From: Advenella kashmirensis W13003
GTDB lineage: Bacteria > Pseudomonadota > Gammaproteobacteria > Burkholderiales > Burkholderiaceae_B
Reading direction: 5' to 3'
Assembly: GCF_000506985.1 (NCBI RefSeq)
Contig: NZ_KI650981.1
Span: 233,122 to 297,121, forward strand
Length of the DNA: 64,000 bases
Under the pieces are notes generated by a model, which saw only the letters and a program-made list of their open reading frames with translations, made no database searches and was not told the origin of the DNA. Numbering within the stretch: position 1 is the stretch's first letter; each line of letters opens with the position of its first letter. The position numbers and the translations under genes were made by a program. Of this stretch, positions 1 to 64,000 are shown one piece after another.

Positions 1-40
1 TTCGACAACTGGTCGGGAATTGTTCGGGCGCGGCTGGAAA

Positions 41-71
41 CTGCAGCGCAAATATATCGCCGGCGCTGCAG
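41..71. repeat. Inverted repeat downstream of the sensor kinase
   Basis: The arms CTGCAGCGC (41-49) and GCGCTGCAG (63-71) are perfect complements around a 13-nt AT-rich spacer. The repeat lies just past the kinase stop codon, so it could end the two-component transcript. No T-run follows on either strand, so I do not call it an intrinsic terminator. Bases 1-90 show no convincing gene. Confidence 0.45.
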
Positions 72-90
72 ATGCGTCGGCGCAGTGCCG

Positions 91-1410
91 TCAGGCCACC
101 TGCAGGATGAACCGTGTCATTGATGCGCCAGGCTGGGTGGATGACTCGACCTCTATGCGCCAGTGCTCCAGTTCGCAAATGTGCTTAACAATCGCCAGAC
201 CCAGCCCGCGCCTTTTCAATGGCACGTTCGACGGTAGCTGCATAGACCCCTGTGTATCCCGTGTATGGCTGCTGTAATAGCGTTCGAAAATCCGCGGCAG
301 GTCGGCCTGCGGAATCCCTTTGCCATTATCTTCGAAATATAGCCGTTGCCCCGACGAGTAGACCGTCAGGATGGTGGCGCCCGCATGCTCCATGGTATTG
401 CGGATCAGATTACGCATAATCATTTGCATGGCATAACGATTGACAACCAGCACCTCGCCGGGCAATAACTGGTTGACCAGTTGCAGGCTCATGCCTGCGT
501 CGTCGTTGGTGCTGGTCTCCCAGGCATTTTCCAGACACTCCCGCAAATTCACCGGCTCCGGTTCCTGGCGTGCTTCTGTTTTCAGATGCACTGTGCTTTC
601 CAGGGTGTCGGTAATCAGGTCGACATTGCTGATGGTGCGTTTAAGCCGCATGGTGGTGTCGGGGTGCAATGAGGCGTCCTCCAGTGCCAGTTCGGCGTCG
701 GTGCGAATCGTGGTCAGTGGCGTGCGGATTTCATGGTTCAGATTGGCGGAAAATTCCTTTTCCTGGGCAATGGATTTTTCCACCTGGCTCTGCATTCGGT
801 TGAACGCTTCAATCAGTCGGCCGACCTCGTCATTGCGGCTGGCAGACAAATTGGATGCACCTGGCGCCCAGCTCGAGAGCGTCTGGGTCAGGCTTTGTAC
901 AGGGTCGGTAATGCGCCGGGATACACTGCGCGCCAGCAGCCAGGACAGACCGATGCACAACAGGCCGGCCATGATGACGATCAGGGCAAAGTCGTGTACG
1001 CGCTGTTCATTGACTGTGGCGTCGTACAGCAGGATGGTTTTGGTCGCACCGCGTTCAAAGACCAGAATATGCCAGGTTTCATTGCCGGGGTGCATGAAAT
1101 AGGCACCTTCACTCAGATTGCGCAATTGCCGGGGCAACATGTTTTCGTCGGCGGGGCTGGCAACGTTCCAGCGCCTGATCGGCTGATTCAGACTCTCCTG
1201 GATGTCTACGCCGGTGCGATTTGCGGCGCGGGTATCCAGCGCGATAATGCGGTCTTTTTCAGCCAGCAGGGTGGTGTCCACCAGATTGTCTTCCATGCTG
1301 TCGAAGGCCCACAGCGACAGCACGCACAGCACGATCACAAACAGGGTGACTGCGCCTGTCAGCGCCAGTGACATCCGTTGGGCCAGTGACAGGTAGCCAC
1401 TGTTATTCAT
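91..1410 (-). CDS. Two-component sensor histidine kinase
   Basis: Membrane sensor kinase of 439 residues. A membrane segment lies near residues 13-36, followed by a periplasmic stretch of about 100 residues and a second segment near 140-160. Next come a HAMP linker (RRITDPVQ), a HisKA domain with the phospho-acceptor His in NHEIRTPL (about residue 230), and an ATPase domain with the N box (NLIRNTMEHA), DNGKGI and GLGLAIV. An upstream in-frame start exists at 1473, but ATG 1410 overlaps the regulator's stop codon as ATGA, the usual arrangement for a translationally coupled pair. It presumably phosphorylates the adjacent OmpR-type regulator. The signal cannot be read from the sequence; proximity to formate genes does not prove a link because a terminator separates them. 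Confidence 0.93.
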   Translation of the reverse strand: MNNSGYLSLAQRMSLALTGAVTLFVIVLCVLSLWAFDSMEDNLVDTTLLAEKDRIIALDTRAANRTGVDIQESLNQPIRRWNVASPADENMLPRQLRNLSEGAYFMHPGNETWHILVFERGATKTILLYDATVNEQRVHDFALIVIMAGLLCIGLSWLLARSVSRRITDPVQSLTQTLSSWAPGASNLSASRNDEVGRLIEAFNRMQSQVEKSIAQEKEFSANLNHEIRTPLTTIRTDAELALEDASLHPDTTMRLKRTISNVDLITDTLESTVHLKTEARQEPEPVNLRECLENAWETSTNDDAGMSLQLVNQLLPGEVLVVNRYAMQMIMRNLIRNTMEHAGATILTVYSSGQRLYFEDNGKGIPQADLPRIFERYYSSHTRDTQGSMQLPSNVPLKRRGLGLAIVKHICELEHWRIEVESSTQPGASMTRFILQVA

Positions 1411-2102
1411 GATTGTTCGTCCGTCCTGCCCAGTCGCCATCCGGTGCCATGCACCGTTTCGATGACATCGCATTGATGCTCCGAAAGCGCCTTGCGCAGC
1501 AGATGGATCTGGCTGCGCAGCGCATCCGATGATTTGGGGTCATCGGCCCATAACAGGCTTTCAAAACGCTCCTTGGAAATGACTTCGCCGGGATATTGCA
1601 TGAACGTGCTCAGAATGTCATAGGACTTGCGTGTCAGGTGAACAGGCACGCCCTTGATCGACACAATATGTGAGCGCGTATTGATTTCGATATCGCCCCA
1701 GCGCCTGACCGGGTTGGCGACACTGCCGGTGGCGCGCTTGATCAGAGCGTTCAGCCGGGCGTCCAGTTCGCTCAGAGAAAACGGTTTGGTCAGATAATCA
1801 TCGGTGCCCAGGGAAAAACCCGTGAGCTTGTCCTGCAGGCCGTCGCGGGCGGTCAGGATGACAACAGGGGTGCTGAGCATGGCTACATCACGGATGTGTT
1901 GCAGGACATCGAAGCCGCTTTTGCCGGGCAGGCCCAGGTCCAGAATGATTGCATCGAAAGCGTACTGATCAAGCAGGGAAATCGCAGCGTGGCCATCGTA
2001 GGCGACATCGACCATAAAGGATTTTTTTTCCAGATAGCTGCAAATGTTGGCGGCAATGCTGATTTCGTCTTCGACAACAAGAAGTCGCTGATGGGTGCTC
2101 AT
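1407..2102 (-). CDS. OmpR/PhoB-family response regulator
   Basis: Response regulator of 231 residues. The receiver domain carries the acidic pair in VVEDE, the phosphorylatable Asp in IILDLGLPG, Thr in ILTARD and Lys in LTKPF. The C-terminal half is a winged-helix DNA-binding domain (LTRKSYDILSTFM, then DALRSQIHLLRKAL). A longer frame runs to 2216, but ATG 2102 has an AAGGA motif just upstream and starts directly before the receiver fold. The last codons overlap the kinase start as ATGA, so the two are made together. Confidence 0.93.
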   Translation of the reverse strand: MSTHQRLLVVEDEISIAANICSYLEKKSFMVDVAYDGHAAISLLDQYAFDAIILDLGLPGKSGFDVLQHIRDVAMLSTPVVILTARDGLQDKLTGFSLGTDDYLTKPFSLSELDARLNALIKRATGSVANPVRRWGDIEINTRSHIVSIKGVPVHLTRKSYDILSTFMQYPGEVISKERFESLLWADDPKSSDALRSQIHLLRKALSEHQCDVIETVHGTGWRLGRTDEQS

Positions 2103-2158
2103 GAAGGATCCTTGAACAGGGGCGGGCCGTAAGCGGGAGCGGAAAGATGCACCCATTA

Positions 2159-2190
2159 TAAAAAAACGCTGCGTGAAGCAGCGTTTTTTG
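2159..2190. terminator. Bidirectional intrinsic terminator
   Basis: Perfect stem AAAAAACGCTGC / GCAGCGTTTTTT around a 5-nt loop, with A/T runs on both sides. On the minus strand it follows the formate operon (the small membrane peptide ends at 2269) and precedes the two-component pair. A TATAAT hexamer sits immediately after it on the minus strand (2155-2160) and could be the -10 element of the response-regulator promoter, although no good -35 element is visible. Confidence 0.9.
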
Positions 2191-2268
2191 CCGGTTGAAA
2201 CAATATTTCCCGGCAATCGCGCGCTGCACGGTTATGCAGCGGCGTTCCAGGCGGGCCGCAGCGAAGGG

Positions 2269-2394
2269 TTATTTGAAAAGGGCGGCGGCCGTAATGATGG
2301 TATTGGATACGCCCCAGATGAGCGGGATGCCGACCAGAAGCCAGAAAGCGACGACCAGTCCGACCGGTGTTTTATTTTGAGAAGGTGTTTGCAT
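2269..2394 (-). CDS. 41-residue membrane peptide, MFS transporter small-subunit type
   Basis: A short frame of 41 codons 14 nt downstream of the OFA-type MFS carrier, on the same strand. It begins MQTPSQNKTPVGLVV and ends TAAALFK. A GGGAGA ribosome-binding site stands a few bases before the ATG. Residues about 11-38 form one hydrophobic helix containing FWLLVGIPLIWGV. It resembles the small proteins annotated as 'MFS transporter small subunit' next to oxalate/formate carriers. That match is from memory and no search was run. Position and strand make it the last gene of the fds operon. Its role in carrier stability or activity is inferred. Confidence 0.8.
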   Translation of the reverse strand: MQTPSQNKTPVGLVVAFWLLVGIPLIWGVSNTIITAAALFK

Positions 2395-2408
2395 ATGTGA
2401 TCTCCCTG

Positions 2409-3809
2409 TTATTTGGCTGCAGCCGGAACCGGTTCGCCTGCCGTGTTTTCCACGTCCATATGATGCTCTGCGCTGACCGGGCGAATCATCATATTGCAGA
2501 TGAAACCAATCACCAGAAGACCTGCCATCACGTACATGGTGTAGATGTACACATCAGATTTCGGAATACCCATCTTCAACTGGTAATCACGAATGTAATT
2601 GACCAGAACCGGGCCGAAAATACCGGCAGCAGACCAGGCGGTCAGCAGGCGTCCATGAATGCCGCCCACATAGCGGGTGCCGAACAGATCAGCCAGATAG
2701 GCAGGGACGGTAGAGAAGCCACCGCCGTACATGGACAGAATGATCAGATAGAACAGCACGAATAGCGCAACGTGTCCTGCCGTGCCCATGCCCGGCACCA
2801 GCAAATACAGAATGGTGCCCAGCACGAAAAACGTACCGTAAGTCATTTTTCTGCCGATATAGTCCGAGACTGTGGACCACAGAAAGCGTCCGCTCATATT
2901 GGCCAGTGAAAGCAGACCCACAAAGCCGGCTGCTGCCGCTGCGGTGATCATACCCTGGAAGCTTTCCTGGATCATCAGTGAAGCCTGGCCGAGCACGCCG
3001 ATGCCCGCTGTGACGTTCAGGCACAGCGCCCACCACAGCAACCAGAACTGCGGTGTTTTGATGGCCCGGTCAATGTGCACGTGATTGCGGGAAATCATGG
3101 CATTGTTCTGCACCGGTGGCGTCCAGCCCTCCGGCTTCCAGTCTGCGGCGGGAATACGCACGGCCAGTGCACCGATGCACATATAGATGAAGTAGACCAC
3201 GCCCAGCACGATGAACGTTTCAGTGACGCCCATGGAGGTATCGGATTTGAACGCGTTCATCAGTTTGAGCGACAAGGGGGAGGCAATCATCGCGCCCCCG
3301 CCAAAGCCCATGATGGCCATGCCGGTTGCCATGCCGCGCCGGTCAGGGAACCATTTGATAAGTGTGGAGACCGGCGACACATAACCAATGCCCAGACCGA
3401 TGCCGCCCAATACGCCGTAGCCGAAGTAGACCAGCCATAACTGATGCAAATGCAAACCCGCTGCCGCTACCAGAAAACCTCCGCCAAAGCAGCAGGCGGC
3501 GGCGAACATGGCCTTGCGCGGACCGACTTCTTCCAGCCATTTGCCGGCAAAAGCGGCCGACAGACCGAGAAACACAATGGCGATACTGAAAATCCAGCCC
3601 AGTTGGGGAATGGTCCAGTCCCCCGGGGCCGACTCGGAAATGCCCAGCAATTGGGTCATGGGTTTGTTGAATACGGAAAATGCATAGGCCTGACCAATAC
3701 ATAAATGAATGGCCAGTGCGGCAGGCGGCACCATCCATCGGTTGAAACCGGGACCGGCTGTAATCCGCTCCTTGCTGAAGAATCCGCCACGGGTAACGGC
3801 TTGATTCAT
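2409..3809 (-). CDS. OFA-family MFS transporter, probable formate/oxalate carrier
   Basis: A 466-residue inner-membrane carrier with about twelve hydrophobic helices. Signature stretches include GGIGLGIGYVSPVSTLIKWF and DRRGMATGMAIMGFGGGA, typical of the oxalate/formate antiporter family. AAGGAGAC precedes ATG 3809. It follows fdsD in the formate dehydrogenase operon, which favours formate or a related small carboxylate as substrate. The exact substrate and coupling ion cannot be read from the sequence. Confidence 0.85.
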   Translation of the reverse strand: MNQAVTRGGFFSKERITAGPGFNRWMVPPAALAIHLCIGQAYAFSVFNKPMTQLLGISESAPGDWTIPQLGWIFSIAIVFLGLSAAFAGKWLEEVGPRKAMFAAACCFGGGFLVAAAGLHLHQLWLVYFGYGVLGGIGLGIGYVSPVSTLIKWFPDRRGMATGMAIMGFGGGAMIASPLSLKLMNAFKSDTSMGVTETFIVLGVVYFIYMCIGALAVRIPAADWKPEGWTPPVQNNAMISRNHVHIDRAIKTPQFWLLWWALCLNVTAGIGVLGQASLMIQESFQGMITAAAAAGFVGLLSLANMSGRFLWSTVSDYIGRKMTYGTFFVLGTILYLLVPGMGTAGHVALFVLFYLIILSMYGGGFSTVPAYLADLFGTRYVGGIHGRLLTAWSAAGIFGPVLVNYIRDYQLKMGIPKSDVYIYTMYVMAGLLVIGFICNMMIRPVSAEHHMDVENTAGEPVPAAAK

Positions 3810-3855
3810 GAATGTCTCCTTGGATTATGAATTATGTATATCGGTTCGTGATCCC

Positions 3856-4158
3856 TCAGGAGGTCACGGATGTTGCGGGTGTTGCAGGTGCAGCGGCGGG
3901 CCTGAGATCCGCCTTGTGGTTATTGATGGCTTCCAGTGCGAATGCAGACAGGCCGGTTTCGCCGTCCTGTCCGTCGGGGTGCTGTTCCAGAAAATCGAGC
4001 AGGGCGGCACGCATGCGCGGCTCCCAGAACTTGCGGATATGCTCGTAGACACTGCGCAGGCCTTCTTCACGATCCGGCAGGGCTTCAAAGAAGCCGGCGA
4101 TCTGATTGGCCATTTTGATGAGCATTGCGGTGGTGTTGACCAGGTGTGGCGTTGTCAT
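3856..4158 (-). CDS. fdsD: NAD-dependent formate dehydrogenase delta subunit
   Basis: A 100-residue soluble protein beginning MTTPHLVNTTAMLIKMANQI and containing HIRKFWEPRMRAALLDFL, features of the FdsD family. FdsD is a small component of the cytosolic molybdenum formate dehydrogenase FdsABG-D and is implicated in maturation. The Ala/Pro/Thr-rich tail is unstructured-looking. Its ATG overlaps the fdhD stop as ATGA, so the two genes are translationally coupled. Confidence 0.88.
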   Translation of the reverse strand: MTTPHLVNTTAMLIKMANQIAGFFEALPDREEGLRSVYEHIRKFWEPRMRAALLDFLEQHPDGQDGETGLSAFALEAINNHKADLRPAAAPATPATSVTS

Positions 4159-5186
4159 GATGTCCTGCCTTTGTTCGATAATTGAAAGCGGTGTGGATGA
4201 GCGTACAGGGTCGCGTGTTGTGCGCGGGTAAAACCAAGCAGGGTGACGCCGGTTTCCCGGGCCAGTGCGACCGCAGCGGTGGTGGGCGCAGATACGGCGG
4301 CCAGAATGGGGCAGCCGGCCATTGCTGTTTTCTGTACCATTTCAAAGCTGGCGCGACTCGACACCAGCAGGGCGCCCTTGTCCGGGTGCTGATCATGGCG
4401 CATCAAGGCGCCGATGGTTTTATCCAAAGCGTTATGGCGGCCTACGTCTTCGCGAATAAATGCGGGGACCTCGCTGTTGGCCGGTAACCAGGCCGCAGCA
4501 TGGGTTGCGCCGGTTGCCAGATGTAATGTCTGCCGCTCGCGCAGCGCTGCCATGCCATCGAGCAATTGTGGCAGCGTCAGGCTTGCAGGAATATGGGATA
4601 AGTCGTAGCGGTTGTCCGCAGCAGAAGCGACGCTGTTGTTGAGTGTTGCAGTACTGGCGGGCGCCACGAGCGGCAGTCGCCGTACGGCATCCAGGGTTTC
4701 CACGCCGCACAGGCCGCAGGCCGTTCGCCCTGCCATCTGGCGTCGTCTTTCCTTTAGAAACTGCATGCAGGCGGGGCTGATCTGCACATGCAGAATAATG
4801 CCCTGTTCGGTGTGTTCCTGCTCGATATCACGGATGTCATCGGCTGAGCGCACAATGCCTTCGGTCAGGCAAAATCCCCAGGCAAAATCTTCCAGATCAT
4901 TTGGTGTGGCCAGCATTACGGCATGATTAATGCCGTTAAATTCCATGGCGATCGGTGTTTCAACAGCAATGGCGTCGTTCTCTGTGTGTTCAAGCGCGAC
5001 GCCATTGCGCACGCGTGTCACTTGCCGCAAGACGCTGCCTTGCGCGTCCTCGGGCGGGGCTAGCGGTTCCGGCCTATCGGGCCGGTTGCGCACGCCCGTC
5101 TCATTATGTTCGGCCGCAGGTCCAGGGGTCGGCCCGGTACCTTGCATGCGGGCCGTAGCTGCGGATATGACGACCTTATCCATCAC
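4155..5186 (-). CDS. fdhD: Formate dehydrogenase sulfurtransferase FdhD
   Basis: FdhD-type protein of 343 residues. It delivers sulfur to the bis-MGD molybdenum cofactor so that formate dehydrogenase can become active. The catalytic cysteine pair is visible in ACGLCGVETL, and REDVGRHNALDK and LLVSSRASFEMVQK are conserved family stretches. The first 45 residues are a low-complexity Pro/Gly/Glu-rich extension. It lies between fdsA and fdsD in the operon, 15 nt after fdsA, and overlaps fdsD by 4 nt. Two adjacent ATGs (5186 and 5183) could both serve as start. Confidence 0.93.
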   Translation of the reverse strand: MMDKVVISAATARMQGTGPTPGPAAEHNETGVRNRPDRPEPLAPPEDAQGSVLRQVTRVRNGVALEHTENDAIAVETPIAMEFNGINHAVMLATPNDLEDFAWGFCLTEGIVRSADDIRDIEQEHTEQGIILHVQISPACMQFLKERRRQMAGRTACGLCGVETLDAVRRLPLVAPASTATLNNSVASAADNRYDLSHIPASLTLPQLLDGMAALRERQTLHLATGATHAAAWLPANSEVPAFIREDVGRHNALDKTIGALMRHDQHPDKGALLVSSRASFEMVQKTAMAGCPILAAVSAPTTAAVALARETGVTLLGFTRAQHATLYAHPHRFQLSNKGRTS

Positions 5187-5201
5187 AAGAAAGTCCTGGT
5201 G

Positions 5202-8075
5202 TTAATCTGTCACCGTTGTTTCGTCCATTGTGACACGATTGTGCAGCAACGCGCGTTGCTTGCGGTTGAACTCCGACCAGTTGTTCTGCCAGGAGGATGG
5301 TTGTGTGACACGTGTCACCTGCACCGCCGTCACTTTATACTCGGGACAATTGGTGGCCCAGTCGGAGTTGTCAGTCGTCACCACGTTCGCGCCGGATTCA
5401 GGAAAGTGGAATGTGGTGTAGACGACGCCTGGCTGTACCCGGGTCGTGACGTTGGCACGCAATACCGTTTCGCCGGCCCGGCTCTGAATGCCGACCCAGT
5501 CGCCCTGGCTGATGCCACGGTCTTCTGCGTCGACCGGGTGGATTTCCAGTACGTCTTCGGAATGCCAGGCCACGTTGGGCGTGCGGCGGGTCTGTGCGCC
5601 CACGTTGTATTGGGACAGGATTCGTCCTGTGGTAAAGAGCAGCGGGTATTTGCGTGTGCTTCTTTCGTCCGTCGGAATATATTTGGTGATCATGAATTTG
5701 CCTTTGCCGCGTACAAATTCGTCAATGTGCATGATCGGCGTGCCTTCGGGCGCTTCATCGTTGCAAGGCCATTGGATACTGCCCATTTCAGTGATGCGAT
5801 CGAAGGTAACCCCTTTGAAGGTCGGTGTCAGGGCTGCAATTTCATCCATGATTTCCGATGGATGTGTGTAGTTCATGGGATAGCCCAGCGCGTTCGAGAG
5901 CGCGCAGGTGATTTCCCAGTCGGCCATGCCGCTGGCCGGCTCCATAACCTTGCGTACCCGTGAAATACGCCGTTCTGCATTGGTGAACGTGCCGTCTTTT
6001 TCCAGAAAGGTCGAACCCGGCAGAAATACATGCGCGTATTTGGCTGTTTCATTCAGGAAAATATCCTGGATGACGACGCATTCCATGGCAGCCAGCGAGG
6101 CGGCCACGTGTTGCGTATTGGGATCCGACTGCACGATATCTTCGCCCTGGCAATACAGGCCCTTGAAAGTGCCTTCCTGCGCGGCATCGAACATATTCGG
6201 AATGCGCAGTCCGGGTTCCGGTTGCAGCGTGACATTCCAGGCTTTTTCGAATTCGTGCCGGACCACGTCATCGGAGATATGACGATAGCCGGGCAGTTCA
6301 TGCGGGAACGAGCCCATGTCGCACGAGCCCTGCACGTTGTTCTGCCCGCGCAATGGATTGACGCCGACGCCTTCGCGGCCGATATTGCCGGTGGCCATGG
6401 CCAGGTTGGCGATGGCCATGACAGTGGTCGAACCCTGGCTGTGTTCTGTTACGCCCAGACCATAATAAATGGAGCCATTGCCGCCGGTGGCAAAGAGGCG
6501 GGCTGCGCCGCGGACTTGATCGGCAGGTACGCCGGTTTCCGCTTCTACGGCTTCCGGCGCATTTTCGGGCAGGCAGACAAAATCAAACCATTCGCGGAAT
6601 GCCTTGTCTTCACAGCGCGTGCGTACAAAGTCCATATCGATCAGATTTTCCGTGGCGATCACATGTGACATGGCTGCCAGCAGCGCCACGTTGGTGCCGG
6701 GACGCACTTGCAGATGGTAGTCGGCGCGAATGTGAGGAGAGCTGACCAGTTCCGTCTGCCGTGGATCAATGACGATCAGGCGAGCGCCTTGCCGCAGCCG
6801 TTTTTTCAGTCGGGACGCGAACACCGGATGGGCCGCGCTCGGGTTGGCGCCCATGACAATCACGACATCGGTAAACATGACCGAATCAAACGTTTGCGTA
6901 CCGGCCGATTCGCCCAGCGTGGATTTCAGACCATAGCCGGTGGGTGAGTGGCACACGCGTGCGCAGGTGTCTACATTATTGGTGTTGAACGCTGCGCGGA
7001 CCAGCTTCTGGACCAGCCAGGTTTCTTCATTGGTGCAGCGGGAAGAGGTAATGCCTCCTACTGAATCGCGCCCATATTTGCCCTGCAGGCGCTTGAATTC
7101 GCTGGCAGCGTAACCAATCGCCTCGTCCCAGGACACTTCTTGCCACGGATCGGAAATGCTCTTGCGGATCATGGGCTTGGTGATGCGCTCTTTGTGCGTG
7201 GTATAGCCCCAGGCAAACCGGCCTTTGACGCAGGAGTGGCCGCGATTGGCCTTGCCGTCTTTCCATGGCGTCATGCGTACCACGGTTTCCCCTTTCATTT
7301 CGGCCTTGAAGCCGCAACCCACGCCACAATAGGCGCAAGTCGTAATCACTGCGTGGTCTGCCTGGCCCAGCTCGATCACACTATTGTCTTCCAGCGTGGC
7401 GGTTGGACAGGCCTGGACGCAGGCGCCACATGAGACGCACTCGCTGTCCATGAACGGTTGATCCTGGCCGGGCGAGACGCGCGAGGCAAAGCCTTTTCCG
7501 GAAATCGTCAGGGCAAACGTACCCTGTGTTTCTTCGCAGGCGCGCACGCAGCGGTTGCAAACAATACACTTGCTTGGATCATAAGTGAAATAGGGATTGG
7601 AGGTGTCTTTCTGGTCTTTCAGGTGGTTGGCACCCTCGTAGCCATAACGCACGTTGCGCAATCCCACGACGCCCGCCATATCCTGCAGTTCGCAATCGCC
7701 ATTGGAAGGGCAGGTCAGGCAATCGAGCGGGTGATCGGAAATATACAATTCCATGACGCCGCGGCGCAATTGATGCAGCTTCGGTGTCTCGGTGTGAATG
7801 ACCATGCCTTCTTCCACCGGTGTGGTACAGGAGGCCGGATAACCGCGCCGTCCTTCGATTTCCACCAGGCACAAGCGGCAGGAGCCAAAAGCCTCGATGC
7901 TGTCGGTGGCGCACAGTTTGGGAATATTGACGCCGTTGAGCGCAGCAGCGCGCATGACTGACGTGCCTTCGGGGACGGACATCTCGTAACCGTCAATGGT
8001 GACGGAAACCCATTTGTCGGAGATGATTTCAGGCGTACCCAGATCGGTATCACGTTTGACGACGGTTTCTAACAT
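5202..8075 (-). CDS. fdsA: NAD-dependent formate dehydrogenase alpha (catalytic) subunit
   Basis: A 957-residue molybdenum/iron-sulfur subunit that oxidises formate to CO2. The N-terminus has a 2Fe-2S domain (CRLCLVEIEG), a NuoG-like His/Cys cluster site (HPLDCLTCPSNGDC) and two 4Fe-4S motifs (CIVCNRCVRAC, CVSCGACVQAC). The catalytic half opens with CAYCGVGCGFK and carries the Mo-ligand region CARVCHSPTGYGL. The C-terminal MGD-binding domain includes LFTTGRILSQYN. The frame extends to 8150, but that start would overlap fdsB. ATG 8075 has AAGGAG six bases upstream and leaves a 43-nt gap after fdsB, so I use it. Confidence 0.95.
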   Translation of the reverse strand: MLETVVKRDTDLGTPEIISDKWVSVTIDGYEMSVPEGTSVMRAAALNGVNIPKLCATDSIEAFGSCRLCLVEIEGRRGYPASCTTPVEEGMVIHTETPKLHQLRRGVMELYISDHPLDCLTCPSNGDCELQDMAGVVGLRNVRYGYEGANHLKDQKDTSNPYFTYDPSKCIVCNRCVRACEETQGTFALTISGKGFASRVSPGQDQPFMDSECVSCGACVQACPTATLEDNSVIELGQADHAVITTCAYCGVGCGFKAEMKGETVVRMTPWKDGKANRGHSCVKGRFAWGYTTHKERITKPMIRKSISDPWQEVSWDEAIGYAASEFKRLQGKYGRDSVGGITSSRCTNEETWLVQKLVRAAFNTNNVDTCARVCHSPTGYGLKSTLGESAGTQTFDSVMFTDVVIVMGANPSAAHPVFASRLKKRLRQGARLIVIDPRQTELVSSPHIRADYHLQVRPGTNVALLAAMSHVIATENLIDMDFVRTRCEDKAFREWFDFVCLPENAPEAVEAETGVPADQVRGAARLFATGGNGSIYYGLGVTEHSQGSTTVMAIANLAMATGNIGREGVGVNPLRGQNNVQGSCDMGSFPHELPGYRHISDDVVRHEFEKAWNVTLQPEPGLRIPNMFDAAQEGTFKGLYCQGEDIVQSDPNTQHVAASLAAMECVVIQDIFLNETAKYAHVFLPGSTFLEKDGTFTNAERRISRVRKVMEPASGMADWEITCALSNALGYPMNYTHPSEIMDEIAALTPTFKGVTFDRITEMGSIQWPCNDEAPEGTPIMHIDEFVRGKGKFMITKYIPTDERSTRKYPLLFTTGRILSQYNVGAQTRRTPNVAWHSEDVLEIHPVDAEDRGISQGDWVGIQSRAGETVLRANVTTRVQPGVVYTTFHFPESGANVVTTDNSDWATNCPEYKVTAVQVTRVTQPSSWQNNWSEFNRKQRALLHNRVTMDETTVTD

Positions 8076-8118
8076 GAGAAGCTCCTTGCCTGCTTTGGGC
8101 AGCGGATAATAATGGTGT

Positions 8119-9678
8119 TCAGGACGAATGGCTTTCGGCAGACTGCTCAATGCCGAAATCGGCCGGGAAATGCTGCAGTGCCGACAGAACCGGGTAGGGC
8201 GTCATGCCGCCCAGGGCGCACAGCGACCCGCCCAGCATGGTGTTGCACAAATCGCGCAACAACTCAACATTCTCTTCGCGGTTTTCATTCGCACTGATGC
8301 GATCAATGACTTCGGTGCCGCGCGTCGATCCAATACGACAGGGCGTGCACTTGCCACAGGACTCGACGGCACAGAACTCCATGGCGTAGCGCGCCAGATC
8401 ATTCATTTTTGCAGTGTCATCGAACGCCACGATGCCGCCGTGACCGATCATGGCCGACACCTTCATATAGGCTTCATAATCCATGGGGACATCCCATTGC
8501 GATTCAGGCAGATAGGCGCCCAGCGGGCCGCCGACCTGCACGGCCTTGATGGGACGACCACTGGCACTGCCGCCGCCGTAATCGAACAGCAGTTCGCGCA
8601 GCGTCAGTCCAAAGGCCTTTTCTACCAGCCCGCCCTGGCGGATATTGCCCGCCAGCTGGAAGGGCAATGTTCCTTTTGAACGACCCATGCCGTAGTTGGC
8701 ATATGCCTGGCCGCCGTGGGCCAGGACATATGGCACCGTGGCCAGCGAAATCACATTGTTGATAACCGTCGGTTTGCCGAACAGGCCTTTGATGGCCGGC
8801 AGCGGTGGCTTGGCGCGCACCAGGCCGCGCTTGCCTTCAAGCGAATCGAGCAGTGAGGTTTCTTCCCCGCAGATATACGCACCCGCTCCCTTGCGCACTT
8901 CAAGCGCGAAGGCCTTGCCGCTGCCGCGGATATTGTCGCCGAGCCAGCCGGCTGTGGTGGCCGCATCAATGGCGCGGTTCAGCGCCAGGATGGCATGCGG
9001 ATATTCCGAGCGCACATAGATGTAGCCTTTGGTCGCACCTGTTGCCAGTCCGGCAATCGTCATGCCTTCGATCAGGCAGAGCGGATCGCCCTCCATGAGC
9101 ATGCGATCGGAAAACGTGCCCGAGTCGCCTTCATCGGCATTGCACACAATGTATTTCTGGTCGGCTGGTGTGCCCAATACGGTTTTCCATTTGATGCCGG
9201 TGGGAAAGGCTGCGCCGCCCCGACCGCGCAAACCGGACTCGGTCACTTCCTGCACAATATCAGCAGAAGCCAGCGTCAATGCCTTGCTGAGACCGGCAAA
9301 GCCACCGTGTTCAATATAATCGGGAACCGATAGCGGGTCGGTAATGCCGACGCGTGCAAAGGTCAGGCGTTCCTGTTTTTTCAGGTACGGGATGTCTTCG
9401 GTCAGGCCGTGTGCCAGTGGATGATCACTTCCTTGCAGAAAGTCGGCCTCAAAGAGCGAAGCAACGTCTTTGGCCTTAACGGGACCGTAGGCGAGGCGAC
9501 CGCGTTCGGTCTCGACTTCAATCAGGGGCTCAAGCCACAACAGACCACGCGAGCCATTGCGCACGATCGTCACGTCCTGATTGCGCTGCGCCGCCTCTTT
9601 TTGCACGGCGGCCACGACACGCTCGGCGCCGCAGGCAATGGCGGCGGCATCAGCGGGAATATAGATGCGAATAGTCAT
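8119..9678 (-). CDS. fdsB: NAD-dependent formate dehydrogenase beta subunit (NADH/FMN)
   Basis: A 519-residue NuoF-like diaphorase subunit. It passes electrons from the FdsA iron-sulfur chain through FMN to NAD+. Residues about 165-180 contain the glycine-rich GLRGRGGAAFPTG, followed by CNADEGDSGTF, YICGEETSLLDSLEGK and the 4Fe-4S site SCGKCTPCRIGSTRG. The first ~100 residues form a separate domain, as in known FdsB proteins. The start codon overlaps the fdsG stop as ATGA. Confidence 0.95.
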   Translation of the reverse strand: MTIRIYIPADAAAIACGAERVVAAVQKEAAQRNQDVTIVRNGSRGLLWLEPLIEVETERGRLAYGPVKAKDVASLFEADFLQGSDHPLAHGLTEDIPYLKKQERLTFARVGITDPLSVPDYIEHGGFAGLSKALTLASADIVQEVTESGLRGRGGAAFPTGIKWKTVLGTPADQKYIVCNADEGDSGTFSDRMLMEGDPLCLIEGMTIAGLATGATKGYIYVRSEYPHAILALNRAIDAATTAGWLGDNIRGSGKAFALEVRKGAGAYICGEETSLLDSLEGKRGLVRAKPPLPAIKGLFGKPTVINNVISLATVPYVLAHGGQAYANYGMGRSKGTLPFQLAGNIRQGGLVEKAFGLTLRELLFDYGGGSASGRPIKAVQVGGPLGAYLPESQWDVPMDYEAYMKVSAMIGHGGIVAFDDTAKMNDLARYAMEFCAVESCGKCTPCRIGSTRGTEVIDRISANENREENVELLRDLCNTMLGGSLCALGGMTPYPVLSALQHFPADFGIEQSAESHSS

Positions 9679-10226
9679 GCGGACAGGGCCTCCGTGTGCT
9701 CACGATACAGCTCGTCAAATTCCTGCGGCGTGACATGCGCATGGGGTTCGCCATTGAGCATGATATTGGGCGACTGGGCGCATAGTCCCAGGCAATAAAC
9801 CGCATCGACCGACACCTGGCCATCGGCACGCGTGGCGTTCAGGTCACAGCCGGTGGTCTGGCGGATATGGGCTTCGAGCGTTGCCGAGCCCATGGCCTGA
9901 CAGGACTCGGCCCGACAGACTTCGATATGGATCGGGCCTTTGGCGCTGGTATGAAAGTGAGGGTAGAAAGTGATGACACCGTGCACTTCCGCACGCGACA
10001 GATTCAGCGCCTGCGCGATCTGGTCAACGCATTCTCCGGGAATCAATCCCAGCGTGTCCTGAATGTCGTGCAACAAAGGCAGCAAAACGCCGGGTGCATT
10101 GCCGAGTTTGGCCAGACTGGCCGAGACGGCACGCGAGTGCGGTGTCTCGGGTGTGAGCGGAATCATCTTTCTGATTTTGTTATCGACAGACTGGATGAAG
10201 GGCGAGGATATGCCTGATTTGGGCAT
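9675..10226 (-). CDS. fdsG: NAD-dependent formate dehydrogenase gamma subunit (2Fe-2S)
   Basis: A 183-residue NuoE-like thioredoxin-fold 2Fe-2S protein. The cluster cysteines appear in CRAESCQAMG and CLGLCAQSPN. Family stretches include LPLLHDIQDTLG and SRAEVHGVITFY. It is the first gene of the minus-strand operon. GGAG lies 8 nt before ATG 10226. A shorter start at residue 21 would lack a good ribosome-binding site. Confidence 0.93.
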   Translation of the reverse strand: MPKSGISSPFIQSVDNKIRKMIPLTPETPHSRAVSASLAKLGNAPGVLLPLLHDIQDTLGLIPGECVDQIAQALNLSRAEVHGVITFYPHFHTSAKGPIHIEVCRAESCQAMGSATLEAHIRQTTGCDLNATRADGQVSVDAVYCLGLCAQSPNIMLNGEPHAHVTPQEFDELYREHTEALSA

Positions 10227-10260
10227 GACTGTCTCCGGATTCGGGTTGCCAGGTTTCTTT

Positions 10261-10297
10261 GTTATAGCGTTTAATAGGTTTTTAAAAACCTATTAAA
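10261..10297 (-). promoter_or_regulatory. fds operon control region with a perfect 28-bp palindrome
   Basis: Bases 10270-10297 are two perfectly complementary 14-nt arms, TTTAATAGGTTTTT and AAAAACCTATTAAA, with no spacer. On the minus strand a TATAAC hexamer (10261-10266) lies just inside, so the palindrome covers the likely -35 position of the fds promoter. The site is 44 nt from fdsG and about 145 nt from the divergent regulator gene. It is the best candidate operator for that regulator; binding itself is inferred. Confidence 0.65.
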
Positions 10298-10337
10298 ATG
10301 CTGCAGTACCGCATAAATGCCTGGCGAAAATATCTAT

Positions 10338-10366
10338 TTGACAAACGTGGATATAACCACAATAGT
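10338..10366 (+). promoter_or_regulatory. Likely promoter of the formate/Moco regulator gene
   Basis: TTGACA (10338-10343), a 17-nt spacer, then AATAGT (10361-10366). The spacer contains the inverted repeat GTGG-N6-CCAC (10347-10360), so a dimeric protein could sit between the two hexamers. The downstream gene starts at 10443. Confidence 0.45.
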
Positions 10367-10442
10367 AGCTAATTCACATATAAAATCAATATGAAATTAA
10401 TAACACATATTTCGGCCTGCAAATACCAAAGGAGAATTGCGT

Positions 10443-11519
10443 ATGTACCCTTTTTCCATCAGGATTAACCCCGAGTGGACGATTGACACACAAGAGGGTA
10501 AAACGCTGTCATTGTCCATGTTGCTCGGCTTGCTTGCCGAAATTGACGTCAGTGGCAATATCGTGGCAGCCAGCGAGACCTGTGGCCACTCGTATCGTCA
10601 TGCCTGGGGGGTATTGCGGCAATTCGAAGATATTTTCGGGGTTCCGTTGCTGATCACCAAACGGCGCAAGGGAACCGAATTGTCAGAGTTTGCCAAAAGG
10701 CTGGTGTGGGCCAATCGCCGTATTCAGGCCAGGCTCTCGCCAACTCTGGAAAGTCTGGCGTCCGAATCGCAGGAAGAACTGGAAAAGCTGATTCCCGAGC
10801 ATACCCCGAACATCCGGCTGCATGCCAGTCACGGTTTTGCCGTTGAGGGACTGACACAACGCATGAACTCACCGCTGCCGATATTGGAATTGCGATACCG
10901 CACGGCGATCGAAGCGCTGGCGGCACTGGAGCAGAATGAGTGCGATGTGGCCGGTTTCCAGGTGCCAATCGGCAAATTTGAAAAACCCATTCTGGCGCGC
11001 TATTCGCCCTGGCTCAATAGTGAGACACACCTGTTGATTCATCTGGCCGTGCGCAATACAGGACTGTTCGTCAAGCCGGGAAATCCAAAAAGTATTCAGT
11101 CTGTTCGCGATCTGGCGCGTGGGGATGTGCGTTTCGTCAACCGCCAGCCCGGTTCCAGCACGCGTTTTTTGGTCGGCCTGATGCTGCAGGAGGAAAATAT
11201 CGCCACCTCGGCCGTCAGCGGCTTCGAGGACAGCGAGTTTACTCATATGGCCATTGCCGCCCATATTGCAAGTGGCATGGCCGATGTGGGTATCGGCGTG
11301 CAGACTGCAGCGCATCGTTTCGGACTGGAATTCATTCCTTTGGTGCGTGAGCGCTATTTCTTTGCCCTGAATCGCAGCAGCCTGCAACAGGTCAATGTAG
11401 AAAAATTCATTCATTTCATGCGCAGCCAGGACTATCTGGAATTCCTAGGCCATTTGGTAGGGTATGATGCAAGTGAGGCAGGCAAAATTCAGACCATAGA
11501 CGAAGCCTTCAATGACTAA
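10443..11519 (+). CDS. HTH regulator with a periplasmic-binding-protein-like domain
   Basis: A 358-residue regulator. Residues about 25-90 form a LysR/ModE-like winged helix-turn-helix (VAASETCGHSYRHAWGVLRQFE). The C-terminal part resembles a substrate-binding fold of the kind paired with molybdate-type regulators (RFVNRQPGSSTRFL, GMADVGIGVQTAA). It is divergent from fdsG and overlaps moaA by 8 nt, which suggests it controls formate dehydrogenase and cofactor synthesis. The effector (formate, molybdate or another oxyanion) is not evident. A TTG start at 10437 is possible, but AAAGGAG sits 8 nt before ATG 10443. Confidence 0.8.
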   Translation: MYPFSIRINPEWTIDTQEGKTLSLSMLLGLLAEIDVSGNIVAASETCGHSYRHAWGVLRQFEDIFGVPLLITKRRKGTELSEFAKRLVWANRRIQARLSPTLESLASESQEELEKLIPEHTPNIRLHASHGFAVEGLTQRMNSPLPILELRYRTAIEALAALEQNECDVAGFQVPIGKFEKPILARYSPWLNSETHLLIHLAVRNTGLFVKPGNPKSIQSVRDLARGDVRFVNRQPGSSTRFLVGLMLQEENIATSAVSGFEDSEFTHMAIAAHIASGMADVGIGVQTAAHRFGLEFIPLVRERYFFALNRSSLQQVNVEKFIHFMRSQDYLEFLGHLVGYDASEAGKIQTIDEAFND

Positions 11520-12609
11520 AATTATTCCGATAGCCGATATTCGCAGAATCACCCCAGCGCCATTGCCACGCGTGGACTATACGCCGGGCAGGCCCGTGGT
11601 AGATGCATTCGGACGTGCCTTGCGCGATCTGCGTATTTCCATTACCGATCGCTGCAATTTTCGCTGTTCCTACTGTATGCCGCGCGACCAGTTCGGCAGC
11701 GACCATGCGTTTCTGCCGCACGATCAGATTCTTTCGTTCGAAGAAATCACACGGCTGGCGCGCCTGTTTGCGCAACTGGGCGTCAATAAACTGCGCATTA
11801 CAGGCGGGGAGCCGCTGCTGCGCAAGGAAATGACGCGGTTGATCGGCATGCTGGCGCAGATCAGGGATCTGGATGACAAGCCGCTGGATATTGCACTGAC
11901 CACCAATGGCACGCTGTTGCAGCGCATGGCGGGCCCCCTGCGGGATGCCGGGCTGCAGCGCATAACAGTGAGCCTGGATGCCCTGGATCCGCAACTGTTT
12001 GCGAGCATGAGCGACAGCAAGGTTCATGTCGATCAGGTGCTGGCAGGCATTGAGGCCGCACGAAGTGCCGGCATTGAACCGGTCAAGGTGAATATGGTGG
12101 TCAAGCGCGGAGTCAATGAACACCAGATTCTGCCCATGGCCGACTATTTCCGGCATAGCGGTCACATTTTGCGATTTATCGAGTTCATGGATGTGGGCGC
12201 GACCAATCACTGGGATATGACTGATGTGGTCAGTGGCCGGGAAATTCTTGAAATATTGCAATCGAAATTCGAACTGGAACCGGTACACGCCAATTATCCG
12301 GGGGAAGTGGCAAGGCGCTGGCGCTACAAGGACCGGGCTGGCGAAGTGGGTCTGATCACGAGTGTGACGCATGCCTTCTGTGGGGACTGTACCCGGCTGC
12401 GTCTGTCGCCGGAAGGCAAGCTGTTCACCTGTCTGTTTGCCGAAACCGGCAGCGATCTGCGCCAAATGCTGCGTTCATCTGCCAGCGACCACGAGATTGC
12501 CAGTGTGCTTGCCGGCATCTGGAACGTCAGGAATGACCGGTATTCAGAGCAGCGAGACCAATTGCATGACCGGCGGGAAAAAATAGAGATGAGCTATATC
12601 GGAGGCTAG
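11512..12609 (+). CDS. moaA: GTP 3',8-cyclase MoaA
   Basis: Radical SAM enzyme of 365 residues that, with MoaC, makes cyclic pyranopterin monophosphate from GTP, the first step of molybdopterin synthesis. The N-terminal SAM cluster motif is CNFRCSYC, with RITGGEPLLRKE following. The second, C-terminal cluster has CGDCTRLRLSPEGKLFTC. The ATG overlaps the preceding regulator by 8 nt. The usual C-terminal GG is present (SYIGG). Confidence 0.96.
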   Translation: MTKIIPIADIRRITPAPLPRVDYTPGRPVVDAFGRALRDLRISITDRCNFRCSYCMPRDQFGSDHAFLPHDQILSFEEITRLARLFAQLGVNKLRITGGEPLLRKEMTRLIGMLAQIRDLDDKPLDIALTTNGTLLQRMAGPLRDAGLQRITVSLDALDPQLFASMSDSKVHVDQVLAGIEAARSAGIEPVKVNMVVKRGVNEHQILPMADYFRHSGHILRFIEFMDVGATNHWDMTDVVSGREILEILQSKFELEPVHANYPGEVARRWRYKDRAGEVGLITSVTHAFCGDCTRLRLSPEGKLFTCLFAETGSDLRQMLRSSASDHEIASVLAGIWNVRNDRYSEQRDQLHDRREKIEMSYIGG

Positions 12610-12611
12610 GC

Positions 12612-13238
12612 ATGACGGTTGTTCCTTCACCGGATCGGCTGTTGCCGCGTGATCTGACGGCGCTGATTCTGGCGGGTGGCCAGGGCAGGCGAATGGGTGG
12701 CCAGGACAAGGGGCTCATCAGACTGCATGAACGGCCGCTGATCGAATTCGTCCTGCGGGTGCTCTCGCCTTGCGTGGACCGCGTGCTGATCAGTGCCAAT
12801 CAGCACGAAGACGTTTATGGCCGGTATGGCCAGGTCGTGGCCGATCCTGCCGGCTTCGAGGGCAGCCAGGGGCCCCTGGCGGGATTGCTGGCGGCAGCGC
12901 CTTATCTGCAAACACCGTGGCTGGTGGTGGCCGGGTGCGATATGCCGGCGCTGCCGGGCGATTATGTCGCGCGATTGTATGGTGCGCTGATGGCGCAGGG
13001 CGGGCACATTGCCTTTGCGCACGCGGGTGCGCGCGATCACTCCATTTGTCTGCTGCTGCACGTCGGTGCGCTGGCGACCTTGCGCGACTACCTGCTCAGC
13101 GGACGACGAGCCGTTCTTCCATGGCTCGAAGCACAGCATGCATTACGCGTGGTGTTTGATGATGCCGACGCTTTTCTGAATGTCAATACACCGGAAGAGC
13201 TGGCGCGGGCCGTCACCGTCGTCCCTGTCGGGCGCTAG
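12612..13238 (+). CDS. mobA: Molybdenum cofactor guanylyltransferase MobA
   Basis: A 208-residue nucleotidyltransferase that links GMP to molybdopterin to form the MGD cofactor required by FdsA. The GTP-binding motif LILAGGQGRRMGGQDKGLI is near residues 16-34, and VAGCDMPALP carries the metal-binding Asp. It follows moaA after 2 nt, so the two are almost certainly co-transcribed with the regulator. Confidence 0.94.
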   Translation: MTVVPSPDRLLPRDLTALILAGGQGRRMGGQDKGLIRLHERPLIEFVLRVLSPCVDRVLISANQHEDVYGRYGQVVADPAGFEGSQGPLAGLLAAAPYLQTPWLVVAGCDMPALPGDYVARLYGALMAQGGHIAFAHAGARDHSICLLLHVGALATLRDYLLSGRRAVLPWLEAQHALRVVFDDADAFLNVNTPEELARAVTVVPVGR

Positions 13239-13262
13239 CCGGATGTCGGCGGGTACGCTCAT

Positions 13263-14471
13263 TCAACGGATCCAGTCTTCCTTGGGATAGACCCAGACCC
13301 GATCGCCGCCCGTGTACTTCTGCACGGCAGGTACGCGTGCAAAGCCGTTGGCCCAGGGGAGTGATGAACTCATGCCCGATCCTTGCCTGTCATAGGGCTC
13401 GACCATCAATTGGCCGGTCTCTTCATCCTGGGACATGCGTACACGCAGAAACTCATCCCGGGTTTCGTTGAAAATTTTGTCGGTTTTCAAAATGGCCTGT
13501 ATGCGCGGCGGCACGCACTTCCTGCGACCCTGCAACTTGCGAATCAGCGGCGAGACCAGGACAGCCAGCACCGTATAGGCAGACACGGGGTTGCCGGGCA
13601 GGCAGATCACAGGTGTATTATTGACGCTGGCCAGGGCCACCGGTTTGCCCGGTTTCATGCGGACCTTCCAGAAATCCAGGCTGGCGCCCAATGCCTCCAG
13701 TGCCGGCTTGACCAGGTCTTTTTCTCCGACCGAGACGCCGCCCACGCTGATGACCAGATCGCATTCACTAAAAAGTGTGTTCAACGCTTCATGTGTGGCG
13801 TTCAAATCGTCCCGGGCATGCAGCACCTGGCTGACTTGTGCCCCCAGCGTGTGAAACAGGGCAGTCAGCATAGGCGCATTGGAATTGAAAATTTGCGACC
13901 CAAGCCGTGGCTGACCGGGCGGCACCAGCTCGTCTCCGGTAGTCAGGATGCCCACCTTCAGTTGCCGGTATACTGCCAGCGAATCAATACCTTGCGTAGC
14001 GATCAGCCCGATTTCGGCCGCGCCCAGTATCGTGCCCCGTTCCAGCAGGACGGAGCCCAGGCGTGTATCTTCGCCCTGGCGGCGAATGTTCTGGCCGGCG
14101 ACGGGGACCTCGTTGATGGTGACCTGTTCGTCGGCTTCAGTGCACACTTCCTGTATAACGACGGTATCTGCGCCTTCGGGGATGAGACTGCCGGTGAAAA
14201 TGCGAGAGATTTTACCTGCCTCCTGTGCGGCAGGCGCTTCTCCGGCGAAAATGCGTTGCTGTATCGGCAGTGCGTTGCCGGCAGTGTAATCCTGCACGCG
14301 CAGCGCATAGCCGTCCATGGAGCTGTTATCTGCGGGTGGCATATCCAGCGTTGCCACGACATCCTGGGCCAGGACCCGGCCTTGGGCCTGCTCCAGGCTG
14401 ACGGTTTCGACCGGAATGTCGGCAATGGGCAGATCCAGCAGGCGCTGCTGGGCTGTATCGAAATCAAGCAT
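13263..14471 (-). CDS. moeA: Molybdopterin molybdenumtransferase MoeA
   Basis: A 402-residue enzyme that inserts molybdate into adenylated molybdopterin. Diagnostic stretches are NSSMDGYALR, GGVSVGEKDLVKPAL, RMKPGKPVA and LPGNPVSAY. It converges on mobA, from which only 24 nt separate it, and is the last gene of a minus-strand run moaC-moaD-moaE-moaB-moeA. Confidence 0.95.
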   Translation of the reverse strand: MLDFDTAQQRLLDLPIADIPVETVSLEQAQGRVLAQDVVATLDMPPADNSSMDGYALRVQDYTAGNALPIQQRIFAGEAPAAQEAGKISRIFTGSLIPEGADTVVIQEVCTEADEQVTINEVPVAGQNIRRQGEDTRLGSVLLERGTILGAAEIGLIATQGIDSLAVYRQLKVGILTTGDELVPPGQPRLGSQIFNSNAPMLTALFHTLGAQVSQVLHARDDLNATHEALNTLFSECDLVISVGGVSVGEKDLVKPALEALGASLDFWKVRMKPGKPVALASVNNTPVICLPGNPVSAYTVLAVLVSPLIRKLQGRRKCVPPRIQAILKTDKIFNETRDEFLRVRMSQDEETGQLMVEPYDRQGSGMSSSLPWANGFARVPAVQKYTGGDRVWVYPKEDWIR

Positions 14472-14509
14472 GGTATAAATTCCTGTAGGCAGTATGTGCT
14501 TGCCGGCTG

Positions 14510-15034
14510 TTAATCACGTTTGGCATAGGCCGACGCGAAATTGCAGGGTTGGTGGTGGCTGTCGAGTTGCTCGCGCAGAATTTTTTCCCAGCCCAGCCGG
14601 CAGGCGCCGGTGGACCCGGGCAGGCAGAAAATCAGCGTATTATTTGCCTTGCCTCCCACAGCATTGGACTGCAGGCCCGAGGAGCCGATGTCGGCAAAGG
14701 AATAGGCACGAAACAGTTCGCCGAAGCCCGCAATATCGGTATCGAACAACGGGGTCACGGCTGCGAGCGTTGAGTTTTTATCACGCATGCCCGTGCCGCC
14801 GTTGGTGACAATGATGTGTACATCATCGCGCAGGATCCAGTCAGACAGATACTTGCGAATGGCATAACGGTTGTCGGGACAGATGGCCCTGTCGGCAATC
14901 ACGTGGCCGCTCGCTTCGATCGCCCCGGCCAGATAGTGGGCTGATGTATCTGTCTCCGGCTTGCGGGTGTCGTGTATGGTCAGCAGCGCGATGCGAAGCG
15001 CAACCTTGCTGTCATTGTCGGTAAGCGATTTCAT
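14510..15034 (-). CDS. moaB: Molybdenum cofactor biosynthesis protein MoaB
   Basis: A 174-residue MoaB/Mog-family protein, expected to adenylate molybdopterin before MoeA acts. The family motif TNGGTGMRDKN is clear, and SNAVGGKANNTLIFCLPGST follows. The frame could extend to 15091, but ATG 15034 overlaps the moaE stop as ATGA and gives the normal family length. No separate mogA is seen, so MoaB probably does that job here. Confidence 0.93.
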   Translation of the reverse strand: MKSLTDNDSKVALRIALLTIHDTRKPETDTSAHYLAGAIEASGHVIADRAICPDNRYAIRKYLSDWILRDDVHIIVTNGGTGMRDKNSTLAAVTPLFDTDIAGFGELFRAYSFADIGSSGLQSNAVGGKANNTLIFCLPGSTGACRLGWEKILREQLDSHHQPCNFASAYAKRD

Positions 15035-15534
15035 TTGTGATCTTCCAGTTGCTTTATCACGGGGTCGGATATCTGGTCCGTTTTCGTCCATTTCTCAATG
15101 CGTTGGGTGTCGCTCTCGCGTGCCTGCACCCAGAACGCCTTGCCGTCGGCCAGTGTCTCGCGCTTCCAGAAGGGCGCGCGGGTTTTCAGGGCATCCATGA
15201 TGAATTCACAGGCATGAAAGGCATCGCCCCGATGGGCGCTGGCGACACCGACAAAAACAATTTGCTGCTGTCGCGTCAGGGCGCCGACACGATGCACAAT
15301 GGTGCTGTCAATGACGTTCCAGCGTTGTGCGGCCTGCGCTTGAATATCGTTCAGCTCCTGTTCGCACATGCCGGGGTAATGTTCCAGAAACAGTTCCTGC
15401 GTCGGTTGCGCGGGTGAATAGTCACGTACGTAGCCGATGAAAGAGGCCACGGCGCCTGCGTGGCCCTGGCTGCGCTCATGCAGTTGCCGGATCAATTGGC
15501 CGGCATCGAAATCAGCTTCTTGTATGGTGATCAT
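15031..15534 (-). CDS. moaE: Molybdopterin synthase catalytic subunit MoaE
   Basis: A 167-residue large subunit of molybdopterin synthase. Visible motifs are VASFIGYVRDYS, EHYPGM, IVHRVG and ASAHRGDAFHAC; the catalytic lysines lie in the KTRAPFWKRE stretch. ATG 15534 is one base after the moaD stop, and the GGAGG of the moaD C-terminal codons serves as its ribosome-binding site. This coupling suits a heterodimeric enzyme. Confidence 0.95.
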   Translation of the reverse strand: MITIQEADFDAGQLIRQLHERSQGHAGAVASFIGYVRDYSPAQPTQELFLEHYPGMCEQELNDIQAQAAQRWNVIDSTIVHRVGALTRQQQIVFVGVASAHRGDAFHACEFIMDALKTRAPFWKRETLADGKAFWVQARESDTQRIEKWTKTDQISDPVIKQLEDHK

Positions 15535-15535
15535 G

Positions 15536-15775
15536 TCAGCCTCCGGTGACCGGCTCAAAAAGTGCGACTTCATCGCGATCATGAATGAGTGCGTCGGGCA
15601 GGGCGTGTTTTTTGTTCACTGCCACTTTCAGTACCCGAATGTCCTGGAGCGCCGGATACGTTGTATTCAGCTGCGTCAGCCATTGGGCGACAGACACGGG
15701 GGCCGGCAAAGGCATTTGCTCGGTGCGTTTGCCGGTGAGTTCCGCCACTCGTGCGAAATATAAGATATCAATCAC
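15536..15775 (-). CDS. moaD: Molybdopterin synthase sulfur carrier subunit MoaD
   Basis: A ubiquitin-like protein of 79 residues ending in the obligatory Gly-Gly (EPVTGG), where the thiocarboxylate forms. I place the start at GTG 15775, with GGAG a few bases upstream, inside the final codons of moaC. An ATG at 15883 would add 36 residues that mostly duplicate moaC sequence in another frame. MoaD and MoaE are expressed as adjacent coupled genes. Confidence 0.92.
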   Translation of the reverse strand: MIDILYFARVAELTGKRTEQMPLPAPVSVAQWLTQLNTTYPALQDIRVLKVAVNKKHALPDALIHDRDEVALFEPVTGG

Positions 15776-16295
15776 AGCGCCATTCTCCACTTTTACCGCC
15801 GGCTTTGTATTCCAGCCGGGTATCTTCAATGATAATGCCTTTGTCGGCCGCCTTGCACATATCGTAAATGGTGAGTGCCGCAATGGAGCAGGCTGTCAGC
15901 GCTTCCATTTCCACGCCGGTTTTATAGTCGCTGCGACAGGTGGCGCGCACGGTGACGCAGAGCGTGTCCGGGTCCAGCGTGAAGTCAATGCCGGCAAACG
16001 TCAAAGGCAGGCTATGGCACATGGGAATAAGCTCGGCACACCGCTTGGCTGCGAGCACGCCCGCGACGCGGGCGGTATTGAGCACTTCACCCTTGCTGTT
16101 TTCGGCGGCGTTCAGCGCTGCGAAGGAACGCTGCGTCATGCGTACGACACTTCGTGCAATCGCGGTGCGGGCTGTGGTCGATTTGTTCAGAACGTCTACC
16201 ATGCGTACCTGGCCAGCCTCGTCCAGATGGCTCAGTGTGGGCGCCGGGGCGTTGTCGGCAGTATCGGAGCCGGTAACGGCAGAGATGTTTTTCAT
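15768..16295 (-). CDS. moaC: Cyclic pyranopterin monophosphate synthase MoaC
   Basis: A 175-residue lyase that completes cPMP formation after MoaA. Family stretches are TARTAIARSVVRMT, AAKRCAELIPMCH, GVEMEALTACSIAALTIYDMCKA and DTRLEYKAGGKSG. It leads the minus-strand moaC-D-E-B-moeA group. The preceding 288 bp (16296-16583) hold no gene; this is a leader and promoter region in which I recognise no Moco riboswitch. Confidence 0.95.
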   Translation of the reverse strand: MKNISAVTGSDTADNAPAPTLSHLDEAGQVRMVDVLNKSTTARTAIARSVVRMTQRSFAALNAAENSKGEVLNTARVAGVLAAKRCAELIPMCHSLPLTFAGIDFTLDPDTLCVTVRATCRSDYKTGVEMEALTACSIAALTIYDMCKAADKGIIIEDTRLEYKAGGKSGEWRCD

Positions 16296-16583
16296 GCGTT
16301 ATAAGCGGCCAGGGGCCGCGGGAAAAAGGGTAAGGGCAGTGCCCGGAGCGGCAACGGGAATGTAAATGCCCGGGCGGCGACGGCAAAGAATACTATACCT
16401 GTATTTGCCGGGGTTGTGAAAAGGTCGGCAGCGGCTGGCCGCATTTGTGTCATATCGCAATGGTATGGTGGACACGCAGGCAAGCGCAAGTGCCCCCAAA
16501 CGCGGCGCTGGAATGATGTGCGCCCGACGAGCCTGGTGTTACACTACACAGGAACGCATTTTATCAATCAGTCAGGAGTCAAT

Positions 16584-17087
16584 ATGACAATCAGCATCGG
16601 AGATCAGGTGCCCGAGGGCACACTTACAGAATTCATCGAAAAAGGCACGGATGGCCAGGATGCAGGTCCTCAGGCGTTCAAGGTGTCTGAACTGGTGAAA
16701 GACAAAAAAATTGTTCTGTTTGCCGTGCCCGGTGCGTTTACGCCCACGTGCACGAACAAACATGTGGTGGATTTCATACGTGATGCAGAGAAAATCAAGT
16801 CAAAGGGCGTGGATGAAATCTGGTGCGTGGCCGTCAATGATGCGTTCGTGATGGGCGCCTGGGGCCGCGATACCGGCGCGACAGGTACGATCCGCATGCT
16901 GGCCGATGGCTCTGCCACCTGGACGAAGGCTATGGGCCTGGAGCTGGATATGATTGCCCGGGGTCTGGGCGTGCGTTCACGACGTTATTCGGCCATCCTG
17001 GACAATGGCGTAGTCAGCCAACTGAATGTTGAAGAGGGCGGCGAATACAAAATCAGCGGTACCGAAACCATTCTTTCACAGTTGTAA
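16584..17087 (+). CDS. Peroxiredoxin, Prx5/hybrid type
   Basis: A 167-residue thiol peroxidase that reduces hydrogen peroxide or organic peroxides. The peroxidatic Cys lies in VPGAFTPTCTN, and a second Cys in EIWCVAVND. The PRX5 feature GVRSRRYSAILDNG is present. ATG 16584 follows an AGGAG site. The longer frame from 16416 adds a non-conserved stretch. It stands alone, with a hairpin after it. Confidence 0.92.
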   Translation: MTISIGDQVPEGTLTEFIEKGTDGQDAGPQAFKVSELVKDKKIVLFAVPGAFTPTCTNKHVVDFIRDAEKIKSKGVDEIWCVAVNDAFVMGAWGRDTGATGTIRMLADGSATWTKAMGLELDMIARGLGVRSRRYSAILDNGVVSQLNVEEGGEYKISGTETILSQL

Positions 17088-17099
17088 TTAAATAAATAG

Positions 17100-17124
17100 C
17101 GGACACAGACTGGCGCTGTGTCCG
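17100..17124. terminator. Hairpin after the peroxiredoxin gene
   Basis: CGGACACAG / CTGTGTCCG form a perfect 9-bp stem around a 7-nt loop, 13 nt after the stop codon. It lacks an immediate T-run, so it may be a weak or factor-assisted terminator. Confidence 0.5.
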
Positions 17125-17251
17125 GCACTCCCGAAGCTGCTCTTTTGCATATGTCATCCGCCCGTTTCGCTTGCGGCCCATGTGCAACAGGCAGTTTCAT
17201 TGCATTGAATTTACCGAATTTTTATTGTTCGTCTTTTTTCGTCAGACCAGA

Positions 17252-18766
17252 ATGATCAATCTTTTCCTGTCGTTTTTCTCACTGTATTTTGCCACCTTGC
17301 TGATGTCGGTGGGTACGGGGCTGTATAACACCTTTATTGCGTTGCATCTGACGCAGGAGGGGGTCAGTCAGGTCTGGATCGGTTTGCTGATTGCTGCGTT
17401 TTATACGGGTCAGGTACTGGGCGCGCGCTTTGGCCATAAGCTGGTGCAACAGGTAGGGCATATCCGGGCGTACGCGATTTCCGCCGCCATGGTGACGGTG
17501 CTGGTTCTGGCCCAGACGATCACTCCCTTGCTGCCGGTGTGGGTATTCTTGCGATTCCTGACTGGCGCGACGATGGTCACGCAGTACATGGTGCTGGAAA
17601 GCTGGCTCAATGACCAGGCGGATCAGAAGCAGCGCGGCAGTGTTTTTGCTTTCTATATGGTCATGTCCGGACTGGGTCTGGTGGTCGGGCAGATGACCGT
17701 GTCCTTTTTCTCGCCGGAAGATCTGACTACGCTCAATGTCGTGGCCATGTCCATGGCGCTGTGCCTGATCCCGGTGGCCATTACCCGGCGCAGTCACCCG
17801 ACCCTGCAGGCGCATACACCGATCAAGCTCAAAGTGTTCATTCGTCTGGTACCCATGTCCATGTTTGTGCTCTTTGTGGCGGGCAGTATAACCGGTTCGT
17901 TTTATGGTCTGGGGCCGGTCTATGCAAGCAAAGAGGGGATGGATACGGATCAGGTCGCCTTGTTCCTGTCAGTCTCGGTGATGGCGGGTCTGCTCTCGCA
18001 ATGGCCGATGGGCTGGCTGTCCGACCGGATCTACCGCCTTAACATGATCCGCTTCAATGCGCTGTTACTGGGCCTGTTGACGATTCCGCTATATGGTTAC
18101 TGGCATTTGCCTTATCCGCTTATGCTGGTATTGGTGGCGATATTCGGCGTGCTGCAATTTACCATTTATCCGCTGGCGACCGCGTTTGCCAACGAGCACG
18201 TGGATCCGTCGTTGCGGGTCGGCTTAAGCGGTGTGCTGCTCATGACCTATGGAGTCGGTGCCAGTCTGGGTCCGTTGCTGGTCGGTAAGCTGATGGACAT
18301 CGGTGGCCCGCATATGTTTTATATCTATACTTCACTTGCCGCCTTTTCACTTGTCATCTTCGTACGCAAAGAGAAAGTCAAGGGAACCTACAAGGTCGAC
18401 CCCGAGCCGTTTGTACCCATGTCGGTCAGTGTTCCGGCTTCGCCGGTGGTGACGGTCATGGACCCGCGCGTGGACGAATCCATCGATATTTCCGCTGATG
18501 CCGAAGCCATGGACAAGGTGCTCGATATCATTCAGGCAGGCGATCCGATCAGCGAACTGAATCTTCCGCATAAAACCGATGCGGATCATACTGTTGCTGA
18601 CGAGGATCTGGCGTTGGCCGGTGAGGAAGCGGCAGATGCGGCAAAGGATGCGCCGCCGGCAGACGATCCGACTGGCGAGCCGACACCGGTTGAACCGACA
18701 CCGGTTGAACCGACACCGGTTGAACCGACACCGGTTGAACCGACACCGGATACGCCCAAACGGTAG
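17252..18766 (+). CDS. YcaD-like MFS transporter with repetitive C-terminal tail
   Basis: An inner-membrane major facilitator of 504 residues. About twelve helices occupy residues 1-385 (SLYFATLLMSVGTGLYNTF, MVLESWLNDQADQKQRGS, QWPMGWLSDR). The last ~115 residues are hydrophilic, acidic and probably cytoplasmic. They end in EPTPV repeats encoded by a perfect 15-bp tandem repeat. The tail is absent from most carriers of this type as far as I know. The start at 17252 is chosen because it begins at the first helix; a longer frame from 17171 has no better signal. Substrate unknown. Confidence 0.82.
   Translation: MINLFLSFFSLYFATLLMSVGTGLYNTFIALHLTQEGVSQVWIGLLIAAFYTGQVLGARFGHKLVQQVGHIRAYAISAAMVTVLVLAQTITPLLPVWVFLRFLTGATMVTQYMVLESWLNDQADQKQRGSVFAFYMVMSGLGLVVGQMTVSFFSPEDLTTLNVVAMSMALCLIPVAITRRSHPTLQAHTPIKLKVFIRLVPMSMFVLFVAGSITGSFYGLGPVYASKEGMDTDQVALFLSVSVMAGLLSQWPMGWLSDRIYRLNMIRFNALLLGLLTIPLYGYWHLPYPLMLVLVAIFGVLQFTIYPLATAFANEHVDPSLRVGLSGVLLMTYGVGASLGPLLVGKLMDIGGPHMFYIYTSLAAFSLVIFVRKEKVKGTYKVDPEPFVPMSVSVPASPVVTVMDPRVDESIDISADAEAMDKVLDIIQAGDPISELNLPHKTDADHTVADEDLALAGEEAADAAKDAPPADDPTGEPTPVEPTPVEPTPVEPTPVEPTPDTPKR
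18686..18745 (+). repeat. Four perfect tandem copies of a 15-bp unit
   Basis: The unit CCGGTTGAACCGACA is repeated four times without change, with partial copies on each side. It encodes the EPTPV repeats at the end of the MFS transporter. Because the unit is a multiple of three, gain or loss of copies keeps the reading frame. Confidence 0.95.
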
Positions 18767-18853
18767 CGGGTTGGGCGCCGGATCGCCTGTCGATTGCGGC
18801 AGGCGGATGGGAGGCCGGAAATTTTGCAAAGTGAGCCTCTTAACAGGAAAAGT

Positions 18854-18870
18854 TATCAGATAACCTGATA
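18854..18870. promoter_or_regulatory. Candidate operator of the FadR-type regulator
   Basis: TATCAG (18854-18859) and CTGATA (18865-18870) form a perfect inverted repeat with a 5-nt spacer, 10 nt before the regulator's ATG. It overlaps a TATATT hexamer (18869-18874). Size and symmetry suit a GntR/FadR dimer, which suggests autoregulation. Confidence 0.5.
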
Positions 18871-18880
18871 TATTTACGCC

Positions 18881-19669
18881 ATGCAAATGACAAACCTGAC
18901 TTTGACCGACCGTGTGGCGCAAGCGCTGATGCAGCGTATTGCTGACGGTACATACCCGGTGGGAACGAAGCTGCCATCGGGCAAACTGCTGGCCGGCGAG
19001 TTCTCGGTCAGCGCTGCCGTGATCCGCGAGGCCACCGAGCGTCTGCGGACAAAAGGGCTGGTGCGTACCCGGCAGGGAGCCGGCTGCATGGTGCTGACAC
19101 GGGATCTGCACGACGGATTTCAACTGCCCGTGCCCGAGACCGTAGATCGGGACGCGTTGCGTCATATTTATGAATTGCGCTTCGAAATAGAAGGCGGTGC
19201 GGCGGCGCTGGCAGCCATCCGGGCCACTAAAGAAGATGTAAGTGGCATGCGCCATATCCTCGCATCGCTGGAAAAAAGCCTGCACGATCCGGAGCAGGCG
19301 CTCGAATGGGATGTAGGGTTTCACCGGGCGATCGCCGATGCAACGCATAACCCGCATTATCGGGAGTTGCTGTCCTATCTCACGCGGCAATGGCGCGAAA
19401 GTGTCCGGGTTGCACGTTCGCACACCTTGCTGGCGGAACAGGCGGCCCGGCTGGGCATGGCACAAGAGGGCGATGCTGCGCTAAAGGCTGGCGCCACGCT
19501 GTCGCGTCAGGTGCATGCCGAGCATGAGCAGGTGCTGGACGCCATCGAGCAGGGGGACGCGTCGCTTGCGCGGGCGTGCGCCCAGGCGCATTTGCGGCAG
19601 GCAAGCGAGAGGCTGGGGCTGGACACCCGGGCCTTTGGTCCGCATAAGGACACAGTGAACAAAGCATAA
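18881..19669 (+). CDS. FadR-subfamily GntR transcriptional regulator
   Basis: A 262-residue regulator. The N-terminal winged helix covers residues about 8-75 (LPSGKLLAGEFSVSAAVIREATERLRTKGLVRTRQGAG). The C-terminal FCD all-helical domain contains the metal-site histidine signature WDVGFHRAIADATHNPHY. It precedes a GlcD-like flavin dehydrogenase by 88 nt. FadR-type proteins next to such enzymes usually sense a 2-hydroxyacid; that is an inference here. No Shine-Dalgarno is visible before the ATG. Confidence 0.9.
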   Translation: MQMTNLTLTDRVAQALMQRIADGTYPVGTKLPSGKLLAGEFSVSAAVIREATERLRTKGLVRTRQGAGCMVLTRDLHDGFQLPVPETVDRDALRHIYELRFEIEGGAAALAAIRATKEDVSGMRHILASLEKSLHDPEQALEWDVGFHRAIADATHNPHYRELLSYLTRQWRESVRVARSHTLLAEQAARLGMAQEGDAALKAGATLSRQVHAEHEQVLDAIEQGDASLARACAQAHLRQASERLGLDTRAFGPHKDTVNKA

Positions 19670-19757
19670 ATCGCTGAAATCGTATTTTGATCATGACACG
19701 TGACTGCTGCATATATAGGGGGTGGCAGTCGGATTCAATAAACTTTGGGATAAAACA

Positions 19758-21164
19758 ATGCAGGAATTTCTTGATAGCTTGCTGGCGGCACTGGGGCCGG
19801 ATGTGGTGCAGACAAACGCTGCCGATATTGAACCGTGGCTGACCGACTGGCGCGGTGTATATAAAGGCGCCGCCCAGGCCGTGGTGCGTCCGGTGTCGAC
19901 CGCCCAGGTATCTGATTGTCTGCGTCTGTGCAGTCAATTTGCGGTGCCGGTTGTCACCCGCGGTGGCAATACGGGTTTATGCGGCGCCGCTACTCCGGAT
20001 GCATCGCCGAATAATATTATCCTGTCGCTGGACCGGATGAATCATGTGCGTTCGATTGATACGATCGCCAACACACTGGTGGCCGATGCCGGATGTATCC
20101 TGGGTAATTTGCGTCGTGCTGCACAGGAACAGGACCGATTGCTGCCGCTGAGCCTGGCCGCGGAAGACTCCTCGCAGATCGGTGGCAACGTGGCGACCAA
20201 CGCAGGCGGCGTCAATGTCGTGCGCTACGGCATGGCACGCGAACTTGTGCTGGGGATTGAGGCCGTGTTGCCCGATGGGGAAATCTTCAATGGTTTGCAA
20301 ACGCTGCGCAAAGACAATACCGGCTATGACCTCAAGCAGCTTTTTATCGGCTCCGAAGGCACGCTGGGCGTGATCACCGGTGTCGCCCTGCGTTTGCACG
20401 CGCCGACCCATGTGCGCAGCGTGGTGCTGGCGGCGGTGGACAGCGAACAGCAGGCGCTGGAGCTGTTCCGCCTGGTTTTTGGTGCTTGCGGGCCGCGCCT
20501 TCAGGCGTTTGAGTTCTTCACGGACGCCTGCCTGGATCTGGTGCTGACGCATGTCGAAGGCGTACAAGTGCCATTCGCAGACCGACATCCGGCTTATGTG
20601 CTGATCGAGCTGGCCGACACGGCTGACGAAGAAGCGTTGGGGCAATTGCTGGAAAATGTGATTGGCCAGGCGCTGGAGCAGGAGCTGTGTGTCGATGCCG
20701 CGGTCTCTTCTTCACTCGCGCAATTGCAGGCCCTCTGGCGCCTGCGCGAAGAAATTTCCGAAGCGCAGCGTGCGGATGGTCCGCACTTGAAGCACGATAT
20801 TTCACTGCCGATCGAACGGATACCCGAGTTTGTGAAAACCGCTGAAGTGCAATTGCGCAAAGTCAGTCCCGATTGCCGTCTGTTCATTTTCGGTCATTTT
20901 GGCGACGGCAATCTGCACTATAACGTATCGCGCCCTGCGGGCGCCGACAAGACATGGGCGGCGGAATGGGAAACCCGGGTGGCCGACACCATCTTTGAAG
21001 AAGTCATGGCCTATGGGGGCAGCATCAGCGCCGAACATGGCATCGGGCAGCTCAAGCGCCATGCTTTCCTGCATCACAAGGACCCATTGCAATTGAAATT
21101 AATGCGGCAGATCAAGCAGGTGTTTGATCCGCAGGGCCTTATGAATCCTGGCAAAGTGCTGTAA
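19758..21164 (+). CDS. FAD-binding oxidoreductase, GlcD/D-2-hydroxyacid dehydrogenase family
   Basis: A 468-residue vanillyl-alcohol-oxidase-fold flavoprotein. The FAD-binding domain has VTRGGNTGLCGAA, QIGGNVATNAGGVNVVRYG and GSEGTLGVITGVALRL. The C-terminal domain carries the metal-binding HFGDGNLHYN and the SAEHGIGQLKR stretch. These are shared by D-lactate, glycolate and D-2-hydroxyglutarate dehydrogenases, so the substrate is open. The start at 19758 drops 12 poorly supported residues of the longer frame. It is probably controlled by the upstream FadR-type regulator. Confidence 0.9.
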   Translation: MQEFLDSLLAALGPDVVQTNAADIEPWLTDWRGVYKGAAQAVVRPVSTAQVSDCLRLCSQFAVPVVTRGGNTGLCGAATPDASPNNIILSLDRMNHVRSIDTIANTLVADAGCILGNLRRAAQEQDRLLPLSLAAEDSSQIGGNVATNAGGVNVVRYGMARELVLGIEAVLPDGEIFNGLQTLRKDNTGYDLKQLFIGSEGTLGVITGVALRLHAPTHVRSVVLAAVDSEQQALELFRLVFGACGPRLQAFEFFTDACLDLVLTHVEGVQVPFADRHPAYVLIELADTADEEALGQLLENVIGQALEQELCVDAAVSSSLAQLQALWRLREEISEAQRADGPHLKHDISLPIERIPEFVKTAEVQLRKVSPDCRLFIFGHFGDGNLHYNVSRPAGADKTWAAEWETRVADTIFEEVMAYGGSISAEHGIGQLKRHAFLHHKDPLQLKLMRQIKQVFDPQGLMNPGKVL

Positions 21165-21197
21165 TTTCGCCAACCGGATTGAGCAAGAAAGCATGGG

Positions 21198-21219
21198 GGC
21201 TGCCGGTTGCCGGGCAGCC
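21198..21219. terminator. Hairpin between convergent genes
   Basis: GGCTGCC (21198-21204) and GGCAGCC (21213-21219) form a 7-bp GC-rich stem with an 8-nt loop, between the convergent dehydrogenase and EamA genes. There is no T-run on either side. Confidence 0.4.
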
Positions 21220-21229
21220 TGCCGTACGA

Positions 21230-22093
21230 TCAGCCGCTAATGACCGTCCAATAGTAAAGCGTGAGCACGGCGATAATGGCAAGCGCAATACCCAGCAGGT
21301 TGATGCGGCTGATTCTTTCCCGGAATGCCACGGCTCCGACGATGGTGCCCAGGCTGATGACGCCGATATTCATGACCGTGAATACCAGAGTGGGGTTCTC
21401 ATGAAAAGTCTGATGGGCGCGTATATAAAACAGGATGTTGCAGAAATTGAGCAAGCCCAGCAGCAGGCCGCCCAGCACACTGCGGCCATTCCACTGCGTG
21501 CGACGCAACAGCAAATAAGCAAACATAATGACACCGGCCAGGGCAAAAGACAAAAACAGCCCGCTGGAAAAGGCCGTGCCGGTTTTGGCGATCTGCTTGA
21601 ACAGCATGTCCACGACGCCATAACCGAGCCAGATCAGAAACAGATAAAGCGCGCCCTGACGGATATTGTTATTTGCAGTCGCGTCCGCCGGCTTCCACAG
21701 CAGGCAGAACAGGGCAGCAAACGCCAGCACAAGACTCAGGCCGCGATTGACCGACAGGGCTTCGCCAAACAGAACAAAAGAGGCCAGCACAGTCAGAAAC
21801 AGCGACAGTCGCTGAGCCGCATCTGCCCGTACAATACCGGCGTATTCGACGCCACGTGACATGATCATGAACAACACGGGCAAAATCACGCCCAGTACCG
21901 CGAAAAGAAACCATGGAAAGTCATGACCCGCTTTGGGTTGCAGATCGGGCGAGAGCACGAACCAGGTCAGGCCGCAGGCCATCACATAATTGAAGGCGAT
22001 GGCCTGGCGGATGTCGATCCCCTGACGGCGGGCGACTTTCAGCAGCACCGAAACCGCCACACTGCACAGAATACTGAGAATGAGGTATGTCAT
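21230..22093 (-). CDS. EamA-family (DMT superfamily) transporter
   Basis: A 287-residue integral membrane protein with about ten hydrophobic segments in two EamA-like halves. Examples are TYLILSILCSVAVSVLLKVA, GVILPVLFMIMSRGVEYAG and VISLGTIVGAVAFRERISR. Members export amino acids, sugars or other metabolites; nothing here fixes the substrate. It lies 49 nt downstream of bioB on the same strand and may share its transcript. Confidence 0.85.
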   Translation of the reverse strand: MTYLILSILCSVAVSVLLKVARRQGIDIRQAIAFNYVMACGLTWFVLSPDLQPKAGHDFPWFLFAVLGVILPVLFMIMSRGVEYAGIVRADAAQRLSLFLTVLASFVLFGEALSVNRGLSLVLAFAALFCLLWKPADATANNNIRQGALYLFLIWLGYGVVDMLFKQIAKTGTAFSSGLFLSFALAGVIMFAYLLLRRTQWNGRSVLGGLLLGLLNFCNILFYIRAHQTFHENPTLVFTVMNIGVISLGTIVGAVAFRERISRINLLGIALAIIAVLTLYYWTVISG

Positions 22094-22142
22094 ATTGCAA
22101 CCATTAAAAAGAATAAATCAGGGGATGGGCGACGCGCCTTGA

Positions 22143-23204
22143 TCAGGCCATGCTTTGGGTGCGGCAGCTGCAACCGCACCCGCCACCAGGATTGTCAGTG
22201 GTGGGCTGTGGGGTATGCATGCTGGCAGCCGGCTCGCCCAGCGGTTTCAGATCCAGCCTTGAAAAAAGCGCTTGGTCCGCGGCCAGTTGGGGGTTGTCGG
22301 TCGTAAGCAGTTTTTCTCCGTAGAACATGGAGTTGGCGCCCGCCATGAAGCATAGCGCCTGCAGGCTGTCATCCATGGTTTCTCGCCCCGCAGACAGGCG
22401 CACGAACGTTTTCGGCATAGTAATGCGTGCCACGGCGATGGTGCGAACAAATTCAAACGGATCGATCTCTTCGTTATCGGCCAGCGGCGTGCCTTGTACC
22501 CTGACCAGATTATTGATGGGAACCGACTCGGGGTAGGGTGACAGATTGGCCAGCTGGGCGATCAGTCCGGCGCGTTCACGGCGTGATTCTCCCAGGCCGA
22601 CGATGCCCCCGCAGCATACATTAATGCCCGCATCGCGAACGCGTTCCAGCGTATCCAGCCGGTCCTGATAAGTGCGGGTGGTAATAATTTGGCCGTAGAA
22701 TTCGGGCGACGTATCAAGATTATGATTGTAATAATCCAGCCCTGCGCTTTTGAGCTGTTGCGCCTGGCCTTCGCGCAGCATGCCCAGGGTCACACAGGTT
22801 TCCAGTCCGAGATCCTTGACCGCCCGGATCATATCGGCAACGGCATCGATCTGATGCGGCTTGGGGTTGCGCCACGCGGCGCCCATGCAAAAACGCTGGG
22901 CACCCGCTGCTTTGGCCTGTTGCGCCGCTTCGATCACTTCGTCCAGTGGCAGCAGTTTTTCTCGTTCTACCGAAGTGTCATAGCGCGACGATTGGGGGCA
23001 GTACGAGCAGTCCTCGGGGCAGCCGCCGGTCTTGATGGACAACAGGCTGGACAGTTGCACGGCATTGGGTTCGTGGTGCGCGCGGTGAACTTGCTGGGCC
23101 CGGAATATGAGGTCCATGAAGGGCATTTCGTATAGGGCGAGAATGGACGGGATGGTCCATGTGACTGTTGTTTCTGGCGTGAGGTGGGTTGAGAGCGTAT
23201 CCAT
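22143..23204 (-). CDS. bioB: Biotin synthase BioB
   Basis: A 353-residue radical SAM enzyme that inserts sulfur into dethiobiotin. The SAM cluster motif is [11 protein letters not shown], with LLSIKTGG just before. Conserved [12 protein letters not shown] and [11 protein letters not shown] are present, and the 2Fe-2S-binding Arg lies in the [11 protein letters not shown] region. AAGGAAG precedes ATG 23204. The C-terminus is Gly/Cys-rich (GGGCGCSCR). No other bio gene is in the window. Confidence 0.96.
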
Positions 23205-23446
23205 GGAAATCTTCCTTTTCGTTGCGATGGCGTCTGGTTGATGGCAACAGATGGCAATTGATCTATGACGATCCGGGATATGCTACGGAAGGGCGCAAGG
23301 CTGTGCAATTTAAATTATTATGAAAATAGGCGTGATTTGACAGACGTTGGGTGATTTTAAGTCAATTAATGATTTTGCGCCCAATCTGAATACATTTCCG
23401 ATATCTGCATCACTTTTCGATGTGACTTGTTCTGTTATGCGGGTGC

Positions 23447-23485
23447 CCGCCGTATCCACGAAGCCAGTTGCATTTGATACGGCGG
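23447..23485. repeat. Inverted repeat downstream of boxD
   Basis: CCGCCGTATC (23447-23456) and GATACGGCGG (23476-23485) are perfect complements with a 19-nt spacer, 11 nt beyond the boxD stop. It could stabilise the 3' end of the boxD message. It has no T-run. The rest of 23205-23495 shows no gene. Confidence 0.5.
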
Positions 23486-23495
23486 ATCTGGGTGC

Positions 23496-25034
23496 TCAAC
23501 CCGCCAGGTGCTTCAGGACTTCTGGTGCCGACTGCACGGCAACCAGCCGGTGGTAAAAGCGCAAGGCGCGCAGGCCGCCGAGCTCTTCGCCGCCGCCGGC
23601 GCGTCCAGGTCCGCCATGATTGGATTGGGGCATGACATTACCGTGCCCTGTGTGTATCCTGGAGACGGCATCGGTGACCAGATGCACCCGTCCATGACTG
23701 TCACCCAGCGCAAACGCCGCCTGTGCCAGCAGCGCCGTGTCTTCGCTATAAACCGACGCGACCAGCGAGCCCATGCCGCGCCGTGCAAGCTGCCATGCGT
23801 GGTCGATGTCGCGATAAGGAATGAGGGTCGCAACGGGTCCGAATACTTCGACATCATGTACCAGGGGGTGCTCATCCGGCTGGCGCACGCCGAATAATAC
23901 GGGTGGGAAGCAAGCGCTGTCGGCGGGGGCGTCGATGGTCAGTTGCCGGCGGCCATCGAACAGAATATCAGCATGTTTTTCCAGTGTTGCAACGCCGGCC
24001 CTGACGGCCTTCTGTTGCGCCAGATTCACCAGGCTGCCCATGCGTATGCCGTCCTTGCGGGGATCGCCGACGGTCACCTTGGCCAGGCTCAGGGCGAGTG
24101 ACTGCGCAATGGTGTCGTAAGTACTTTCTGGCACGAAAATGCGACGAATAGCAGTACATTTTTGCCCGGACTTGATGGTCAGTTCGCGAACGACCTCACG
24201 AACCAGCAACTGGATGCTGGCCGGATCGGCATCGGGGCCGAGGATGGCGCTATTGATGCTGTCTGTTTCGGCATTCAGCTTTGCCCCGTCGTGCATAATG
24301 CGCGGGTGGCTGCGCAATGTCGCAGCGGTGTCTGCTGATCCTGTGAACGAAACAATATCCAGCCCATTGAGTGCATCGAGCAATCCTTCAGGGCGTCCAC
24401 ATATCAGGCTGATGGCGCCCGGCGGCAGGATCTTTGCCTCTACGACGTCGCGGATCATTTCATAGGTGAGCAAGGCGGTGGACGTTGCCGGCTTCACGAC
24501 AATGGGCACGCCCGACAGCAAGGCTGGAGCGGCTTTTTCCCAAAGCCCCCAGGACGGAAAGTTAAACGCATTGATCAATAATGCGAGACCCTGAATCGGG
24601 ACCTGGATATGCTGCGTCGCAAAGGCGTTATCGCGCGCAAGCGGCACGGCCTCGCCATCAGTCAGGAACGCCTGGCTGTTTAACTTTGCGCCCGCTTTTG
24701 CATACCATGAAAGTGTGTAAATACCACCATCAATGTCAATGGCGCTGTCCGATTTCACCGTACCGCTATTGCTGAGCGCGATATCGTAATACTTCTCTTT
24801 ATTGACCTGCAGGACGTCGACAATCCTGCCCAGCATGGCCGCGCGTGCACTGTATCCCATACTGCGCAAGGCGGGCCCCCCGGTTTGCCGCGCCCAGCCA
24901 TAGGCCGCATTCAGGTCCAGTCCGGTGGCGTCAGCGCTGGCCAGGGCGGTACCCTGGATTGGGTCATAAAGGACGATGCCTGTGCCGGTACCTTCTATCC
25001 ATTGATCATGAACGTAATTACTGATTTTTTTCAC
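23496..25034 (-). CDS. boxD: 3,4-dehydroadipyl-CoA semialdehyde dehydrogenase BoxD
   Basis: Aldehyde dehydrogenase of 512 residues. In the box pathway it oxidises the semialdehyde released after BoxC ring cleavage to 3,4-dehydroadipyl-CoA, using NADP+. The fold is recognisable from NAFNFPSWGLWEKAAPALL, VVKPATSTAL, SFTGSADTA, a general-base Glu in KLNAETDSINS and the catalytic Cys in SGQKCTAIRR. Assignment as BoxD rather than the PaaZ aldehyde domain rests on the divergent boxCBA genes and the lack of a hydratase domain. GTG 25034 has AGAGG upstream and begins at the conserved KKISNYV; a longer frame from a GTG at 25073 has no ribosome-binding site. Confidence 0.88.
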   Translation of the reverse strand: MKKISNYVHDQWIEGTGTGIVLYDPIQGTALASADATGLDLNAAYGWARQTGGPALRSMGYSARAAMLGRIVDVLQVNKEKYYDIALSNSGTVKSDSAIDIDGGIYTLSWYAKAGAKLNSQAFLTDGEAVPLARDNAFATQHIQVPIQGLALLINAFNFPSWGLWEKAAPALLSGVPIVVKPATSTALLTYEMIRDVVEAKILPPGAISLICGRPEGLLDALNGLDIVSFTGSADTAATLRSHPRIMHDGAKLNAETDSINSAILGPDADPASIQLLVREVVRELTIKSGQKCTAIRRIFVPESTYDTIAQSLALSLAKVTVGDPRKDGIRMGSLVNLAQQKAVRAGVATLEKHADILFDGRRQLTIDAPADSACFPPVLFGVRQPDEHPLVHDVEVFGPVATLIPYRDIDHAWQLARRGMGSLVASVYSEDTALLAQAAFALGDSHGRVHLVTDAVSRIHTGHGNVMPQSNHGGPGRAGGGEELGGLRALRFYHRLVAVQSAPEVLKHLAG

Positions 25035-25196
25035 TGTTACCTCTGCTTTGTGTGTCACTCCATCGCAAAACACAACGGAGTATGTGTTGTCCGGGGTCGC
25101 ATCAAAGGGCTGGTCTGATGCCTGGCTCTTTGTTGTCCCTTTCTATGCCGGTCGGGCTGGGATGGCGAAGTGCTTTTGAAAACGTTAATGATTGTA

Positions 25197-25210
25197 TGCA
25201 TTATTTTGCA
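25197..25210. promoter_or_regulatory. TGCA-N6-TGCA motif in the boxD leader
   Basis: TGCA (25197-25200) and TGCA (25207-25210) with a 6-nt AT-rich spacer. This is the motif type reported for the BzdR/BoxR regulators of benzoyl-CoA pathways. It lies just downstream of the predicted start of boxD transcription, a position where a bound repressor would block the promoter. Confidence 0.65.
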
Positions 25211-25220
25211 TGTAAATAAG

Positions 25221-25249
25221 AAGATAGGCAGGCGATGTGTATCGGTCAA
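25221..25249 (-). promoter_or_regulatory. boxD promoter
   Basis: Read on the minus strand: TTGACC (-35, complement of 25244-25249), a 17-nt spacer, then TATCTT (-10, complement of 25221-25226). Predicted initiation is near 25214, giving a leader of about 180 nt before boxD. Confidence 0.6.
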
Positions 25250-25317
25250 GTATTTTGCGAAATGTTTAGGGTAAACACCAGTTTTAATGTGTCCAAAATG
25301 GCACGTCCTGGGTGAGT

Positions 25318-25410
25318 ATGAATCAGACTCCTGCGGCTATTGTTGTCTTGATGAGTGTTGTGCTGGCCGGTTTTGTCTGGATCAAATTGTCGTCTGCTGC
25401 GACGGTGTGA
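25318..25410 (+). CDS. Possible 30-residue membrane peptide
   Basis: A short frame between the divergent box promoters, encoding MNQTPAAIVVLMSVVLAGF and then WIKLSSAATV. It is almost entirely one hydrophobic helix with a Lys near the end. A weak GGGTGAG lies close to the ATG. I do not recognise it. It could be a real small membrane protein or a chance frame; only conservation would decide. Confidence 0.25.
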   Translation: MNQTPAAIVVLMSVVLAGFVWIKLSSAATV

Positions 25411-25493
25411 GCTGACTGACAACCGGCGGGCCGCATCTGTGGGTGTATAGAGTCGTCTTAAATAGAACAGGGTTAACCCCTATTCGAAATAAA

Positions 25494-25522
25494 TTGACGA
25501 TTGATGATTGATGAAATATAGT
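25494..25522 (+). promoter_or_regulatory. boxCBA promoter
   Basis: TTGACG (25494-25499), a 17-nt spacer and TATAGT (25517-25522) make a near-consensus sigma-70 promoter. Initiation is expected near 25529, about 48 nt before boxC. Confidence 0.65.
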
Positions 25523-25541
25523 GCTTTTAACGAAATTAAAA

Positions 25542-25555
25542 TGCATTGAATTGCA
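25542..25555. promoter_or_regulatory. TGCA-N6-TGCA motif in the boxC leader
   Basis: TGCA (25542-25545) and TGCA (25552-25555) separated by TTGAAT. It sits about 13-27 nt after the predicted start of boxC transcription and 21 nt before the boxC ATG. It mirrors the copy in the boxD leader, so one regulator could repress both arms. Confidence 0.68.
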
Positions 25556-25576
25556 TAATTTAAATGGAGCCCTGCC

Positions 25577-27232
25577 ATGAGCGAGCTGAAAGTCAATTAC
25601 CAGACCGATCCTTCGCAGTACAAACACATTCAATTGAAAACCGAAGGCGCCATTGCACGCCTGACCATTGATATAGATGAAGACAGCGGGATCCGTCCCG
25701 GCTATAAACTGAAGCTCAATTCGTACGATCTGGGCGTGGATATCGAATTGCATGACGCGCTCAATCGCATCCGGTTCGAGCATCCGGAAGTGCGCAGCGT
25801 GATCGTCTCCAGCGGGAAAGACCGCATTTTCTGTTCGGGTGCCAACATCTTCATGCTGGGGCTGTCAACGCATGCGTGGAAGGTGAACTTCTGCAAATTC
25901 ACCAATGAAACCCGCAACGGTATCGAAGACACCAGCGAACATTCGGGCGTTAAATTTATTGCTGCTGTCAACGGCGCGTGTGCCGGAGGTGGTTACGAGC
26001 TGGCGCTGGCATGTGATGAAATCTATCTGGTTGACGATCGTTCCTCTTCCGTTTCCCTGCCGGAAGTGCCGTTGCTGGGTGTGCTGCCCGGTACGGGCGG
26101 TTTGACACGGGTGACCGACAAGCGCAAGGTGCGCCACGATCACGCCGACATTTTCTGCACACTGGTCGAAGGCATTCGCGGACAGCGCGCCAAAGACTGG
26201 AAACTGGTCGACGAAGTAGTGAAAACAGCCAGGTTCGAAGACACGATCAACGCTCGTGCCCAGGAGCTGGCTGAGCAAAGCGGTATCGCCGTGGGCGCGA
26301 CAGGTATTTCTCTGACATCGCTTGAAAAACACGAAGCGGCCGATAGCCTGAACTATAAATATGTCAGCGTCGATATTGACCGAAACAACAAACACGCCAC
26401 CTTCACTATTCGTGGCCCCGAGGGCGATCAGCCCGACACGATCGATGCAATCGTGCAGGCAGGCATGAACTGGTGGCCGCTGCAAATGGCGCGTGAACTG
26501 GATGACGCTATTCTTTCGATGCGTACCAACGAACTCGATAGCGGCCTGTGGCTGATCAAGACAGTGGGCAATGCGCAGGATGTTCTGAAAAGCGATGACG
26601 TTCTGCTGGCCAATAAGGATCACTGGTTCGTGCGCGAAACCCTGGGGCTGATGCGCCGTACGTTTGCGCGCCTGGATGTGTCTTCACGCTCTATGTTTGC
26701 ATTGATTGAAGAGGGTTCGTGCTTTGCAGGCTCTCTGCTTGAGCCGGCGCTGGCCTGCGATCGTATTTACATGCTGACGCTGCCCGACGATGAAGAGCGG
26801 TCGCCGCGCATTGCCGTGGGCGCCATGAATTTTGGTTTTCTGCCCATGGTGACCCGGCAGTCGCGGCTGGCCCGGCGTTTCTATGACGATGCCACTATTC
26901 TGGAAGATACCAAAGCTCTGGCAGGAACCATGCTCGATGGCGATGAGGCGGAAAAAGCCGGTTTGGTCACATATGCCCTGGATGACATTGACTGGGCTGA
27001 CGAAGTGCGGCTCGCCATCGAAGAGCGGCTGTCCATGTCGCCCGATGCGCTCACCGGCATGGAAGCCAATCTGCGTTTCAATGGTCCGGAAAACATGTGG
27101 ACCCGCATATTCGGTCGCCTGACTGCCTGGCAGAACTGGATTTTTATCCGGCCCAATGCGGTGGGTGAGAAGGGCGCGCTGAAACTGTACGGCAAGGGTG
27201 AAAAACCCAATTTCGACTGGAACCGCGTCTGA
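25577..27232 (+). CDS. boxC: 2,3-epoxybenzoyl-CoA dihydrolase BoxC
   Basis: A 551-residue protein that hydrolytically opens the ring of 2,3-epoxybenzoyl-CoA, releasing formate and the dehydroadipyl-CoA semialdehyde. It is built of two crotonase-like parts. The first has SGKDRIFCSGANIFMLG and NGACAGGGYELALACDEIY. The second starts near residue 260 and contains ALIEEGSCFAGSLLEPALACD. A GGAG site precedes the ATG. It is the first gene of boxCBA. The formate it releases could in principle feed the formate dehydrogenase encoded in the same window. Confidence 0.95.
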   Translation: MSELKVNYQTDPSQYKHIQLKTEGAIARLTIDIDEDSGIRPGYKLKLNSYDLGVDIELHDALNRIRFEHPEVRSVIVSSGKDRIFCSGANIFMLGLSTHAWKVNFCKFTNETRNGIEDTSEHSGVKFIAAVNGACAGGGYELALACDEIYLVDDRSSSVSLPEVPLLGVLPGTGGLTRVTDKRKVRHDHADIFCTLVEGIRGQRAKDWKLVDEVVKTARFEDTINARAQELAEQSGIAVGATGISLTSLEKHEAADSLNYKYVSVDIDRNNKHATFTIRGPEGDQPDTIDAIVQAGMNWWPLQMARELDDAILSMRTNELDSGLWLIKTVGNAQDVLKSDDVLLANKDHWFVRETLGLMRRTFARLDVSSRSMFALIEEGSCFAGSLLEPALACDRIYMLTLPDDEERSPRIAVGAMNFGFLPMVTRQSRLARRFYDDATILEDTKALAGTMLDGDEAEKAGLVTYALDDIDWADEVRLAIEERLSMSPDALTGMEANLRFNGPENMWTRIFGRLTAWQNWIFIRPNAVGEKGALKLYGKGEKPNFDWNRV

Positions 27233-27313
27233 TTGTCGGCTCGCGCTCTATTTATCAAGATTACGGAGTGGGTTCACAACTGAAATACCCGCTCTATGAC
27301 CCCGGAGAAATCT

Positions 27314-28741
27314 ATGTCAAGCATCAATTACACCGATAAGATTCCCAATAATGTGAATCTGTCGCAGGACAAGACGCTGCAGCGCGCGCTGGAGCACTGG
27401 CAACCCAATTACCGCAAGTGGTGGAATGATATGGGTCCCGATGGTTCGCAGGACTTCGACGTATATTTGCGCACCGCCACCAGCGTTGATCCGAAAGGCT
27501 GGGCCTCATTTGGCTATGTGAAAATGCCCGACTATCGCTGGGGTATTTTCCTGAACCCGCGAGACGCCGATCGCCAGGTCAATTTCGGCGAGCACAAGGG
27601 AGAAAAAGCCTGGCAGGATGTACCGGGTGAGCACCGGGCCAACCTGCGCCGCATTATCGTGACCCAGGGTGATACCGAACCTGCATCGGTCGAACAACAG
27701 CGGCATCTGGGATTGACAGCACCGTCCATGTACGACCTGCGCAACCTGTTCCAGGTGAACGTGGAAGAGGGGCGTCACCTGTGGGCCATGGTGTATTTGC
27801 TGCACAAACATTTCGGTCGTGATGGGCGCGAAGAAGCCGAGGCGCTCCTGGAGCGCAACAGCGGCGACGAGGACAATCCCCGCATTCTGGCGGCGTTTAA
27901 CGAGAAAACGCCGGACTGGCTGGCCTTTTACATGTTCACTTATTTCACCGATCGCGATGGCAAGTTCCAATTGTGTGCCCTGGCCGAATCCGGTTTCGAC
28001 CCGCTGGCCCGCACCACCAAATTCATGCTTACCGAAGAAGCGCATCACATGTTCGTAGGCGAATCGGGCGTGTCACGTGTGATTCAGCGCACCTGCGAGG
28101 TGATGAACCAGTTGAAAACCGATGATCCGGCACGTCTTCGCGAAGCCGGTGTGATTGATCTGGAAACGCTCCAGCGCTATTTGAATTTCCATTTCAGCGT
28201 GACCATCGATCTGTTTGGTGCAGACGAGTCAAGCAACGCGGCCACGTTCTATAACACGGGTCTGAAAGGACGTTACGAAGAAACCAAACGCGACGACGAT
28301 CATAAACTCTATGATCGCACCTATAACGTACTGGTCGTGCAGGACGGTCGACTGGTAGAGCGTTCGGTACCCATGCTTAATGCGCTGAACGAAGTGCTGC
28401 GGGACGACTATATCAAGGACTCCGTCGGCGGGATCAATCGCTGGAACAAAGTGATCGAGAAAGCGGGTATCCCTTTCCGTCTGAAAGTGCCGCACAAGGC
28501 ATTCAATCGTCGTATCGGCACGCTGTCTGTTGTGAGCGTTTCTCCCGAAGGGCAAGTGATGCCTGAGGCAGAATGGGTCAGACATGAACGCGAATGGCTG
28601 CCTACTGCAGAAGATCGCGCATTTGTGGCGTCGCTGATGGGCCGAGTCGTAGAACCCGGCAAATTCGCCAACTGGATTGCCCCCCCAGCGATGGGTATCA
28701 ACCGTCAACCGGTCGATTACGAGTACGTGCGTTTCAACTGA
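27314..28741 (+). CDS. boxB: Benzoyl-CoA 2,3-epoxidase, di-iron subunit BoxB
   Basis: A 475-residue class I di-iron oxygenase subunit that epoxidises benzoyl-CoA using electrons from BoxA. The iron ligands are expected in the [19 protein letters not shown] and [14 protein letters not shown] helices. The ATG at 27314 has a CCGGAGA site, so I prefer it to the frame start at 27296. The stop codon overlaps the start of a nine-codon frame that leads into boxA. Confidence 0.95.
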
Positions 28742-28770
28742 TGGGTACCGCCCGAAAGGGCGGGCAATGA
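28741..28770 (+). other. Nine-codon linker frame with a GAAA-tetraloop hairpin
   Basis: The boxB stop (28739-28741) shares its A with an ATG (28741-28743). That frame encodes nine residues, MGTARKGGQ, and its stop (28768-28770) overlaps the boxA ATG (28767) as ATGA. The same bases form a perfect 6-bp GC stem, CCGCCC / GGGCGG (28748-28763), closed by a GAAA tetraloop. It may serve as a re-initiation bridge or a translation brake; function is inferred. Confidence 0.5.
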
Positions 28771-30047
28771 AAGAAATTGGATTCACGATGGAAACAGTGA
28801 TAGCGATGAGCCAACCCGGCCAGGCAACGAAACAGCACCTGATCGATCCGGAAATCTGCATACGTTGCAATACGTGTGAAGAGACCTGCCCGATCGATGC
28901 AATCACGCATGACGGAAACAATTACGTAGTCAGGCCGGATATTTGCAATCACTGCATGGCCTGCGTGGCGCCATGCCCCACGGGTGCGATCGATAATTGG
29001 CAGCCGGTGCTGGCAGATCAAATGTATACGCTCGACGAGCAATATACTTGGGATGAATTGCCGGCCCTGCAGGCGCTTGAGGTTCCGGCGGACGACACGC
29101 CGGTTGCCGCCGGCACGGACAGCGACGCCGAGGTTACCATTCAGGGCAGCAATTATGTCGCCGGATCGCAGATTCCGCCGTGGTCCGCCTCACACAGCTA
29201 TACCAATCTGTATGGCACTCGTAATTTCATTACCGCGACGGTGTCGGGCAATTACAGGCTGACGGACGAATCATCCGAAAGCGATATCCGCCACGTCGTT
29301 TTGGATTTTGGTGAAACGCCGTTTCCGGTGCTGGAAGGGCAATCCATCGGCATCATACCGCCGGGAACCGACGCCAGCGATCGTTTGCATCACGCGCGCC
29401 AGTACTCGCTGGCCAGTCCGCGTGATGGGGAGCGCCCGCGTTACAACAACGTCTCGATCACGGTCAAGCGCGTGGTGCAGGATTATGATGGCAACCCGGT
29501 CCAGGGAGTCTGCTCCAATTACGTTTGTGATTTGAAGAAGGGCGACAAGGTTCAGGTCATCGGTCCTTTTGGGCATACATTCCTGATGCCGAATCACCCG
29601 GGTTCCAATCTCATTATGATCTGCACGGGCACCGGTAGCGCACCCATGCGGGCCATGACAGAAAGGCGACGACGCAAGCGGCAGGATCCGTCCATGGACG
29701 AGCGCGGCAAGCTTATGCTGTTTTTCGGTGCGCGCTGCCCGGAAGAGCTGCCGTATTTCGGGCCGCTTAATAAGCTGCCCAAAGATTTCATTGATGTTAA
29801 CTTCGCTTTCTCCCGCAAGCCGGGGCAGCCCAAACGGTATGTACAGGATGTCATGCGCGAGCGGCTGACGGACCTGCTGGACTTATTGAAAAACGAGAAT
29901 ACTTACATTTATGTTTGCGGACTGAAGGGCATGGAAACTGGTGTGCTGGAAGTATTGCAAGAGGCCGCCGCAGCGGGCGGCCTGGACTGGAGCGAATTGC
30001 ATACGACGCTAAGGCAGAAGGGCCGGCTGCACCTGGAAACGTATTGA
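28767..30047 (+). CDS. boxA: Benzoyl-CoA epoxidase reductase component BoxA
   Basis: An iron-sulfur flavoprotein of 426 residues that moves electrons from NADPH to BoxB. The N-terminus holds two 4Fe-4S motifs, [12 protein letters not shown] and [13 protein letters not shown] ferredoxin-NADP reductase-like module follows, with [12 protein letters not shown] (flavin), [12 protein letters not shown] (NADP) and YVCGLKGME. The start is uncertain: ATG 28767 overlaps the linker-frame stop, while 28788 and 28806 are in-frame alternatives nearer the conserved QHLIDPEIC. Confidence 0.94.
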
Positions 30048-30088
30048 TGCGGGTCCCAGGAAGGTGATGTTCACACCGTCCCGACCAC

Positions 30089-30132
30089 AAAAAAATAGCT
30101 CCAAAGCGGTCGTCTTTAGTCCGCTTTGGAGC
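30089..30132 (-). terminator. Intrinsic terminator of the amino-acid-binding-protein gene
   Basis: GCTCCAAAGCGG / CCGCTTTGGAGC form a perfect 12-bp stem around an 11-nt loop (30098-30132). On the minus strand it is followed by a T-run (complement of 30089-30095), so it ends the leftward transcript. It may also cap the incoming boxA message. Confidence 0.85.
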
Positions 30133-30188
30133 GGGCGCGAACTTGCATTTATCGCTTGTCGCCGCTATTGGCCAATACTGACCACTGC

Positions 30189-30977
30189 TTACCCACCATA
30201 AATATCATATTTGAAATATTTATCGGCAATTTTCTGATAGGTGCCGTCCTTGCGGATTTCATCAAATGCCTTGTTCAGCGCATCTTTCAGCTCGGTGTCG
30301 TTCTTGCGTACGGCAAACCCGGTGCCTTTGCCAAAAATTTCCTCGTCGGCAGAAGCCAGAATCGGGTCACCGACCAGCTGGAAGTCTTTGCCTGCAGGGC
30401 TTTCCACAAAATCGGTGGTGACGCCGCCATCGGCAAACACAACAGCGATGCGGCCGGTGGTCAGGTCGTTATAGGCATCTTCCAGTGTTTTGTATCGCTT
30501 GATATTGGTGTCTTTAAAATATTTGGTGGCGTATTTGTCCTGAATCGTGCCCTGCTGAACGCCCAGGTCCACGCCTTTGAGTCCTTCGGCTGTCGATTGA
30601 TAGGTAGACCCTTTCTTGGCGATAAACATATTGGGCGTGGTCCAGATCTTTTGCGTGAACAGCACCGCTTTTTCACGTTCCGGCGTGATACTCATGGACG
30701 AGGCGATCACATCGAATTTCTTGGCGCGCAAGGCGGGGATAATGCCATCCCAGCCTTGATTCTGGAAGGTGCACTTGGCCTGCATTTTTTCACACATGGC
30801 CTTGGCCAGATCAATATCGAATCCGACAATTTCACCGGATGGGCTGGTGGATTCGAAGGGGGGGTATGTGGCGTCCGAGCCGAAGCGGATGGTTTTGCCG
30901 GCCGCAACAGCCGAAGCGGATACAGCCAGCGCGATTGCGCACAGGCCGATACCGAAAACTTTTTTTTTCAGGTTCAT
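30189..30977 (-). CDS. ABC transporter periplasmic amino-acid-binding protein
   Basis: A 262-residue HisJ/ArgT-type solute-binding protein. Residues 1-26 are a signal peptide with an AVAAG cleavage region. The fold is marked by GSDATYPPFES, VGFDIDLAKAMCEKM and DVIASSMSITPEREKAVLF, as in lysine/arginine/ornithine/histidine binders. It is transcribed away from the permease genes 437 nt upstream, which probably use it. No ATPase gene accompanies it. Confidence 0.92.
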   Translation of the reverse strand: MNLKKKVFGIGLCAIALAVSASAVAAGKTIRFGSDATYPPFESTSPSGEIVGFDIDLAKAMCEKMQAKCTFQNQGWDGIIPALRAKKFDVIASSMSITPEREKAVLFTQKIWTTPNMFIAKKGSTYQSTAEGLKGVDLGVQQGTIQDKYATKYFKDTNIKRYKTLEDAYNDLTTGRIAVVFADGGVTTDFVESPAGKDFQLVGDPILASADEEIFGKGTGFAVRKNDTELKDALNKAFDEIRKDGTYQKIADKYFKYDIYGG

Positions 30978-31161
30978 GGATGTTTCCTAAATGACGTAAG
31001 CCTATGTTGCAGCCTGAAACCAGTCGGACCGGGCATCCTTGATTCGCTAACTGCATGAAAGGGCGTGCAGCGACCCATTTCCTGCTGCAACGTGTAGCAC
31101 CGCTGCGGGCGGTGGCCGATTGGGGATTATGACAGCATTTGCCGAAAAAGGTACAGGGAAT

Positions 31162-31218
31162 TTCCCGCAGACCGGTACTGGCTAAGGGAAAACCGGCGGT
31201 TTATTTCGTCTGCGGGAA
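31162..31218. repeat. Inverted repeat upstream of the permease operon
   Basis: TTCCCGCAGAC (31162-31172) and GTCTGCGGGAA (31208-31218) are perfect 11-nt complements with a 35-nt spacer. The second arm ends 3 nt before a TATAAT hexamer (31222-31227), so the pair brackets the promoter region. It could be a two-site operator or a transcript hairpin of a leftward RNA. Confidence 0.6.
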
Positions 31219-31221
31219 CGA

Positions 31222-31413
31222 TATAATGGCGGCACCTGCCCTCGGGATGGCTAAAATCACGCAGACCTGCCGCCGTTACAGGCGATCGCGGGCCTTGCAT
31301 GGCGACAAACCGTGATGTCTGCTATCAGACCGCTTTTTGGCTACGCGGGGTGGGTAGTGTTATAAAACGAGGCTGTGCCATGCCAGAGAGGTCGGGCCGG
31401 GCCACGTAACAGG
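31222..31413 (+). promoter_or_regulatory. Permease operon -10 element and 5' leader
   Basis: TATAAT at 31222-31227 is a consensus -10 element; the -35 is poor. From an expected start near 31234 the leader is about 180 nt. Just past the -10 element, GGCGGCA (31228-31234) can pair with TGCCGCC (from about 31268). I recognise no known riboswitch. The remaining gene-free stretch 30978-31161 carries only the likely promoter of the binding-protein gene. Confidence 0.4.
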
Positions 31414-32121
31414 ATGGAAGAATTAAATCTGATTGGTCAGTATTTGCCCCGTATATTGCAGGGGGCCGTACTGACGCTCGAAATCGCAGTGTTGTCGCTG
31501 GTTATTTCGATACTTATCGGGCTCGTCGGAGCCAATATGCGCCTGTCGCGCAACCGGCTGCTTGCCCGGCTTGGGCAGCTCTATTCCAGTGTCGTGCGCG
31601 GAGTGCCAGACCTGATCTGGATGCTGATGGTGTACTACAGTGCACAAATCGGACTCAATGCCCTGACCGAAGCCTGGGATCTGGATTATTTCGAAATCAG
31701 CCCTTTTGCTGCAGGTGTGCTCACCTTGTCGTTTATTTTCGGTGCTTATTTCACTGAAACATTTCGCGGGGCCATTATGGCTATCCCCTATGGCCAGATC
31801 GAAGCCGGGCAGGCGTATGGCATGCGCGGGCTGCAGGTCATGAGACGCATTACCTTTCCGCTTATGATGCGCTATGCCTTGCCCAGTGTCCGTAACAACT
31901 GGCTGGTGCTGACCAAGGCGACGGCGCTGGTGTCCATTATCGGCCTGGATGACATGACACGCATTGCCCAGCAAGCGGGCAGTGCAACGCATTTGCCGTT
32001 TGTTTTCAATACCATATCTGCGCTGCTGTTCCTGTTGCTGACCACCGTTTCACTGTACGTATTTCGCTTTCTGGATCGGCATTATCAGCGTGGTTTTGTA
32101 AGAGAGGATGCCCATGTCTGA
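31414..32121 (+). CDS. Polar amino acid ABC transporter permease (HisQ type)
   Basis: A 235-residue inner-membrane permease with about five helices. The EAA loop is visible as IEAGQAYGMRGLQVMRRITFP, and the N-terminal family signature as YLPRILQGAVLTLEIAVLSL. ATG 31414 gives normal length; the longer frame from 31375 adds a polar stretch. It overlaps the next permease by 8 nt, as expected for partner subunits. Confidence 0.92.
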   Translation: MEELNLIGQYLPRILQGAVLTLEIAVLSLVISILIGLVGANMRLSRNRLLARLGQLYSSVVRGVPDLIWMLMVYYSAQIGLNALTEAWDLDYFEISPFAAGVLTLSFIFGAYFTETFRGAIMAIPYGQIEAGQAYGMRGLQVMRRITFPLMMRYALPSVRNNWLVLTKATALVSIIGLDDMTRIAQQAGSATHLPFVFNTISALLFLLLTTVSLYVFRFLDRHYQRGFVREDAHV

Positions 32122-32830
32122 AACCCTCTCACTCTTTCTGGATGCCATTGTGACTTGCCTGCGCGCCGCGCCGCTCACACTGGTTCTGACTGCGCTGTCG
32201 GTCTCCATTGGCCTGTGTATGGCCATTCCTCTGTCGGTTATTCATCAACGGCAGAAGACGGTAGCCGCCAGGCTTGTTCACGCATTTACGTATTTCTTTA
32301 CCGGCACACCGCTGCTGGTGCAAATCTATATTATTTATTACGGTATTCCCAGTTTCGGTTTTATCGGACACCTGATGATGCAACCCGGTTTTGGTTTTCT
32401 CAAGGAAGGCTTTATCTGGGTGCTGGCTGCGCTGACCCTGAACACGGCGGCCTATTCAACTGTGATTTTTTCCGGTTCCATCAGGAATACGGATCGCGGC
32501 GAAATCGATGCGGCGCGGGCGTTCGGCATGAATCGCCGTAATGCGATGCGCCGTATTATTCTTCCTTCAAGTCTGCGTCGTGCGCTTCCCGCCTACAGCA
32601 ATGAAGTGATTATGACCCTGCATTCCACGGCGCTGGCCTCAACGGTGGCCATGATGGAAATTACCGGCGCAGCCAGCCTGTTTGTCACCAATACCTATCA
32701 GCCGTTTATTGCCTATTCGGCCGCGGCGTGTATTTATCTGGTGCTCAATTTTGTACTGGTGTATGCGTTCCGGAAAATAGAGCAACGGTACCTGGTCCAT
32801 CTTAATTTTCGACATCTGGCAGAAGCATAA
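32114..32830 (+). CDS. Polar amino acid ABC transporter permease (HisM type)
   Basis: A 238-residue permease with the EAA loop IDAARAFGMNRRNAMRRIILP and several hydrophobic helices (FTYFFTGTPLLVQIYIIYYG). AGAGAGG is directly before an ATG at 32108, too close to use, and six bases from ATG 32114, so I choose the latter. Its stop overlaps the following deacylase start by one base. The pair needs a HisP-type ATPase, which is not encoded nearby. Confidence 0.92.
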   Translation: MSETLSLFLDAIVTCLRAAPLTLVLTALSVSIGLCMAIPLSVIHQRQKTVAARLVHAFTYFFTGTPLLVQIYIIYYGIPSFGFIGHLMMQPGFGFLKEGFIWVLAALTLNTAAYSTVIFSGSIRNTDRGEIDAARAFGMNRRNAMRRIILPSSLRRALPAYSNEVIMTLHSTALASTVAMMEITGAASLFVTNTYQPFIAYSAAACIYLVLNFVLVYAFRKIEQRYLVHLNFRHLAEA

Positions 32831-33963
32831 TGCGGCAGGAAAAACACGTTCTGACACTCAGTGCGCCGGGCACATCCCATGAAATCAATGCGTTTCATTT
32901 CGGGCCTGCCGACAGCGGACGCAAGGTCTATATGCAGGGCAGCCTGCATGCCGACGAATTGCCGGGTTCGCTTGCGCTTTTTTATTTGAATCGCCGGCTG
33001 CAGGTACTCGAAGCGCAGGGTGCGCTGAACTGCGAAGTCGTTCTGGTACCGTTTTGCAATCCGTTAGGATTGACCCAAACCGTTTTCTATGACCACATCG
33101 GCCGGTTTCAGCTGTCAACGGGGCAAAATTTCAATCGTCTTACCGGCATTGCTTTATATGAGAATTTACTGACTGCCCTGCAAAAAAGTGCAGAGCAGCC
33201 GGGAGCAGATGCCCAGGCCAACCGTAAGCTGATCCGCAGAGCGTTGCGCAATGTCCTGGACGCTTTCGAGCCGTCGCGCCTGATTGATGAGCTGCATGTG
33301 ACCTTGCTGCGCATGGCGTGCGATGCCGATATCGTACTGGATCTGCACTGCGATATCCGGGCCGTGATGCATGTTTATTCCCTGCCGCAGGTGTGGGATC
33401 GCTGCGAACCGCTGGCCCGCTATCTGCAAAGCGAATGTCAACTGCTGGCTGAAGACTCGCTGTCCTGTTCTTTCGATGAAATGGTGTCCACGCCCTGGCT
33501 GAAACTACGGAATGTATATCCCGAGGCGGATATTCCGTTAGCGTGTTTTGCTGCGACGATCGAACTTCGCGGTGACCGCGATCTGACGCACGCAAATGCA
33601 GAGCGGGATGCCGAAGCGTTCATCCAGTATTTGAACGAACAGGGCTATCTGCAGTTGCCCCAGTCAGAGGTTTTGCCCATGCCGCCGTTGCGCTGTGAGC
33701 CCCATCCGCTGGGGGGCCTGGCGTATGTCGGTTCGCCATGCACCGGCATCGCCGTGTATCACGTAGCGGCCGGGCAGTGGGTAGAGCAGAACCAGTTGCT
33801 GGTTGAAATTGTGGATCCGGTCAGGCTGGCAGTGACGCCGGTGCTCGCACCTGTTCGTGGTTTTATTTTTGCCACTGCAGGCGTGCGTCTGGCGCAAAAG
33901 GAATCCAAGCTGTTGAGCTTGTCCAGCCCCGATGATATTGGCAGCGTGGGGTTGTCGCCCTGA
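32830..33963 (+). CDS. Succinylglutamate desuccinylase/aspartoacylase-family zinc deacylase
   Basis: A 377-residue M14-like protein. Zinc ligands are expected in GSLHADELPG (HxxE) and in VLDLHCD. The catalytic-domain stretch NPLGLTQTVF and a C-terminal beta domain with YHVAAGQWVEQNQLLVEIV resemble AstE/AspA relatives. The start overlaps the permease stop (TAATG). The arrangement suggests import of an N-acylated amino acid followed by removal of the acyl group, but substrate and acyl type are inferred. Confidence 0.82.
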   Translation: MRQEKHVLTLSAPGTSHEINAFHFGPADSGRKVYMQGSLHADELPGSLALFYLNRRLQVLEAQGALNCEVVLVPFCNPLGLTQTVFYDHIGRFQLSTGQNFNRLTGIALYENLLTALQKSAEQPGADAQANRKLIRRALRNVLDAFEPSRLIDELHVTLLRMACDADIVLDLHCDIRAVMHVYSLPQVWDRCEPLARYLQSECQLLAEDSLSCSFDEMVSTPWLKLRNVYPEADIPLACFAATIELRGDRDLTHANAERDAEAFIQYLNEQGYLQLPQSEVLPMPPLRCEPHPLGGLAYVGSPCTGIAVYHVAAGQWVEQNQLLVEIVDPVRLAVTPVLAPVRGFIFATAGVRLAQKESKLLSLSSPDDIGSVGLSP

Positions 33964-33993
33964 CTTTTTTCGGGGGAGCAAGTAATGCAGGCG

Positions 33994-34578
33994 TTATTGT
34001 TCCAGTAGCCAGGATTGCAACGCCACCAGCGTTTTGGCGTCACAGATCTGCTGGCTCGCAATGGCTTGGCGCACCTCGTCCCGGCTCATCAGCACCGTTT
34101 GCACAAATTCGTCGTCATCGGCATGAAGGCTGCTGTCCTTGCGAACGCCTTCGGCTCTGAATACATGCATCAGCTCGTCGCAAAAGCCCGGTGCGGTATA
34201 AAAGCTGTGGATGAGTGTCATACCACCCGCTGTATATGGCGTCTCTTCCGCCAGTTCACGGTACGCGCATTGCTCTGGCGGCTCATTTTCCACGTCCAGC
34301 TTGCCGGCGGGAATCTCCAGCAACGGGCCGCCGGTGGGGTGGCGAAACTGCTTCACCAGAATCACTTTGTCCTCGGGCGTGATGGCCAATACTGCGACGG
34401 CGCCGCAGTGACGCACCACTTCGCGGGTCGCGGTCTTGCCATTGGGCAGGATGACCGTATCAACGGTGACTTTAATGATTTTTCCTTCGAAAATGAAGGT
34501 GCTGTCCTGTAGGGTTTCGGTCAAGTCTTCGTCGGACAGATTGTCAGCGACAGACGGATCGGAGGAAGTTGTTGACAT
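33994..34578 (-). CDS. Nudix hydrolase, ADP-ribose pyrophosphatase type
   Basis: A 194-residue cytosolic Nudix protein likely to hydrolyse ADP-ribose or a related dinucleotide. The Nudix box begins at GKLDVENEPPEQ and continues CAYRELAEETPY. The last conserved position, normally Gly after EET, is Pro here. Flanking VILVKQFRHPTGGPLLEIPAG and FYTAPGFCDELMHVF support the NudF-like group. It converges on the deacylase gene. Confidence 0.88.
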   Translation of the reverse strand: MSTTSSDPSVADNLSDEDLTETLQDSTFIFEGKIIKVTVDTVILPNGKTATREVVRHCGAVAVLAITPEDKVILVKQFRHPTGGPLLEIPAGKLDVENEPPEQCAYRELAEETPYTAGGMTLIHSFYTAPGFCDELMHVFRAEGVRKDSSLHADDDEFVQTVLMSRDEVRQAIASQQICDAKTLVALQSWLLEQ

Positions 34579-34709
34579 AATATGACCATCTCATGCATGG
34601 AAAGGGACAGTATAGGTTACCACGGTGACGGCAGGCTTACAGCGCCTTGCCTGCCTGGCAGCCATTTCCGAATGTATTTACAGGTGCCGACGCAGAGATG
34701 CCGGCGCGG

Positions 34710-36242
34710 TCAGAGCAAAGGGGAAAACAGTCGCGCAACGGCCTTGCTTAATCGCGAAAAGAAACACTGGTGCTCCAGCTGGACTTCCTGCGCGTACTGC
34801 ATCGAGGCATTGAACTCTTCCAGCAACGCTTGATTCGCTTCGCGCTCATAACACAGGACGCTAACCTCGAAATTCAGGTAGAAACTGCGGTTGTCGAAAT
34901 TGGCCGAACCGATAAACGAAATATCATCGTCCACGATCAGGGTTTTGGTATGTAGCATGCGGGGGCCGTATTCGAATACCCGGATGCCTGCGGCGACCAG
35001 ATCGTCAAACCACGACTGGGCAGCCTTGGTGACGACATAATTGTCTGTTCGTTTGGGTAGCAGAATGCGTACATCGACACCACGCAGGGCCGCGGAGGTC
35101 AGGGCCTGTGCTGATGTCGCGTCGGGTACGAAGTAGGGTGTGGTCAGATAGACGCGATGGCGGGCGCGTAGAATGGCTTCCACGGAAACGCGAAGAATGG
35201 ACGCGTAATCGAAGTCCGGGCCCGACGGGATGATCTGGGTGCGTATCCAGCGCGGGCCGTCCTGGCCCGAAACCGTTTCTTGAGGCTTCTCGTCATTGGC
35301 CAGACGGTCCGTGGCCGGCTGGGTGCGGGCATCTTCCTCCGCCTGCGCCTGCAGGCGCTCCAGGCGTTCGCGATAATGCTCACGCAGCATGTGGCGTACC
35401 GACAGGTCATGAGTGGAGTAATGCCAGTCTTCGACAAAAATCGTCTCCAGCCACGACACGACGGGACCCGTCAATTCCAGGTGAACGTCATGAAAAGCGC
35501 GTTTGTTGCGGCGGCGATCCTGTTGATCGCTGATGTTGATGCCGCCGGTGAATGCAACAGTGCCATCACAAATGACAATCTTTCGGTGATTGCGCAGATT
35601 CATGAACGAGAGCAGGTGCCTCAGGTTGATGTCATGAAAGAAGGCGAGTCTGGCACCTGCCTCGATCAGGGGCCGCATGAAGCGCCGGTTCAACCGCAGT
35701 GACCCGATGGCATCTGCAATCAGATAAATTTTTACACCGTTCTTGGCACGTTCAGTCAGCAAATCACGCAAGGTGGTGCCGGTCTGATCCTGCTCGAAAA
35801 TGTAGTACTCAAGAAAAATGTAATATTTGGCCTCACGCACCGCCTCGAAAATACGGTCATAGGTTTTCTCGCCACCCGAGAGCACTTTATAACTGGTTGC
35901 ATAACTCAGGGGGTAGTGGGTGATCTGCACAGCCAGATCGTGAATCGCTGCCTGATGCTCAGTCAGATCTGAGGGCTGGATGCGCACGTTCCACAGCGTA
36001 TCGTCCCGTTCGATCAGGTGTTTGCTGATGCTGCGGTTGATTTTGTTTCGGGTGATTTTTTTTGGCCCGAAAAAGTAATAAATCACAAAGCCCAGAACCG
36101 GCACGAAGCTCAGAAACAGGATCCAGCTGAGCGTGGAGATGGGCGGGCGCTTTTGCATGACCACCCAGGTGCCGATAATGACAATATAAATGGCCCACAG
36201 GGCGTTCCAGAATGCATCGCTGCCCAGCCAGTCCAGGTTCAT
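34710..36242 (-). CDS. cls: Cardiolipin synthase
   Basis: A 510-residue membrane phospholipase-D-type enzyme that joins two phosphatidylglycerols into cardiolipin. Two N-terminal helices (WNALWAIYIVIIGTWVVM and LSWILFLSFVPVLGFVIYYFF) precede two HKD motifs, NHRKIVICDGTVAFTGG and LHTKTLIVDDDISFIGSANFD. An Ala/Glu/Arg-rich linker near residues 298-325 separates the two halves. It is 52 nt downstream of ogt on the same strand. Confidence 0.94.
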   Translation of the reverse strand: MNLDWLGSDAFWNALWAIYIVIIGTWVVMQKRPPISTLSWILFLSFVPVLGFVIYYFFGPKKITRNKINRSISKHLIERDDTLWNVRIQPSDLTEHQAAIHDLAVQITHYPLSYATSYKVLSGGEKTYDRIFEAVREAKYYIFLEYYIFEQDQTGTTLRDLLTERAKNGVKIYLIADAIGSLRLNRRFMRPLIEAGARLAFFHDINLRHLLSFMNLRNHRKIVICDGTVAFTGGINISDQQDRRRNKRAFHDVHLELTGPVVSWLETIFVEDWHYSTHDLSVRHMLREHYRERLERLQAQAEEDARTQPATDRLANDEKPQETVSGQDGPRWIRTQIIPSGPDFDYASILRVSVEAILRARHRVYLTTPYFVPDATSAQALTSAALRGVDVRILLPKRTDNYVVTKAAQSWFDDLVAAGIRVFEYGPRMLHTKTLIVDDDISFIGSANFDNRSFYLNFEVSVLCYEREANQALLEEFNASMQYAQEVQLEHQCFFSRLSKAVARLFSPLL

Positions 36243-36293
36243 GAGCGATGCGCCTGTTCAGACAGAGTGAAGAAGGGCAGGGCGGAGAGTGGC

Positions 36294-36923
36294 CTATGCA
36301 TGAAGGCTCTCGAATTCAAGAAGCCAGCGCTTGCGTGGCAAGCCTCCGCCATAACCGGTCAATGAACCATCAGCGCCGATGACCCGATGGCATGGAATGA
36401 CGATGCTGATACGGTTGCGGTGATTGGCCGAACCGACGATGCGTGCGTGGGCACCATTGCCGATGTCTCTGGCCAGATCGCCGTAGCTGCAGGTCCTGCC
36501 GTAAGGGATGCGCTGCAAGTGCGCCCATACCGTTTCGTCGAAGGCTGTGCCGGGCGCATCCAGGGGCAGATCAAATTGCTGACGCCGGCCTGCGAAATAA
36601 TCGTCCATCTGCGCTTGCACCGCCGTCAGGTGCGAGTGATCCTGGCCGCTCAAATGAAACCCGTAACGCGTACGCAGATCGGTGATTTCTTTGTCGATGG
36701 TACTGAAGGTGTCCAGAAACTCCAGCAGTATCACGCCTTTCTCTGAGGCCATGGCGATCATGGGTCCAACCGGGCTGTCCAGATAACGGTAATAAAGCGC
36801 TTTGCCTTGCACAAGCCGGTCAGGCGCATCTTCGCAAAGCGACTGAATGCTGTGCTGTATTTCCGCCTGCCTTTCGGGGGCCAGCGTAAATTCGTTGTGT
36901 GGGAACAATTCGTTATTGAGCAT
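36294..36923 (-). CDS. ogt: Methylated-DNA-protein cysteine methyltransferase
   Basis: A 209-residue DNA repair protein that transfers methyl groups from O6-methylguanine to its own cysteine. The acceptor is in IVIPCHRVIGADGSLTGYGGG. The helix-turn-helix part includes IPYGRTCSYGDLARDIG. It lacks an Ada-type N-terminal regulator domain. A longer frame from TTG 36953 is possible; ATG 36923 is the first ATG. The N-terminal ~55 residues are longer than in compact Ogt proteins. Confidence 0.9.
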   Translation of the reverse strand: MLNNELFPHNEFTLAPERQAEIQHSIQSLCEDAPDRLVQGKALYYRYLDSPVGPMIAMASEKGVILLEFLDTFSTIDKEITDLRTRYGFHLSGQDHSHLTAVQAQMDDYFAGRRQQFDLPLDAPGTAFDETVWAHLQRIPYGRTCSYGDLARDIGNGAHARIVGSANHRNRISIVIPCHRVIGADGSLTGYGGGLPRKRWLLEFESLHA

Positions 36924-37014
36924 GAACCAGGGCAATAGAAAAGGGATCGACAAAAATCGGAACGGGCTCAGACACGGCTCATCTTAATGTGAACGGATGT
37001 CAGTACTGCGAATT

Positions 37015-37044
37015 TTACAGAAATTACGTGTGCAATTTCTGTAA
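37015..37044. repeat. Inverted repeat between ogt and kdgD
   Basis: TTACAGAAATT and AATTTCTGTAA form perfect 11-nt arms around an 8-nt loop. No T-run follows. It lies in the 254-bp divergent gap, with ATGTCATACAACAT (37088-37101) further toward kdgD. Either could be an operator of the FadR-type regulator encoded after garD. Confidence 0.5.
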
Positions 37045-37177
37045 TGAGGCTGAAACCACTTGTCTGACATGAACAAATGAAATAAGATGTCATACAACAT
37101 AGACGATTACAAGGTTGTCATGCGGGCTTGCGGCACATGCGCTGCGTTTTTCATTCATTCTCAACGACAGGGTATCC

Positions 37178-38089
37178 ATGAATCCACAGGAATTAAAAGA
37201 AATTGTCAGTGAGGGGCTGTTGTCCTTTCCCGTCACCGATTTTGATGAACAGGGCGATTTCAACGCCGAGCGCTACGCGAGACGGCTTGAATGGCTGGCG
37301 CCCTATGGTGCGAGCGCTCTGTTCGCGGCGGGGGGCACCGGAGAGTTCTTTTCTCTGGAACCACAAGAATATTCTGATGTCGTGCGTACAGCGGTCGAAA
37401 CCTGCAGGGGCAAAGTACCGATCATTGCGGGCGCAGGTGGCGGCACCCGGCTGGCGATCAATTATGCGCAACGGGCGGAAAAAGCCGGCGCGCAAGGCCT
37501 GTTGCTGATGCCCCATTACCTGACCGAGGCTGATCAAAATGGCGTTGCGCAGCACGTTGAGCAGGTATGTCAGGCCGTCGGACTGGGCGTGATTGTCTAT
37601 AACCGGTCGCTGTGCCGGCTGAATGCCGATCAGCTGGAACGACTGGCTGAGCGTTGTCCCAACCTGGTAGGGTACAAGGACGGGGTGGGCGATATTGAGC
37701 TGATGGTGACAATACGGCAACGCCTGGGCGATCGCTTGTCGTACCTGGGCGGCTTGCCGACTGCCGAATTCTATGCTGCGGCTTATCGTGCACTTGGGGT
37801 ACCCGTTTATTCGTCGGCGGTGTTCAATTTCATTCCGAAAACCGCCATGGAATTTTATCGTGCTATCGTAGCAGGTGATCGGCCGACGGTTGACCGGTTG
37901 ATCACCGAGTTTTTCATCCCCTATTCGGCGATTCGTAATCGTCGTAAGGGGTATGCCGTCAGTATTGTCAAAGAGGGCGCGAGAATCGCCGGATATGATG
38001 CCGGGCCCGTACGTTCGCCCTTGACCAATCTGACCGGTGAAGAAAGCGATGCGCTGGCCGCTCTGATTTCTAAGTTGGGTCCGCAGTAG
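37178..38089 (+). CDS. kdgD: 5-dehydro-4-deoxyglucarate dehydratase
   Basis: A 303-residue DapA-fold enzyme that dehydrates and decarboxylates 5-dehydro-4-deoxyglucarate to 2,5-dioxopentanoate. The Schiff-base Lys is in [19 protein letters not shown] replaces the usual GTTGE of DapA, as in KdgD enzymes. ATG 37178 begins the conserved [19 protein letters not shown]. It works with garD, 98 nt downstream, in catabolism of galactarate or glucarate. Confidence 0.92.
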
Positions 38090-38187
38090 TTGGTTCTATC
38101 ACGTCCTGAGCGTAATGCGGTGTAGCGGACGATGCATTGTCATGCAGATCTCATCGCTCGGGGTCGTCTGTTTATCAGGTGAAAACC

Positions 38188-39741
38188 ATGTTGGAAGAAG
38201 AAACGCATACGCCGTTATATATACGAATCAGCCCCAAGGATAATGTCGCGATTGTAGTCAATGACGGCGGCCTGCCTGCCGGTGCGTGCTTCCCCTGTGG
38301 CCTGACGCTGCAGACAGCGGTTCCGCAGGGGCATAAGGTTGCTTTGCAGGATCTCGCGCGCGATGAGGCTGTCGTGCGTTATGGTGTGGTGATTGGTTAT
38401 GCGCTTTGTGATATTGCGGCAGGAACCTGGATTAATGAATCCATGCTGCGCATGCCGCAAGCGCCTTCTCTGGATGCTCTGCCCGTGGCGACTCAGGTCT
38501 CTTCGATGGGTACACCGCTGACGAATCTGACCTTTGATGGTTATCGCAATGACGATGGCACGGTCGGCACACGCAACATTCTGGCCATCAGCGCGACCGT
38601 GCAGTGTGTCACCGGAGTGGTCGAGTTTGCAGTGCGGCAGATTCGCGAGCAGTTATTGCCTCGCTACCCGAATGTGGACGATGTCGTCTATCTGGAACAC
38701 GGTTATGGTTGTGGGGTGGCCATTGATGCGCCCAACGCCGAGATTCCGATTCGCACCCTGCGCAACCTGAGTCTGAATCCCAATTTTGGCGGCAAGGTAT
38801 TGCTGGTGAGCCTGGGGTGTGAAAAGCTGCAGCCGGCAAAAATGTTTCCCGCAGGCAGCATTCCGATTGCCCAGGACGATCCTTATCTGGTCACGCTGCA
38901 GGACGAAGACAATGTCGGTTTTGCGAGCATGATTGATTCCATCCTGGAAAAGGCCGAAAGGCGGCTGGTGCAGTTGAATGCGCGAAAACGCGAACCCTGT
39001 CCGTTGTCGGCGCTGGTTGTGGGGGTGCAGTGCGGCGGCAGCGATGCCTTTTCAGGCGTGACCGCCAATCCGGCAGTCGGCTATGCCACCGACCTGCTGG
39101 TACGCGCGGGCGCAACGGTCATGTTCTCGGAAGTGACCGAGGTGCGTGACGGCATCGCCCAACTGACCGTCCGCGCCGCGACGTCCGAAGTCGGTCAGGC
39201 GCTGTTGCGTGAAATGCAATGGTATGACAACTATCTGAAGCAGGGCGGGGCAGACCGCAGCGCCAACACCAGCCCGGGCAACAAGCGCGGCGGCTTGTCC
39301 AATATCGTGGAAAAAGCCATGGGCTCGATTGTCAAATCAGGTACGACGCCGATTCAGGGCGTGGTGGCGCCAGGCGAAAGGGTCATACACAAGGGGCTTA
39401 ACTTTCTGGCCACGCCGGCCAGTGATTTCATTTGTGGCACACTGCAACTGGCCGCCGGCATGACGCTGCACGTCTTTACGACGGGACGCGGTACCCCATA
39501 TGGACTGGCTGCAGTGCCTGTGATAAAAGTGGCTACCCGTAACAGTCTTGCACGCCGCTGGTACGATTTGATGGATATCAATGCGGGCAGGATTGCCACC
39601 GGCGAGGCCAGTATCGAAGAAGTCGGCCAGGAAATGTTTGAGCAGATGATCGCGATTGCCAGTGGTCGCCAGAAGTCTTGCGCTGAGCAGCTGCGACTGC
39701 ACAATTCGCTGGTCCTGTTCAACCCCGCACCCGTCACTTGA
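38188..39741 (+). CDS. garD: Galactarate dehydratase
   Basis: A 517-residue UxaA-family iron-dependent dehydratase that converts galactarate to 5-dehydro-4-deoxyglucarate, the substrate of KdgD. The N-terminal SAF-like domain (residues ~1-90) precedes the catalytic part with [31 protein letters not shown] and [21 protein letters not shown] 38188 is preceded by AGGTG. No transporter or 2,5-dioxopentanoate dehydrogenase is present next to it. Confidence 0.93.
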
Positions 39742-39891
39742 AGATGGGGTGGCTGATGCGATAAGACAGAATTGACTCTGTTGATTCCGGCTGCCAGGGA
39801 ACATTACCGGGAACTGGGGCCGTTCCTGACGATTTAGGGAAAAAACGTTTTAAAATCAAACTTTTCGTCTTTATACACATAAAGTATTCCG

Positions 39892-40635
39892 GTGACCACA
39901 GAACCTATGCCAACCCGCCTATTGATTAACACCGGCCCGATCAAAAAAAGAGGCAGAACCCTGTCCGACGAAGTCGTCGAGCAGCTGACCGAAAAGATTC
40001 AATCGGGCAATCTGGAAGTGGGGAAAAAACTTCCGACAGAATCCGAGTTTGTCGAGGCCTTTGGTGTCAGCAGAAGCGTGATCCGCGAAGCCATCTCTCA
40101 ATTGCAGGCGCGCGGACTGGTTGAGACGCGGCACGGTGTAGGCACCTTCGTACGCGAGCCAACAGTCAAAGACGTCATTTTCGATCGCAGTACGATGCCG
40201 CCCGGCACGGCCGAAGACCTTGCTTCTGTGCTTGAAGTTCGCGCGTGTCTTGAGTCAGAAGCGGCCGGGCTGGCCGCGCAGCGGCGCACCGATGAGCAAC
40301 TGGCCGAACTGGAGCGGATTTTGCGCGCCCTGGTCAAGGAAGATATTTCACGTGACATCTCGGTCGACGTTGATTTTCAATTCCATGAACAGATTGCCAA
40401 AGCCACACATAACACCCATTTTCTGGATCTGCTCAGGCAATTTGGCAAACACGCCATTCCGCGCAGCCGCCTGGCTATTTTCGATCAGGAAAAAGCCATG
40501 TACCAGCAACGCCTGAATATGGAGCATGAAGCCATCTTCAATGCGATCGCCGCACAGGATGCCGATGGTGCACGGGCTGCCATGCGCATGCATATTATCA
40601 ACAGTCGCCAGCGCATGAGATCGGCCGGCAAATAG
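39892..40635 (+). CDS. FadR-subfamily GntR regulator, probably of the galactarate genes
   Basis: A 247-residue regulator. The winged helix occupies residues ~22-92 (LPTESEFVEAFGVSRSVIREAISQLQARGLVETRHGVGTF). The FCD ligand domain has VDVDFQFHEQIAKATHNTHFLDL. It follows garD by 150 nt on the same strand, so hexarate catabolism is its likely target. Start is ambiguous: GTG 39892 or ATG 39907, neither with a clear ribosome-binding site. Confidence 0.88.
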   Translation: MTTEPMPTRLLINTGPIKKRGRTLSDEVVEQLTEKIQSGNLEVGKKLPTESEFVEAFGVSRSVIREAISQLQARGLVETRHGVGTFVREPTVKDVIFDRSTMPPGTAEDLASVLEVRACLESEAAGLAAQRRTDEQLAELERILRALVKEDISRDISVDVDFQFHEQIAKATHNTHFLDLLRQFGKHAIPRSRLAIFDQEKAMYQQRLNMEHEAIFNAIAAQDADGARAAMRMHIINSRQRMRSAGK

Positions 40636-40707
40636 TCCTCGCGCTCACGGCGCGAGCATGCTTAGCTGTCCTGACATCCGGTTTTACTGAAATGAAAAAG
40701 GAGCACG

Positions 40708-41556
40708 ATGACAGTCGAATATGCACAACGACATTTCCCGGCGCTATGCCGTCCCCGTCTCGTTGAGAGTCACAAGGGCAGCTTTGGTACCCTGGGGGTC
40801 ATTGGCGGCGCGCCAGGGATGACGGGAGCGGCCTTGCTGGCCGCCCGGGCTGCGCTGGTTCAGGGGGCTGGTAAAGTCAAAGTCGGATTTGTGCAGGACT
40901 TGCCCTTTGCTGTCGATACGCTGCACCCTGAACTGATGCTGATGCGCGCCGACCAATTATTGCGCAGTAGCGACATGACGGTGTGCGTGGCAGGCATGGG
41001 GATGGGCCTGGATGAAAAATCACTTGGCTTGCTGTTTCAGGTTTTCAGGGCGACCATCGATATCCCCCTGGTGCTGGATGCCGATGGGTTGACGTTGCTG
41101 GCGCAAGGCCAGATTGGTGCCGGCAGGCGCAACCGGGCACTCGTATTGACACCCCATCCGCAAGAGGCCGCCAGACTGCTTGATTGTGACGTCGGAGAAG
41201 TGCAGGGCGCCCGCGCCCGTGCTGCCGTGGCCATCAGCAGAAAATATGATGCGTGGACTGTTCTTAAGGGGCACAAGACCGTTATTTGTTCACCGCAGGG
41301 TGACACGCAAACCAATTGCACGGGAAACCCGGGGCTGGCCTCTGGTGGCACCGGCGATGTGCTGGCCGGCATGCTGGGCGCGTGTTTGGCGCAGGGCATT
41401 GAAGCTGCCCAGGCTGTGCCTGGTGCGGTCTGGCTTCACGGCGCGGCCGCCGATTTATTGGTTGATGAGGGCGTGGGTCCGATTGGCCTGACTGCGTCGG
41501 AAGTGTCGCTCGCTGCCCGTCGTGTACGAAATTCACTGGTGATGACAGAAGGGTAA
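40708..41556 (+). CDS. nnrD: ADP-dependent NAD(P)H-hydrate dehydratase
   Basis: A 282-residue ribokinase-like repair enzyme that restores NAD(P)H from its hydrate. It is the C-terminal domain of YjeF without the epimerase half. Motifs include GTLGVIGGAPGMTGAALLAARAAL, LVLDADGLTLL, LTPHPQEAARLL and the nucleotide loop NPGLASGGTGDVLAGMLGA. AAGGAG lies 8 nt before the ATG. Confidence 0.92.
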   Translation: MTVEYAQRHFPALCRPRLVESHKGSFGTLGVIGGAPGMTGAALLAARAALVQGAGKVKVGFVQDLPFAVDTLHPELMLMRADQLLRSSDMTVCVAGMGMGLDEKSLGLLFQVFRATIDIPLVLDADGLTLLAQGQIGAGRRNRALVLTPHPQEAARLLDCDVGEVQGARARAAVAISRKYDAWTVLKGHKTVICSPQGDTQTNCTGNPGLASGGTGDVLAGMLGACLAQGIEAAQAVPGAVWLHGAAADLLVDEGVGPIGLTASEVSLAARRVRNSLVMTEG

Positions 41557-41654
41557 CGGTCTGGATTGGTTCAAATCGATCGTAGAAGACGTTTGAAAAG
41601 TGTTGGGACATTTTCGTCAATATTGTTGTATTTTTATTACGTTGCCGAAAAAGC

Positions 41655-41683
41655 TTGCGCAGTGCCGTAAAAACAGTCATAAT
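41655..41683 (+). promoter_or_regulatory. Likely promoter of the tRNA cluster
   Basis: TTGCGC (41655-41660), a 17-nt spacer, then CATAAT (41678-41683), followed by a GC-containing discriminator about 38 nt before tRNA-Ala. Confidence 0.45.
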
Positions 41684-41720
41684 TCCGCTTCTTCGCTAGA
41701 CAACATTAGTTGAGACATGT

Positions 41721-41796
<76 letters not shown>

Positions 41797-41931
41797 AAAA
41801 TTTTCAATGAAAGTTGTTGGCAAGAAACCAGAAAGTGTGTTAGAATCTTGGATTCTTAAATTGGCTGGTTGGTAGTTCAGGCGAAGCTCACATGCCAACG
41901 TGTGCGAAGTTTGAGAAATGTTTTATGTCCT

Positions 41932-42007
41932 GTCCCCTTCGTCTAGAGGCCTAGGACACCACCCTTTCACGGTGGGTACAGGGGTTCGAATCCCCTAGGG
42001 GACGCCA
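41932..42007 (+). tRNA. tRNA-Glu (TTC)
   Basis: Cloverleaf of 76 nt with encoded CCA. The acceptor is GTCCCCT / AGGGGAC, and the anticodon arm CCACC-CTTTCAC-GGTGG gives TTC. It lies 135 nt after tRNA-Ala. Confidence 0.96.
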
Positions 42008-42058
42008 GGCGCTCTGCTTATATGTATAAGCCCGATTGCTTGAAAAATTTATCGCTGC

Positions 42059-42135
42059 GGAGCGGTAGTTCAGTTGGTTAGAATACCGGCCTGTCACGCC
42101 GGGGGTCGCGGGTTCGAGTCCCGTCCGCTCCGCCA
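42059..42135 (+). tRNA. tRNA-Asp (GTC)
   Basis: Cloverleaf of 77 nt with encoded CCA. The acceptor is GGAGCGG / CCGCTCC, and the anticodon arm CCGGC-CTGTCAC-GCCGG gives GTC. It is last in the cluster and is followed by a terminator. Confidence 0.97.
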
Positions 42136-42143
42136 AAGAATTC

Positions 42144-42180
42144 AAAAGGCTAGCTCAATTTGAGGCTAGCCTTTTTTGTT
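42144..42180 (+). terminator. Intrinsic terminator of the tRNA cluster
   Basis: AAAAGGCTAGC and GCTAGCCTTTT pair around a short loop that can extend the stem, followed by a run of T residues. It starts 9 nt after tRNA-Asp. The next ~190 nt before the VOC gene show no other feature. Confidence 0.9.
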
Positions 42181-42369
42181 TTTTTGCGCCCGTATCCCCA
42201 AAATCTTTGATTCCCGACCTGTGGCAGAAAAGTCAGTCGAGTCGATCTGCATATCTCTATGAGTTACTATGGACGCTACAAAGATCGTTGCTCCTTGCGT
42301 AGGCATCACTGCGTCGCGGTGACCATGTCGCTCATGAAGAGAACATGAAATAGAGGAAGAAGGGGAATT

Positions 42370-42750
42370 ATGATTGGCTATACGATGGTTGGAACCAGCG
42401 ACCTGGACAGATCGATTCGGTTTTATGACCCTTTATTCAACGAATTGGGGTTAGAGGTGTGTTGGCGGGACACGCTTTCAGTGTCGTGGGGGAAAGCCGA
42501 GGACACGACATATCCCCGGTTCTTCACCGGTTATCCGTTCAACGGGCAGGAAGCCAACGCAGGAAACGGATGCATGACCGCATTCTGCGTGGATGATCCT
42601 CGGAAGATCGAACGCCTGTACGAGCTTGCGATGCAGCATGGCGGAAAGGACGAGGGCAAGCCTGGCCCGAGGCCGCAGTATGGCGAGAGCTTCTATGGGG
42701 CATATGTTCGCGATCCTGACGGAAACAAAATTGCGTTCGTTCACTACTAG
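42370..42750 (+). CDS. VOC-family (glyoxalase-fold) protein
   Basis: A 126-residue single-domain vicinal-oxygen-chelate protein. It opens with MIGYTMVGTSDLDRSIRFYD and closes with YVRDPDGNKIAFVHY, the usual ends of the fold. Metal-binding or catalytic residues are not distinctive enough to name a reaction. AAGGGG precedes the ATG. It stands alone just past the tRNA cluster, a common place for acquired genes, although nothing else marks it as mobile. Confidence 0.85.
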   Translation: MIGYTMVGTSDLDRSIRFYDPLFNELGLEVCWRDTLSVSWGKAEDTTYPRFFTGYPFNGQEANAGNGCMTAFCVDDPRKIERLYELAMQHGGKDEGKPGPRPQYGESFYGAYVRDPDGNKIAFVHY

Positions 42751-42811
42751 AGATTGATCCGGTTCTGGGCACATCCAATCAGATAACTGCGCCGCTTGTC
42801 GTATAGGCGCG

Positions 42812-43717
42812 CTAATCTTCCTCCAGAACATCAAAACGCTGTACGAGATAATCAATCAGTGCGCGGACAGAAGGTATCTGTCCCCGACGCGATGAAAAAA
42901 CGGCATGAATAATTTCGCGTCTGGGGGCCCAGTCTGGCAACGGCCTGATCAGCGAACCTTCGGCAAGCTGATCACATACCATCAACGTCGGTAATTGGAC
43001 AATGCCCACGCCTGCCATGGCGGCAATACGTAATGCAATCATATCGGTGGTGAGCAGTCGCGGGCTGTGGTGGACGATAGCCTGGGCAGCATCCGGCCCG
43101 AACAATGTCCACTTGTATTGCTGTTGCGGCGAGCCCAATCCCAGGCTGGGCCAGTCAGCCAGATCGGCCGGTGCTGCCGGGGTGCCCAGGCGGGCAAGTA
43201 AATCAGGACTTGCAACCAGGCACTGACTACGATCCGACAAGATCCGCATCACGAGATCGCTATCCTGGATGGGAGGTGGGCGCACACGGATGGCAATATC
43301 AATGGCTTCAGCGACAGGATCAACGCGTCGATTGGTTGCATCCAGATGGACCATCACTTGCGGATATTGCAGCATGAAGTGGGTGAGCATGTCGGCAACA
43401 TGCGTTTGCAGCAGAGCGGTGGGACAACTGATACGAACTACGCCGCGTGGCTCGGCCCGCGTCATGTCAATAACGTCTTGTGCGGCCTCGGCCTCGATCA
43501 GCATGGCCTTGCAATGTTCGTAGTAAGACTGGCCAATATCGGTCATTCCGAACTGGCGGGTAGAGCGATGGATCAGTCGTACGCCCAGTTCTTCTTCCAG
43601 GATGCGTAGCTTGCGGCTGAGCGTGGATTTGGGTATGCCCAGCGCCCGGCCTGCCGGTGCCAGGCCCTTGTGATCGACAATTTGCACGTAGTAATAAAGA
43701 TTGTTGAGGTCCTGCAT
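42812..43717 (-). CDS. LysR-family transcriptional regulator
   Basis: A 301-residue LysR-type protein. The N-terminal helix-turn-helix (APAGRALGIPKSTLSRKLRILEEELGVRLIHR) is followed by a co-inducer domain (RGVVRISCPTALLQTHVADML). It is divergent from a pirin gene, with a 105-bp gap that contains a perfect palindrome 10 nt before its start codon. It is the likely regulator of the pirin-isochorismatase pair. Confidence 0.92.
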   Translation of the reverse strand: MQDLNNLYYYVQIVDHKGLAPAGRALGIPKSTLSRKLRILEEELGVRLIHRSTRQFGMTDIGQSYYEHCKAMLIEAEAAQDVIDMTRAEPRGVVRISCPTALLQTHVADMLTHFMLQYPQVMVHLDATNRRVDPVAEAIDIAIRVRPPPIQDSDLVMRILSDRSQCLVASPDLLARLGTPAAPADLADWPSLGLGSPQQQYKWTLFGPDAAQAIVHHSPRLLTTDMIALRIAAMAGVGIVQLPTLMVCDQLAEGSLIRPLPDWAPRREIIHAVFSSRRGQIPSVRALIDYLVQRFDVLEED

Positions 43718-43727
43718 TGCTTTTATT

Positions 43728-43782
43728 GTTCCATATATGGAACTCTGACTCCAATTTTTAGATCTATCGGAATATTTGTTCC
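43728..43782. promoter_or_regulatory. Divergent LysR-pirin operator region
   Basis: GTTCCATATATGGAAC (43728-43743) is a perfect 16-bp palindrome. A related element, GGAATATTTGTTCC (43769-43782), lies 25 nt further, with GGAA/TTCC arms. Two related sites in the shared gap suit a LysR tetramer that controls itself and the pirin gene. Confidence 0.65.
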
Positions 43783-43822
43783 AAGTTTATGATATCTCTA
43801 CTGTCACTACAAGGAGATGACA

Positions 43823-44701
43823 ATGAAAAAAGTACTTGGTCTCTACAGCGCACCTCGCCCACATTGGGTGGGAGACGGGTTTCCCGTCAGGTCCATGTTT
43901 TCGTATCAAAGCCACGGCAAACAACTGAGTCCGTTTCTGTTGCTGGACTACGCCGGTCCGGCCGACTTTACGCCGACAACGGGAAAACGCGGTGTCGGCC
44001 AGCATCCTCACCGCGGGTTTGAGACGGTAACCATCGTTCATAAAGGCGAGGTCAGTCATCGCGACTCAACCGGTCAGGGTGGCACGATCGGCCCTGGCGA
44101 TGTGCAATGGATGACGGCTGGCTCAGGCATTCTGCATGAGGAATTCCATTCCGATGATTTTGCCGGCAAAGGTGGAGCTTTGGAGATGGTGCAGCTTTGG
44201 GTGAACCTGCCTGCCAAAGACAAAATGGCTGCGCCAGGTTATCAGGCCATACTGGATGGCGACATTCCGGTTGTGGCGCTGCCTGGCGACGTCGGGTCCG
44301 TGCGCGTGATTGCGGGTGAGTATGCGCAACACAAAGGGCCTGCACATACGTTTACACCGATGCATGTCTGGGATATGAGCCTGAATCAGGGTGGTATCGC
44401 CGAGCTCGAGGTACCGGATGGCTGGAATACCGCATTGGTGGTATTGCGTGGAACAGTTCTGGTTAACGGTGACACAGTGGCTCGCGAAGCGCAGTTGGTG
44501 GTGCTGGATAAAACCGGTAGCCATTTGACCATCGAGGCAAACAGCGATGCAGTTCTGTTGTTGCTCAGCGGTGAGCCGATTGATGAGCCTATTGTGGGTT
44601 ATGGCCCGTTTGTGATGAATAGCCAGGATGAAATCGCCCAGGCCATTACCGACTTCAATAGTGGTCGGTTTGGCCAGATGGCCGAGTCAACAGCAGGGTA
44701 G
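43823..44701 (+). CDS. Pirin-family bicupin protein
   Basis: A 292-residue bicupin. The N-terminal metal-binding motifs are clear: GQHPHRGFETVTIVHKGEVSH and GSGILHEEFH. The C-terminal cupin (VWDMSLNQGGIAELEVPDG) lacks that set. Bacterial pirins include quercetin-2,3-dioxygenases, but substrate is unknown here. AAGGAG abuts an ATG at 43817, so the ATG at 43823, six bases away, is the likelier start. Confidence 0.9.
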   Translation: MKKVLGLYSAPRPHWVGDGFPVRSMFSYQSHGKQLSPFLLLDYAGPADFTPTTGKRGVGQHPHRGFETVTIVHKGEVSHRDSTGQGGTIGPGDVQWMTAGSGILHEEFHSDDFAGKGGALEMVQLWVNLPAKDKMAAPGYQAILDGDIPVVALPGDVGSVRVIAGEYAQHKGPAHTFTPMHVWDMSLNQGGIAELEVPDGWNTALVVLRGTVLVNGDTVAREAQLVVLDKTGSHLTIEANSDAVLLLLSGEPIDEPIVGYGPFVMNSQDEIAQAITDFNSGRFGQMAESTAG

Positions 44702-44715
44702 CGCTGTTTTTGAAT

Positions 44716-44738
44716 GCGATGGGCATTGTGCCCATCGC
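44716..44738. repeat. Strong hairpin between pirin and isochorismatase genes
   Basis: GCGATGGGCA and TGCCCATCGC form a perfect 10-bp stem with a 3-nt loop, 14 nt after the pirin stop. There is no T-run after it on the plus strand. It could reduce read-through or protect the upstream message. Confidence 0.6.
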
Positions 44739-44822
44739 ACCGTTAATGGCGAGCCGCTTCGTCAATAACGTTATTTGCCGGATGCCATTTTGGCACCGAC
44801 CTGAACTTCATGGAGAATGGAT

Positions 44823-45449
44823 ATGACTACGCCCTATAAACGTTTGGATAAAAGCCAGGCCGCAGTTCTGATGGTTGATCATCAAGCTGGTTTGTTGTCG
44901 CTGGTTCGGGATATTGATCCGGACAAATTCAAAAATAATGTGCTGGCCCTGGGTGATTTGGCAAAGTACTTTGAGTTGCCAACTATTTTGACGACGAGCT
45001 TTGAGGATGGCCCGAACGGACCCCTGGTGCCAGAACTCAAAGAACGCTTCCCGGACGCCCCTTATATTGCCCGTCCTGGTCAGATCAATGCCTGGGATAA
45101 TGAGGATTTCGTCAAGGCAATAGAAGCCACTGGCAAGAAGCAGCTCATTATCGCCGGTGTTGTGACTGAGGTCTGCGTTGCGTTTCCTGCATTGTCGGCC
45201 ATCGAAGCCGGATACGACGTATTTGTCGTGACCGATGCGTCGGGCACCTTCAACGAAATCACTCGTCATTCTGCCTGGGATCGTATGTCGTCGGCAGGCG
45301 CGCAATTGATGACGTGGTTTGGCCTGGCGTGTGAGCTGCATCGTGACTGGCGTAACGATGTCGAGGGCTTGGGTACATTGTTTTCCAACCATATTCCCGA
45401 TTACCGGAATCTGATCACCAGCTATAACACATTGACCTCAGGGAAATAA
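44823..45449 (+). CDS. Isochorismatase-family hydrolase (YcaC-like)
   Basis: A 208-residue cysteine hydrolase-fold protein. The catalytic triad is expected at Asp in LMVDHQAGLL, Lys near AIEATGKKQLI and Cys in VTEVCVAFPALSA. It resembles the YcaC subgroup. ATG 44823 has GGAG at a good distance, whereas the upstream ATG at 44817 is too close to it. It follows the pirin gene, and such pairs often share a LysR regulator. Confidence 0.88.
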   Translation: MTTPYKRLDKSQAAVLMVDHQAGLLSLVRDIDPDKFKNNVLALGDLAKYFELPTILTTSFEDGPNGPLVPELKERFPDAPYIARPGQINAWDNEDFVKAIEATGKKQLIIAGVVTEVCVAFPALSAIEAGYDVFVVTDASGTFNEITRHSAWDRMSSAGAQLMTWFGLACELHRDWRNDVEGLGTLFSNHIPDYRNLITSYNTLTSGK

Positions 45450-45455
45450 AACAGC

Positions 45456-45499
45456 AGGCAACGCGAGTAATCCATGATGCGATTGCCCGCGTTGCCTGA
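45456..45499. terminator. Inverted repeat between convergent genes
   Basis: CAGGCAACGCG and CGCGTTGCCTG are perfect 11-nt arms with a 22-nt spacer, between the isochorismatase gene and zinT. No T-run follows on either strand; it probably marks the shared 3' boundary. Confidence 0.45.
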
Positions 45500-45581
45500 T
45501 ATCCGGTTCTGTTCCCGACGGGTTTACCAGGCGCAAGCTTGCTTACGGCCGTTTTAGCATGCCTGCTGCGTTGACCCTGAT

Positions 45582-46241
45582 TTAGTGATGCATCAGATCA
45601 TGTGCAATGGCCTGGCTATCCCATCCTGAAGGGAAATAAGTCGGCCAGTTGGTGAGCTCTTCACTGAGTTTCTGGTGGCCATCATTGCCAAAATAGATAT
45701 GAAAGTGGCTGACTTTTTTCGGGGCAATCGTGTGATCGCTAAATTGTATGAAGCCGGGCGCTTGCGCGTCGCCCTGTGTCTTGGTGAACAAGTAACGCAC
45801 GCCGCGATTGCCCGCTTTGTACGTCAGGATTTTATAACCATCGTATTTGTATTGAGCGCTGGTGCTTTTGCCATGCCGATAAAAAGTGAATCGATCATCT
45901 TGAATGACCAGGCGATCGATGTCGGTTTTATAGCCTGCGTCGTAATATTGTTTATATCCTTCTGCGGTTCGGTCTTTTTTGTGGTCGGCCTTGTGCGTCA
46001 TGACCGTATCCAGCGAGCCGTTTTTCAGTAGAGGGTAGAGTGACTGCCAATCTCCTTCCCAGTCCGACAGGCTCCGGTCTTTTACTTCTGCATCCTTGAA
46101 ATAGCCCTTTGCGGCAGTCTTCTTTATTGTTTCGGATCCATGGTCATGCGTGTGATTATGCTGATGGGTGTGCGCATGAGCGGGGGCCGTGAGCGCGAAC
46201 GATAAGATTGCAGTCCGGAGCAGGTTGGTCGGCATGTTCAT
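45582..46241 (-). CDS. zinT: Periplasmic metal-binding protein ZinT
   Basis: A 219-residue secreted protein. A signal peptide (residues ~1-23) is followed by a His-rich segment, HTHQHNHTHDHG, and then the YodA/ZinT lipocalin-like domain (LSDWEGDWQSLYPLLKNG, YLFTKTQGDAQAPGFIQFSDH, HFHIYFGNDGHQ). ZinT binds zinc, and in some species cadmium, and hands zinc to ZnuA. A Zur-like palindrome lies 28 nt upstream. ATG 46241 is preferred; GTG 46244 and ATG 46235 are alternatives. Confidence 0.93.
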   Translation of the reverse strand: MNMPTNLLRTAILSFALTAPAHAHTHQHNHTHDHGSETIKKTAAKGYFKDAEVKDRSLSDWEGDWQSLYPLLKNGSLDTVMTHKADHKKDRTAEGYKQYYDAGYKTDIDRLVIQDDRFTFYRHGKSTSAQYKYDGYKILTYKAGNRGVRYLFTKTQGDAQAPGFIQFSDHTIAPKKVSHFHIYFGNDGHQKLSEELTNWPTYFPSGWDSQAIAHDLMHH

Positions 46242-46268
46242 CACGTTGGCTTCCTCTTGTTTAAAATA

Positions 46269-46286
46269 GTTATGTTATAACATAAC
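46269..46286. promoter_or_regulatory. Zur-like palindrome
   Basis: GTTATGTTATAACATAAC is a perfect 18-bp palindrome. It matches the TGTTATA / TATAACA core seen in zinc-uptake-regulator boxes. Its place in front of zinT supports zinc-responsive repression. Confidence 0.8.
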
Positions 46287-46373
46287 ATTTATAGGAGTCA
46301 ATGAATGATTTTTTCTTTGGCTGGTATGGGGACGAGCCGTTTTCGGGTTCAGCCGGGTGCCTCAGGAGGAAAG

Positions 46374-46408
46374 ATTCTTTTGCGAAGCTGCGGGCCTCGC
46401 AAAAGAAT
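46374..46408. repeat. Inverted repeat in the zinT-lipoprotein gap
   Basis: ATTCTTTTGCGA and TCGCAAAAGAAT are perfect 12-nt arms around an 11-nt GC-rich loop. No coding role is evident, and no T-run follows on either strand. It lies on the side of the Zur box opposite zinT. Confidence 0.65.
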
Positions 46409-46455
46409 GTGATGGTTGTGTGTGCCGGTTTCGGCGGCCAATAGATTTGTGTGGC

Positions 46456-46707
46456 TTATTTTTTATGTCGGGCAGCTTCGTCGCGTTGCATGCGGTCCAG
46501 CGAATGCTCTGTCTCGTTTTCATCGAGCGCCTGCTGCTGCAGCATGCATTCATCAAAATGCGCGGAACCGGGTTGAATACCCAGTGTTGCGCATTGCTTG
46601 CGGTAGCCGTCCGCTTGCCAATCGTCCAGTGTCTGACATCCGCCAAGTAAACCCGAGACTGCCATACTCATCGCCAGAAGCGCTTTCGCTGATGATTTTT
46701 GCTGCAT
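46456..46707 (-). CDS. Small lipoprotein of unknown function
   Basis: An 83-residue protein with a lipoprotein signal peptide; the lipobox is LLGGC near residue 24. The mature part is hydrophilic (TLDDWQADGYRKQCATLGIQ), carries two further cysteines and ends in a charged helix. I recognise no domain beyond a general resemblance to small proteobacterial lipoproteins with paired Cys. Confidence 0.7.
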   Translation of the reverse strand: MQQKSSAKALLAMSMAVSGLLGGCQTLDDWQADGYRKQCATLGIQPGSAHFDECMLQQQALDENETEHSLDRMQRDEAARHKK

Positions 46708-46814
46708 CTTGTCTTATCCCCTAAATATGTCAAGTGAAATGCTATTTAACCATTGATGATTGTTTCTGCATAGCCGGGCGCTACGAAGCGTGGCTTTGCT
46801 GGACGGGGATCTCG

Positions 46815-47588
46815 CTATTTGGTGGTATAGCCGCCATTGACCAGAATCGTTTGTCCGGTCATCCACCATCCCTCCGATACCATGAAGCGGACCCAGGGAA
46901 CGATGTCTTCGATATCGGTCAGGCCGGTTTTGGAGAAGGGAGAGAGCGCTGCTGCTGTCTTGTGGTATGCCACCGCGTCTTCGCCTTCTGCCGGATAAAA
47001 GAAAGGCGTATCCATGGGGCCGGGCCCGATGGCAGTGACCGAGATGCCGCGTTCTCCGAATTCCTTTGAAGCGGCACGAGTGAAATGTTCTACAGGCGCT
47101 TTTAAGCCTTCGTATGCAGAATAGAAGGGCGTATAGGCACCCAGCAGCGATGTGACCAGGGTACAAATTTTGCCGTTATCGTTGACGGCTTTGCCTGCTT
47201 CCTTCAGGAAAAAGAAGGCCGACTTGACGTTCACAGCGCTTGATTGATCAAACTCTTCTTCTGTGACCTCGGCCATGGGCTTTTTGAGCACCATGCCGAC
47301 TGTGTTAATGGCGATATCGGGCCGGCCTACGGCGGCAATGGTATCGGCAAACAGTTTTTCCACTGCCGCGGCGCGGGTCAGGTCGGCCTGGAAAGCAACG
47401 CCTTTGGCGCCCGCCTGTTCAATGGCTGCAAGCGTTTCATCGGCAGCTGCCTTGGCTTCGTTGCCGTGATAGTGTATTGCCACTGCTTTGGCACCATGCC
47501 GGGCGAACTCGCGCGCCAGCAGACCACCCAGGTTTTTCGCGCCGCCTGCGATAAGGACTGTTTTTCCTTCGATTGTGTTTCTGGACAT
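46815..47588 (-). CDS. Short-chain dehydrogenase/reductase (SDR)
   Basis: A 257-residue classical-SDR-like oxidoreductase. The nucleotide-binding motif is LIAGGAKNLGGLLAREFA rather than the common TGxxxGxG. The active-site Tyr/Lys region reads YSAYEGLKAPVEHFTRAAS, so the usual YxxxK is YEGLK, with catalytic Ser in TSLLGA. Substrate unknown. GGAG precedes the ATG. A LysR gene is divergent from it. Confidence 0.9.
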   Translation of the reverse strand: MSRNTIEGKTVLIAGGAKNLGGLLAREFARHGAKAVAIHYHGNEAKAAADETLAAIEQAGAKGVAFQADLTRAAAVEKLFADTIAAVGRPDIAINTVGMVLKKPMAEVTEEEFDQSSAVNVKSAFFFLKEAGKAVNDNGKICTLVTSLLGAYTPFYSAYEGLKAPVEHFTRAASKEFGERGISVTAIGPGPMDTPFFYPAEGEDAVAYHKTAAALSPFSKTGLTDIEDIVPWVRFMVSEGWWMTGQTILVNGGYTTK

Positions 47589-47695
47589 TTTCGGACTCCC
47601 GTTAGTGTTTGTTGAACGAAGTGCATTGCCACGTTTGTGATAAAGAATAATTGATCGTCATTTCGAGATAAAGCTGCTATTCTTGAATTCTTACG

Positions 47696-47708
47696 TCGAA
47701 ATTTTCGA
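47696..47708. promoter_or_regulatory. Candidate operator between the SDR and LysR genes
   Basis: TCGAAATTTTCGA is a 13-bp palindrome with a central T, 15 nt before the LysR start. A partial match ATTTCGA occurs near 47660. Spacing and symmetry suit LysR self-regulation, but this is tentative. Confidence 0.35.
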
Positions 47709-47723
47709 ACAATCAATATTCTT

Positions 47724-48638
47724 ATGGACCAGATCCGACAGATGCAGGTTTTCATCCAGGTGATGGAAAGCGGCAATTTCACGCGAGCGGCAGAAGCGCT
47801 CAATGTCCCCCGTTCCACTGTCTCCACCCTCATTCAGGCGCTGGAGGACCGGTTGGGTGTGCAGCTGTTGCGTCGAACCACGCGACGGATGATTCCTACC
47901 GTTGAGGGTCTCGAGTTTTTAAAAACGGCGCGGGAGATCGTGGAGGCGATTGAAGCCTCCGAACAAATGTTCCGTTCAGTGTCCCCGCGTTTGAAAGGAA
48001 GGCTGAGAATCGATATGCCCAGCCGAATTGGCCGCCGGATCATTATCCCTGCGCTGTCTTCATTGATTGAGATGCACCCCGACTTGGAGCTGGAGGTGAG
48101 CATGACAGATCGCATGGTGGATATGATTTCTGAAGGAATCGATTGCGTGATTCGTGTGGGAGATCTGAGCAGTTCTGATCTGATTTGCCGTAAGCTGGGA
48201 GAGGTCGATATCATCACATGCGCCAGTCCTGACTATCTGGCGTGTCGCGGTACACCGGAATCGCCTGATGATTTGTCCGGGCACCTGCTGGTCAATTATG
48301 CTCCCCGATTTCAGACCGGCCCGGCGGCCTGGACATATATCGCGCACGGCAAATTGAACGTGGTGAATATGAAGAGCATGATTTCAGTGAATAATGTAGA
48401 GGGCTATTTGGCCGCTGCCAGGGCGGGGATGGGATTGATCCAGATTCCTGCTTTTGATGTGCAGGATCTCATCGAGCGCGACGCGCTTGTCGAAGTGCTG
48501 TCCGGATTTCGCGCGGCTTCTATGCCGCTGTCATTTCTGTATGCGCGACGGCGCAATGTCCCGGTGCGTATTCAGGTATTTCAGAACTGGGTGTCTGATT
48601 TATTGCGGCGTGAAGGCGTATTCGGACCGGTATTGTGA
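47724..48638 (+). CDS. LysR-family transcriptional regulator
   Basis: A 304-residue LysR-type protein. The helix-turn-helix is near residues 16-50 (FTRAAEALNVPRSTVSTLIQALEDRLGVQLLRRTTR), and the effector domain includes LKGRLRIDMPSRIGRRIIIPAL. It is divergent from the SDR gene, its probable target. Confidence 0.92.
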   Translation: MDQIRQMQVFIQVMESGNFTRAAEALNVPRSTVSTLIQALEDRLGVQLLRRTTRRMIPTVEGLEFLKTAREIVEAIEASEQMFRSVSPRLKGRLRIDMPSRIGRRIIIPALSSLIEMHPDLELEVSMTDRMVDMISEGIDCVIRVGDLSSSDLICRKLGEVDIITCASPDYLACRGTPESPDDLSGHLLVNYAPRFQTGPAAWTYIAHGKLNVVNMKSMISVNNVEGYLAAARAGMGLIQIPAFDVQDLIERDALVEVLSGFRAASMPLSFLYARRRNVPVRIQVFQNWVSDLLRREGVFGPVL

Positions 48639-48712
48639 AGTGAATGAGCTCGTTTTTTCTCTGAGGATGGTGCAGCCCCACTCGGACAAAGCAATGACGA
48701 GTCTGCGTCTGC

Positions 48713-49264
48713 TTACTGTAGCGGCGGTTTAGCGGAGGTGATATCCAGTACTGCCACCCCGCAGTCACGGCTGTTGTGCAGTGGCACGACTTCATAGTCT
48801 CTGCCCGCTTGCGGAGTGAACACTGCAGTATTGCTCCTGCATGAGGCTTCGTAATAATACGATGCATAGTGAGGGGCGGAAGACCCTAAGCCCACAAAGG
48901 CATTGTTCACACGTACCGGCACGCCTGCTGGAATGACAAATTCCCGATAGAATACTTTCGAAAGAATTCCGTCATAGTTGTGCATTTCGTTGAGCATGGG
49001 TGTTTTAGGCATACCCAAGCTGACATTTTCGGCTGTACCCACAAGAGACGAGAATGCGTCACCAAGGCTGCCGCCCACATTCTTCTCGACCTTTTTGTTG
49101 CCGATACTATATTCCATAATGGAAGGTTTCTGATTTTGGCCATAAAGCCGGATGCGCGCGTGTTGCTGCGGGTTGTAGTTTTCGGTGCTTATTACCGTGG
49201 TGCTTTGGCACGCGGTCAGCACGACCACGCATGCCAGTGGCGCAATGAGTTTACATATTCTCAT
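48713..49264 (-). CDS. Lipoprotein of unknown function
   Basis: A 183-residue predicted lipoprotein. The signal peptide ends in the lipobox LTAC at residue 19. The mature region contains YNPQQHARIRLYGQNQKPS and a possible disulfide pair in ASCRSNTAVF and SRDCGVAVL. I know of no function. It converges on the LysR gene with a 74-nt gap. Confidence 0.72.
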   Translation of the reverse strand: MRICKLIAPLACVVVLTACQSTTVISTENYNPQQHARIRLYGQNQKPSIMEYSIGNKKVEKNVGGSLGDAFSSLVGTAENVSLGMPKTPMLNEMHNYDGILSKVFYREFVIPAGVPVRVNNAFVGLGSSAPHYASYYYEASCRSNTAVFTPQAGRDYEVVPLHNSRDCGVAVLDITSAKPPLQ

Positions 49265-49491
49265 GCTTTCAATCGATCCATCTGCAAGTTTTCAAAATGG
49301 CCTGGGCAAGACGCATGGACGGTCAGGCATCTATTGCCAGCCGATGGCATTATCCGATGAATTGCAAATAATGACCTTGATGTAATGCAACTTTTCCCGC
49401 CGATCTTGTCAATTTCAAAAATCCGATTTGACCAGGACAGGCATATGGATGCTGCGCCGGGCAGGCAGGTGGAGTTGGGACGGGCTGGCGG

Positions 49492-49830
49492 TTACTGTCG
49501 TGGAATATTGACGATAGGCGTGGCTTCGAGCAATTTGTCCAGCTTGGCGTTCAGTTCTCTGGTTTGCTCGTGCACTTCTTCGCGGATGCTCTTTCTAATG
49601 GAAGTGCCGACATCGAATATGGATATCATATTTTGGCTTAGCGCATAAACCAGGCTTGCAATACCAATAAGGACCGTAATGGCAGCCGTCCAGACGGTGT
49701 GGCGAAACGTCTTGCTCTCAGACACGAACTGCTCACACATCTTTTCAATGCGTACAATCCGTTCATCCATCCTTTGTTCGATGGATCGAATACTTTTATC
49801 GATATAGACATGGGTGGTGACAGCGCGCAT
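49492..49830 (-). CDS. Coiled-coil membrane protein of unknown function
   Basis: A 112-residue protein. Residues ~8-40 look coiled-coil (SIRSIEQRMDERIVRIEKM), ~45-67 form one membrane helix (WTAAITVLIGIASLVYAL), and ~80-105 are again amphipathic and charged. Such small helical membrane proteins are common in phage-derived and accessory DNA. No family is recognised. The region 49265-49491 in front of it holds no other gene. Confidence 0.6.
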   Translation of the reverse strand: MRAVTTHVYIDKSIRSIEQRMDERIVRIEKMCEQFVSESKTFRHTVWTAAITVLIGIASLVYALSQNMISIFDVGTSIRKSIREEVHEQTRELNAKLDKLLEATPIVNIPRQ

Positions 49831-49997
49831 AAGTCCAATATGATGCAGTCATTAGAAACGAAATCTTATGCATAACCTGACCGTGCGTCAATATATGAGT
49901 AGGCAAAAGAGTCCGGGACGTGTCTGTGTTCTGTCATATATTTTTACACTCCGTTTTTGGGTTGATGCGGTCAAGCGTTTGCCGGAGAATTGAAAGT

Positions 49998-50071
49998 CCA
50001 CAGGTAGCTCAAATGGTAGAGTATCCGAGTACTTCACGAGGAGGGTTACGGTTCGAGCCCGTATCTGTGGA
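49998..50071 (+). pseudogene. Degenerate tRNA-like sequence
   Basis: A 74-nt cloverleaf-like element. The acceptor CCACAGG pairs fully with TCTGTGG (one G-U). The D arm is GCTC-AAATGGTA-GAGT. The T arm TACGG-TTCGAGC-CCGTA is perfect, with a 5-nt variable loop AGGGT. The anticodon stem CCGAG / CGAGG has two tandem G-A mismatches, position 33 of the loop TACTTCA is A instead of U, and no CCA is encoded. It is probably a decayed tRNA or tRNA-like RNA. The rest of 49831-50372 contains only nested inverted repeats (AACCGG near 50092, CCGGTT near 50125). Confidence 0.55.
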
Positions 50072-50372
50072 AGATTTCTACTACTACGTAACCGGACGGG
50101 AACAGCTTCCTGGCTGGCTTCGCCCGGTTGCCGTTTTGTGTCGCATGTAGTAACTACGGATGCTGTAGCGCGGTAAGATGATCCGAAGCAGGCAACGCTG
50201 TTTTGATTGATCAGGATCAAATATAAAAAAGCCTGTGGAGTCAGATCATCATGTCATGGACAAGACTTCAAAATAGAAGAGACATACCTGAATGCAAGCG
50301 TGTGCATGCAGTGGCGGGTTCCGGGCGCCGACAACGGTACGCCTGATATTTTTATAAAATGGAGTGTCCAGA

Positions 50373-51236
50373 ATGCTGGTATCAAAGATACAAACCTCGC
50401 TGGCGTATGAGGTGTCGTCGGCGAGTGAGTTTTTTCTGAATATGCTGGTCTCCAAAAAAAGCCAGCTTATTCTGGATGAACGTTTGCATGTGGGGTATGT
50501 CAATCGTCATGGCGTGGAATCCGTTATTCATTTTCAGAAGAATATCGATGCTGTAGGCGGGCGCTTTGCATCGTTTACTGCGCAAGAGGGCACCGTGGGT
50601 GTCGAGTACACGGCTCGTGTTGTGACCAATAATGAACGACGCCCGGCCGATGCGGCGATTTATTCGATCAGTCGTCTGCCAAAGAAAACCATTCCCTGCT
50701 TGCGACCAAGCCGGTATTGTGAATCGGATGTTCTGTCCGCCCAGGTGCAGTCCCTTTTCCGGGCACAGGGCGACGGGATTGCGCTGGTTGAGTCTATCAT
50801 TGACTGGATCCAGGACAATATTCAGTACGAAGTAGGGTGTTCGGACTCCACGACATCAGCCTGGGATGTGTTTGAAAAACGCAAGGGCGTTTGCCGGGAT
50901 TTTGCTCATATGGCCATTACGTTTTGCCGCGCCCTGAATATCCCGGCCCGCTTTTGCGTGGGCTATATTTATTTTGATGAACCGCCTCAGGATTTCCATG
51001 CGATATTCGAAGCGTATTTGGGAGGGCGGTGGATCAAGTTTGATCCGACGCGATTGGCGCCACCCGATCACCTGGTTGTGATTGCGCGCGGCAATGATGC
51101 CAAGGACACGCCCTTTGCCACGATTTTTGGCAGTATCAGAACCACGCGCATGCGCATCAATATCGTGCAGGAGGATCCTTATTCTGATTTTCGCGTCGCG
51201 GCAGGCGATGAGCAACAGGCGATTATCGGCCGCTAG
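50373..51236 (+). CDS. Transglutaminase-like domain protein
   Basis: A 287-residue protein of the bacterial transglutaminase-like (cysteine protease fold) group. The N-terminal ~90 residues form a beta-rich domain. The catalytic triad is visible: Cys in RKGVCRDFAHMAI, His in PQDFHAIFEAYLGG and Asp in WIKFDPTRLAP. It may act as a peptidase or a protein cross-linker; the target is unknown. GGAG lies 9 nt before ATG 50373. It stands next to the tRNA-like element. Confidence 0.85.
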   Translation: MLVSKIQTSLAYEVSSASEFFLNMLVSKKSQLILDERLHVGYVNRHGVESVIHFQKNIDAVGGRFASFTAQEGTVGVEYTARVVTNNERRPADAAIYSISRLPKKTIPCLRPSRYCESDVLSAQVQSLFRAQGDGIALVESIIDWIQDNIQYEVGCSDSTTSAWDVFEKRKGVCRDFAHMAITFCRALNIPARFCVGYIYFDEPPQDFHAIFEAYLGGRWIKFDPTRLAPPDHLVVIARGNDAKDTPFATIFGSIRTTRMRINIVQEDPYSDFRVAAGDEQQAIIGR

Positions 51237-51276
51237 GCTGTGCGCGGATTGTATCGCGCACGCTGCCTGACAGATC

Positions 51277-51582
51277 TTACTGCTTTTGTTCTTCCTTGCG
51301 GGAGATGACCTCGCCGGTGCTGGCGTCAATAAAAAGTTCATATTTGGTGCCAGGCTTGAGCGTGGTCACTTCATAACCCCAGACATTCTTTTCACGGTCG
51401 AAATCGACTTCGACCGCTTTGGCGCCGGTTTCTGACTCGGCAGTTTGCACCGCCTGCGCCAATGTGACTTTGGCCTCATTGATCGCCCGGGCTTCCTGTT
51501 GATGATTTGACTCGGCTGCCGCCACGCCTGGCAAGGCGATGAGCAGGGAGAAAAGCAGAGGAGAGGTCATTTTCATTTTCAT
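51277..51582 (-). CDS. PepSY-domain periplasmic protein
   Basis: A 101-residue secreted protein. Residues 1-23 are a signal peptide (LLFSLLIALPGVAAAES). The rest is a single PepSY domain (AVQTAESETGAKAVEVDFDREKN, YELFIDASTGEVISRKEE). Such proteins may modulate peptidases or partner membrane sensors. It converges on the transglutaminase-like gene. Confidence 0.88.
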   Translation of the reverse strand: MKMKMTSPLLFSLLIALPGVAAAESNHQQEARAINEAKVTLAQAVQTAESETGAKAVEVDFDREKNVWGYEVTTLKPGTKYELFIDASTGEVISRKEEQKQ

Positions 51583-51693
51583 AAGTCATCCTGAAAGAAA
51601 GAGAGGATGTTTCAGTGTAATGCATCCGGGTGCTTCTGTAACCCGTGGCCGTCCCAATCTCGGTTTTCCGCAGATAGGGTGTTCTTGAAAATA

Positions 51694-51709
51694 CTGTATA
51701 CTTATACAG
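51694..51709. promoter_or_regulatory. LexA (SOS) box
   Basis: CTGTATACTTATACAG matches the CTGT-N8-ACAG LexA consensus and is flanked by TA on each side. It lies 17 nt before imuA, so the cassette should be induced by DNA damage. Confidence 0.9.
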
Positions 51710-51726
51710 TATTTAAAGGAATTGCC

Positions 51727-52602
51727 ATGATGGAAACTATTGTAGAAAGCCACGGAAAAAGGGCTGTGCTGGAGGCGCCAGAACGTGTTCATCCCGGCCT
51801 CTGGCGTGCTTCGCAAATGGCGCATGCGCCCGGTTTATATGCGCATACCGGCCATCCCGATCTCTCGGCTCAACTGCCGGGGGGCGGCTGGCCGCTGGGT
51901 AATCTTATCGAGGTTATGACACCGCGTGCTGGGATAGGCGAGCTGCAGTTGTTCAGGCCCGCCTTGTGTCACTCAACCAGGACGGGTTTGTCATCTGCTC
52001 TCACCGGCTTGGCTTCTCCTGGTGCGCAGTTGGACGATTCACGGCCTATTGTGCTGATTCAGCCGCCTTATGTCCCTCACATCTGTGCCTGGGCGCAGTG
52101 GGGAATCAACCCTGCCCGGTTGCTCTGGCTGTCTCCGCAAAGCAGCGCAGATGCCTTGTGGGCGGCAGAGCATATTCTGAACAGCGGTGCCTTCGCGGCC
52201 CTTGTGCTCTGGCAGCATGCCCTGCGCGATTCGGCCTTGCGTCGTCTGCAATTGTCAGCGCAAAAGGGCGACACGCTTTTCGTGCTGGTTCGGGGGCTGG
52301 CGGCGGCCCGGCAGTCTTCACCGGCGCCCTTGCGGCTTGCCCTTCACCCCGCGCATGCCGGTCTTCTTGTCCATATCGTCAAGCGTCGCGGCAATATAAG
52401 CGAACACCCCGTGCATGTGGCGCTTTATTCCGATCCTGCCGGCAGGTATGGGCATTCGGCCGTTGTGACCGAGCGTCATAGCGCTTTTTCCACTCATTCT
52501 GGTGTTTCTGATCCCGTTTCAGCCTCTTTTACAGAGTCCCATCATGCGAACATGGATAGCCGTCCATTTACTGCACCCCACGCTGGACACCCTTTGTCCT
52601 GA
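51727..52602 (+). CDS. imuA: Translesion-synthesis accessory protein ImuA
   Basis: A 291-residue SulA/RecA-like protein of the mutasome. Family stretches are HPGLWRASQMA, LSAQLPGGGWPLGNLIEVM and SPQSSADALWAAEHIL. ImuA works with ImuB and the error-prone polymerase DnaE2 in damage tolerance. The ATG at 51727 has AAGGA upstream; an earlier in-frame start at 51607 lies beyond the LexA box and is unlikely. The 3' end overlaps imuB by 59 nt. Confidence 0.9.
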   Translation: MMETIVESHGKRAVLEAPERVHPGLWRASQMAHAPGLYAHTGHPDLSAQLPGGGWPLGNLIEVMTPRAGIGELQLFRPALCHSTRTGLSSALTGLASPGAQLDDSRPIVLIQPPYVPHICAWAQWGINPARLLWLSPQSSADALWAAEHILNSGAFAALVLWQHALRDSALRRLQLSAQKGDTLFVLVRGLAAARQSSPAPLRLALHPAHAGLLVHIVKRRGNISEHPVHVALYSDPAGRYGHSAVVTERHSAFSTHSGVSDPVSASFTESHHANMDSRPFTAPHAGHPLS

Positions 52603-54037
52603 CTGGCGCAGGCTTGCCGCAGTGGTCATGGATCATGATCTGGTACGGGTGTGCTCGCCGCTTGCCTGGGAAACGGGCGTCCGTCCAGGTATGCGTGCCG
52701 GTGGGGTCAACGCGCTCTGTCCCCAGGCGGTGCTCACTCAATACGACGAACACATACATCAATCGGCCATGCAGGCGGCAGCGCTGGCGTTGCTGCAATA
52801 CACGCCCGAGCTTGCGCTGGATGAGCAGGACACGCTGTTGCTCGATGTCACCGGCAGTCTCAGCCTCTTTGGCGGTATCCGCCGGCTTTACCGTCGCATC
52901 CAGGGCACGTTGCAGGGGCTTTGCCTGAGCGCACGTTGCGCCATTGCGGCCACGGCCGGAGGAGCCTGGTTGCTGGCCACCGTTCCGACCGTTGCATGTG
53001 TTGCGCCGTCTGGCGCGATCACGGCTTGCGCTCATACAAGGGGGCGCCGGTGCCTGAAGCTGCACTCCTTGTTTGGCCGCCTGGATACCTTGCCTGCAAA
53101 CGCGCTGCCTGCCGCGCGTCCCTATGAGGCGTGGCTTGACAATATTGGTTGCGGCACGCTCGGTGCGTTGCGACAGCTGCCCCGTGCCGGCTTGCAACGC
53201 CGTACCAGCAAACAGCTGTTGCAGGCGCTGGATGCCGCCTATGGAAAAACGCCTGAAATCTTTGAATGGATCACCGCTCCTTTGCAGTTTCACGGACGCA
53301 TCGAACTGGTCGAGCGTATCGAATCAACAGAAGCGGTCGCACGCGTGGCCGGTCGACTGCTTGAGCAACTCTGCGGCTGGCTGACCGGACATCAACAGGC
53401 GGTCACACAGATGGCGTTGCTGCTGGAGCATGAGCGGGGTCGTCACGCCCGTCCTCCTACCCCGCTGGCACTGGCTGCAAGCACGCCTACCCGCGATCCA
53501 GCCCATCTGATGCGGTTATTGCAGGAGCATTTGCATCATTTGAAACTGGAGGCCCCTGTTATTGCCATGGCCCTTGAGGTTCATCGGGTGCAGGACCTTG
53601 CCCCGGTGCCCGACGACTTATTCCCCGACCCCGGGGGCACCCCTCAGGATCGACAGCGGGTCATCGACATCATCCTGGCGCGACTGGGACATGATCGGGT
53701 GTTGCAACCCCAGCTACATGCCGATCACCGTCCTGAGATGGCAAACCAGTGGGCAGCAGCAGGCCCTTCGCGCATTGTCGGACACACTGTGCAAGGCGGT
53801 GAGCGGCCGTGCTGGTTGCTGGAAAAGCCATTGCCGTTGGCGGTTCGTCGAAACCGGCCCTGGTACGGCACGCCTTTGCACATTCTCCATGGGCCGGAAC
53901 GAATCGAAGATGGATGGTGGGACGGCTGGACGCAAAGAGACTATTTCTTGGCAGAAGACGAGGCAGGTATACGCTACTGGCTGTTTCAGGATCGTCGTAA
54001 AAAGTTGCGCTGGTTTTTGCATGGTGTTTTCGGGTAA
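52544..54037 (+). CDS. imuB: Y-family polymerase-like protein ImuB
   Basis: A 497-residue Y-family homologue, expected to be catalytically inactive and to tether DnaE2 to the beta clamp. The N-terminal palm region (MRTWIAVHLL; LLLDVTGSLSLFGG) lacks the adjacent acidic pair of active polymerases: SARCAIAATAGGA replaces it. The C-terminal YWLFQDRRKKLRWFLHGVFG is typical of ImuB. ATG 52544 is chosen over the 52502 frame start because it begins the conserved part. It overlaps imuA. Confidence 0.9.
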   Translation: MRTWIAVHLLHPTLDTLCPDWRRLAAVVMDHDLVRVCSPLAWETGVRPGMRAGGVNALCPQAVLTQYDEHIHQSAMQAAALALLQYTPELALDEQDTLLLDVTGSLSLFGGIRRLYRRIQGTLQGLCLSARCAIAATAGGAWLLATVPTVACVAPSGAITACAHTRGRRCLKLHSLFGRLDTLPANALPAARPYEAWLDNIGCGTLGALRQLPRAGLQRRTSKQLLQALDAAYGKTPEIFEWITAPLQFHGRIELVERIESTEAVARVAGRLLEQLCGWLTGHQQAVTQMALLLEHERGRHARPPTPLALAASTPTRDPAHLMRLLQEHLHHLKLEAPVIAMALEVHRVQDLAPVPDDLFPDPGGTPQDRQRVIDIILARLGHDRVLQPQLHADHRPEMANQWAAAGPSRIVGHTVQGGERPCWLLEKPLPLAVRRNRPWYGTPLHILHGPERIEDGWWDGWTQRDYFLAEDEAGIRYWLFQDRRKKLRWFLHGVFG

Positions 54038-54049
54038 GGGGATGCGCCT

Positions 54050-57000
54050 GTGACTGAGCCTTTATTTTCTTCATCTTCTTCTTATGAACTGCCGAATTAT
54101 GCGGAACTGTATTGTCAGAGCAATTACAGTTTTTTGCAGGGGGCCTCGCATCCTCGTGAGCTGGTTCAGGCGGCGTTCAGCCTCAACTATATGGCTCTGG
54201 CCATCACCGACGAATGTTCGGTGGCCGGGGTCGTGCGTGCATACGAAGAAGTGACAAAACTGAATCAGCCCATCCTGGAACAGGCCGAACGCAGTAGAAA
54301 AGCGGCACTGGAAAAAGCAGGTTGTACCTTATGGCCGAAGGCGCTGGTGCCAGCGATGTTCCCAGCGCCCTCGTCGCTGGTGTTGTCTGCCAGCGCATCC
54401 GTTGAGTCCGGCGCCAAGTCACGTGCTGCGTCAGGTGTCAGGTCAGATGCTGAGCCAGGTGATAAGTCAAGTGCAGAGTCGCCGGAAGCGTCTGACGAGC
54501 CGCCATTGCGTTTGCCGATGAAACTGATCGTAGGGTCTGTTTTTTCGCTGCGCGCAGCAGAAGCATCTCCTGCGTTAAAGCTGATCGTTCTGGCTCAGAC
54601 CCGCGACGGATATGGCAATCTGTGCGAGTTCATTACATTGGGACGGCGTCGTGCCCCCAAAGGGGATTATTATCTGACCACAAAAGACATTACCTGCCCA
54701 GAGAGCGCAGATCCGTCTCTGCCTCACTTGCGGTTTTTACCAGAGTGCCTGGGTCTGCTTGTGCCCGAATACTGTGCCCCCTATGAACAGGTGCTGGCGC
54801 AGGCGCAATGGCTTGCCCAGGCCTTTGCCGGACGGTGCTGGCTGGTGCTCAGTCTATTGCACCAGGGGCAGGATGCCGCGCACAAGCGCATGCTCATGGC
54901 GGTATCCGAAGCCACAGGCGTGCCGCTTGTGGCCGCCGGACATGTGCAAATGCATGTGCGTTCGCGCAAACCCGTGCATGACACACTGACGGCCATCCGG
55001 CTGGGGAAAAGTGTCCAGGACTGTGGATTCTCACGCAGTTCCAACGGCGAACAGCATTTGCGCCAGCGGGTAACGCTGGCCAGGCTGTATCCGCTGGCTG
55101 CGCTCCAGCAAACCATTGAGGTCATGCTTCAATGCTCATTCAGTCTTCACGAACTCAAGTATCAATACCCTGACCATATCTGCCCCACGGATATGACGCC
55201 AACGGCCTATCTGCGACAGGAAACCTATGCGGGAGCGCAGCGACGCTTTTCCGAAGAGGTGCCGGATGTTGTTACCCGCCAGTTGGAGGTTGAGCTGCAA
55301 TTGATTGCCGAATTGAAGTACGAGGCCTATTTTCTGACGGTCTACGATATCGTGCGGTTTGCACGTAAACAGGGCATTTTGTGTCAGGGCAGAGGCTCGG
55401 CTGCCAATAGTGCCGTCTGCTACTGCCTGGGAATTACGGAAGTGGATCCGGCCCGGAGCAATAGTCTGTTCGAGCGGTTTATCAGTAAAGAACGTGATGA
55501 GCCACCCGATATAGATGTGGATTTCGAACATCAGCGTCGCGAGGAAGTCATCCAGTATATTTATGCCACTTATGGTCGCGACCGGGCGGCACTGACGGCA
55601 GTTGTCATCACCTATCGGGTCAAGAGTGTGCTGCGTGATACCGGCAAGGCGCTGGGCGTGGATCCGCTCATTATCAATGCGGTAGCACGCGCCTATCATT
55701 ATTGGGACGGCCGGGCCAACCTGATGGCGCGCTTGCAGGAATGCGGCCTCGACCCGAATTCTCCGGTCGCTTTGCAATGGGTTTATCTGGCTGAAAAAAT
55801 CATGAGTTTTCCGCGCCATCTTTCGCAGCATCCTGGCGGGTTCGTCATGTCGCGAGGTCCGCTTTCCAGGATCGTTCCCATTGAAAATGCGGCCATGGAG
55901 AACCGCAGTGTGGTGCAATGGGATAAGGACGATCTGGACGTCCTGCGTATTCTGAAAGTGGATGTACTGGCGCTGGGCATGCTCAGCATGATCCGCCGGG
56001 CGCTGGAGTTGGTGTCGCAACGATATGGCGAGCATTTTCAGATGCAGGATATTCCTGATGAAGACACGGATACTTACGACATGATCTGCAAGGCCGATAC
56101 CATTGGCGTGTTTCAGATCGAATCCCGTGCGCAAATGACCATGCTGCCACGCTTGCGGCCGCGTTGCTACTATGATCTGGTTATTGAAGTGTCCATTATC
56201 CGCCCGGGGCCGATACAGGGTGGCATGGTGCATCCTTATCTGCGGCGGCGCCAGAATCTGGAAGAGGTGGACTACCCTGGCCCAGAGGTCCAGGCGGCCC
56301 TGGAACGTACATTAGGCGTCCCGATTTTCCAGGAGCAGGTCATGCAGATTGCCATGACGGCAGCCGGGTTTACCGGGGGCGAGGCCGATTCCCTGCGCCG
56401 TTCCATGGCGGCCTGGAAGCGCAAAGGGGGGCTGGAAAAATTCTATGACAAAATTATCAATGGCATGGTTGGCAATAACTATAAACGGGAGTTTGCCGAA
56501 CAGATTTTCCGCCAGATCCAGGGTTTTGGTGAATACGGTTTTCCTGAAAGCCATGCGGCCAGTTTTGCATTGCTGGCCTATGATAGCAGCTGGCTTAAAT
56601 GTCATGAGCCAGAAGCTTTCCTGGCGGCGCTGCTCAACAGCCAGCCCATGGGCTTCTATAGCGCCTCGACACTGATCCAGGACGCCAGACGACACGATGT
56701 TGCCATCGCACCTGCAGATGTGCAGGTCAGTGACTGGGAAACAACGCTGCAATTGCCCGAAGGTAGCCCTGCAGAGAGTGAGGTCACACATGACAGGCCA
56801 GATCAGACGCTTTCCGCAACAGCACGCCTTTGCATGGCCCAGTGTAAAGCCAGACAACAAGGTAAACGGCCCACTGTCAGACTGGGGCTGAACCAGATCA
56901 AGGGAATGCATGAGACCGTTGCCCGACGGATTGTCCAGGTGCGTGAGCAGGCACCTTTTGTGTCTGTGGCCGATCTGGCCCGTCGCGCCGATCTGAGCCG

Positions 57001-57577
57001 GCATGACCTGAACGCGCTGGCGGCAGCAAATGCGCTGGAGAGCATCGCCGGACATCGCCGGGCGGCCTTGTGGGACGCTGTTGTCAGCACGCCCGACAAA
57101 GATATGCTGCGAGATGCGCCTGTTTATGAAACCTCGACCCCGCAACTGTCATTATTGACAGAAGGCCAGTCTTTGGTCGCCGATTACGATTCGCTGGGTC
57201 TGACGCTGGGTCGCCATCCGCTGGCGCTTTTGCGGGACAGGCTGACAGCAATGCGCTTTTTGTCTTCTGCCGTCCTGCGTGAACAGCCTGATCGACGTCT
57301 GGTGCGTGCGGCCGGTATTATCACCGTCAGGCAACGGCCGGGAACGGCAAAAGGCGTGGTTTTTGTCACTATTGAAGACGAAGAAGGACAGATTAATCTG
57401 CTGATACGGCCGACGCTGGCAGAGCGTCAACGCAAGGAGTTGCTGACCTCTCGCCTGATAGGCGCTTATGGCCGGTGGCAATCCCAAAGCGGTGTTCAGC
57501 ATGTGATCGTGGAGCGTCTGGTCAATCTGACGCATTTACTGGGAAAATTGCAGACGCGAAGCCGCAATTTTCACTGA
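54050..57577 (+). CDS. dnaE2: Error-prone DNA polymerase DnaE2
   Basis: A 1175-residue C-family polymerase for SOS mutagenesis. The PHP domain is at residues ~15-330, and the polymerase core carries CQGRGSAANSAVCYCLGI and the catalytic Asp pair in PPDIDVDFEH. A C-terminal OB-fold follows (AAGIITVRQRPGTAKGVVF). It starts at GTG 54050, 12 nt after imuB, with AAGGGG upstream. Residues ~70-155 include a Ser/Ala/Glu-rich low-complexity insert inside the PHP domain, which makes the protein longer than typical. Confidence 0.95.
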   Translation: MTEPLFSSSSSYELPNYAELYCQSNYSFLQGASHPRELVQAAFSLNYMALAITDECSVAGVVRAYEEVTKLNQPILEQAERSRKAALEKAGCTLWPKALVPAMFPAPSSLVLSASASVESGAKSRAASGVRSDAEPGDKSSAESPEASDEPPLRLPMKLIVGSVFSLRAAEASPALKLIVLAQTRDGYGNLCEFITLGRRRAPKGDYYLTTKDITCPESADPSLPHLRFLPECLGLLVPEYCAPYEQVLAQAQWLAQAFAGRCWLVLSLLHQGQDAAHKRMLMAVSEATGVPLVAAGHVQMHVRSRKPVHDTLTAIRLGKSVQDCGFSRSSNGEQHLRQRVTLARLYPLAALQQTIEVMLQCSFSLHELKYQYPDHICPTDMTPTAYLRQETYAGAQRRFSEEVPDVVTRQLEVELQLIAELKYEAYFLTVYDIVRFARKQGILCQGRGSAANSAVCYCLGITEVDPARSNSLFERFISKERDEPPDIDVDFEHQRREEVIQYIYATYGRDRAALTAVVITYRVKSVLRDTGKALGVDPLIINAVARAYHYWDGRANLMARLQECGLDPNSPVALQWVYLAEKIMSFPRHLSQHPGGFVMSRGPLSRIVPIENAAMENRSVVQWDKDDLDVLRILKVDVLALGMLSMIRRALELVSQRYGEHFQMQDIPDEDTDTYDMICKADTIGVFQIESRAQMTMLPRLRPRCYYDLVIEVSIIRPGPIQGGMVHPYLRRRQNLEEVDYPGPEVQAALERTLGVPIFQEQVMQIAMTAAGFTGGEADSLRRSMAAWKRKGGLEKFYDKIINGMVGNNYKREFAEQIFRQIQGFGEYGFPESHAASFALLAYDSSWLKCHEPEAFLAALLNSQPMGFYSASTLIQDARRHDVAIAPADVQVSDWETTLQLPEGSPAESEVTHDRPDQTLSATARLCMAQCKARQQGKRPTVRLGLNQIKGMHETVARRIVQVREQAPFVSVADLARRADLSRHDLNALAAANALESIAGHRRAALWDAVVSTPDKDMLRDAPVYETSTPQLSLLTEGQSLVADYDSLGLTLGRHPLALLRDRLTAMRFLSSAVLREQPDRRLVRAAGIITVRQRPGTAKGVVFVTIEDEEGQINLLIRPTLAERQRKELLTSRLIGAYGRWQSQSGVQHVIVERLVNLTHLLGKLQTRSRNFH

Positions 57578-57691
57578 AAACCCCCATGCCTGCTGATTGC
57601 TGACTGGAAAAAGCGGCGACGCAAGCGTTCTGTTCACCGAGTTGCATTGCTGTGCGTAAGGCGCTGCGGGCAGCCGCTACAAGTGTATTGC

Positions 57692-59299
57692 TCAAGCCTG
57701 GGTTGATTTTTTCTTGCAAGATCGGCGCTTCTGGATCCATCCGGCGACCAGACCCAGCAAGCTGATGATTACGATCAGCCAATTGCCTGTCCGGGCATAG
57801 AGTGTCAGCCCCTGCGTACCCTGTACCTGCACATCCAGGATATTGGCGGTGGCTGTCGGCAATTGCGCCAGTACGCGGCCTTCTGCATCAATGGCCGCGG
57901 TTGAACCGGTATTTGTTGCGCGAATCATGGGTCTTGCTGTTTCCATGCTGCGCATGCGTGAAATCTGCAAGTGTTGTCTGAGCGCCCAGGTATTGCCAAA
58001 CCAGCCCAGGTTGCTGACATTGAACAGGATGCTGGCGCCGGGTGCCCCGTCAGCCTGCGTGTGCAGGGAAGGCAGCAGTTCTTCGCCAAAGACATCTTCG
58101 TAACAAATATTGGGTGCAAACTGCTGGCCGTTGACGACAAAGCTTTTCTGTCCCTGCTGACCCCGGTCAAAGTCGCCCAGCGGAATATTCAAGGCATCGA
58201 CAAACCAGCGAAAACCGAAAGGCACGAATTCGCCAAAAGGCACAAGATGACGTTTGTCATAGACGGGCAACTGGGCCTGCATCAGCGCCTGCACAGAGGT
58301 ATTGGCGTTAATGGCGATCACACTGTTGGTATAGCGGTCTTTGCCATTCTCGACAGTATGCATGGGGCTGCCCAGGAACAGGGTGGCCTTCATCTGATCA
58401 GCTAGGTCCACCACAGATTGCCAGAATTCAGGCGCCATTCTGTCCTGGAACGTCGGCAGAATGGTTTCGGGAAAAACAATGACAGAAGGTGCGCGTTGCG
58501 CGTCCGTAGCCGGACGGGTGGCCAGGCCAAACTGTGTCTGCAGTGAGCTCATCAACTGGGATGGATCGAACTTCATCTGTTGGGCAATATTGCCCTGCAC
58601 CAGTCTGACCGTCAGGGGCGGCCCCTGATTGTCGAACCAGACAATGCGGCTGAGCGCCAGGCTGACGATGAACATGCCCATCAGCGCACTGGCCATGGCG
58701 GCCATGATGCCGGTGCGGTTGTGCTTTACATAATAGACAATGCAGGCAGTCAGCCCGCTGGCCAGTGCCGCCAGAAAGGCAACGCCATAAACGCCGAAAA
58801 TGGGGGCCCAGGCAGACAGCAGGCTGCTGGTGTGGGCGTAGCCGATATTATTCCAGGGGAAGCCGGTAAACACAAAGCCGCGCAGCCATTCGCCCAGTGT
58901 CCAGGCGCAGGCCCACAGCAATGGTCGCCCCACTGCCAGTGGTACACGCATGACGTTCATGTCACGGCCCAGCCAGGCTGTGCAAGCGCCCGCCAGGGCG
59001 GCATACAGGGACAGATAAAGCGCGAACAGAAAGACAGCCAGCGCCGCAAGCGGCGCGGCCAGTCCGCCGAAATGATTCATGCTGATGTACAGCCAGTATA
59101 TGCCGACGCAGAAACTGCTGGTGCTGAAAACAAAAGCGGCCAGTGCGGCTCGTCCGATATGGCGTGTGCTGAAGACAACGAAGGCCGGCATCGCCATGGA
59201 CAGGACCTGGACATAGGCCAATGTCCAGTCGGGCAGGGGATCAGGCGCAAAACTCAATGCATGGAGCGCCCCGGCCACAATGAGAAGAAGCCAGACCAT
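57692..59299 (-). CDS. lnt: Apolipoprotein N-acyltransferase
   Basis: A 535-residue inner-membrane enzyme that adds the third acyl chain to lipoproteins. About seven hydrophobic helices precede a carbon-nitrogen hydrolase domain with catalytic Glu in FPETILPT, Lys near VYDKRHLVPFGE and Cys in NICYEDVFGE. The final helix is near residue 505. It starts 3 nt after the corC stop on the same strand. Confidence 0.95.
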   Translation of the reverse strand: MVWLLLIVAGALHALSFAPDPLPDWTLAYVQVLSMAMPAFVVFSTRHIGRAALAAFVFSTSSFCVGIYWLYISMNHFGGLAAPLAALAVFLFALYLSLYAALAGACTAWLGRDMNVMRVPLAVGRPLLWACAWTLGEWLRGFVFTGFPWNNIGYAHTSSLLSAWAPIFGVYGVAFLAALASGLTACIVYYVKHNRTGIMAAMASALMGMFIVSLALSRIVWFDNQGPPLTVRLVQGNIAQQMKFDPSQLMSSLQTQFGLATRPATDAQRAPSVIVFPETILPTFQDRMAPEFWQSVVDLADQMKATLFLGSPMHTVENGKDRYTNSVIAINANTSVQALMQAQLPVYDKRHLVPFGEFVPFGFRWFVDALNIPLGDFDRGQQGQKSFVVNGQQFAPNICYEDVFGEELLPSLHTQADGAPGASILFNVSNLGWFGNTWALRQHLQISRMRSMETARPMIRATNTGSTAAIDAEGRVLAQLPTATANILDVQVQGTQGLTLYARTGNWLIVIISLLGLVAGWIQKRRSCKKKSTQA

Positions 59300-59302
59300 G
59301 GA

Positions 59303-60202
59303 TCAGGTTTCTGATTTGCTGTGGCTGCTGCTCATGGCAGACAGCCGTTTGACATGCAGCCAAAGAGCGCGGCGGGCATCTGCGCGCAGGACCTGGAAAC
59401 GCAGGCCCTGGAAATCATAACTGTCACCTCGTTGCGGAATATGGTCCAGTTCCGCGGCCAGCCAGCCGCCGATGGTGTCGTAATCGTCTTCGGGGATGGC
59501 AACCTGCAGCGTCTGGTTCAGCTGCTTGATGTCGGTAACGGCCATCACGCGCCAGGAGGAGTCTGTTTCCGGAAAGATGGTCATTTGCGCATCTTCGTCG
59601 TATTCGTCCTCGATGTCGCCCACAATCTGTTCGAGCACATCTTCCATGGTGACCAGGCCGGCGATGCTGCCGTATTCGTCAATCACGATCGCAATATGAT
59701 TGCGGTTTTCGCGGAAATCGCGCAACAGCTGATTCAGCCGTTTGGTTTCCGGAATATAAATGGCCGGGCGCACCAGGCTGCGGATGTCCGTTTCGGGATT
59801 GGTAATGAATCGCAGCAGATCCTTGGCCAGCAGAATACCGATAATATTGTCTTTTTCTTCTTCAAATACCGGAAAGCGGGAGTGCGCTGTTTCAAGAATA
59901 ATGGGAAGCAGCTCCTGCAGCGGCTTGCTGATGTCCAGCACGTCCATGCGTGAGCGCGGAATCATGATGTCGCTGACGTTTTTTTCGGTGAAGGAAATGG
60001 AGCCCACAATCATGGAATAGGAATCATCATCAATGATGTCCCTGTCATGGGCGGAAGAGAGGATCTCCTGGATGTCTTCCCGGTCTTCGGGTTCGTTCTG
60101 GCCCAGCAGGCCTTTTATGCGCTGGATAAGTGAGCGGGAAATCTGTTTTTTGCCGGGCTGACTGTCGGGCTCGGCATCGTTGGAAGGGTATGGATCTGAC
60201 AT
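59303..60202 (-). CDS. CorC/HlyC-type CBS-domain protein
   Basis: A 299-residue cytosolic protein of the YbeX/CorC family. Two CBS domains (residues ~75-195; DIMIPRSRMDVLDI, IGILLAKDLLRFI, VIDEYGSIAGLVTMEDVLEQIVG) are followed by a CorC/HlyC domain (DSSWRVMAVTDIKQLNQTL). It is linked to magnesium/cobalt homeostasis and, in E. coli, ribosome maturation. Start at 60202 is chosen by alignment to family N-termini. Confidence 0.9.
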   Translation of the reverse strand: MSDPYPSNDAEPDSQPGKKQISRSLIQRIKGLLGQNEPEDREDIQEILSSAHDRDIIDDDSYSMIVGSISFTEKNVSDIMIPRSRMDVLDISKPLQELLPIILETAHSRFPVFEEEKDNIIGILLAKDLLRFITNPETDIRSLVRPAIYIPETKRLNQLLRDFRENRNHIAIVIDEYGSIAGLVTMEDVLEQIVGDIEDEYDEDAQMTIFPETDSSWRVMAVTDIKQLNQTLQVAIPEDDYDTIGGWLAAELDHIPQRGDSYDFQGLRFQVLRADARRALWLHVKRLSAMSSSHSKSET

Positions 60203-60235
60203 CTCTGGACGTCTAGTTAAGGATTTATAAGGATA

Positions 60236-60249
60236 ACGCAAATTTGCGT
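60236..60249. promoter_or_regulatory. Palindrome upstream of the CBS-domain gene
   Basis: ACGCAAATTTGCGT is a perfect 14-bp palindrome 33 nt before the start codon, inside the likely promoter region. No regulator is identified. Confidence 0.3.
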
Positions 60250-60309
60250 AAATTTGATGAAAAGTTAAAGACTTAGCGTAAACCCGAGCCGGTCATGGGG
60301 TCTTGGGTT

Positions 60310-60819
60310 TTAACGTGGTGTGTAAGGATCCGGAAAACCTAGCCCCGCCAGAAGGGCGGTTTCAATCGCCTCCATATGGGCGGCGTCGTCTTCGTTTTCG
60401 TGGTCATAGCCCAGCGCATGCAGCGCGCCATGAATAACCAGATGCGCAGCGTGCTGCTGCAGCGTTTTGTGTTGTTCCTGTGCTTCCCGCCTGAGGACAG
60501 GCACGCACAGGATGATGTCGCCTCGGGCAATGCCATCCGGATCAATGCCATATTCGAAGGTCAACACGTTCGTGGCATAATCGCGGCCGCGAAACTGACT
60601 GTTCAGTTCATGTGCTTCGTCGGTATCGACCAGTCGCAAGGCCAGTTCCACTTCGATGATGTCGGGATTTTCCGCCATGGCGGCATCCACTGCGCGCAAC
60701 ATCCAGCCACGGATACGCTGCCGGGTAAGAGAAGGTTCCGGTATCACATGTTGCACGGATGTGCGCAAATAAGAGGTATCGCGCGTGCGGCGGCGGCCGA
60801 TGGGGGCAGAGTCAGGCAT
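60310..60819 (-). CDS. ybeY: Endoribonuclease YbeY
   Basis: A 169-residue zinc endoribonuclease for 16S rRNA maturation and ribosome quality control. The metal motif is [33 protein letters not shown] is also conserved. ATG 60819 overlaps the end of phoH; the longer frame from 60939 is phoH sequence in another frame. The family is usually about 155 residues, so length is normal. Confidence 0.95.
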
Positions 60820-61870
60820 GGGGGCTGCGGCCTTCCGCCAGGTCGTATGCATCGATGATGCGGGCCACCAGCGGGTGGCGTACGACATCTTCACTGGTAA
60901 AACGTGAAAATGCGATGCCCTGCACATGATTGAGGACACGCACGGCGTGCTCCAGTCCGCTTTTCTGCCCCTTGATCAGATCAATTTGAGACGGGTCGCC
61001 GGTAATGACCGCTTTGCTGCCAAAGCCGATACGGGTCAGGAACATTTTCATTTGTTCCTGCGTGGTGTTTTGCGCTTCATCCAGAATAACAAAAGCGTGA
61101 TTCAGTGTGCGGCCCCGCATATAGGCCAGCGGCGCGATCTCGATGGTCTGCTTCTCGAACAGGCGCATGACCTTGTCAAACCCCATCAGGTCATACAGGG
61201 CATCGTAGAGAGGCCGCAGATACGGATCAACTTTCTGGGCCAGGTCGCCCGGCAAAAATCCCAGGCGTTCGCCCGCTTCGACGGCAGGACGGGTCAGGAT
61301 AATGCGCTGCACATGTTCCCGCTCCAGGGCGTCAATGGCGCAGGCAACGGCCAGCCAGGTTTTACCGGTGCCGGCCGGACCTGTGCCAAATGTGATGTCG
61401 TGCCGCAGGATGTTGTTCAGGTAGTCACGCTGGCGTGGTGTGCGCGGGCGCAGGTCGTTGCGTCGGGTGCGCAGGGCAATGGAGCCGCTGTCGTCATCCA
61501 GCGGAGGAAGGTCGGGGAGTGCCTGCCTGCCGCCGGGGCGCGCTTGAGATTGATCGTCGCTGCCATTGGCGCTGGGCCGGACGGGAGTGGCCGGTCTGGC
61601 ATTGGCCCGCAATTCGACCAGCCCCAGCTGAATGTCATCAATGGTCAGGTCGCGATGGCGGGCACGACGATGGAACAGGTTGACGGCGCCTGCGGCATCC
61701 TGCGCCTGATCGCCTTCTACGATGATACGGCTGCCGTTGCGGCCAATTGTGACATCATAGGCCTGCGCAATTTGCTGCAGGTTTTCGTCCAGCGGTCCGC
61801 ACAGATTGGCCAGCTGGGTGTTGTCGCCTTCCAGGTGAAAAACGACGGGCAGGGTCCGTTTTCCCGACAT
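60812..61870 (-). CDS. PhoH-like ATPase
   Basis: A 352-residue cytosolic P-loop protein. An N-terminal KH-like/acidic part is followed by the Walker A motif [15 protein letters not shown] and Walker B in [10 protein letters not shown], with [13 protein letters not shown] near the end. PhoH proteins are proposed to act with YbeY in RNA metabolism. A low-complexity linker sits around residues 85-125. Its start overlaps the miaB stop (TGATG). Confidence 0.93.
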
Positions 61871-63297
61871 CAGGCGGCGTCTCCGTTGGCCAGTTCGCCA
61901 CGCAACGAGTTGGTATAGACGTTGGTAATACGGACTTTGACAATCTGACCGATCAGGTTCGCTGGTGCGGCAAAGTTGACGATGCGGTTGTTTTCGGTAC
62001 GTCCTGTCAGTTCGCTGGCGTCGCGACGGGAGGGGCCTTCGACCAGGACCGGCTGCAAAGTGTCAAGCATGGCGTGGCTGATGGCGCTGGCCTGAGCCGA
62101 AATCTGCGCCTGCAATCTTTGCAGCCGCTCAAGTTTGACTTCGTAGGGCGTATCGTCTTCAAGGTCGGCCGCAGGCGTACCCGGGCGGCGCGAATAGATG
62201 AATGAAAACGACGTGTCGAAGTTGACGTCGGCGATCAGCTTCAGTGTTGTTTCAAAATCGGCCTCGGTTTCGCCCGGAAAACCAACGATAAAGTCGGAAG
62301 ACAATGTCATGCCCGGCCGGGCAGCATAGAGGCGGCGGGCGATAGATTTGAATTCAATACCGGTGTAGCCCCGTTTCATGGCCGCCAGAATGCGATCACT
62401 GCCGGTTTGAATAGGCAAATGCAGGAACGGAACCAGTTTGGGCAGGCGGCCATGCGCTTCGATCAGCCGGCTGGTCATTTCCTTGGGATGCGATGTGGTA
62501 TAGCGGATGCGTTCAATGCCCGGAATGTCATGCACATAGTCGAGCAGCATGGCAAAGTCGGCCAGTTCCGTAGTGCCCCCCAGTGTGCCGCGATAGGCGT
62601 TCACGTTCTGTCCCAGCAGATTGACTTCCTTGACGCCCTGGTCGGCCAGATCGGCAATCTCGGTCAGCACATCTTCGAACGGGCGGGAAATTTCCTCACC
62701 ACGCGTATAGGGGACGACGCAGAAGCTGCAGTATTTGCTGCAACCTTCCATGATCGAGACAAAGGCCGACGGGCCGTCAATCCGGGCAGGCGGCAAGGCG
62801 TCGAATTTTTCGATTTCGGGAAAGCTGATGTCTACCTGGGCGCGGCCGGTGCTTTTGCGCCGCTCGATCAGGTCAGGCAGGCGATGCAGCGTTTGCGGAC
62901 CGAAGACCACGTCGACATAGGGTGCACGGCGGATGATGGTGGCGCCTTCCTGGCTGGCTACGCAGCCACCTACACCAATGACCAGATTGGGGTTTTTCTT
63001 TTTGAGCTGATTGATGCGGCCCAGATCGGAAAAGACTTTTTCCTGCGCTTTTTCCCGGATGGAACAGGTGTTGAGCAAGATGACGTCGGCGTCTTCCGGC
63101 GTGCTGGTCAATTCCAGCCCCTGGTTCTCGCGCAGGACGTCGGCCATTTTGTCCGAATCGTATTCATTCATCTGGCAGCCGAATGTCTTGATATACAACT
63201 TCTTGGCCGATGGATGGATGCGGATGGGGGTTTCCTGTACAGGTTGTACGGGCGTTGCGGCAGTTTCTGCTCCGCGCTTGAGTGTCGTTTCGTGCAT
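61870..63297 (-). CDS. miaB: tRNA-2-methylthio-N6-dimethylallyladenosine synthase MiaB
   Basis: A 475-residue radical SAM methylthiotransferase that modifies A37 of UNN-reading tRNAs. The N-terminal MTTase domain has [25 protein letters not shown] and [11 protein letters not shown]. The SAM motif is [19 protein letters not shown]-terminal TRAM domain includes [21 protein letters not shown]. The first ~30 residues are a variable extension. It heads the run that continues to lnt. Confidence 0.96.
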
Positions 63298-63399
63298 GTT
63301 ATGGGTACCGTGGCGGGTTTTTATCCCGGGGGTAAATTTGAAAAACGTGATTGTAACGTGTTTGCATCAATTTGGACTTATCTTGTTGTTTTTTCAGAT

Positions 63400-63426
63400 A
63401 AAAAAAAGCACCCGCAGGTGCTTTTT
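63400..63426. terminator. Bidirectional intrinsic terminator
   Basis: AAAAAGCACC / GGTGCTTTTT around a 4-nt loop, with A/T runs on both sides. It lies between the secF 3' end and miaB, and on the minus strand it ends the sec transcript. Confidence 0.88.
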
Positions 63427-63473
63427 CAGGCTTGTGCGCACCAGGGTGTGGCGCGCAGGGTACAGTTTCATGA

Positions 63474-64000
63474 TCAGTAGATCACTTCGCTGGCCGGGTC
63501 TTCCTTTTTAGGCGTCTTGATCATGTCTTCGCGCTTGACGCCCAGCCACATGGCGATCGCTGCGGCCACGAACACGGAAGAGTAAATGCCAAACCAGATA
63601 CCGATGGTCAGGGCCAGGGCAAAGTTGTGCAGGGACGGACCGCCGAAGAAGAACATGGACAGTACCATCATCTGTGTCGATGCGTGGGTAATGACCGTAC
63701 GGGAAATGGTTTGTGTAATCGCGCCGTCGATCACATCACGCACGCTGGCACGACGCTGCTTGCGAAAGTTTTCACGGATCCGGTCCATGATCACCACCGA
63801 TTCATTCACGGAATAGCCGAGCACCGCCAGCACGCCTGCCAGCACGGGCAGGGAGAACTCCCACTGGAAGAAGGCGAAGAATCCCAGAATGATGACCACA
63901 TCGTGCAGGTTGGCGATCACGCAGGCGAGCGCAAATTTCCATTCAAAGCGTATGCCCAGGTAGATCATGATGCCGATGACGACGAAGGCCAGCGCCTTCA
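63474..64000 (-). CDS. secF: Protein translocase subunit SecF (partial)
   Basis: The C-terminal ~175 residues of SecF; the 5' end lies beyond the right edge, and the frame stays open to base 64000. The membrane signature VLAVLGYSVNESVVIMDRIREN and SRTVITHASTQMMVLSMFFFGG identify it. With SecD it drives late steps of protein export using the proton gradient. The tail ends DPASEVIY. The terminator at 63400-63426 follows. Confidence 0.95.
   Translation of the reverse strand, partial: KALAFVVIGIMIYLGIRFEWKFALACVIANLHDVVIILGFFAFFQWEFSLPVLAGVLAVLGYSVNESVVIMDRIRENFRKQRRASVRDVIDGAITQTISRTVITHASTQMMVLSMFFFGGPSLHNFALALTIGIWFGIYSSVFVAAAIAMWLGVKREDMIKTPKKEDPASEVIY

Follow-up and report, generated by a model that had tools for sequence, protein, structure and literature searches.

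The 542-bp gap between the divergently transcribed boxD and boxC raises the question of which regulator controls the two promoters, as no regulator gene lies beside them. No BoxR match was found in the window, i.e., the whole 64-kb stretch of DNA that was analysed (C3:233122-297121). Judged from sequence comparisons, the gap is very probably a divergent control region served in trans by one BoxR, which would act on both box clusters of the genome. This confidence concerns control by BoxR in trans. Such control could take the form of promoter occlusion or of a roadblock, and it therefore overlaps with the roadblock explanation weighed below.

The boxD and boxC labels used in an earlier note on this DNA agree with NCBIfam, and the two divergent sigma-70-like promoters with 17-nt spacers that it described are present (Table 1). 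The hexamers are consensus matches only and weak evidence taken alone, because the scan of a 1.5-kb stretch gave four promoter-like matches against 1.8 expected; the boxC promoter scores top among them. The boxC promoter of the second cluster and of five same-genus genomes reads TTGAC(G/C/T)-18-TATAGT. The second cluster also has a layout like that of the window's boxD promoter, as judged by eye. The next gene downstream of boxD, likewise on the minus strand, is biotin synthase-like (TIGR00433, 22143-23204).

Table 1 Features of the boxD/boxC gap and the adjoining genes, in positions of the window
Feature	Position	Strand	Basis or remark
boxD	23496..25034	-	NCBIfam NF008868, E 1.6e-239; GTG start at 25034 putative
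boxC, boxB, boxA	25577..30047	+	NCBIfam TIGR03222, TIGR03225, TIGR03224, each above its own cut-off
boxD promoter-like element TTGACC-17-TATCTT	25221..25249	-	consensus match 9/12
boxC promoter-like element TTGACG-17-TATAGT	25494..25522	+	consensus match 10/12
operator-like TGCATTATTTTGCA	25197..25210		exact TGCA-N6-TGCA; expected boxD transcript start; top matrix score in 64 kb
operator-like TGCATTGAATTGCA	25542..25555		exact TGCA-N6-TGCA; behind expected boxC start; matrix rank 2 in 64 kb
degenerate operator-like site ATGAAATATAGTGCTT enclosing boxC -10	25511..25526		matrix score 11.2, 11th in window
block homologous to the second cluster's divergent promoter/boxR leader	25197..25281		blastn, 78% over 85 bp
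stretch with no match reported for the second cluster or five same-genus box loci	25282..25468		occupies boxR's place there

Behind each promoter stands one exact TGCA-N6-TGCA site, just as the earlier note had it. With the transcript starts assumed, about 10 nt separate the -10 from the minus-arm site, which overlaps the expected start, and the plus-arm site covers about +12 to +27. A third, degenerate site, absent from the earlier description, encloses the boxC -10, and the exact site of this arm follows 30 bp on. The symmetry claimed for the two arms is thus incomplete, as only the plus arm has a second site, over its -10. On the window's minus arm, the matrix scan (see below) found no second site scoring above zero; the second cluster and the relatives have a half-like site further up on this arm, with a score of 6.0. 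The boxC arm of the gap has no further exact site upstream. Members of the BoxR/BzdR regulon are expected to have two or more TGCA-N6-TGCA sites at the box promoters, box genes in a divergent cluster and a BoxR-type regulator in the genome. The gap contains such sites, boxD, boxC, boxB and boxA are arranged in this way, and the regulator is found at L033:8610-9512. A boxR adjacent to boxC, which is usual in this regulon and not universal, is missing at the window's cluster.

The regulator gene was predicted to lie elsewhere in the genome, and it does. The genome's sole BoxR match at E<=1e-20 combines an XRE helix-turn-helix with a shikimate-kinase domain (PF01381, PF01202) and belongs to a second box cluster (L033), which puts it about 116 kb away from the boxC promoter of the window. 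A search of the genome for shikimate-kinase domains returned two matches. One is a 199-aa open frame, which is taken as an ordinary shikimate kinase. The other is a 329-aa frame at C3:375014, directly ahead of a second boxC, which shares 91% identity with the window copy. On the plus arm of the second cluster, boxR and boxC are followed by boxB and boxA, recognised by DNA homology (86% over 4.5 kb). The minus arm carries LIV-type transporter genes (periplasmic binding protein and permease were tested for this call), a PnbB-like cupin and an AMP-binding enzyme, which is taken from Pfam only as a bclA-like benzoate-CoA ligase. Operators of the same type are present at both arms. At E<=1e-60 the genome's only boxD is the window copy, and the second cluster has none. 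Nothing else in the genome is close to the ligase: among 16 matches, the next one has 34% identity.

Comparison within the genus bears out the conservation of the motifs. Nine same-genus genomes were searched; five have a full boxC, each time with boxR adjoining. These five loci and the second cluster have exact TGCA-N6-TGCA sites at both arms, in the five loci one per arm. The minus-arm core is identical to that of the window in all of them, and the plus-arm site occupies the same place. Over the -10, the second cluster (ATGCAATATAGTGCTT, 17.4) and four same-genus genomes have a site scoring 17.0-17.4; this site is weak in the window and in the same-genus genome G009 (11.1; locus L036, with boxR beside boxC). 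The exact site follows at 31 bp in the second cluster and the same-genus loci. All five genomes (G001, G005, G006, G007, G009) have boxR and boxC and no boxD at E<=1e-60. Another kind of element was observed in the gap: TGTTTAGGGTAAACA at 25263-25277 is a perfect 6-3-6 palindrome, and AGGGTTAACCCCT lies at 25469-25481. Related, partly palindromic AGGG-W4 elements are found again in the second cluster and in same-genus genomes, in the leader of boxR and upstream of the boxC -35. They may be the site of a second regulator; the motif has 7 and 16 matches genome-wide.

Box loci of other genera were used to place the operators relative to the promoter. These named loci are the best 80 of 584 confirmed and are neither a random nor an independent sample. 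An exact site lies within 220 bp upstream of boxC in 41 of these best 80 of 584 (shuffles: mean 1.1, maximum 4). The 16-position matrix was built from the 44 exact sites of these 41 loci in both orientations. It reaches a score of at least 11 at 77 of the 80 boxC arms (best 80 of 584, the 41 training loci included), against 45 of 1600 shuffled regions and none of 78 coding controls. The 39 loci lacking an exact site took no part in training, and 36 of them score at least 11 (best 80 of 584). The boxC arms of L111, L126 and L133 have no site reaching 11. Upstream of boxR, 72 of 74 loci reach this score and 17 of 74 have an exact site (best 80 of 584); the shuffle control covers the boxC arm only.

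In the same best 80 of 584, 21 of the 44 exact boxC-arm sites have the first base of the best predicted -10 as their sixth base and thus enclose it. Another 11 sites are without a predicted promoter, nine precede the start of the -10 by 36-47 bp, and three lie downstream of or across the -10 at other offsets. Where a promoter was predicted, the best matrix site encloses the -10 at 29 of 58 loci and one of the best two sites does so at 48 of 58 (best 80 of 584), an overlap to which the motif itself contributes, since its A/T-rich middle helps to make a -10 match. A spacing of 30-32 bp is the commonest (29 of 74 spacings, best 80 of 584). Helical phasing over all spacings is just moderate, about 0.5 per period tried, and for this reason only the 31-bp peak is claimed.

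Five of these 80 loci (best 80 of 584; L080, L100, L105, L130 and L147) have no boxR in the flank examined (up to 4 kb), and each of the five genomes encodes a BoxR homologue beyond this flank. In two of them, this homologue is clearly BoxR-like, with 64 and 66% identity to the BoxR of the present genome; box-adjacent BoxRs of the named loci (best 80 of 584) have 57-69%. The other three have 47-51%, to be set beside 45-50% for box-adjacent BoxRs from other families of the order and 37-45% for unplaced paralogues in family members. L100 and L105 have a single exact site between boxD and boxC. Box clusters without boxR thus recur and are possibly served in trans.

The following mechanism is proposed for the window. 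BoxR made 116 kb away would bind as dimers at the TGCA-N6-TGCA of the boxD transcript start and, at boxC, at two sites separated by about three turns of the helix, the degenerate one over the -10 and the exact one behind the start. With BoxR bound, RNA polymerase would have no access to either promoter, and benzoyl-CoA would end this block by releasing BoxR. BoxR binding, repression, occlusion over roadblock and benzoyl-CoA as effector are all inferred here. Promoter occlusion by cooperating dimers, as at OR1 of BzdR, is favoured as the better fit because the boxC operator of relatives often encloses the -10, the window has its degenerate site there, and the arrangement partly resembles OR1. 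Compared with the second cluster, the window has the weaker -10 site, which could make repression of the window's boxC leakier.

The earlier note proposed one repressor acting as a roadblock on both arms. The first half, one repressor, probably holds: the genome has a single BoxR match at E<=1e-20, and the gap has sites at both arms. A pure roadblock, in which BoxR at the two exact sites halts a polymerase that has already started, just downstream on both arms, appears unlikely. In its favour, both exact sites lie downstream of the predicted -10. Against it, the one on the minus arm overlaps the region of the expected start. The exact boxC-arm site of other genera is most often found around the -10 (the 21 of 44 above, best 80 of 584), which points to occlusion, and a degenerate -10 site remains in the window, with a strong counterpart in the second cluster.

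Alternatively, the sites could be relics of a duplication, with the window copy constitutive or under another regulator. The missing boxR, the weaker -10 site and the divergence of the copies (84% DNA identity in boxC) would agree with this. Both exact sites are intact, however, though the left block around one of them is only 78% identical between the copies, and the five loci without boxR in the flank examined (best 80 of 584) all have a BoxR homologue elsewhere in the genome. A weak -10 site need not mean decay either, since G009 scores equally low with boxR beside boxC. Relic sites are accordingly a rather improbable explanation, and control by BoxR in trans is retained.

The edges of homology bear on how the two copies arose. 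The left edge of the homology block coincides with the minus-arm operator. On the right, homology starts at 25511 against the second cluster and at 25469 against three of the five same-genus loci. One match extends to 25285, at the edge of the stretch in boxR's place, and a query with 25290-25480 against 30 relatives gave no match beyond one of 22 bases. A 30-residue open frame (MNQTPAAIVVLMSVVLAGFVWIKLSSAATV, 25318-25410, plus strand) was noticed at this place; it has one likely membrane helix, by eye, and may be a chance frame. The boxC DNA tree pairs the window and second-cluster copies (support 90/95, below the tool's star), and in the protein tree they do not resolve as a pair; a duplication within the lineage is therefore likely, not proven. 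Most plausibly, boxR was lost from the gap or replaced, rather than never there.

The motif alone is weak evidence, as TGCA-N6-TGCA occurs six times in the window against 3.43 expected (15 of 100 shuffles reach six) and at 139 places across the 4.85-Mb genome. The whole-window count was rejected as evidence for this lack of enrichment. Position is more telling. The form RTGCA-N6-TGCAY has 42 places in the genome, and the only pairs less than 2 kb apart, in a list judged by eye, are those at the two box loci. With the matrix from the named box loci of other genomes, the exact sites of the gap outrank all others in the 64 kb. Chance origin of both motifs in the AT-rich gap, with which the unremarkable window-wide count would agree, is practically negligible, as two or more motifs in 542 bp (shuffle mean 0.02) came up in only 0.0002 of 5000 shuffles and six homologous loci keep exact sites at both arms, a conservation that already refutes it.

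The remaining window matches (2225, 33179, 38133 and 50293) were dropped as regulon members, being single and without box genes beside them. The match at 38133, where a galactarate dehydratase-like gene begins, is third by matrix score and that at 33179 fourth. The exact minus-arm operator core was seen again at L068:5812-5827 (G000:C1:746811-746826), an intergenic place upstream of methyltransferase and TetR genes. It is possibly a further BoxR target or a product of chance; neither is proven. A site at C1:1943397 has a matrix score of 18.4.

The distribution of genes over the two clusters allows a more speculative idea, held only tentatively, of a split box pathway. The window gives the only boxD and a second boxCBA; boxR and a close bclA-like ligase come from the other cluster alone. 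The half-clusters would then be interdependent under one trans repressor, and the weaker -10 operator would set the response of the window's boxC copy to a different benzoyl-CoA level. If so, duplication followed by loss of a regulator gene would have yielded graded induction. Apart from this idea, the locus seems to be a clean natural case of a duplicated catabolic divergon without a local regulator gene that keeps operators for the remaining one. As the copies differ at the boxC -10 site, their comparison would show what this site contributes. The frequent enclosure of the boxC -10 by the operator in the named loci (best 80 of 584) suggests a simple, testable mechanism of repression.

Among the literature matches listed, in a coverage that leaves out most subscription papers, no paper on the present arrangement was found. 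TGCA-N6-TGCA is the published operator of BoxR/BzdR (consensus ATGCACTATAGTGCAT; PMC6449761), in agreement with the earlier assignment of the motif to this family, and the make-up of BoxR, an XRE-type helix-turn-helix with a shikimate-kinase domain, is described in the same source (PMC6449761). The BoxR box divergons of Betaproteobacteria commonly have the divergent boxD/boxCBA layout with TGCA-N6-TGCA palindromes (Suvorova and Gelfand 2019, PMC6449761). Their multiple sites are mainly 3-5 DNA turns apart, which is alike here. In contrast, boxR is almost always located in the cluster according to this source, and here it belongs to the second cluster of the same genome. Three genomes with two boxR copies are mentioned (PMC6449761); here, one boxR is left.

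The PN promoter of Azoarcus sp. CIB is a second point of reference. OR1 of BzdR covers -32 to +31 and is bound by two dimers (PMC6678401). As in the window, TGCA palindromes lie over and behind the promoter, and the regulator shares the two-domain build of BoxR. The upstream palindrome of OR1 lies between -35 and -10, whereas the degenerate site here lies over the -10. The upstream OR2 and OR3 are needed for induction at PN, and the window's boxC arm has no counterpart in the form of further exact sites. Furthermore, the pathway under BzdR is anaerobic (PMC6678401), unlike the box pathway of the window. A setting of two box clusters per genome, sometimes incomplete, is also described for Cupriavidus (PMC10803450). 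The incomplete Cupriavidus copies keep boxR, whereas one boxR is left for two clusters here. The gap is a functional-looking regulatory region of an already described kind in a slightly unusual genomic setting.
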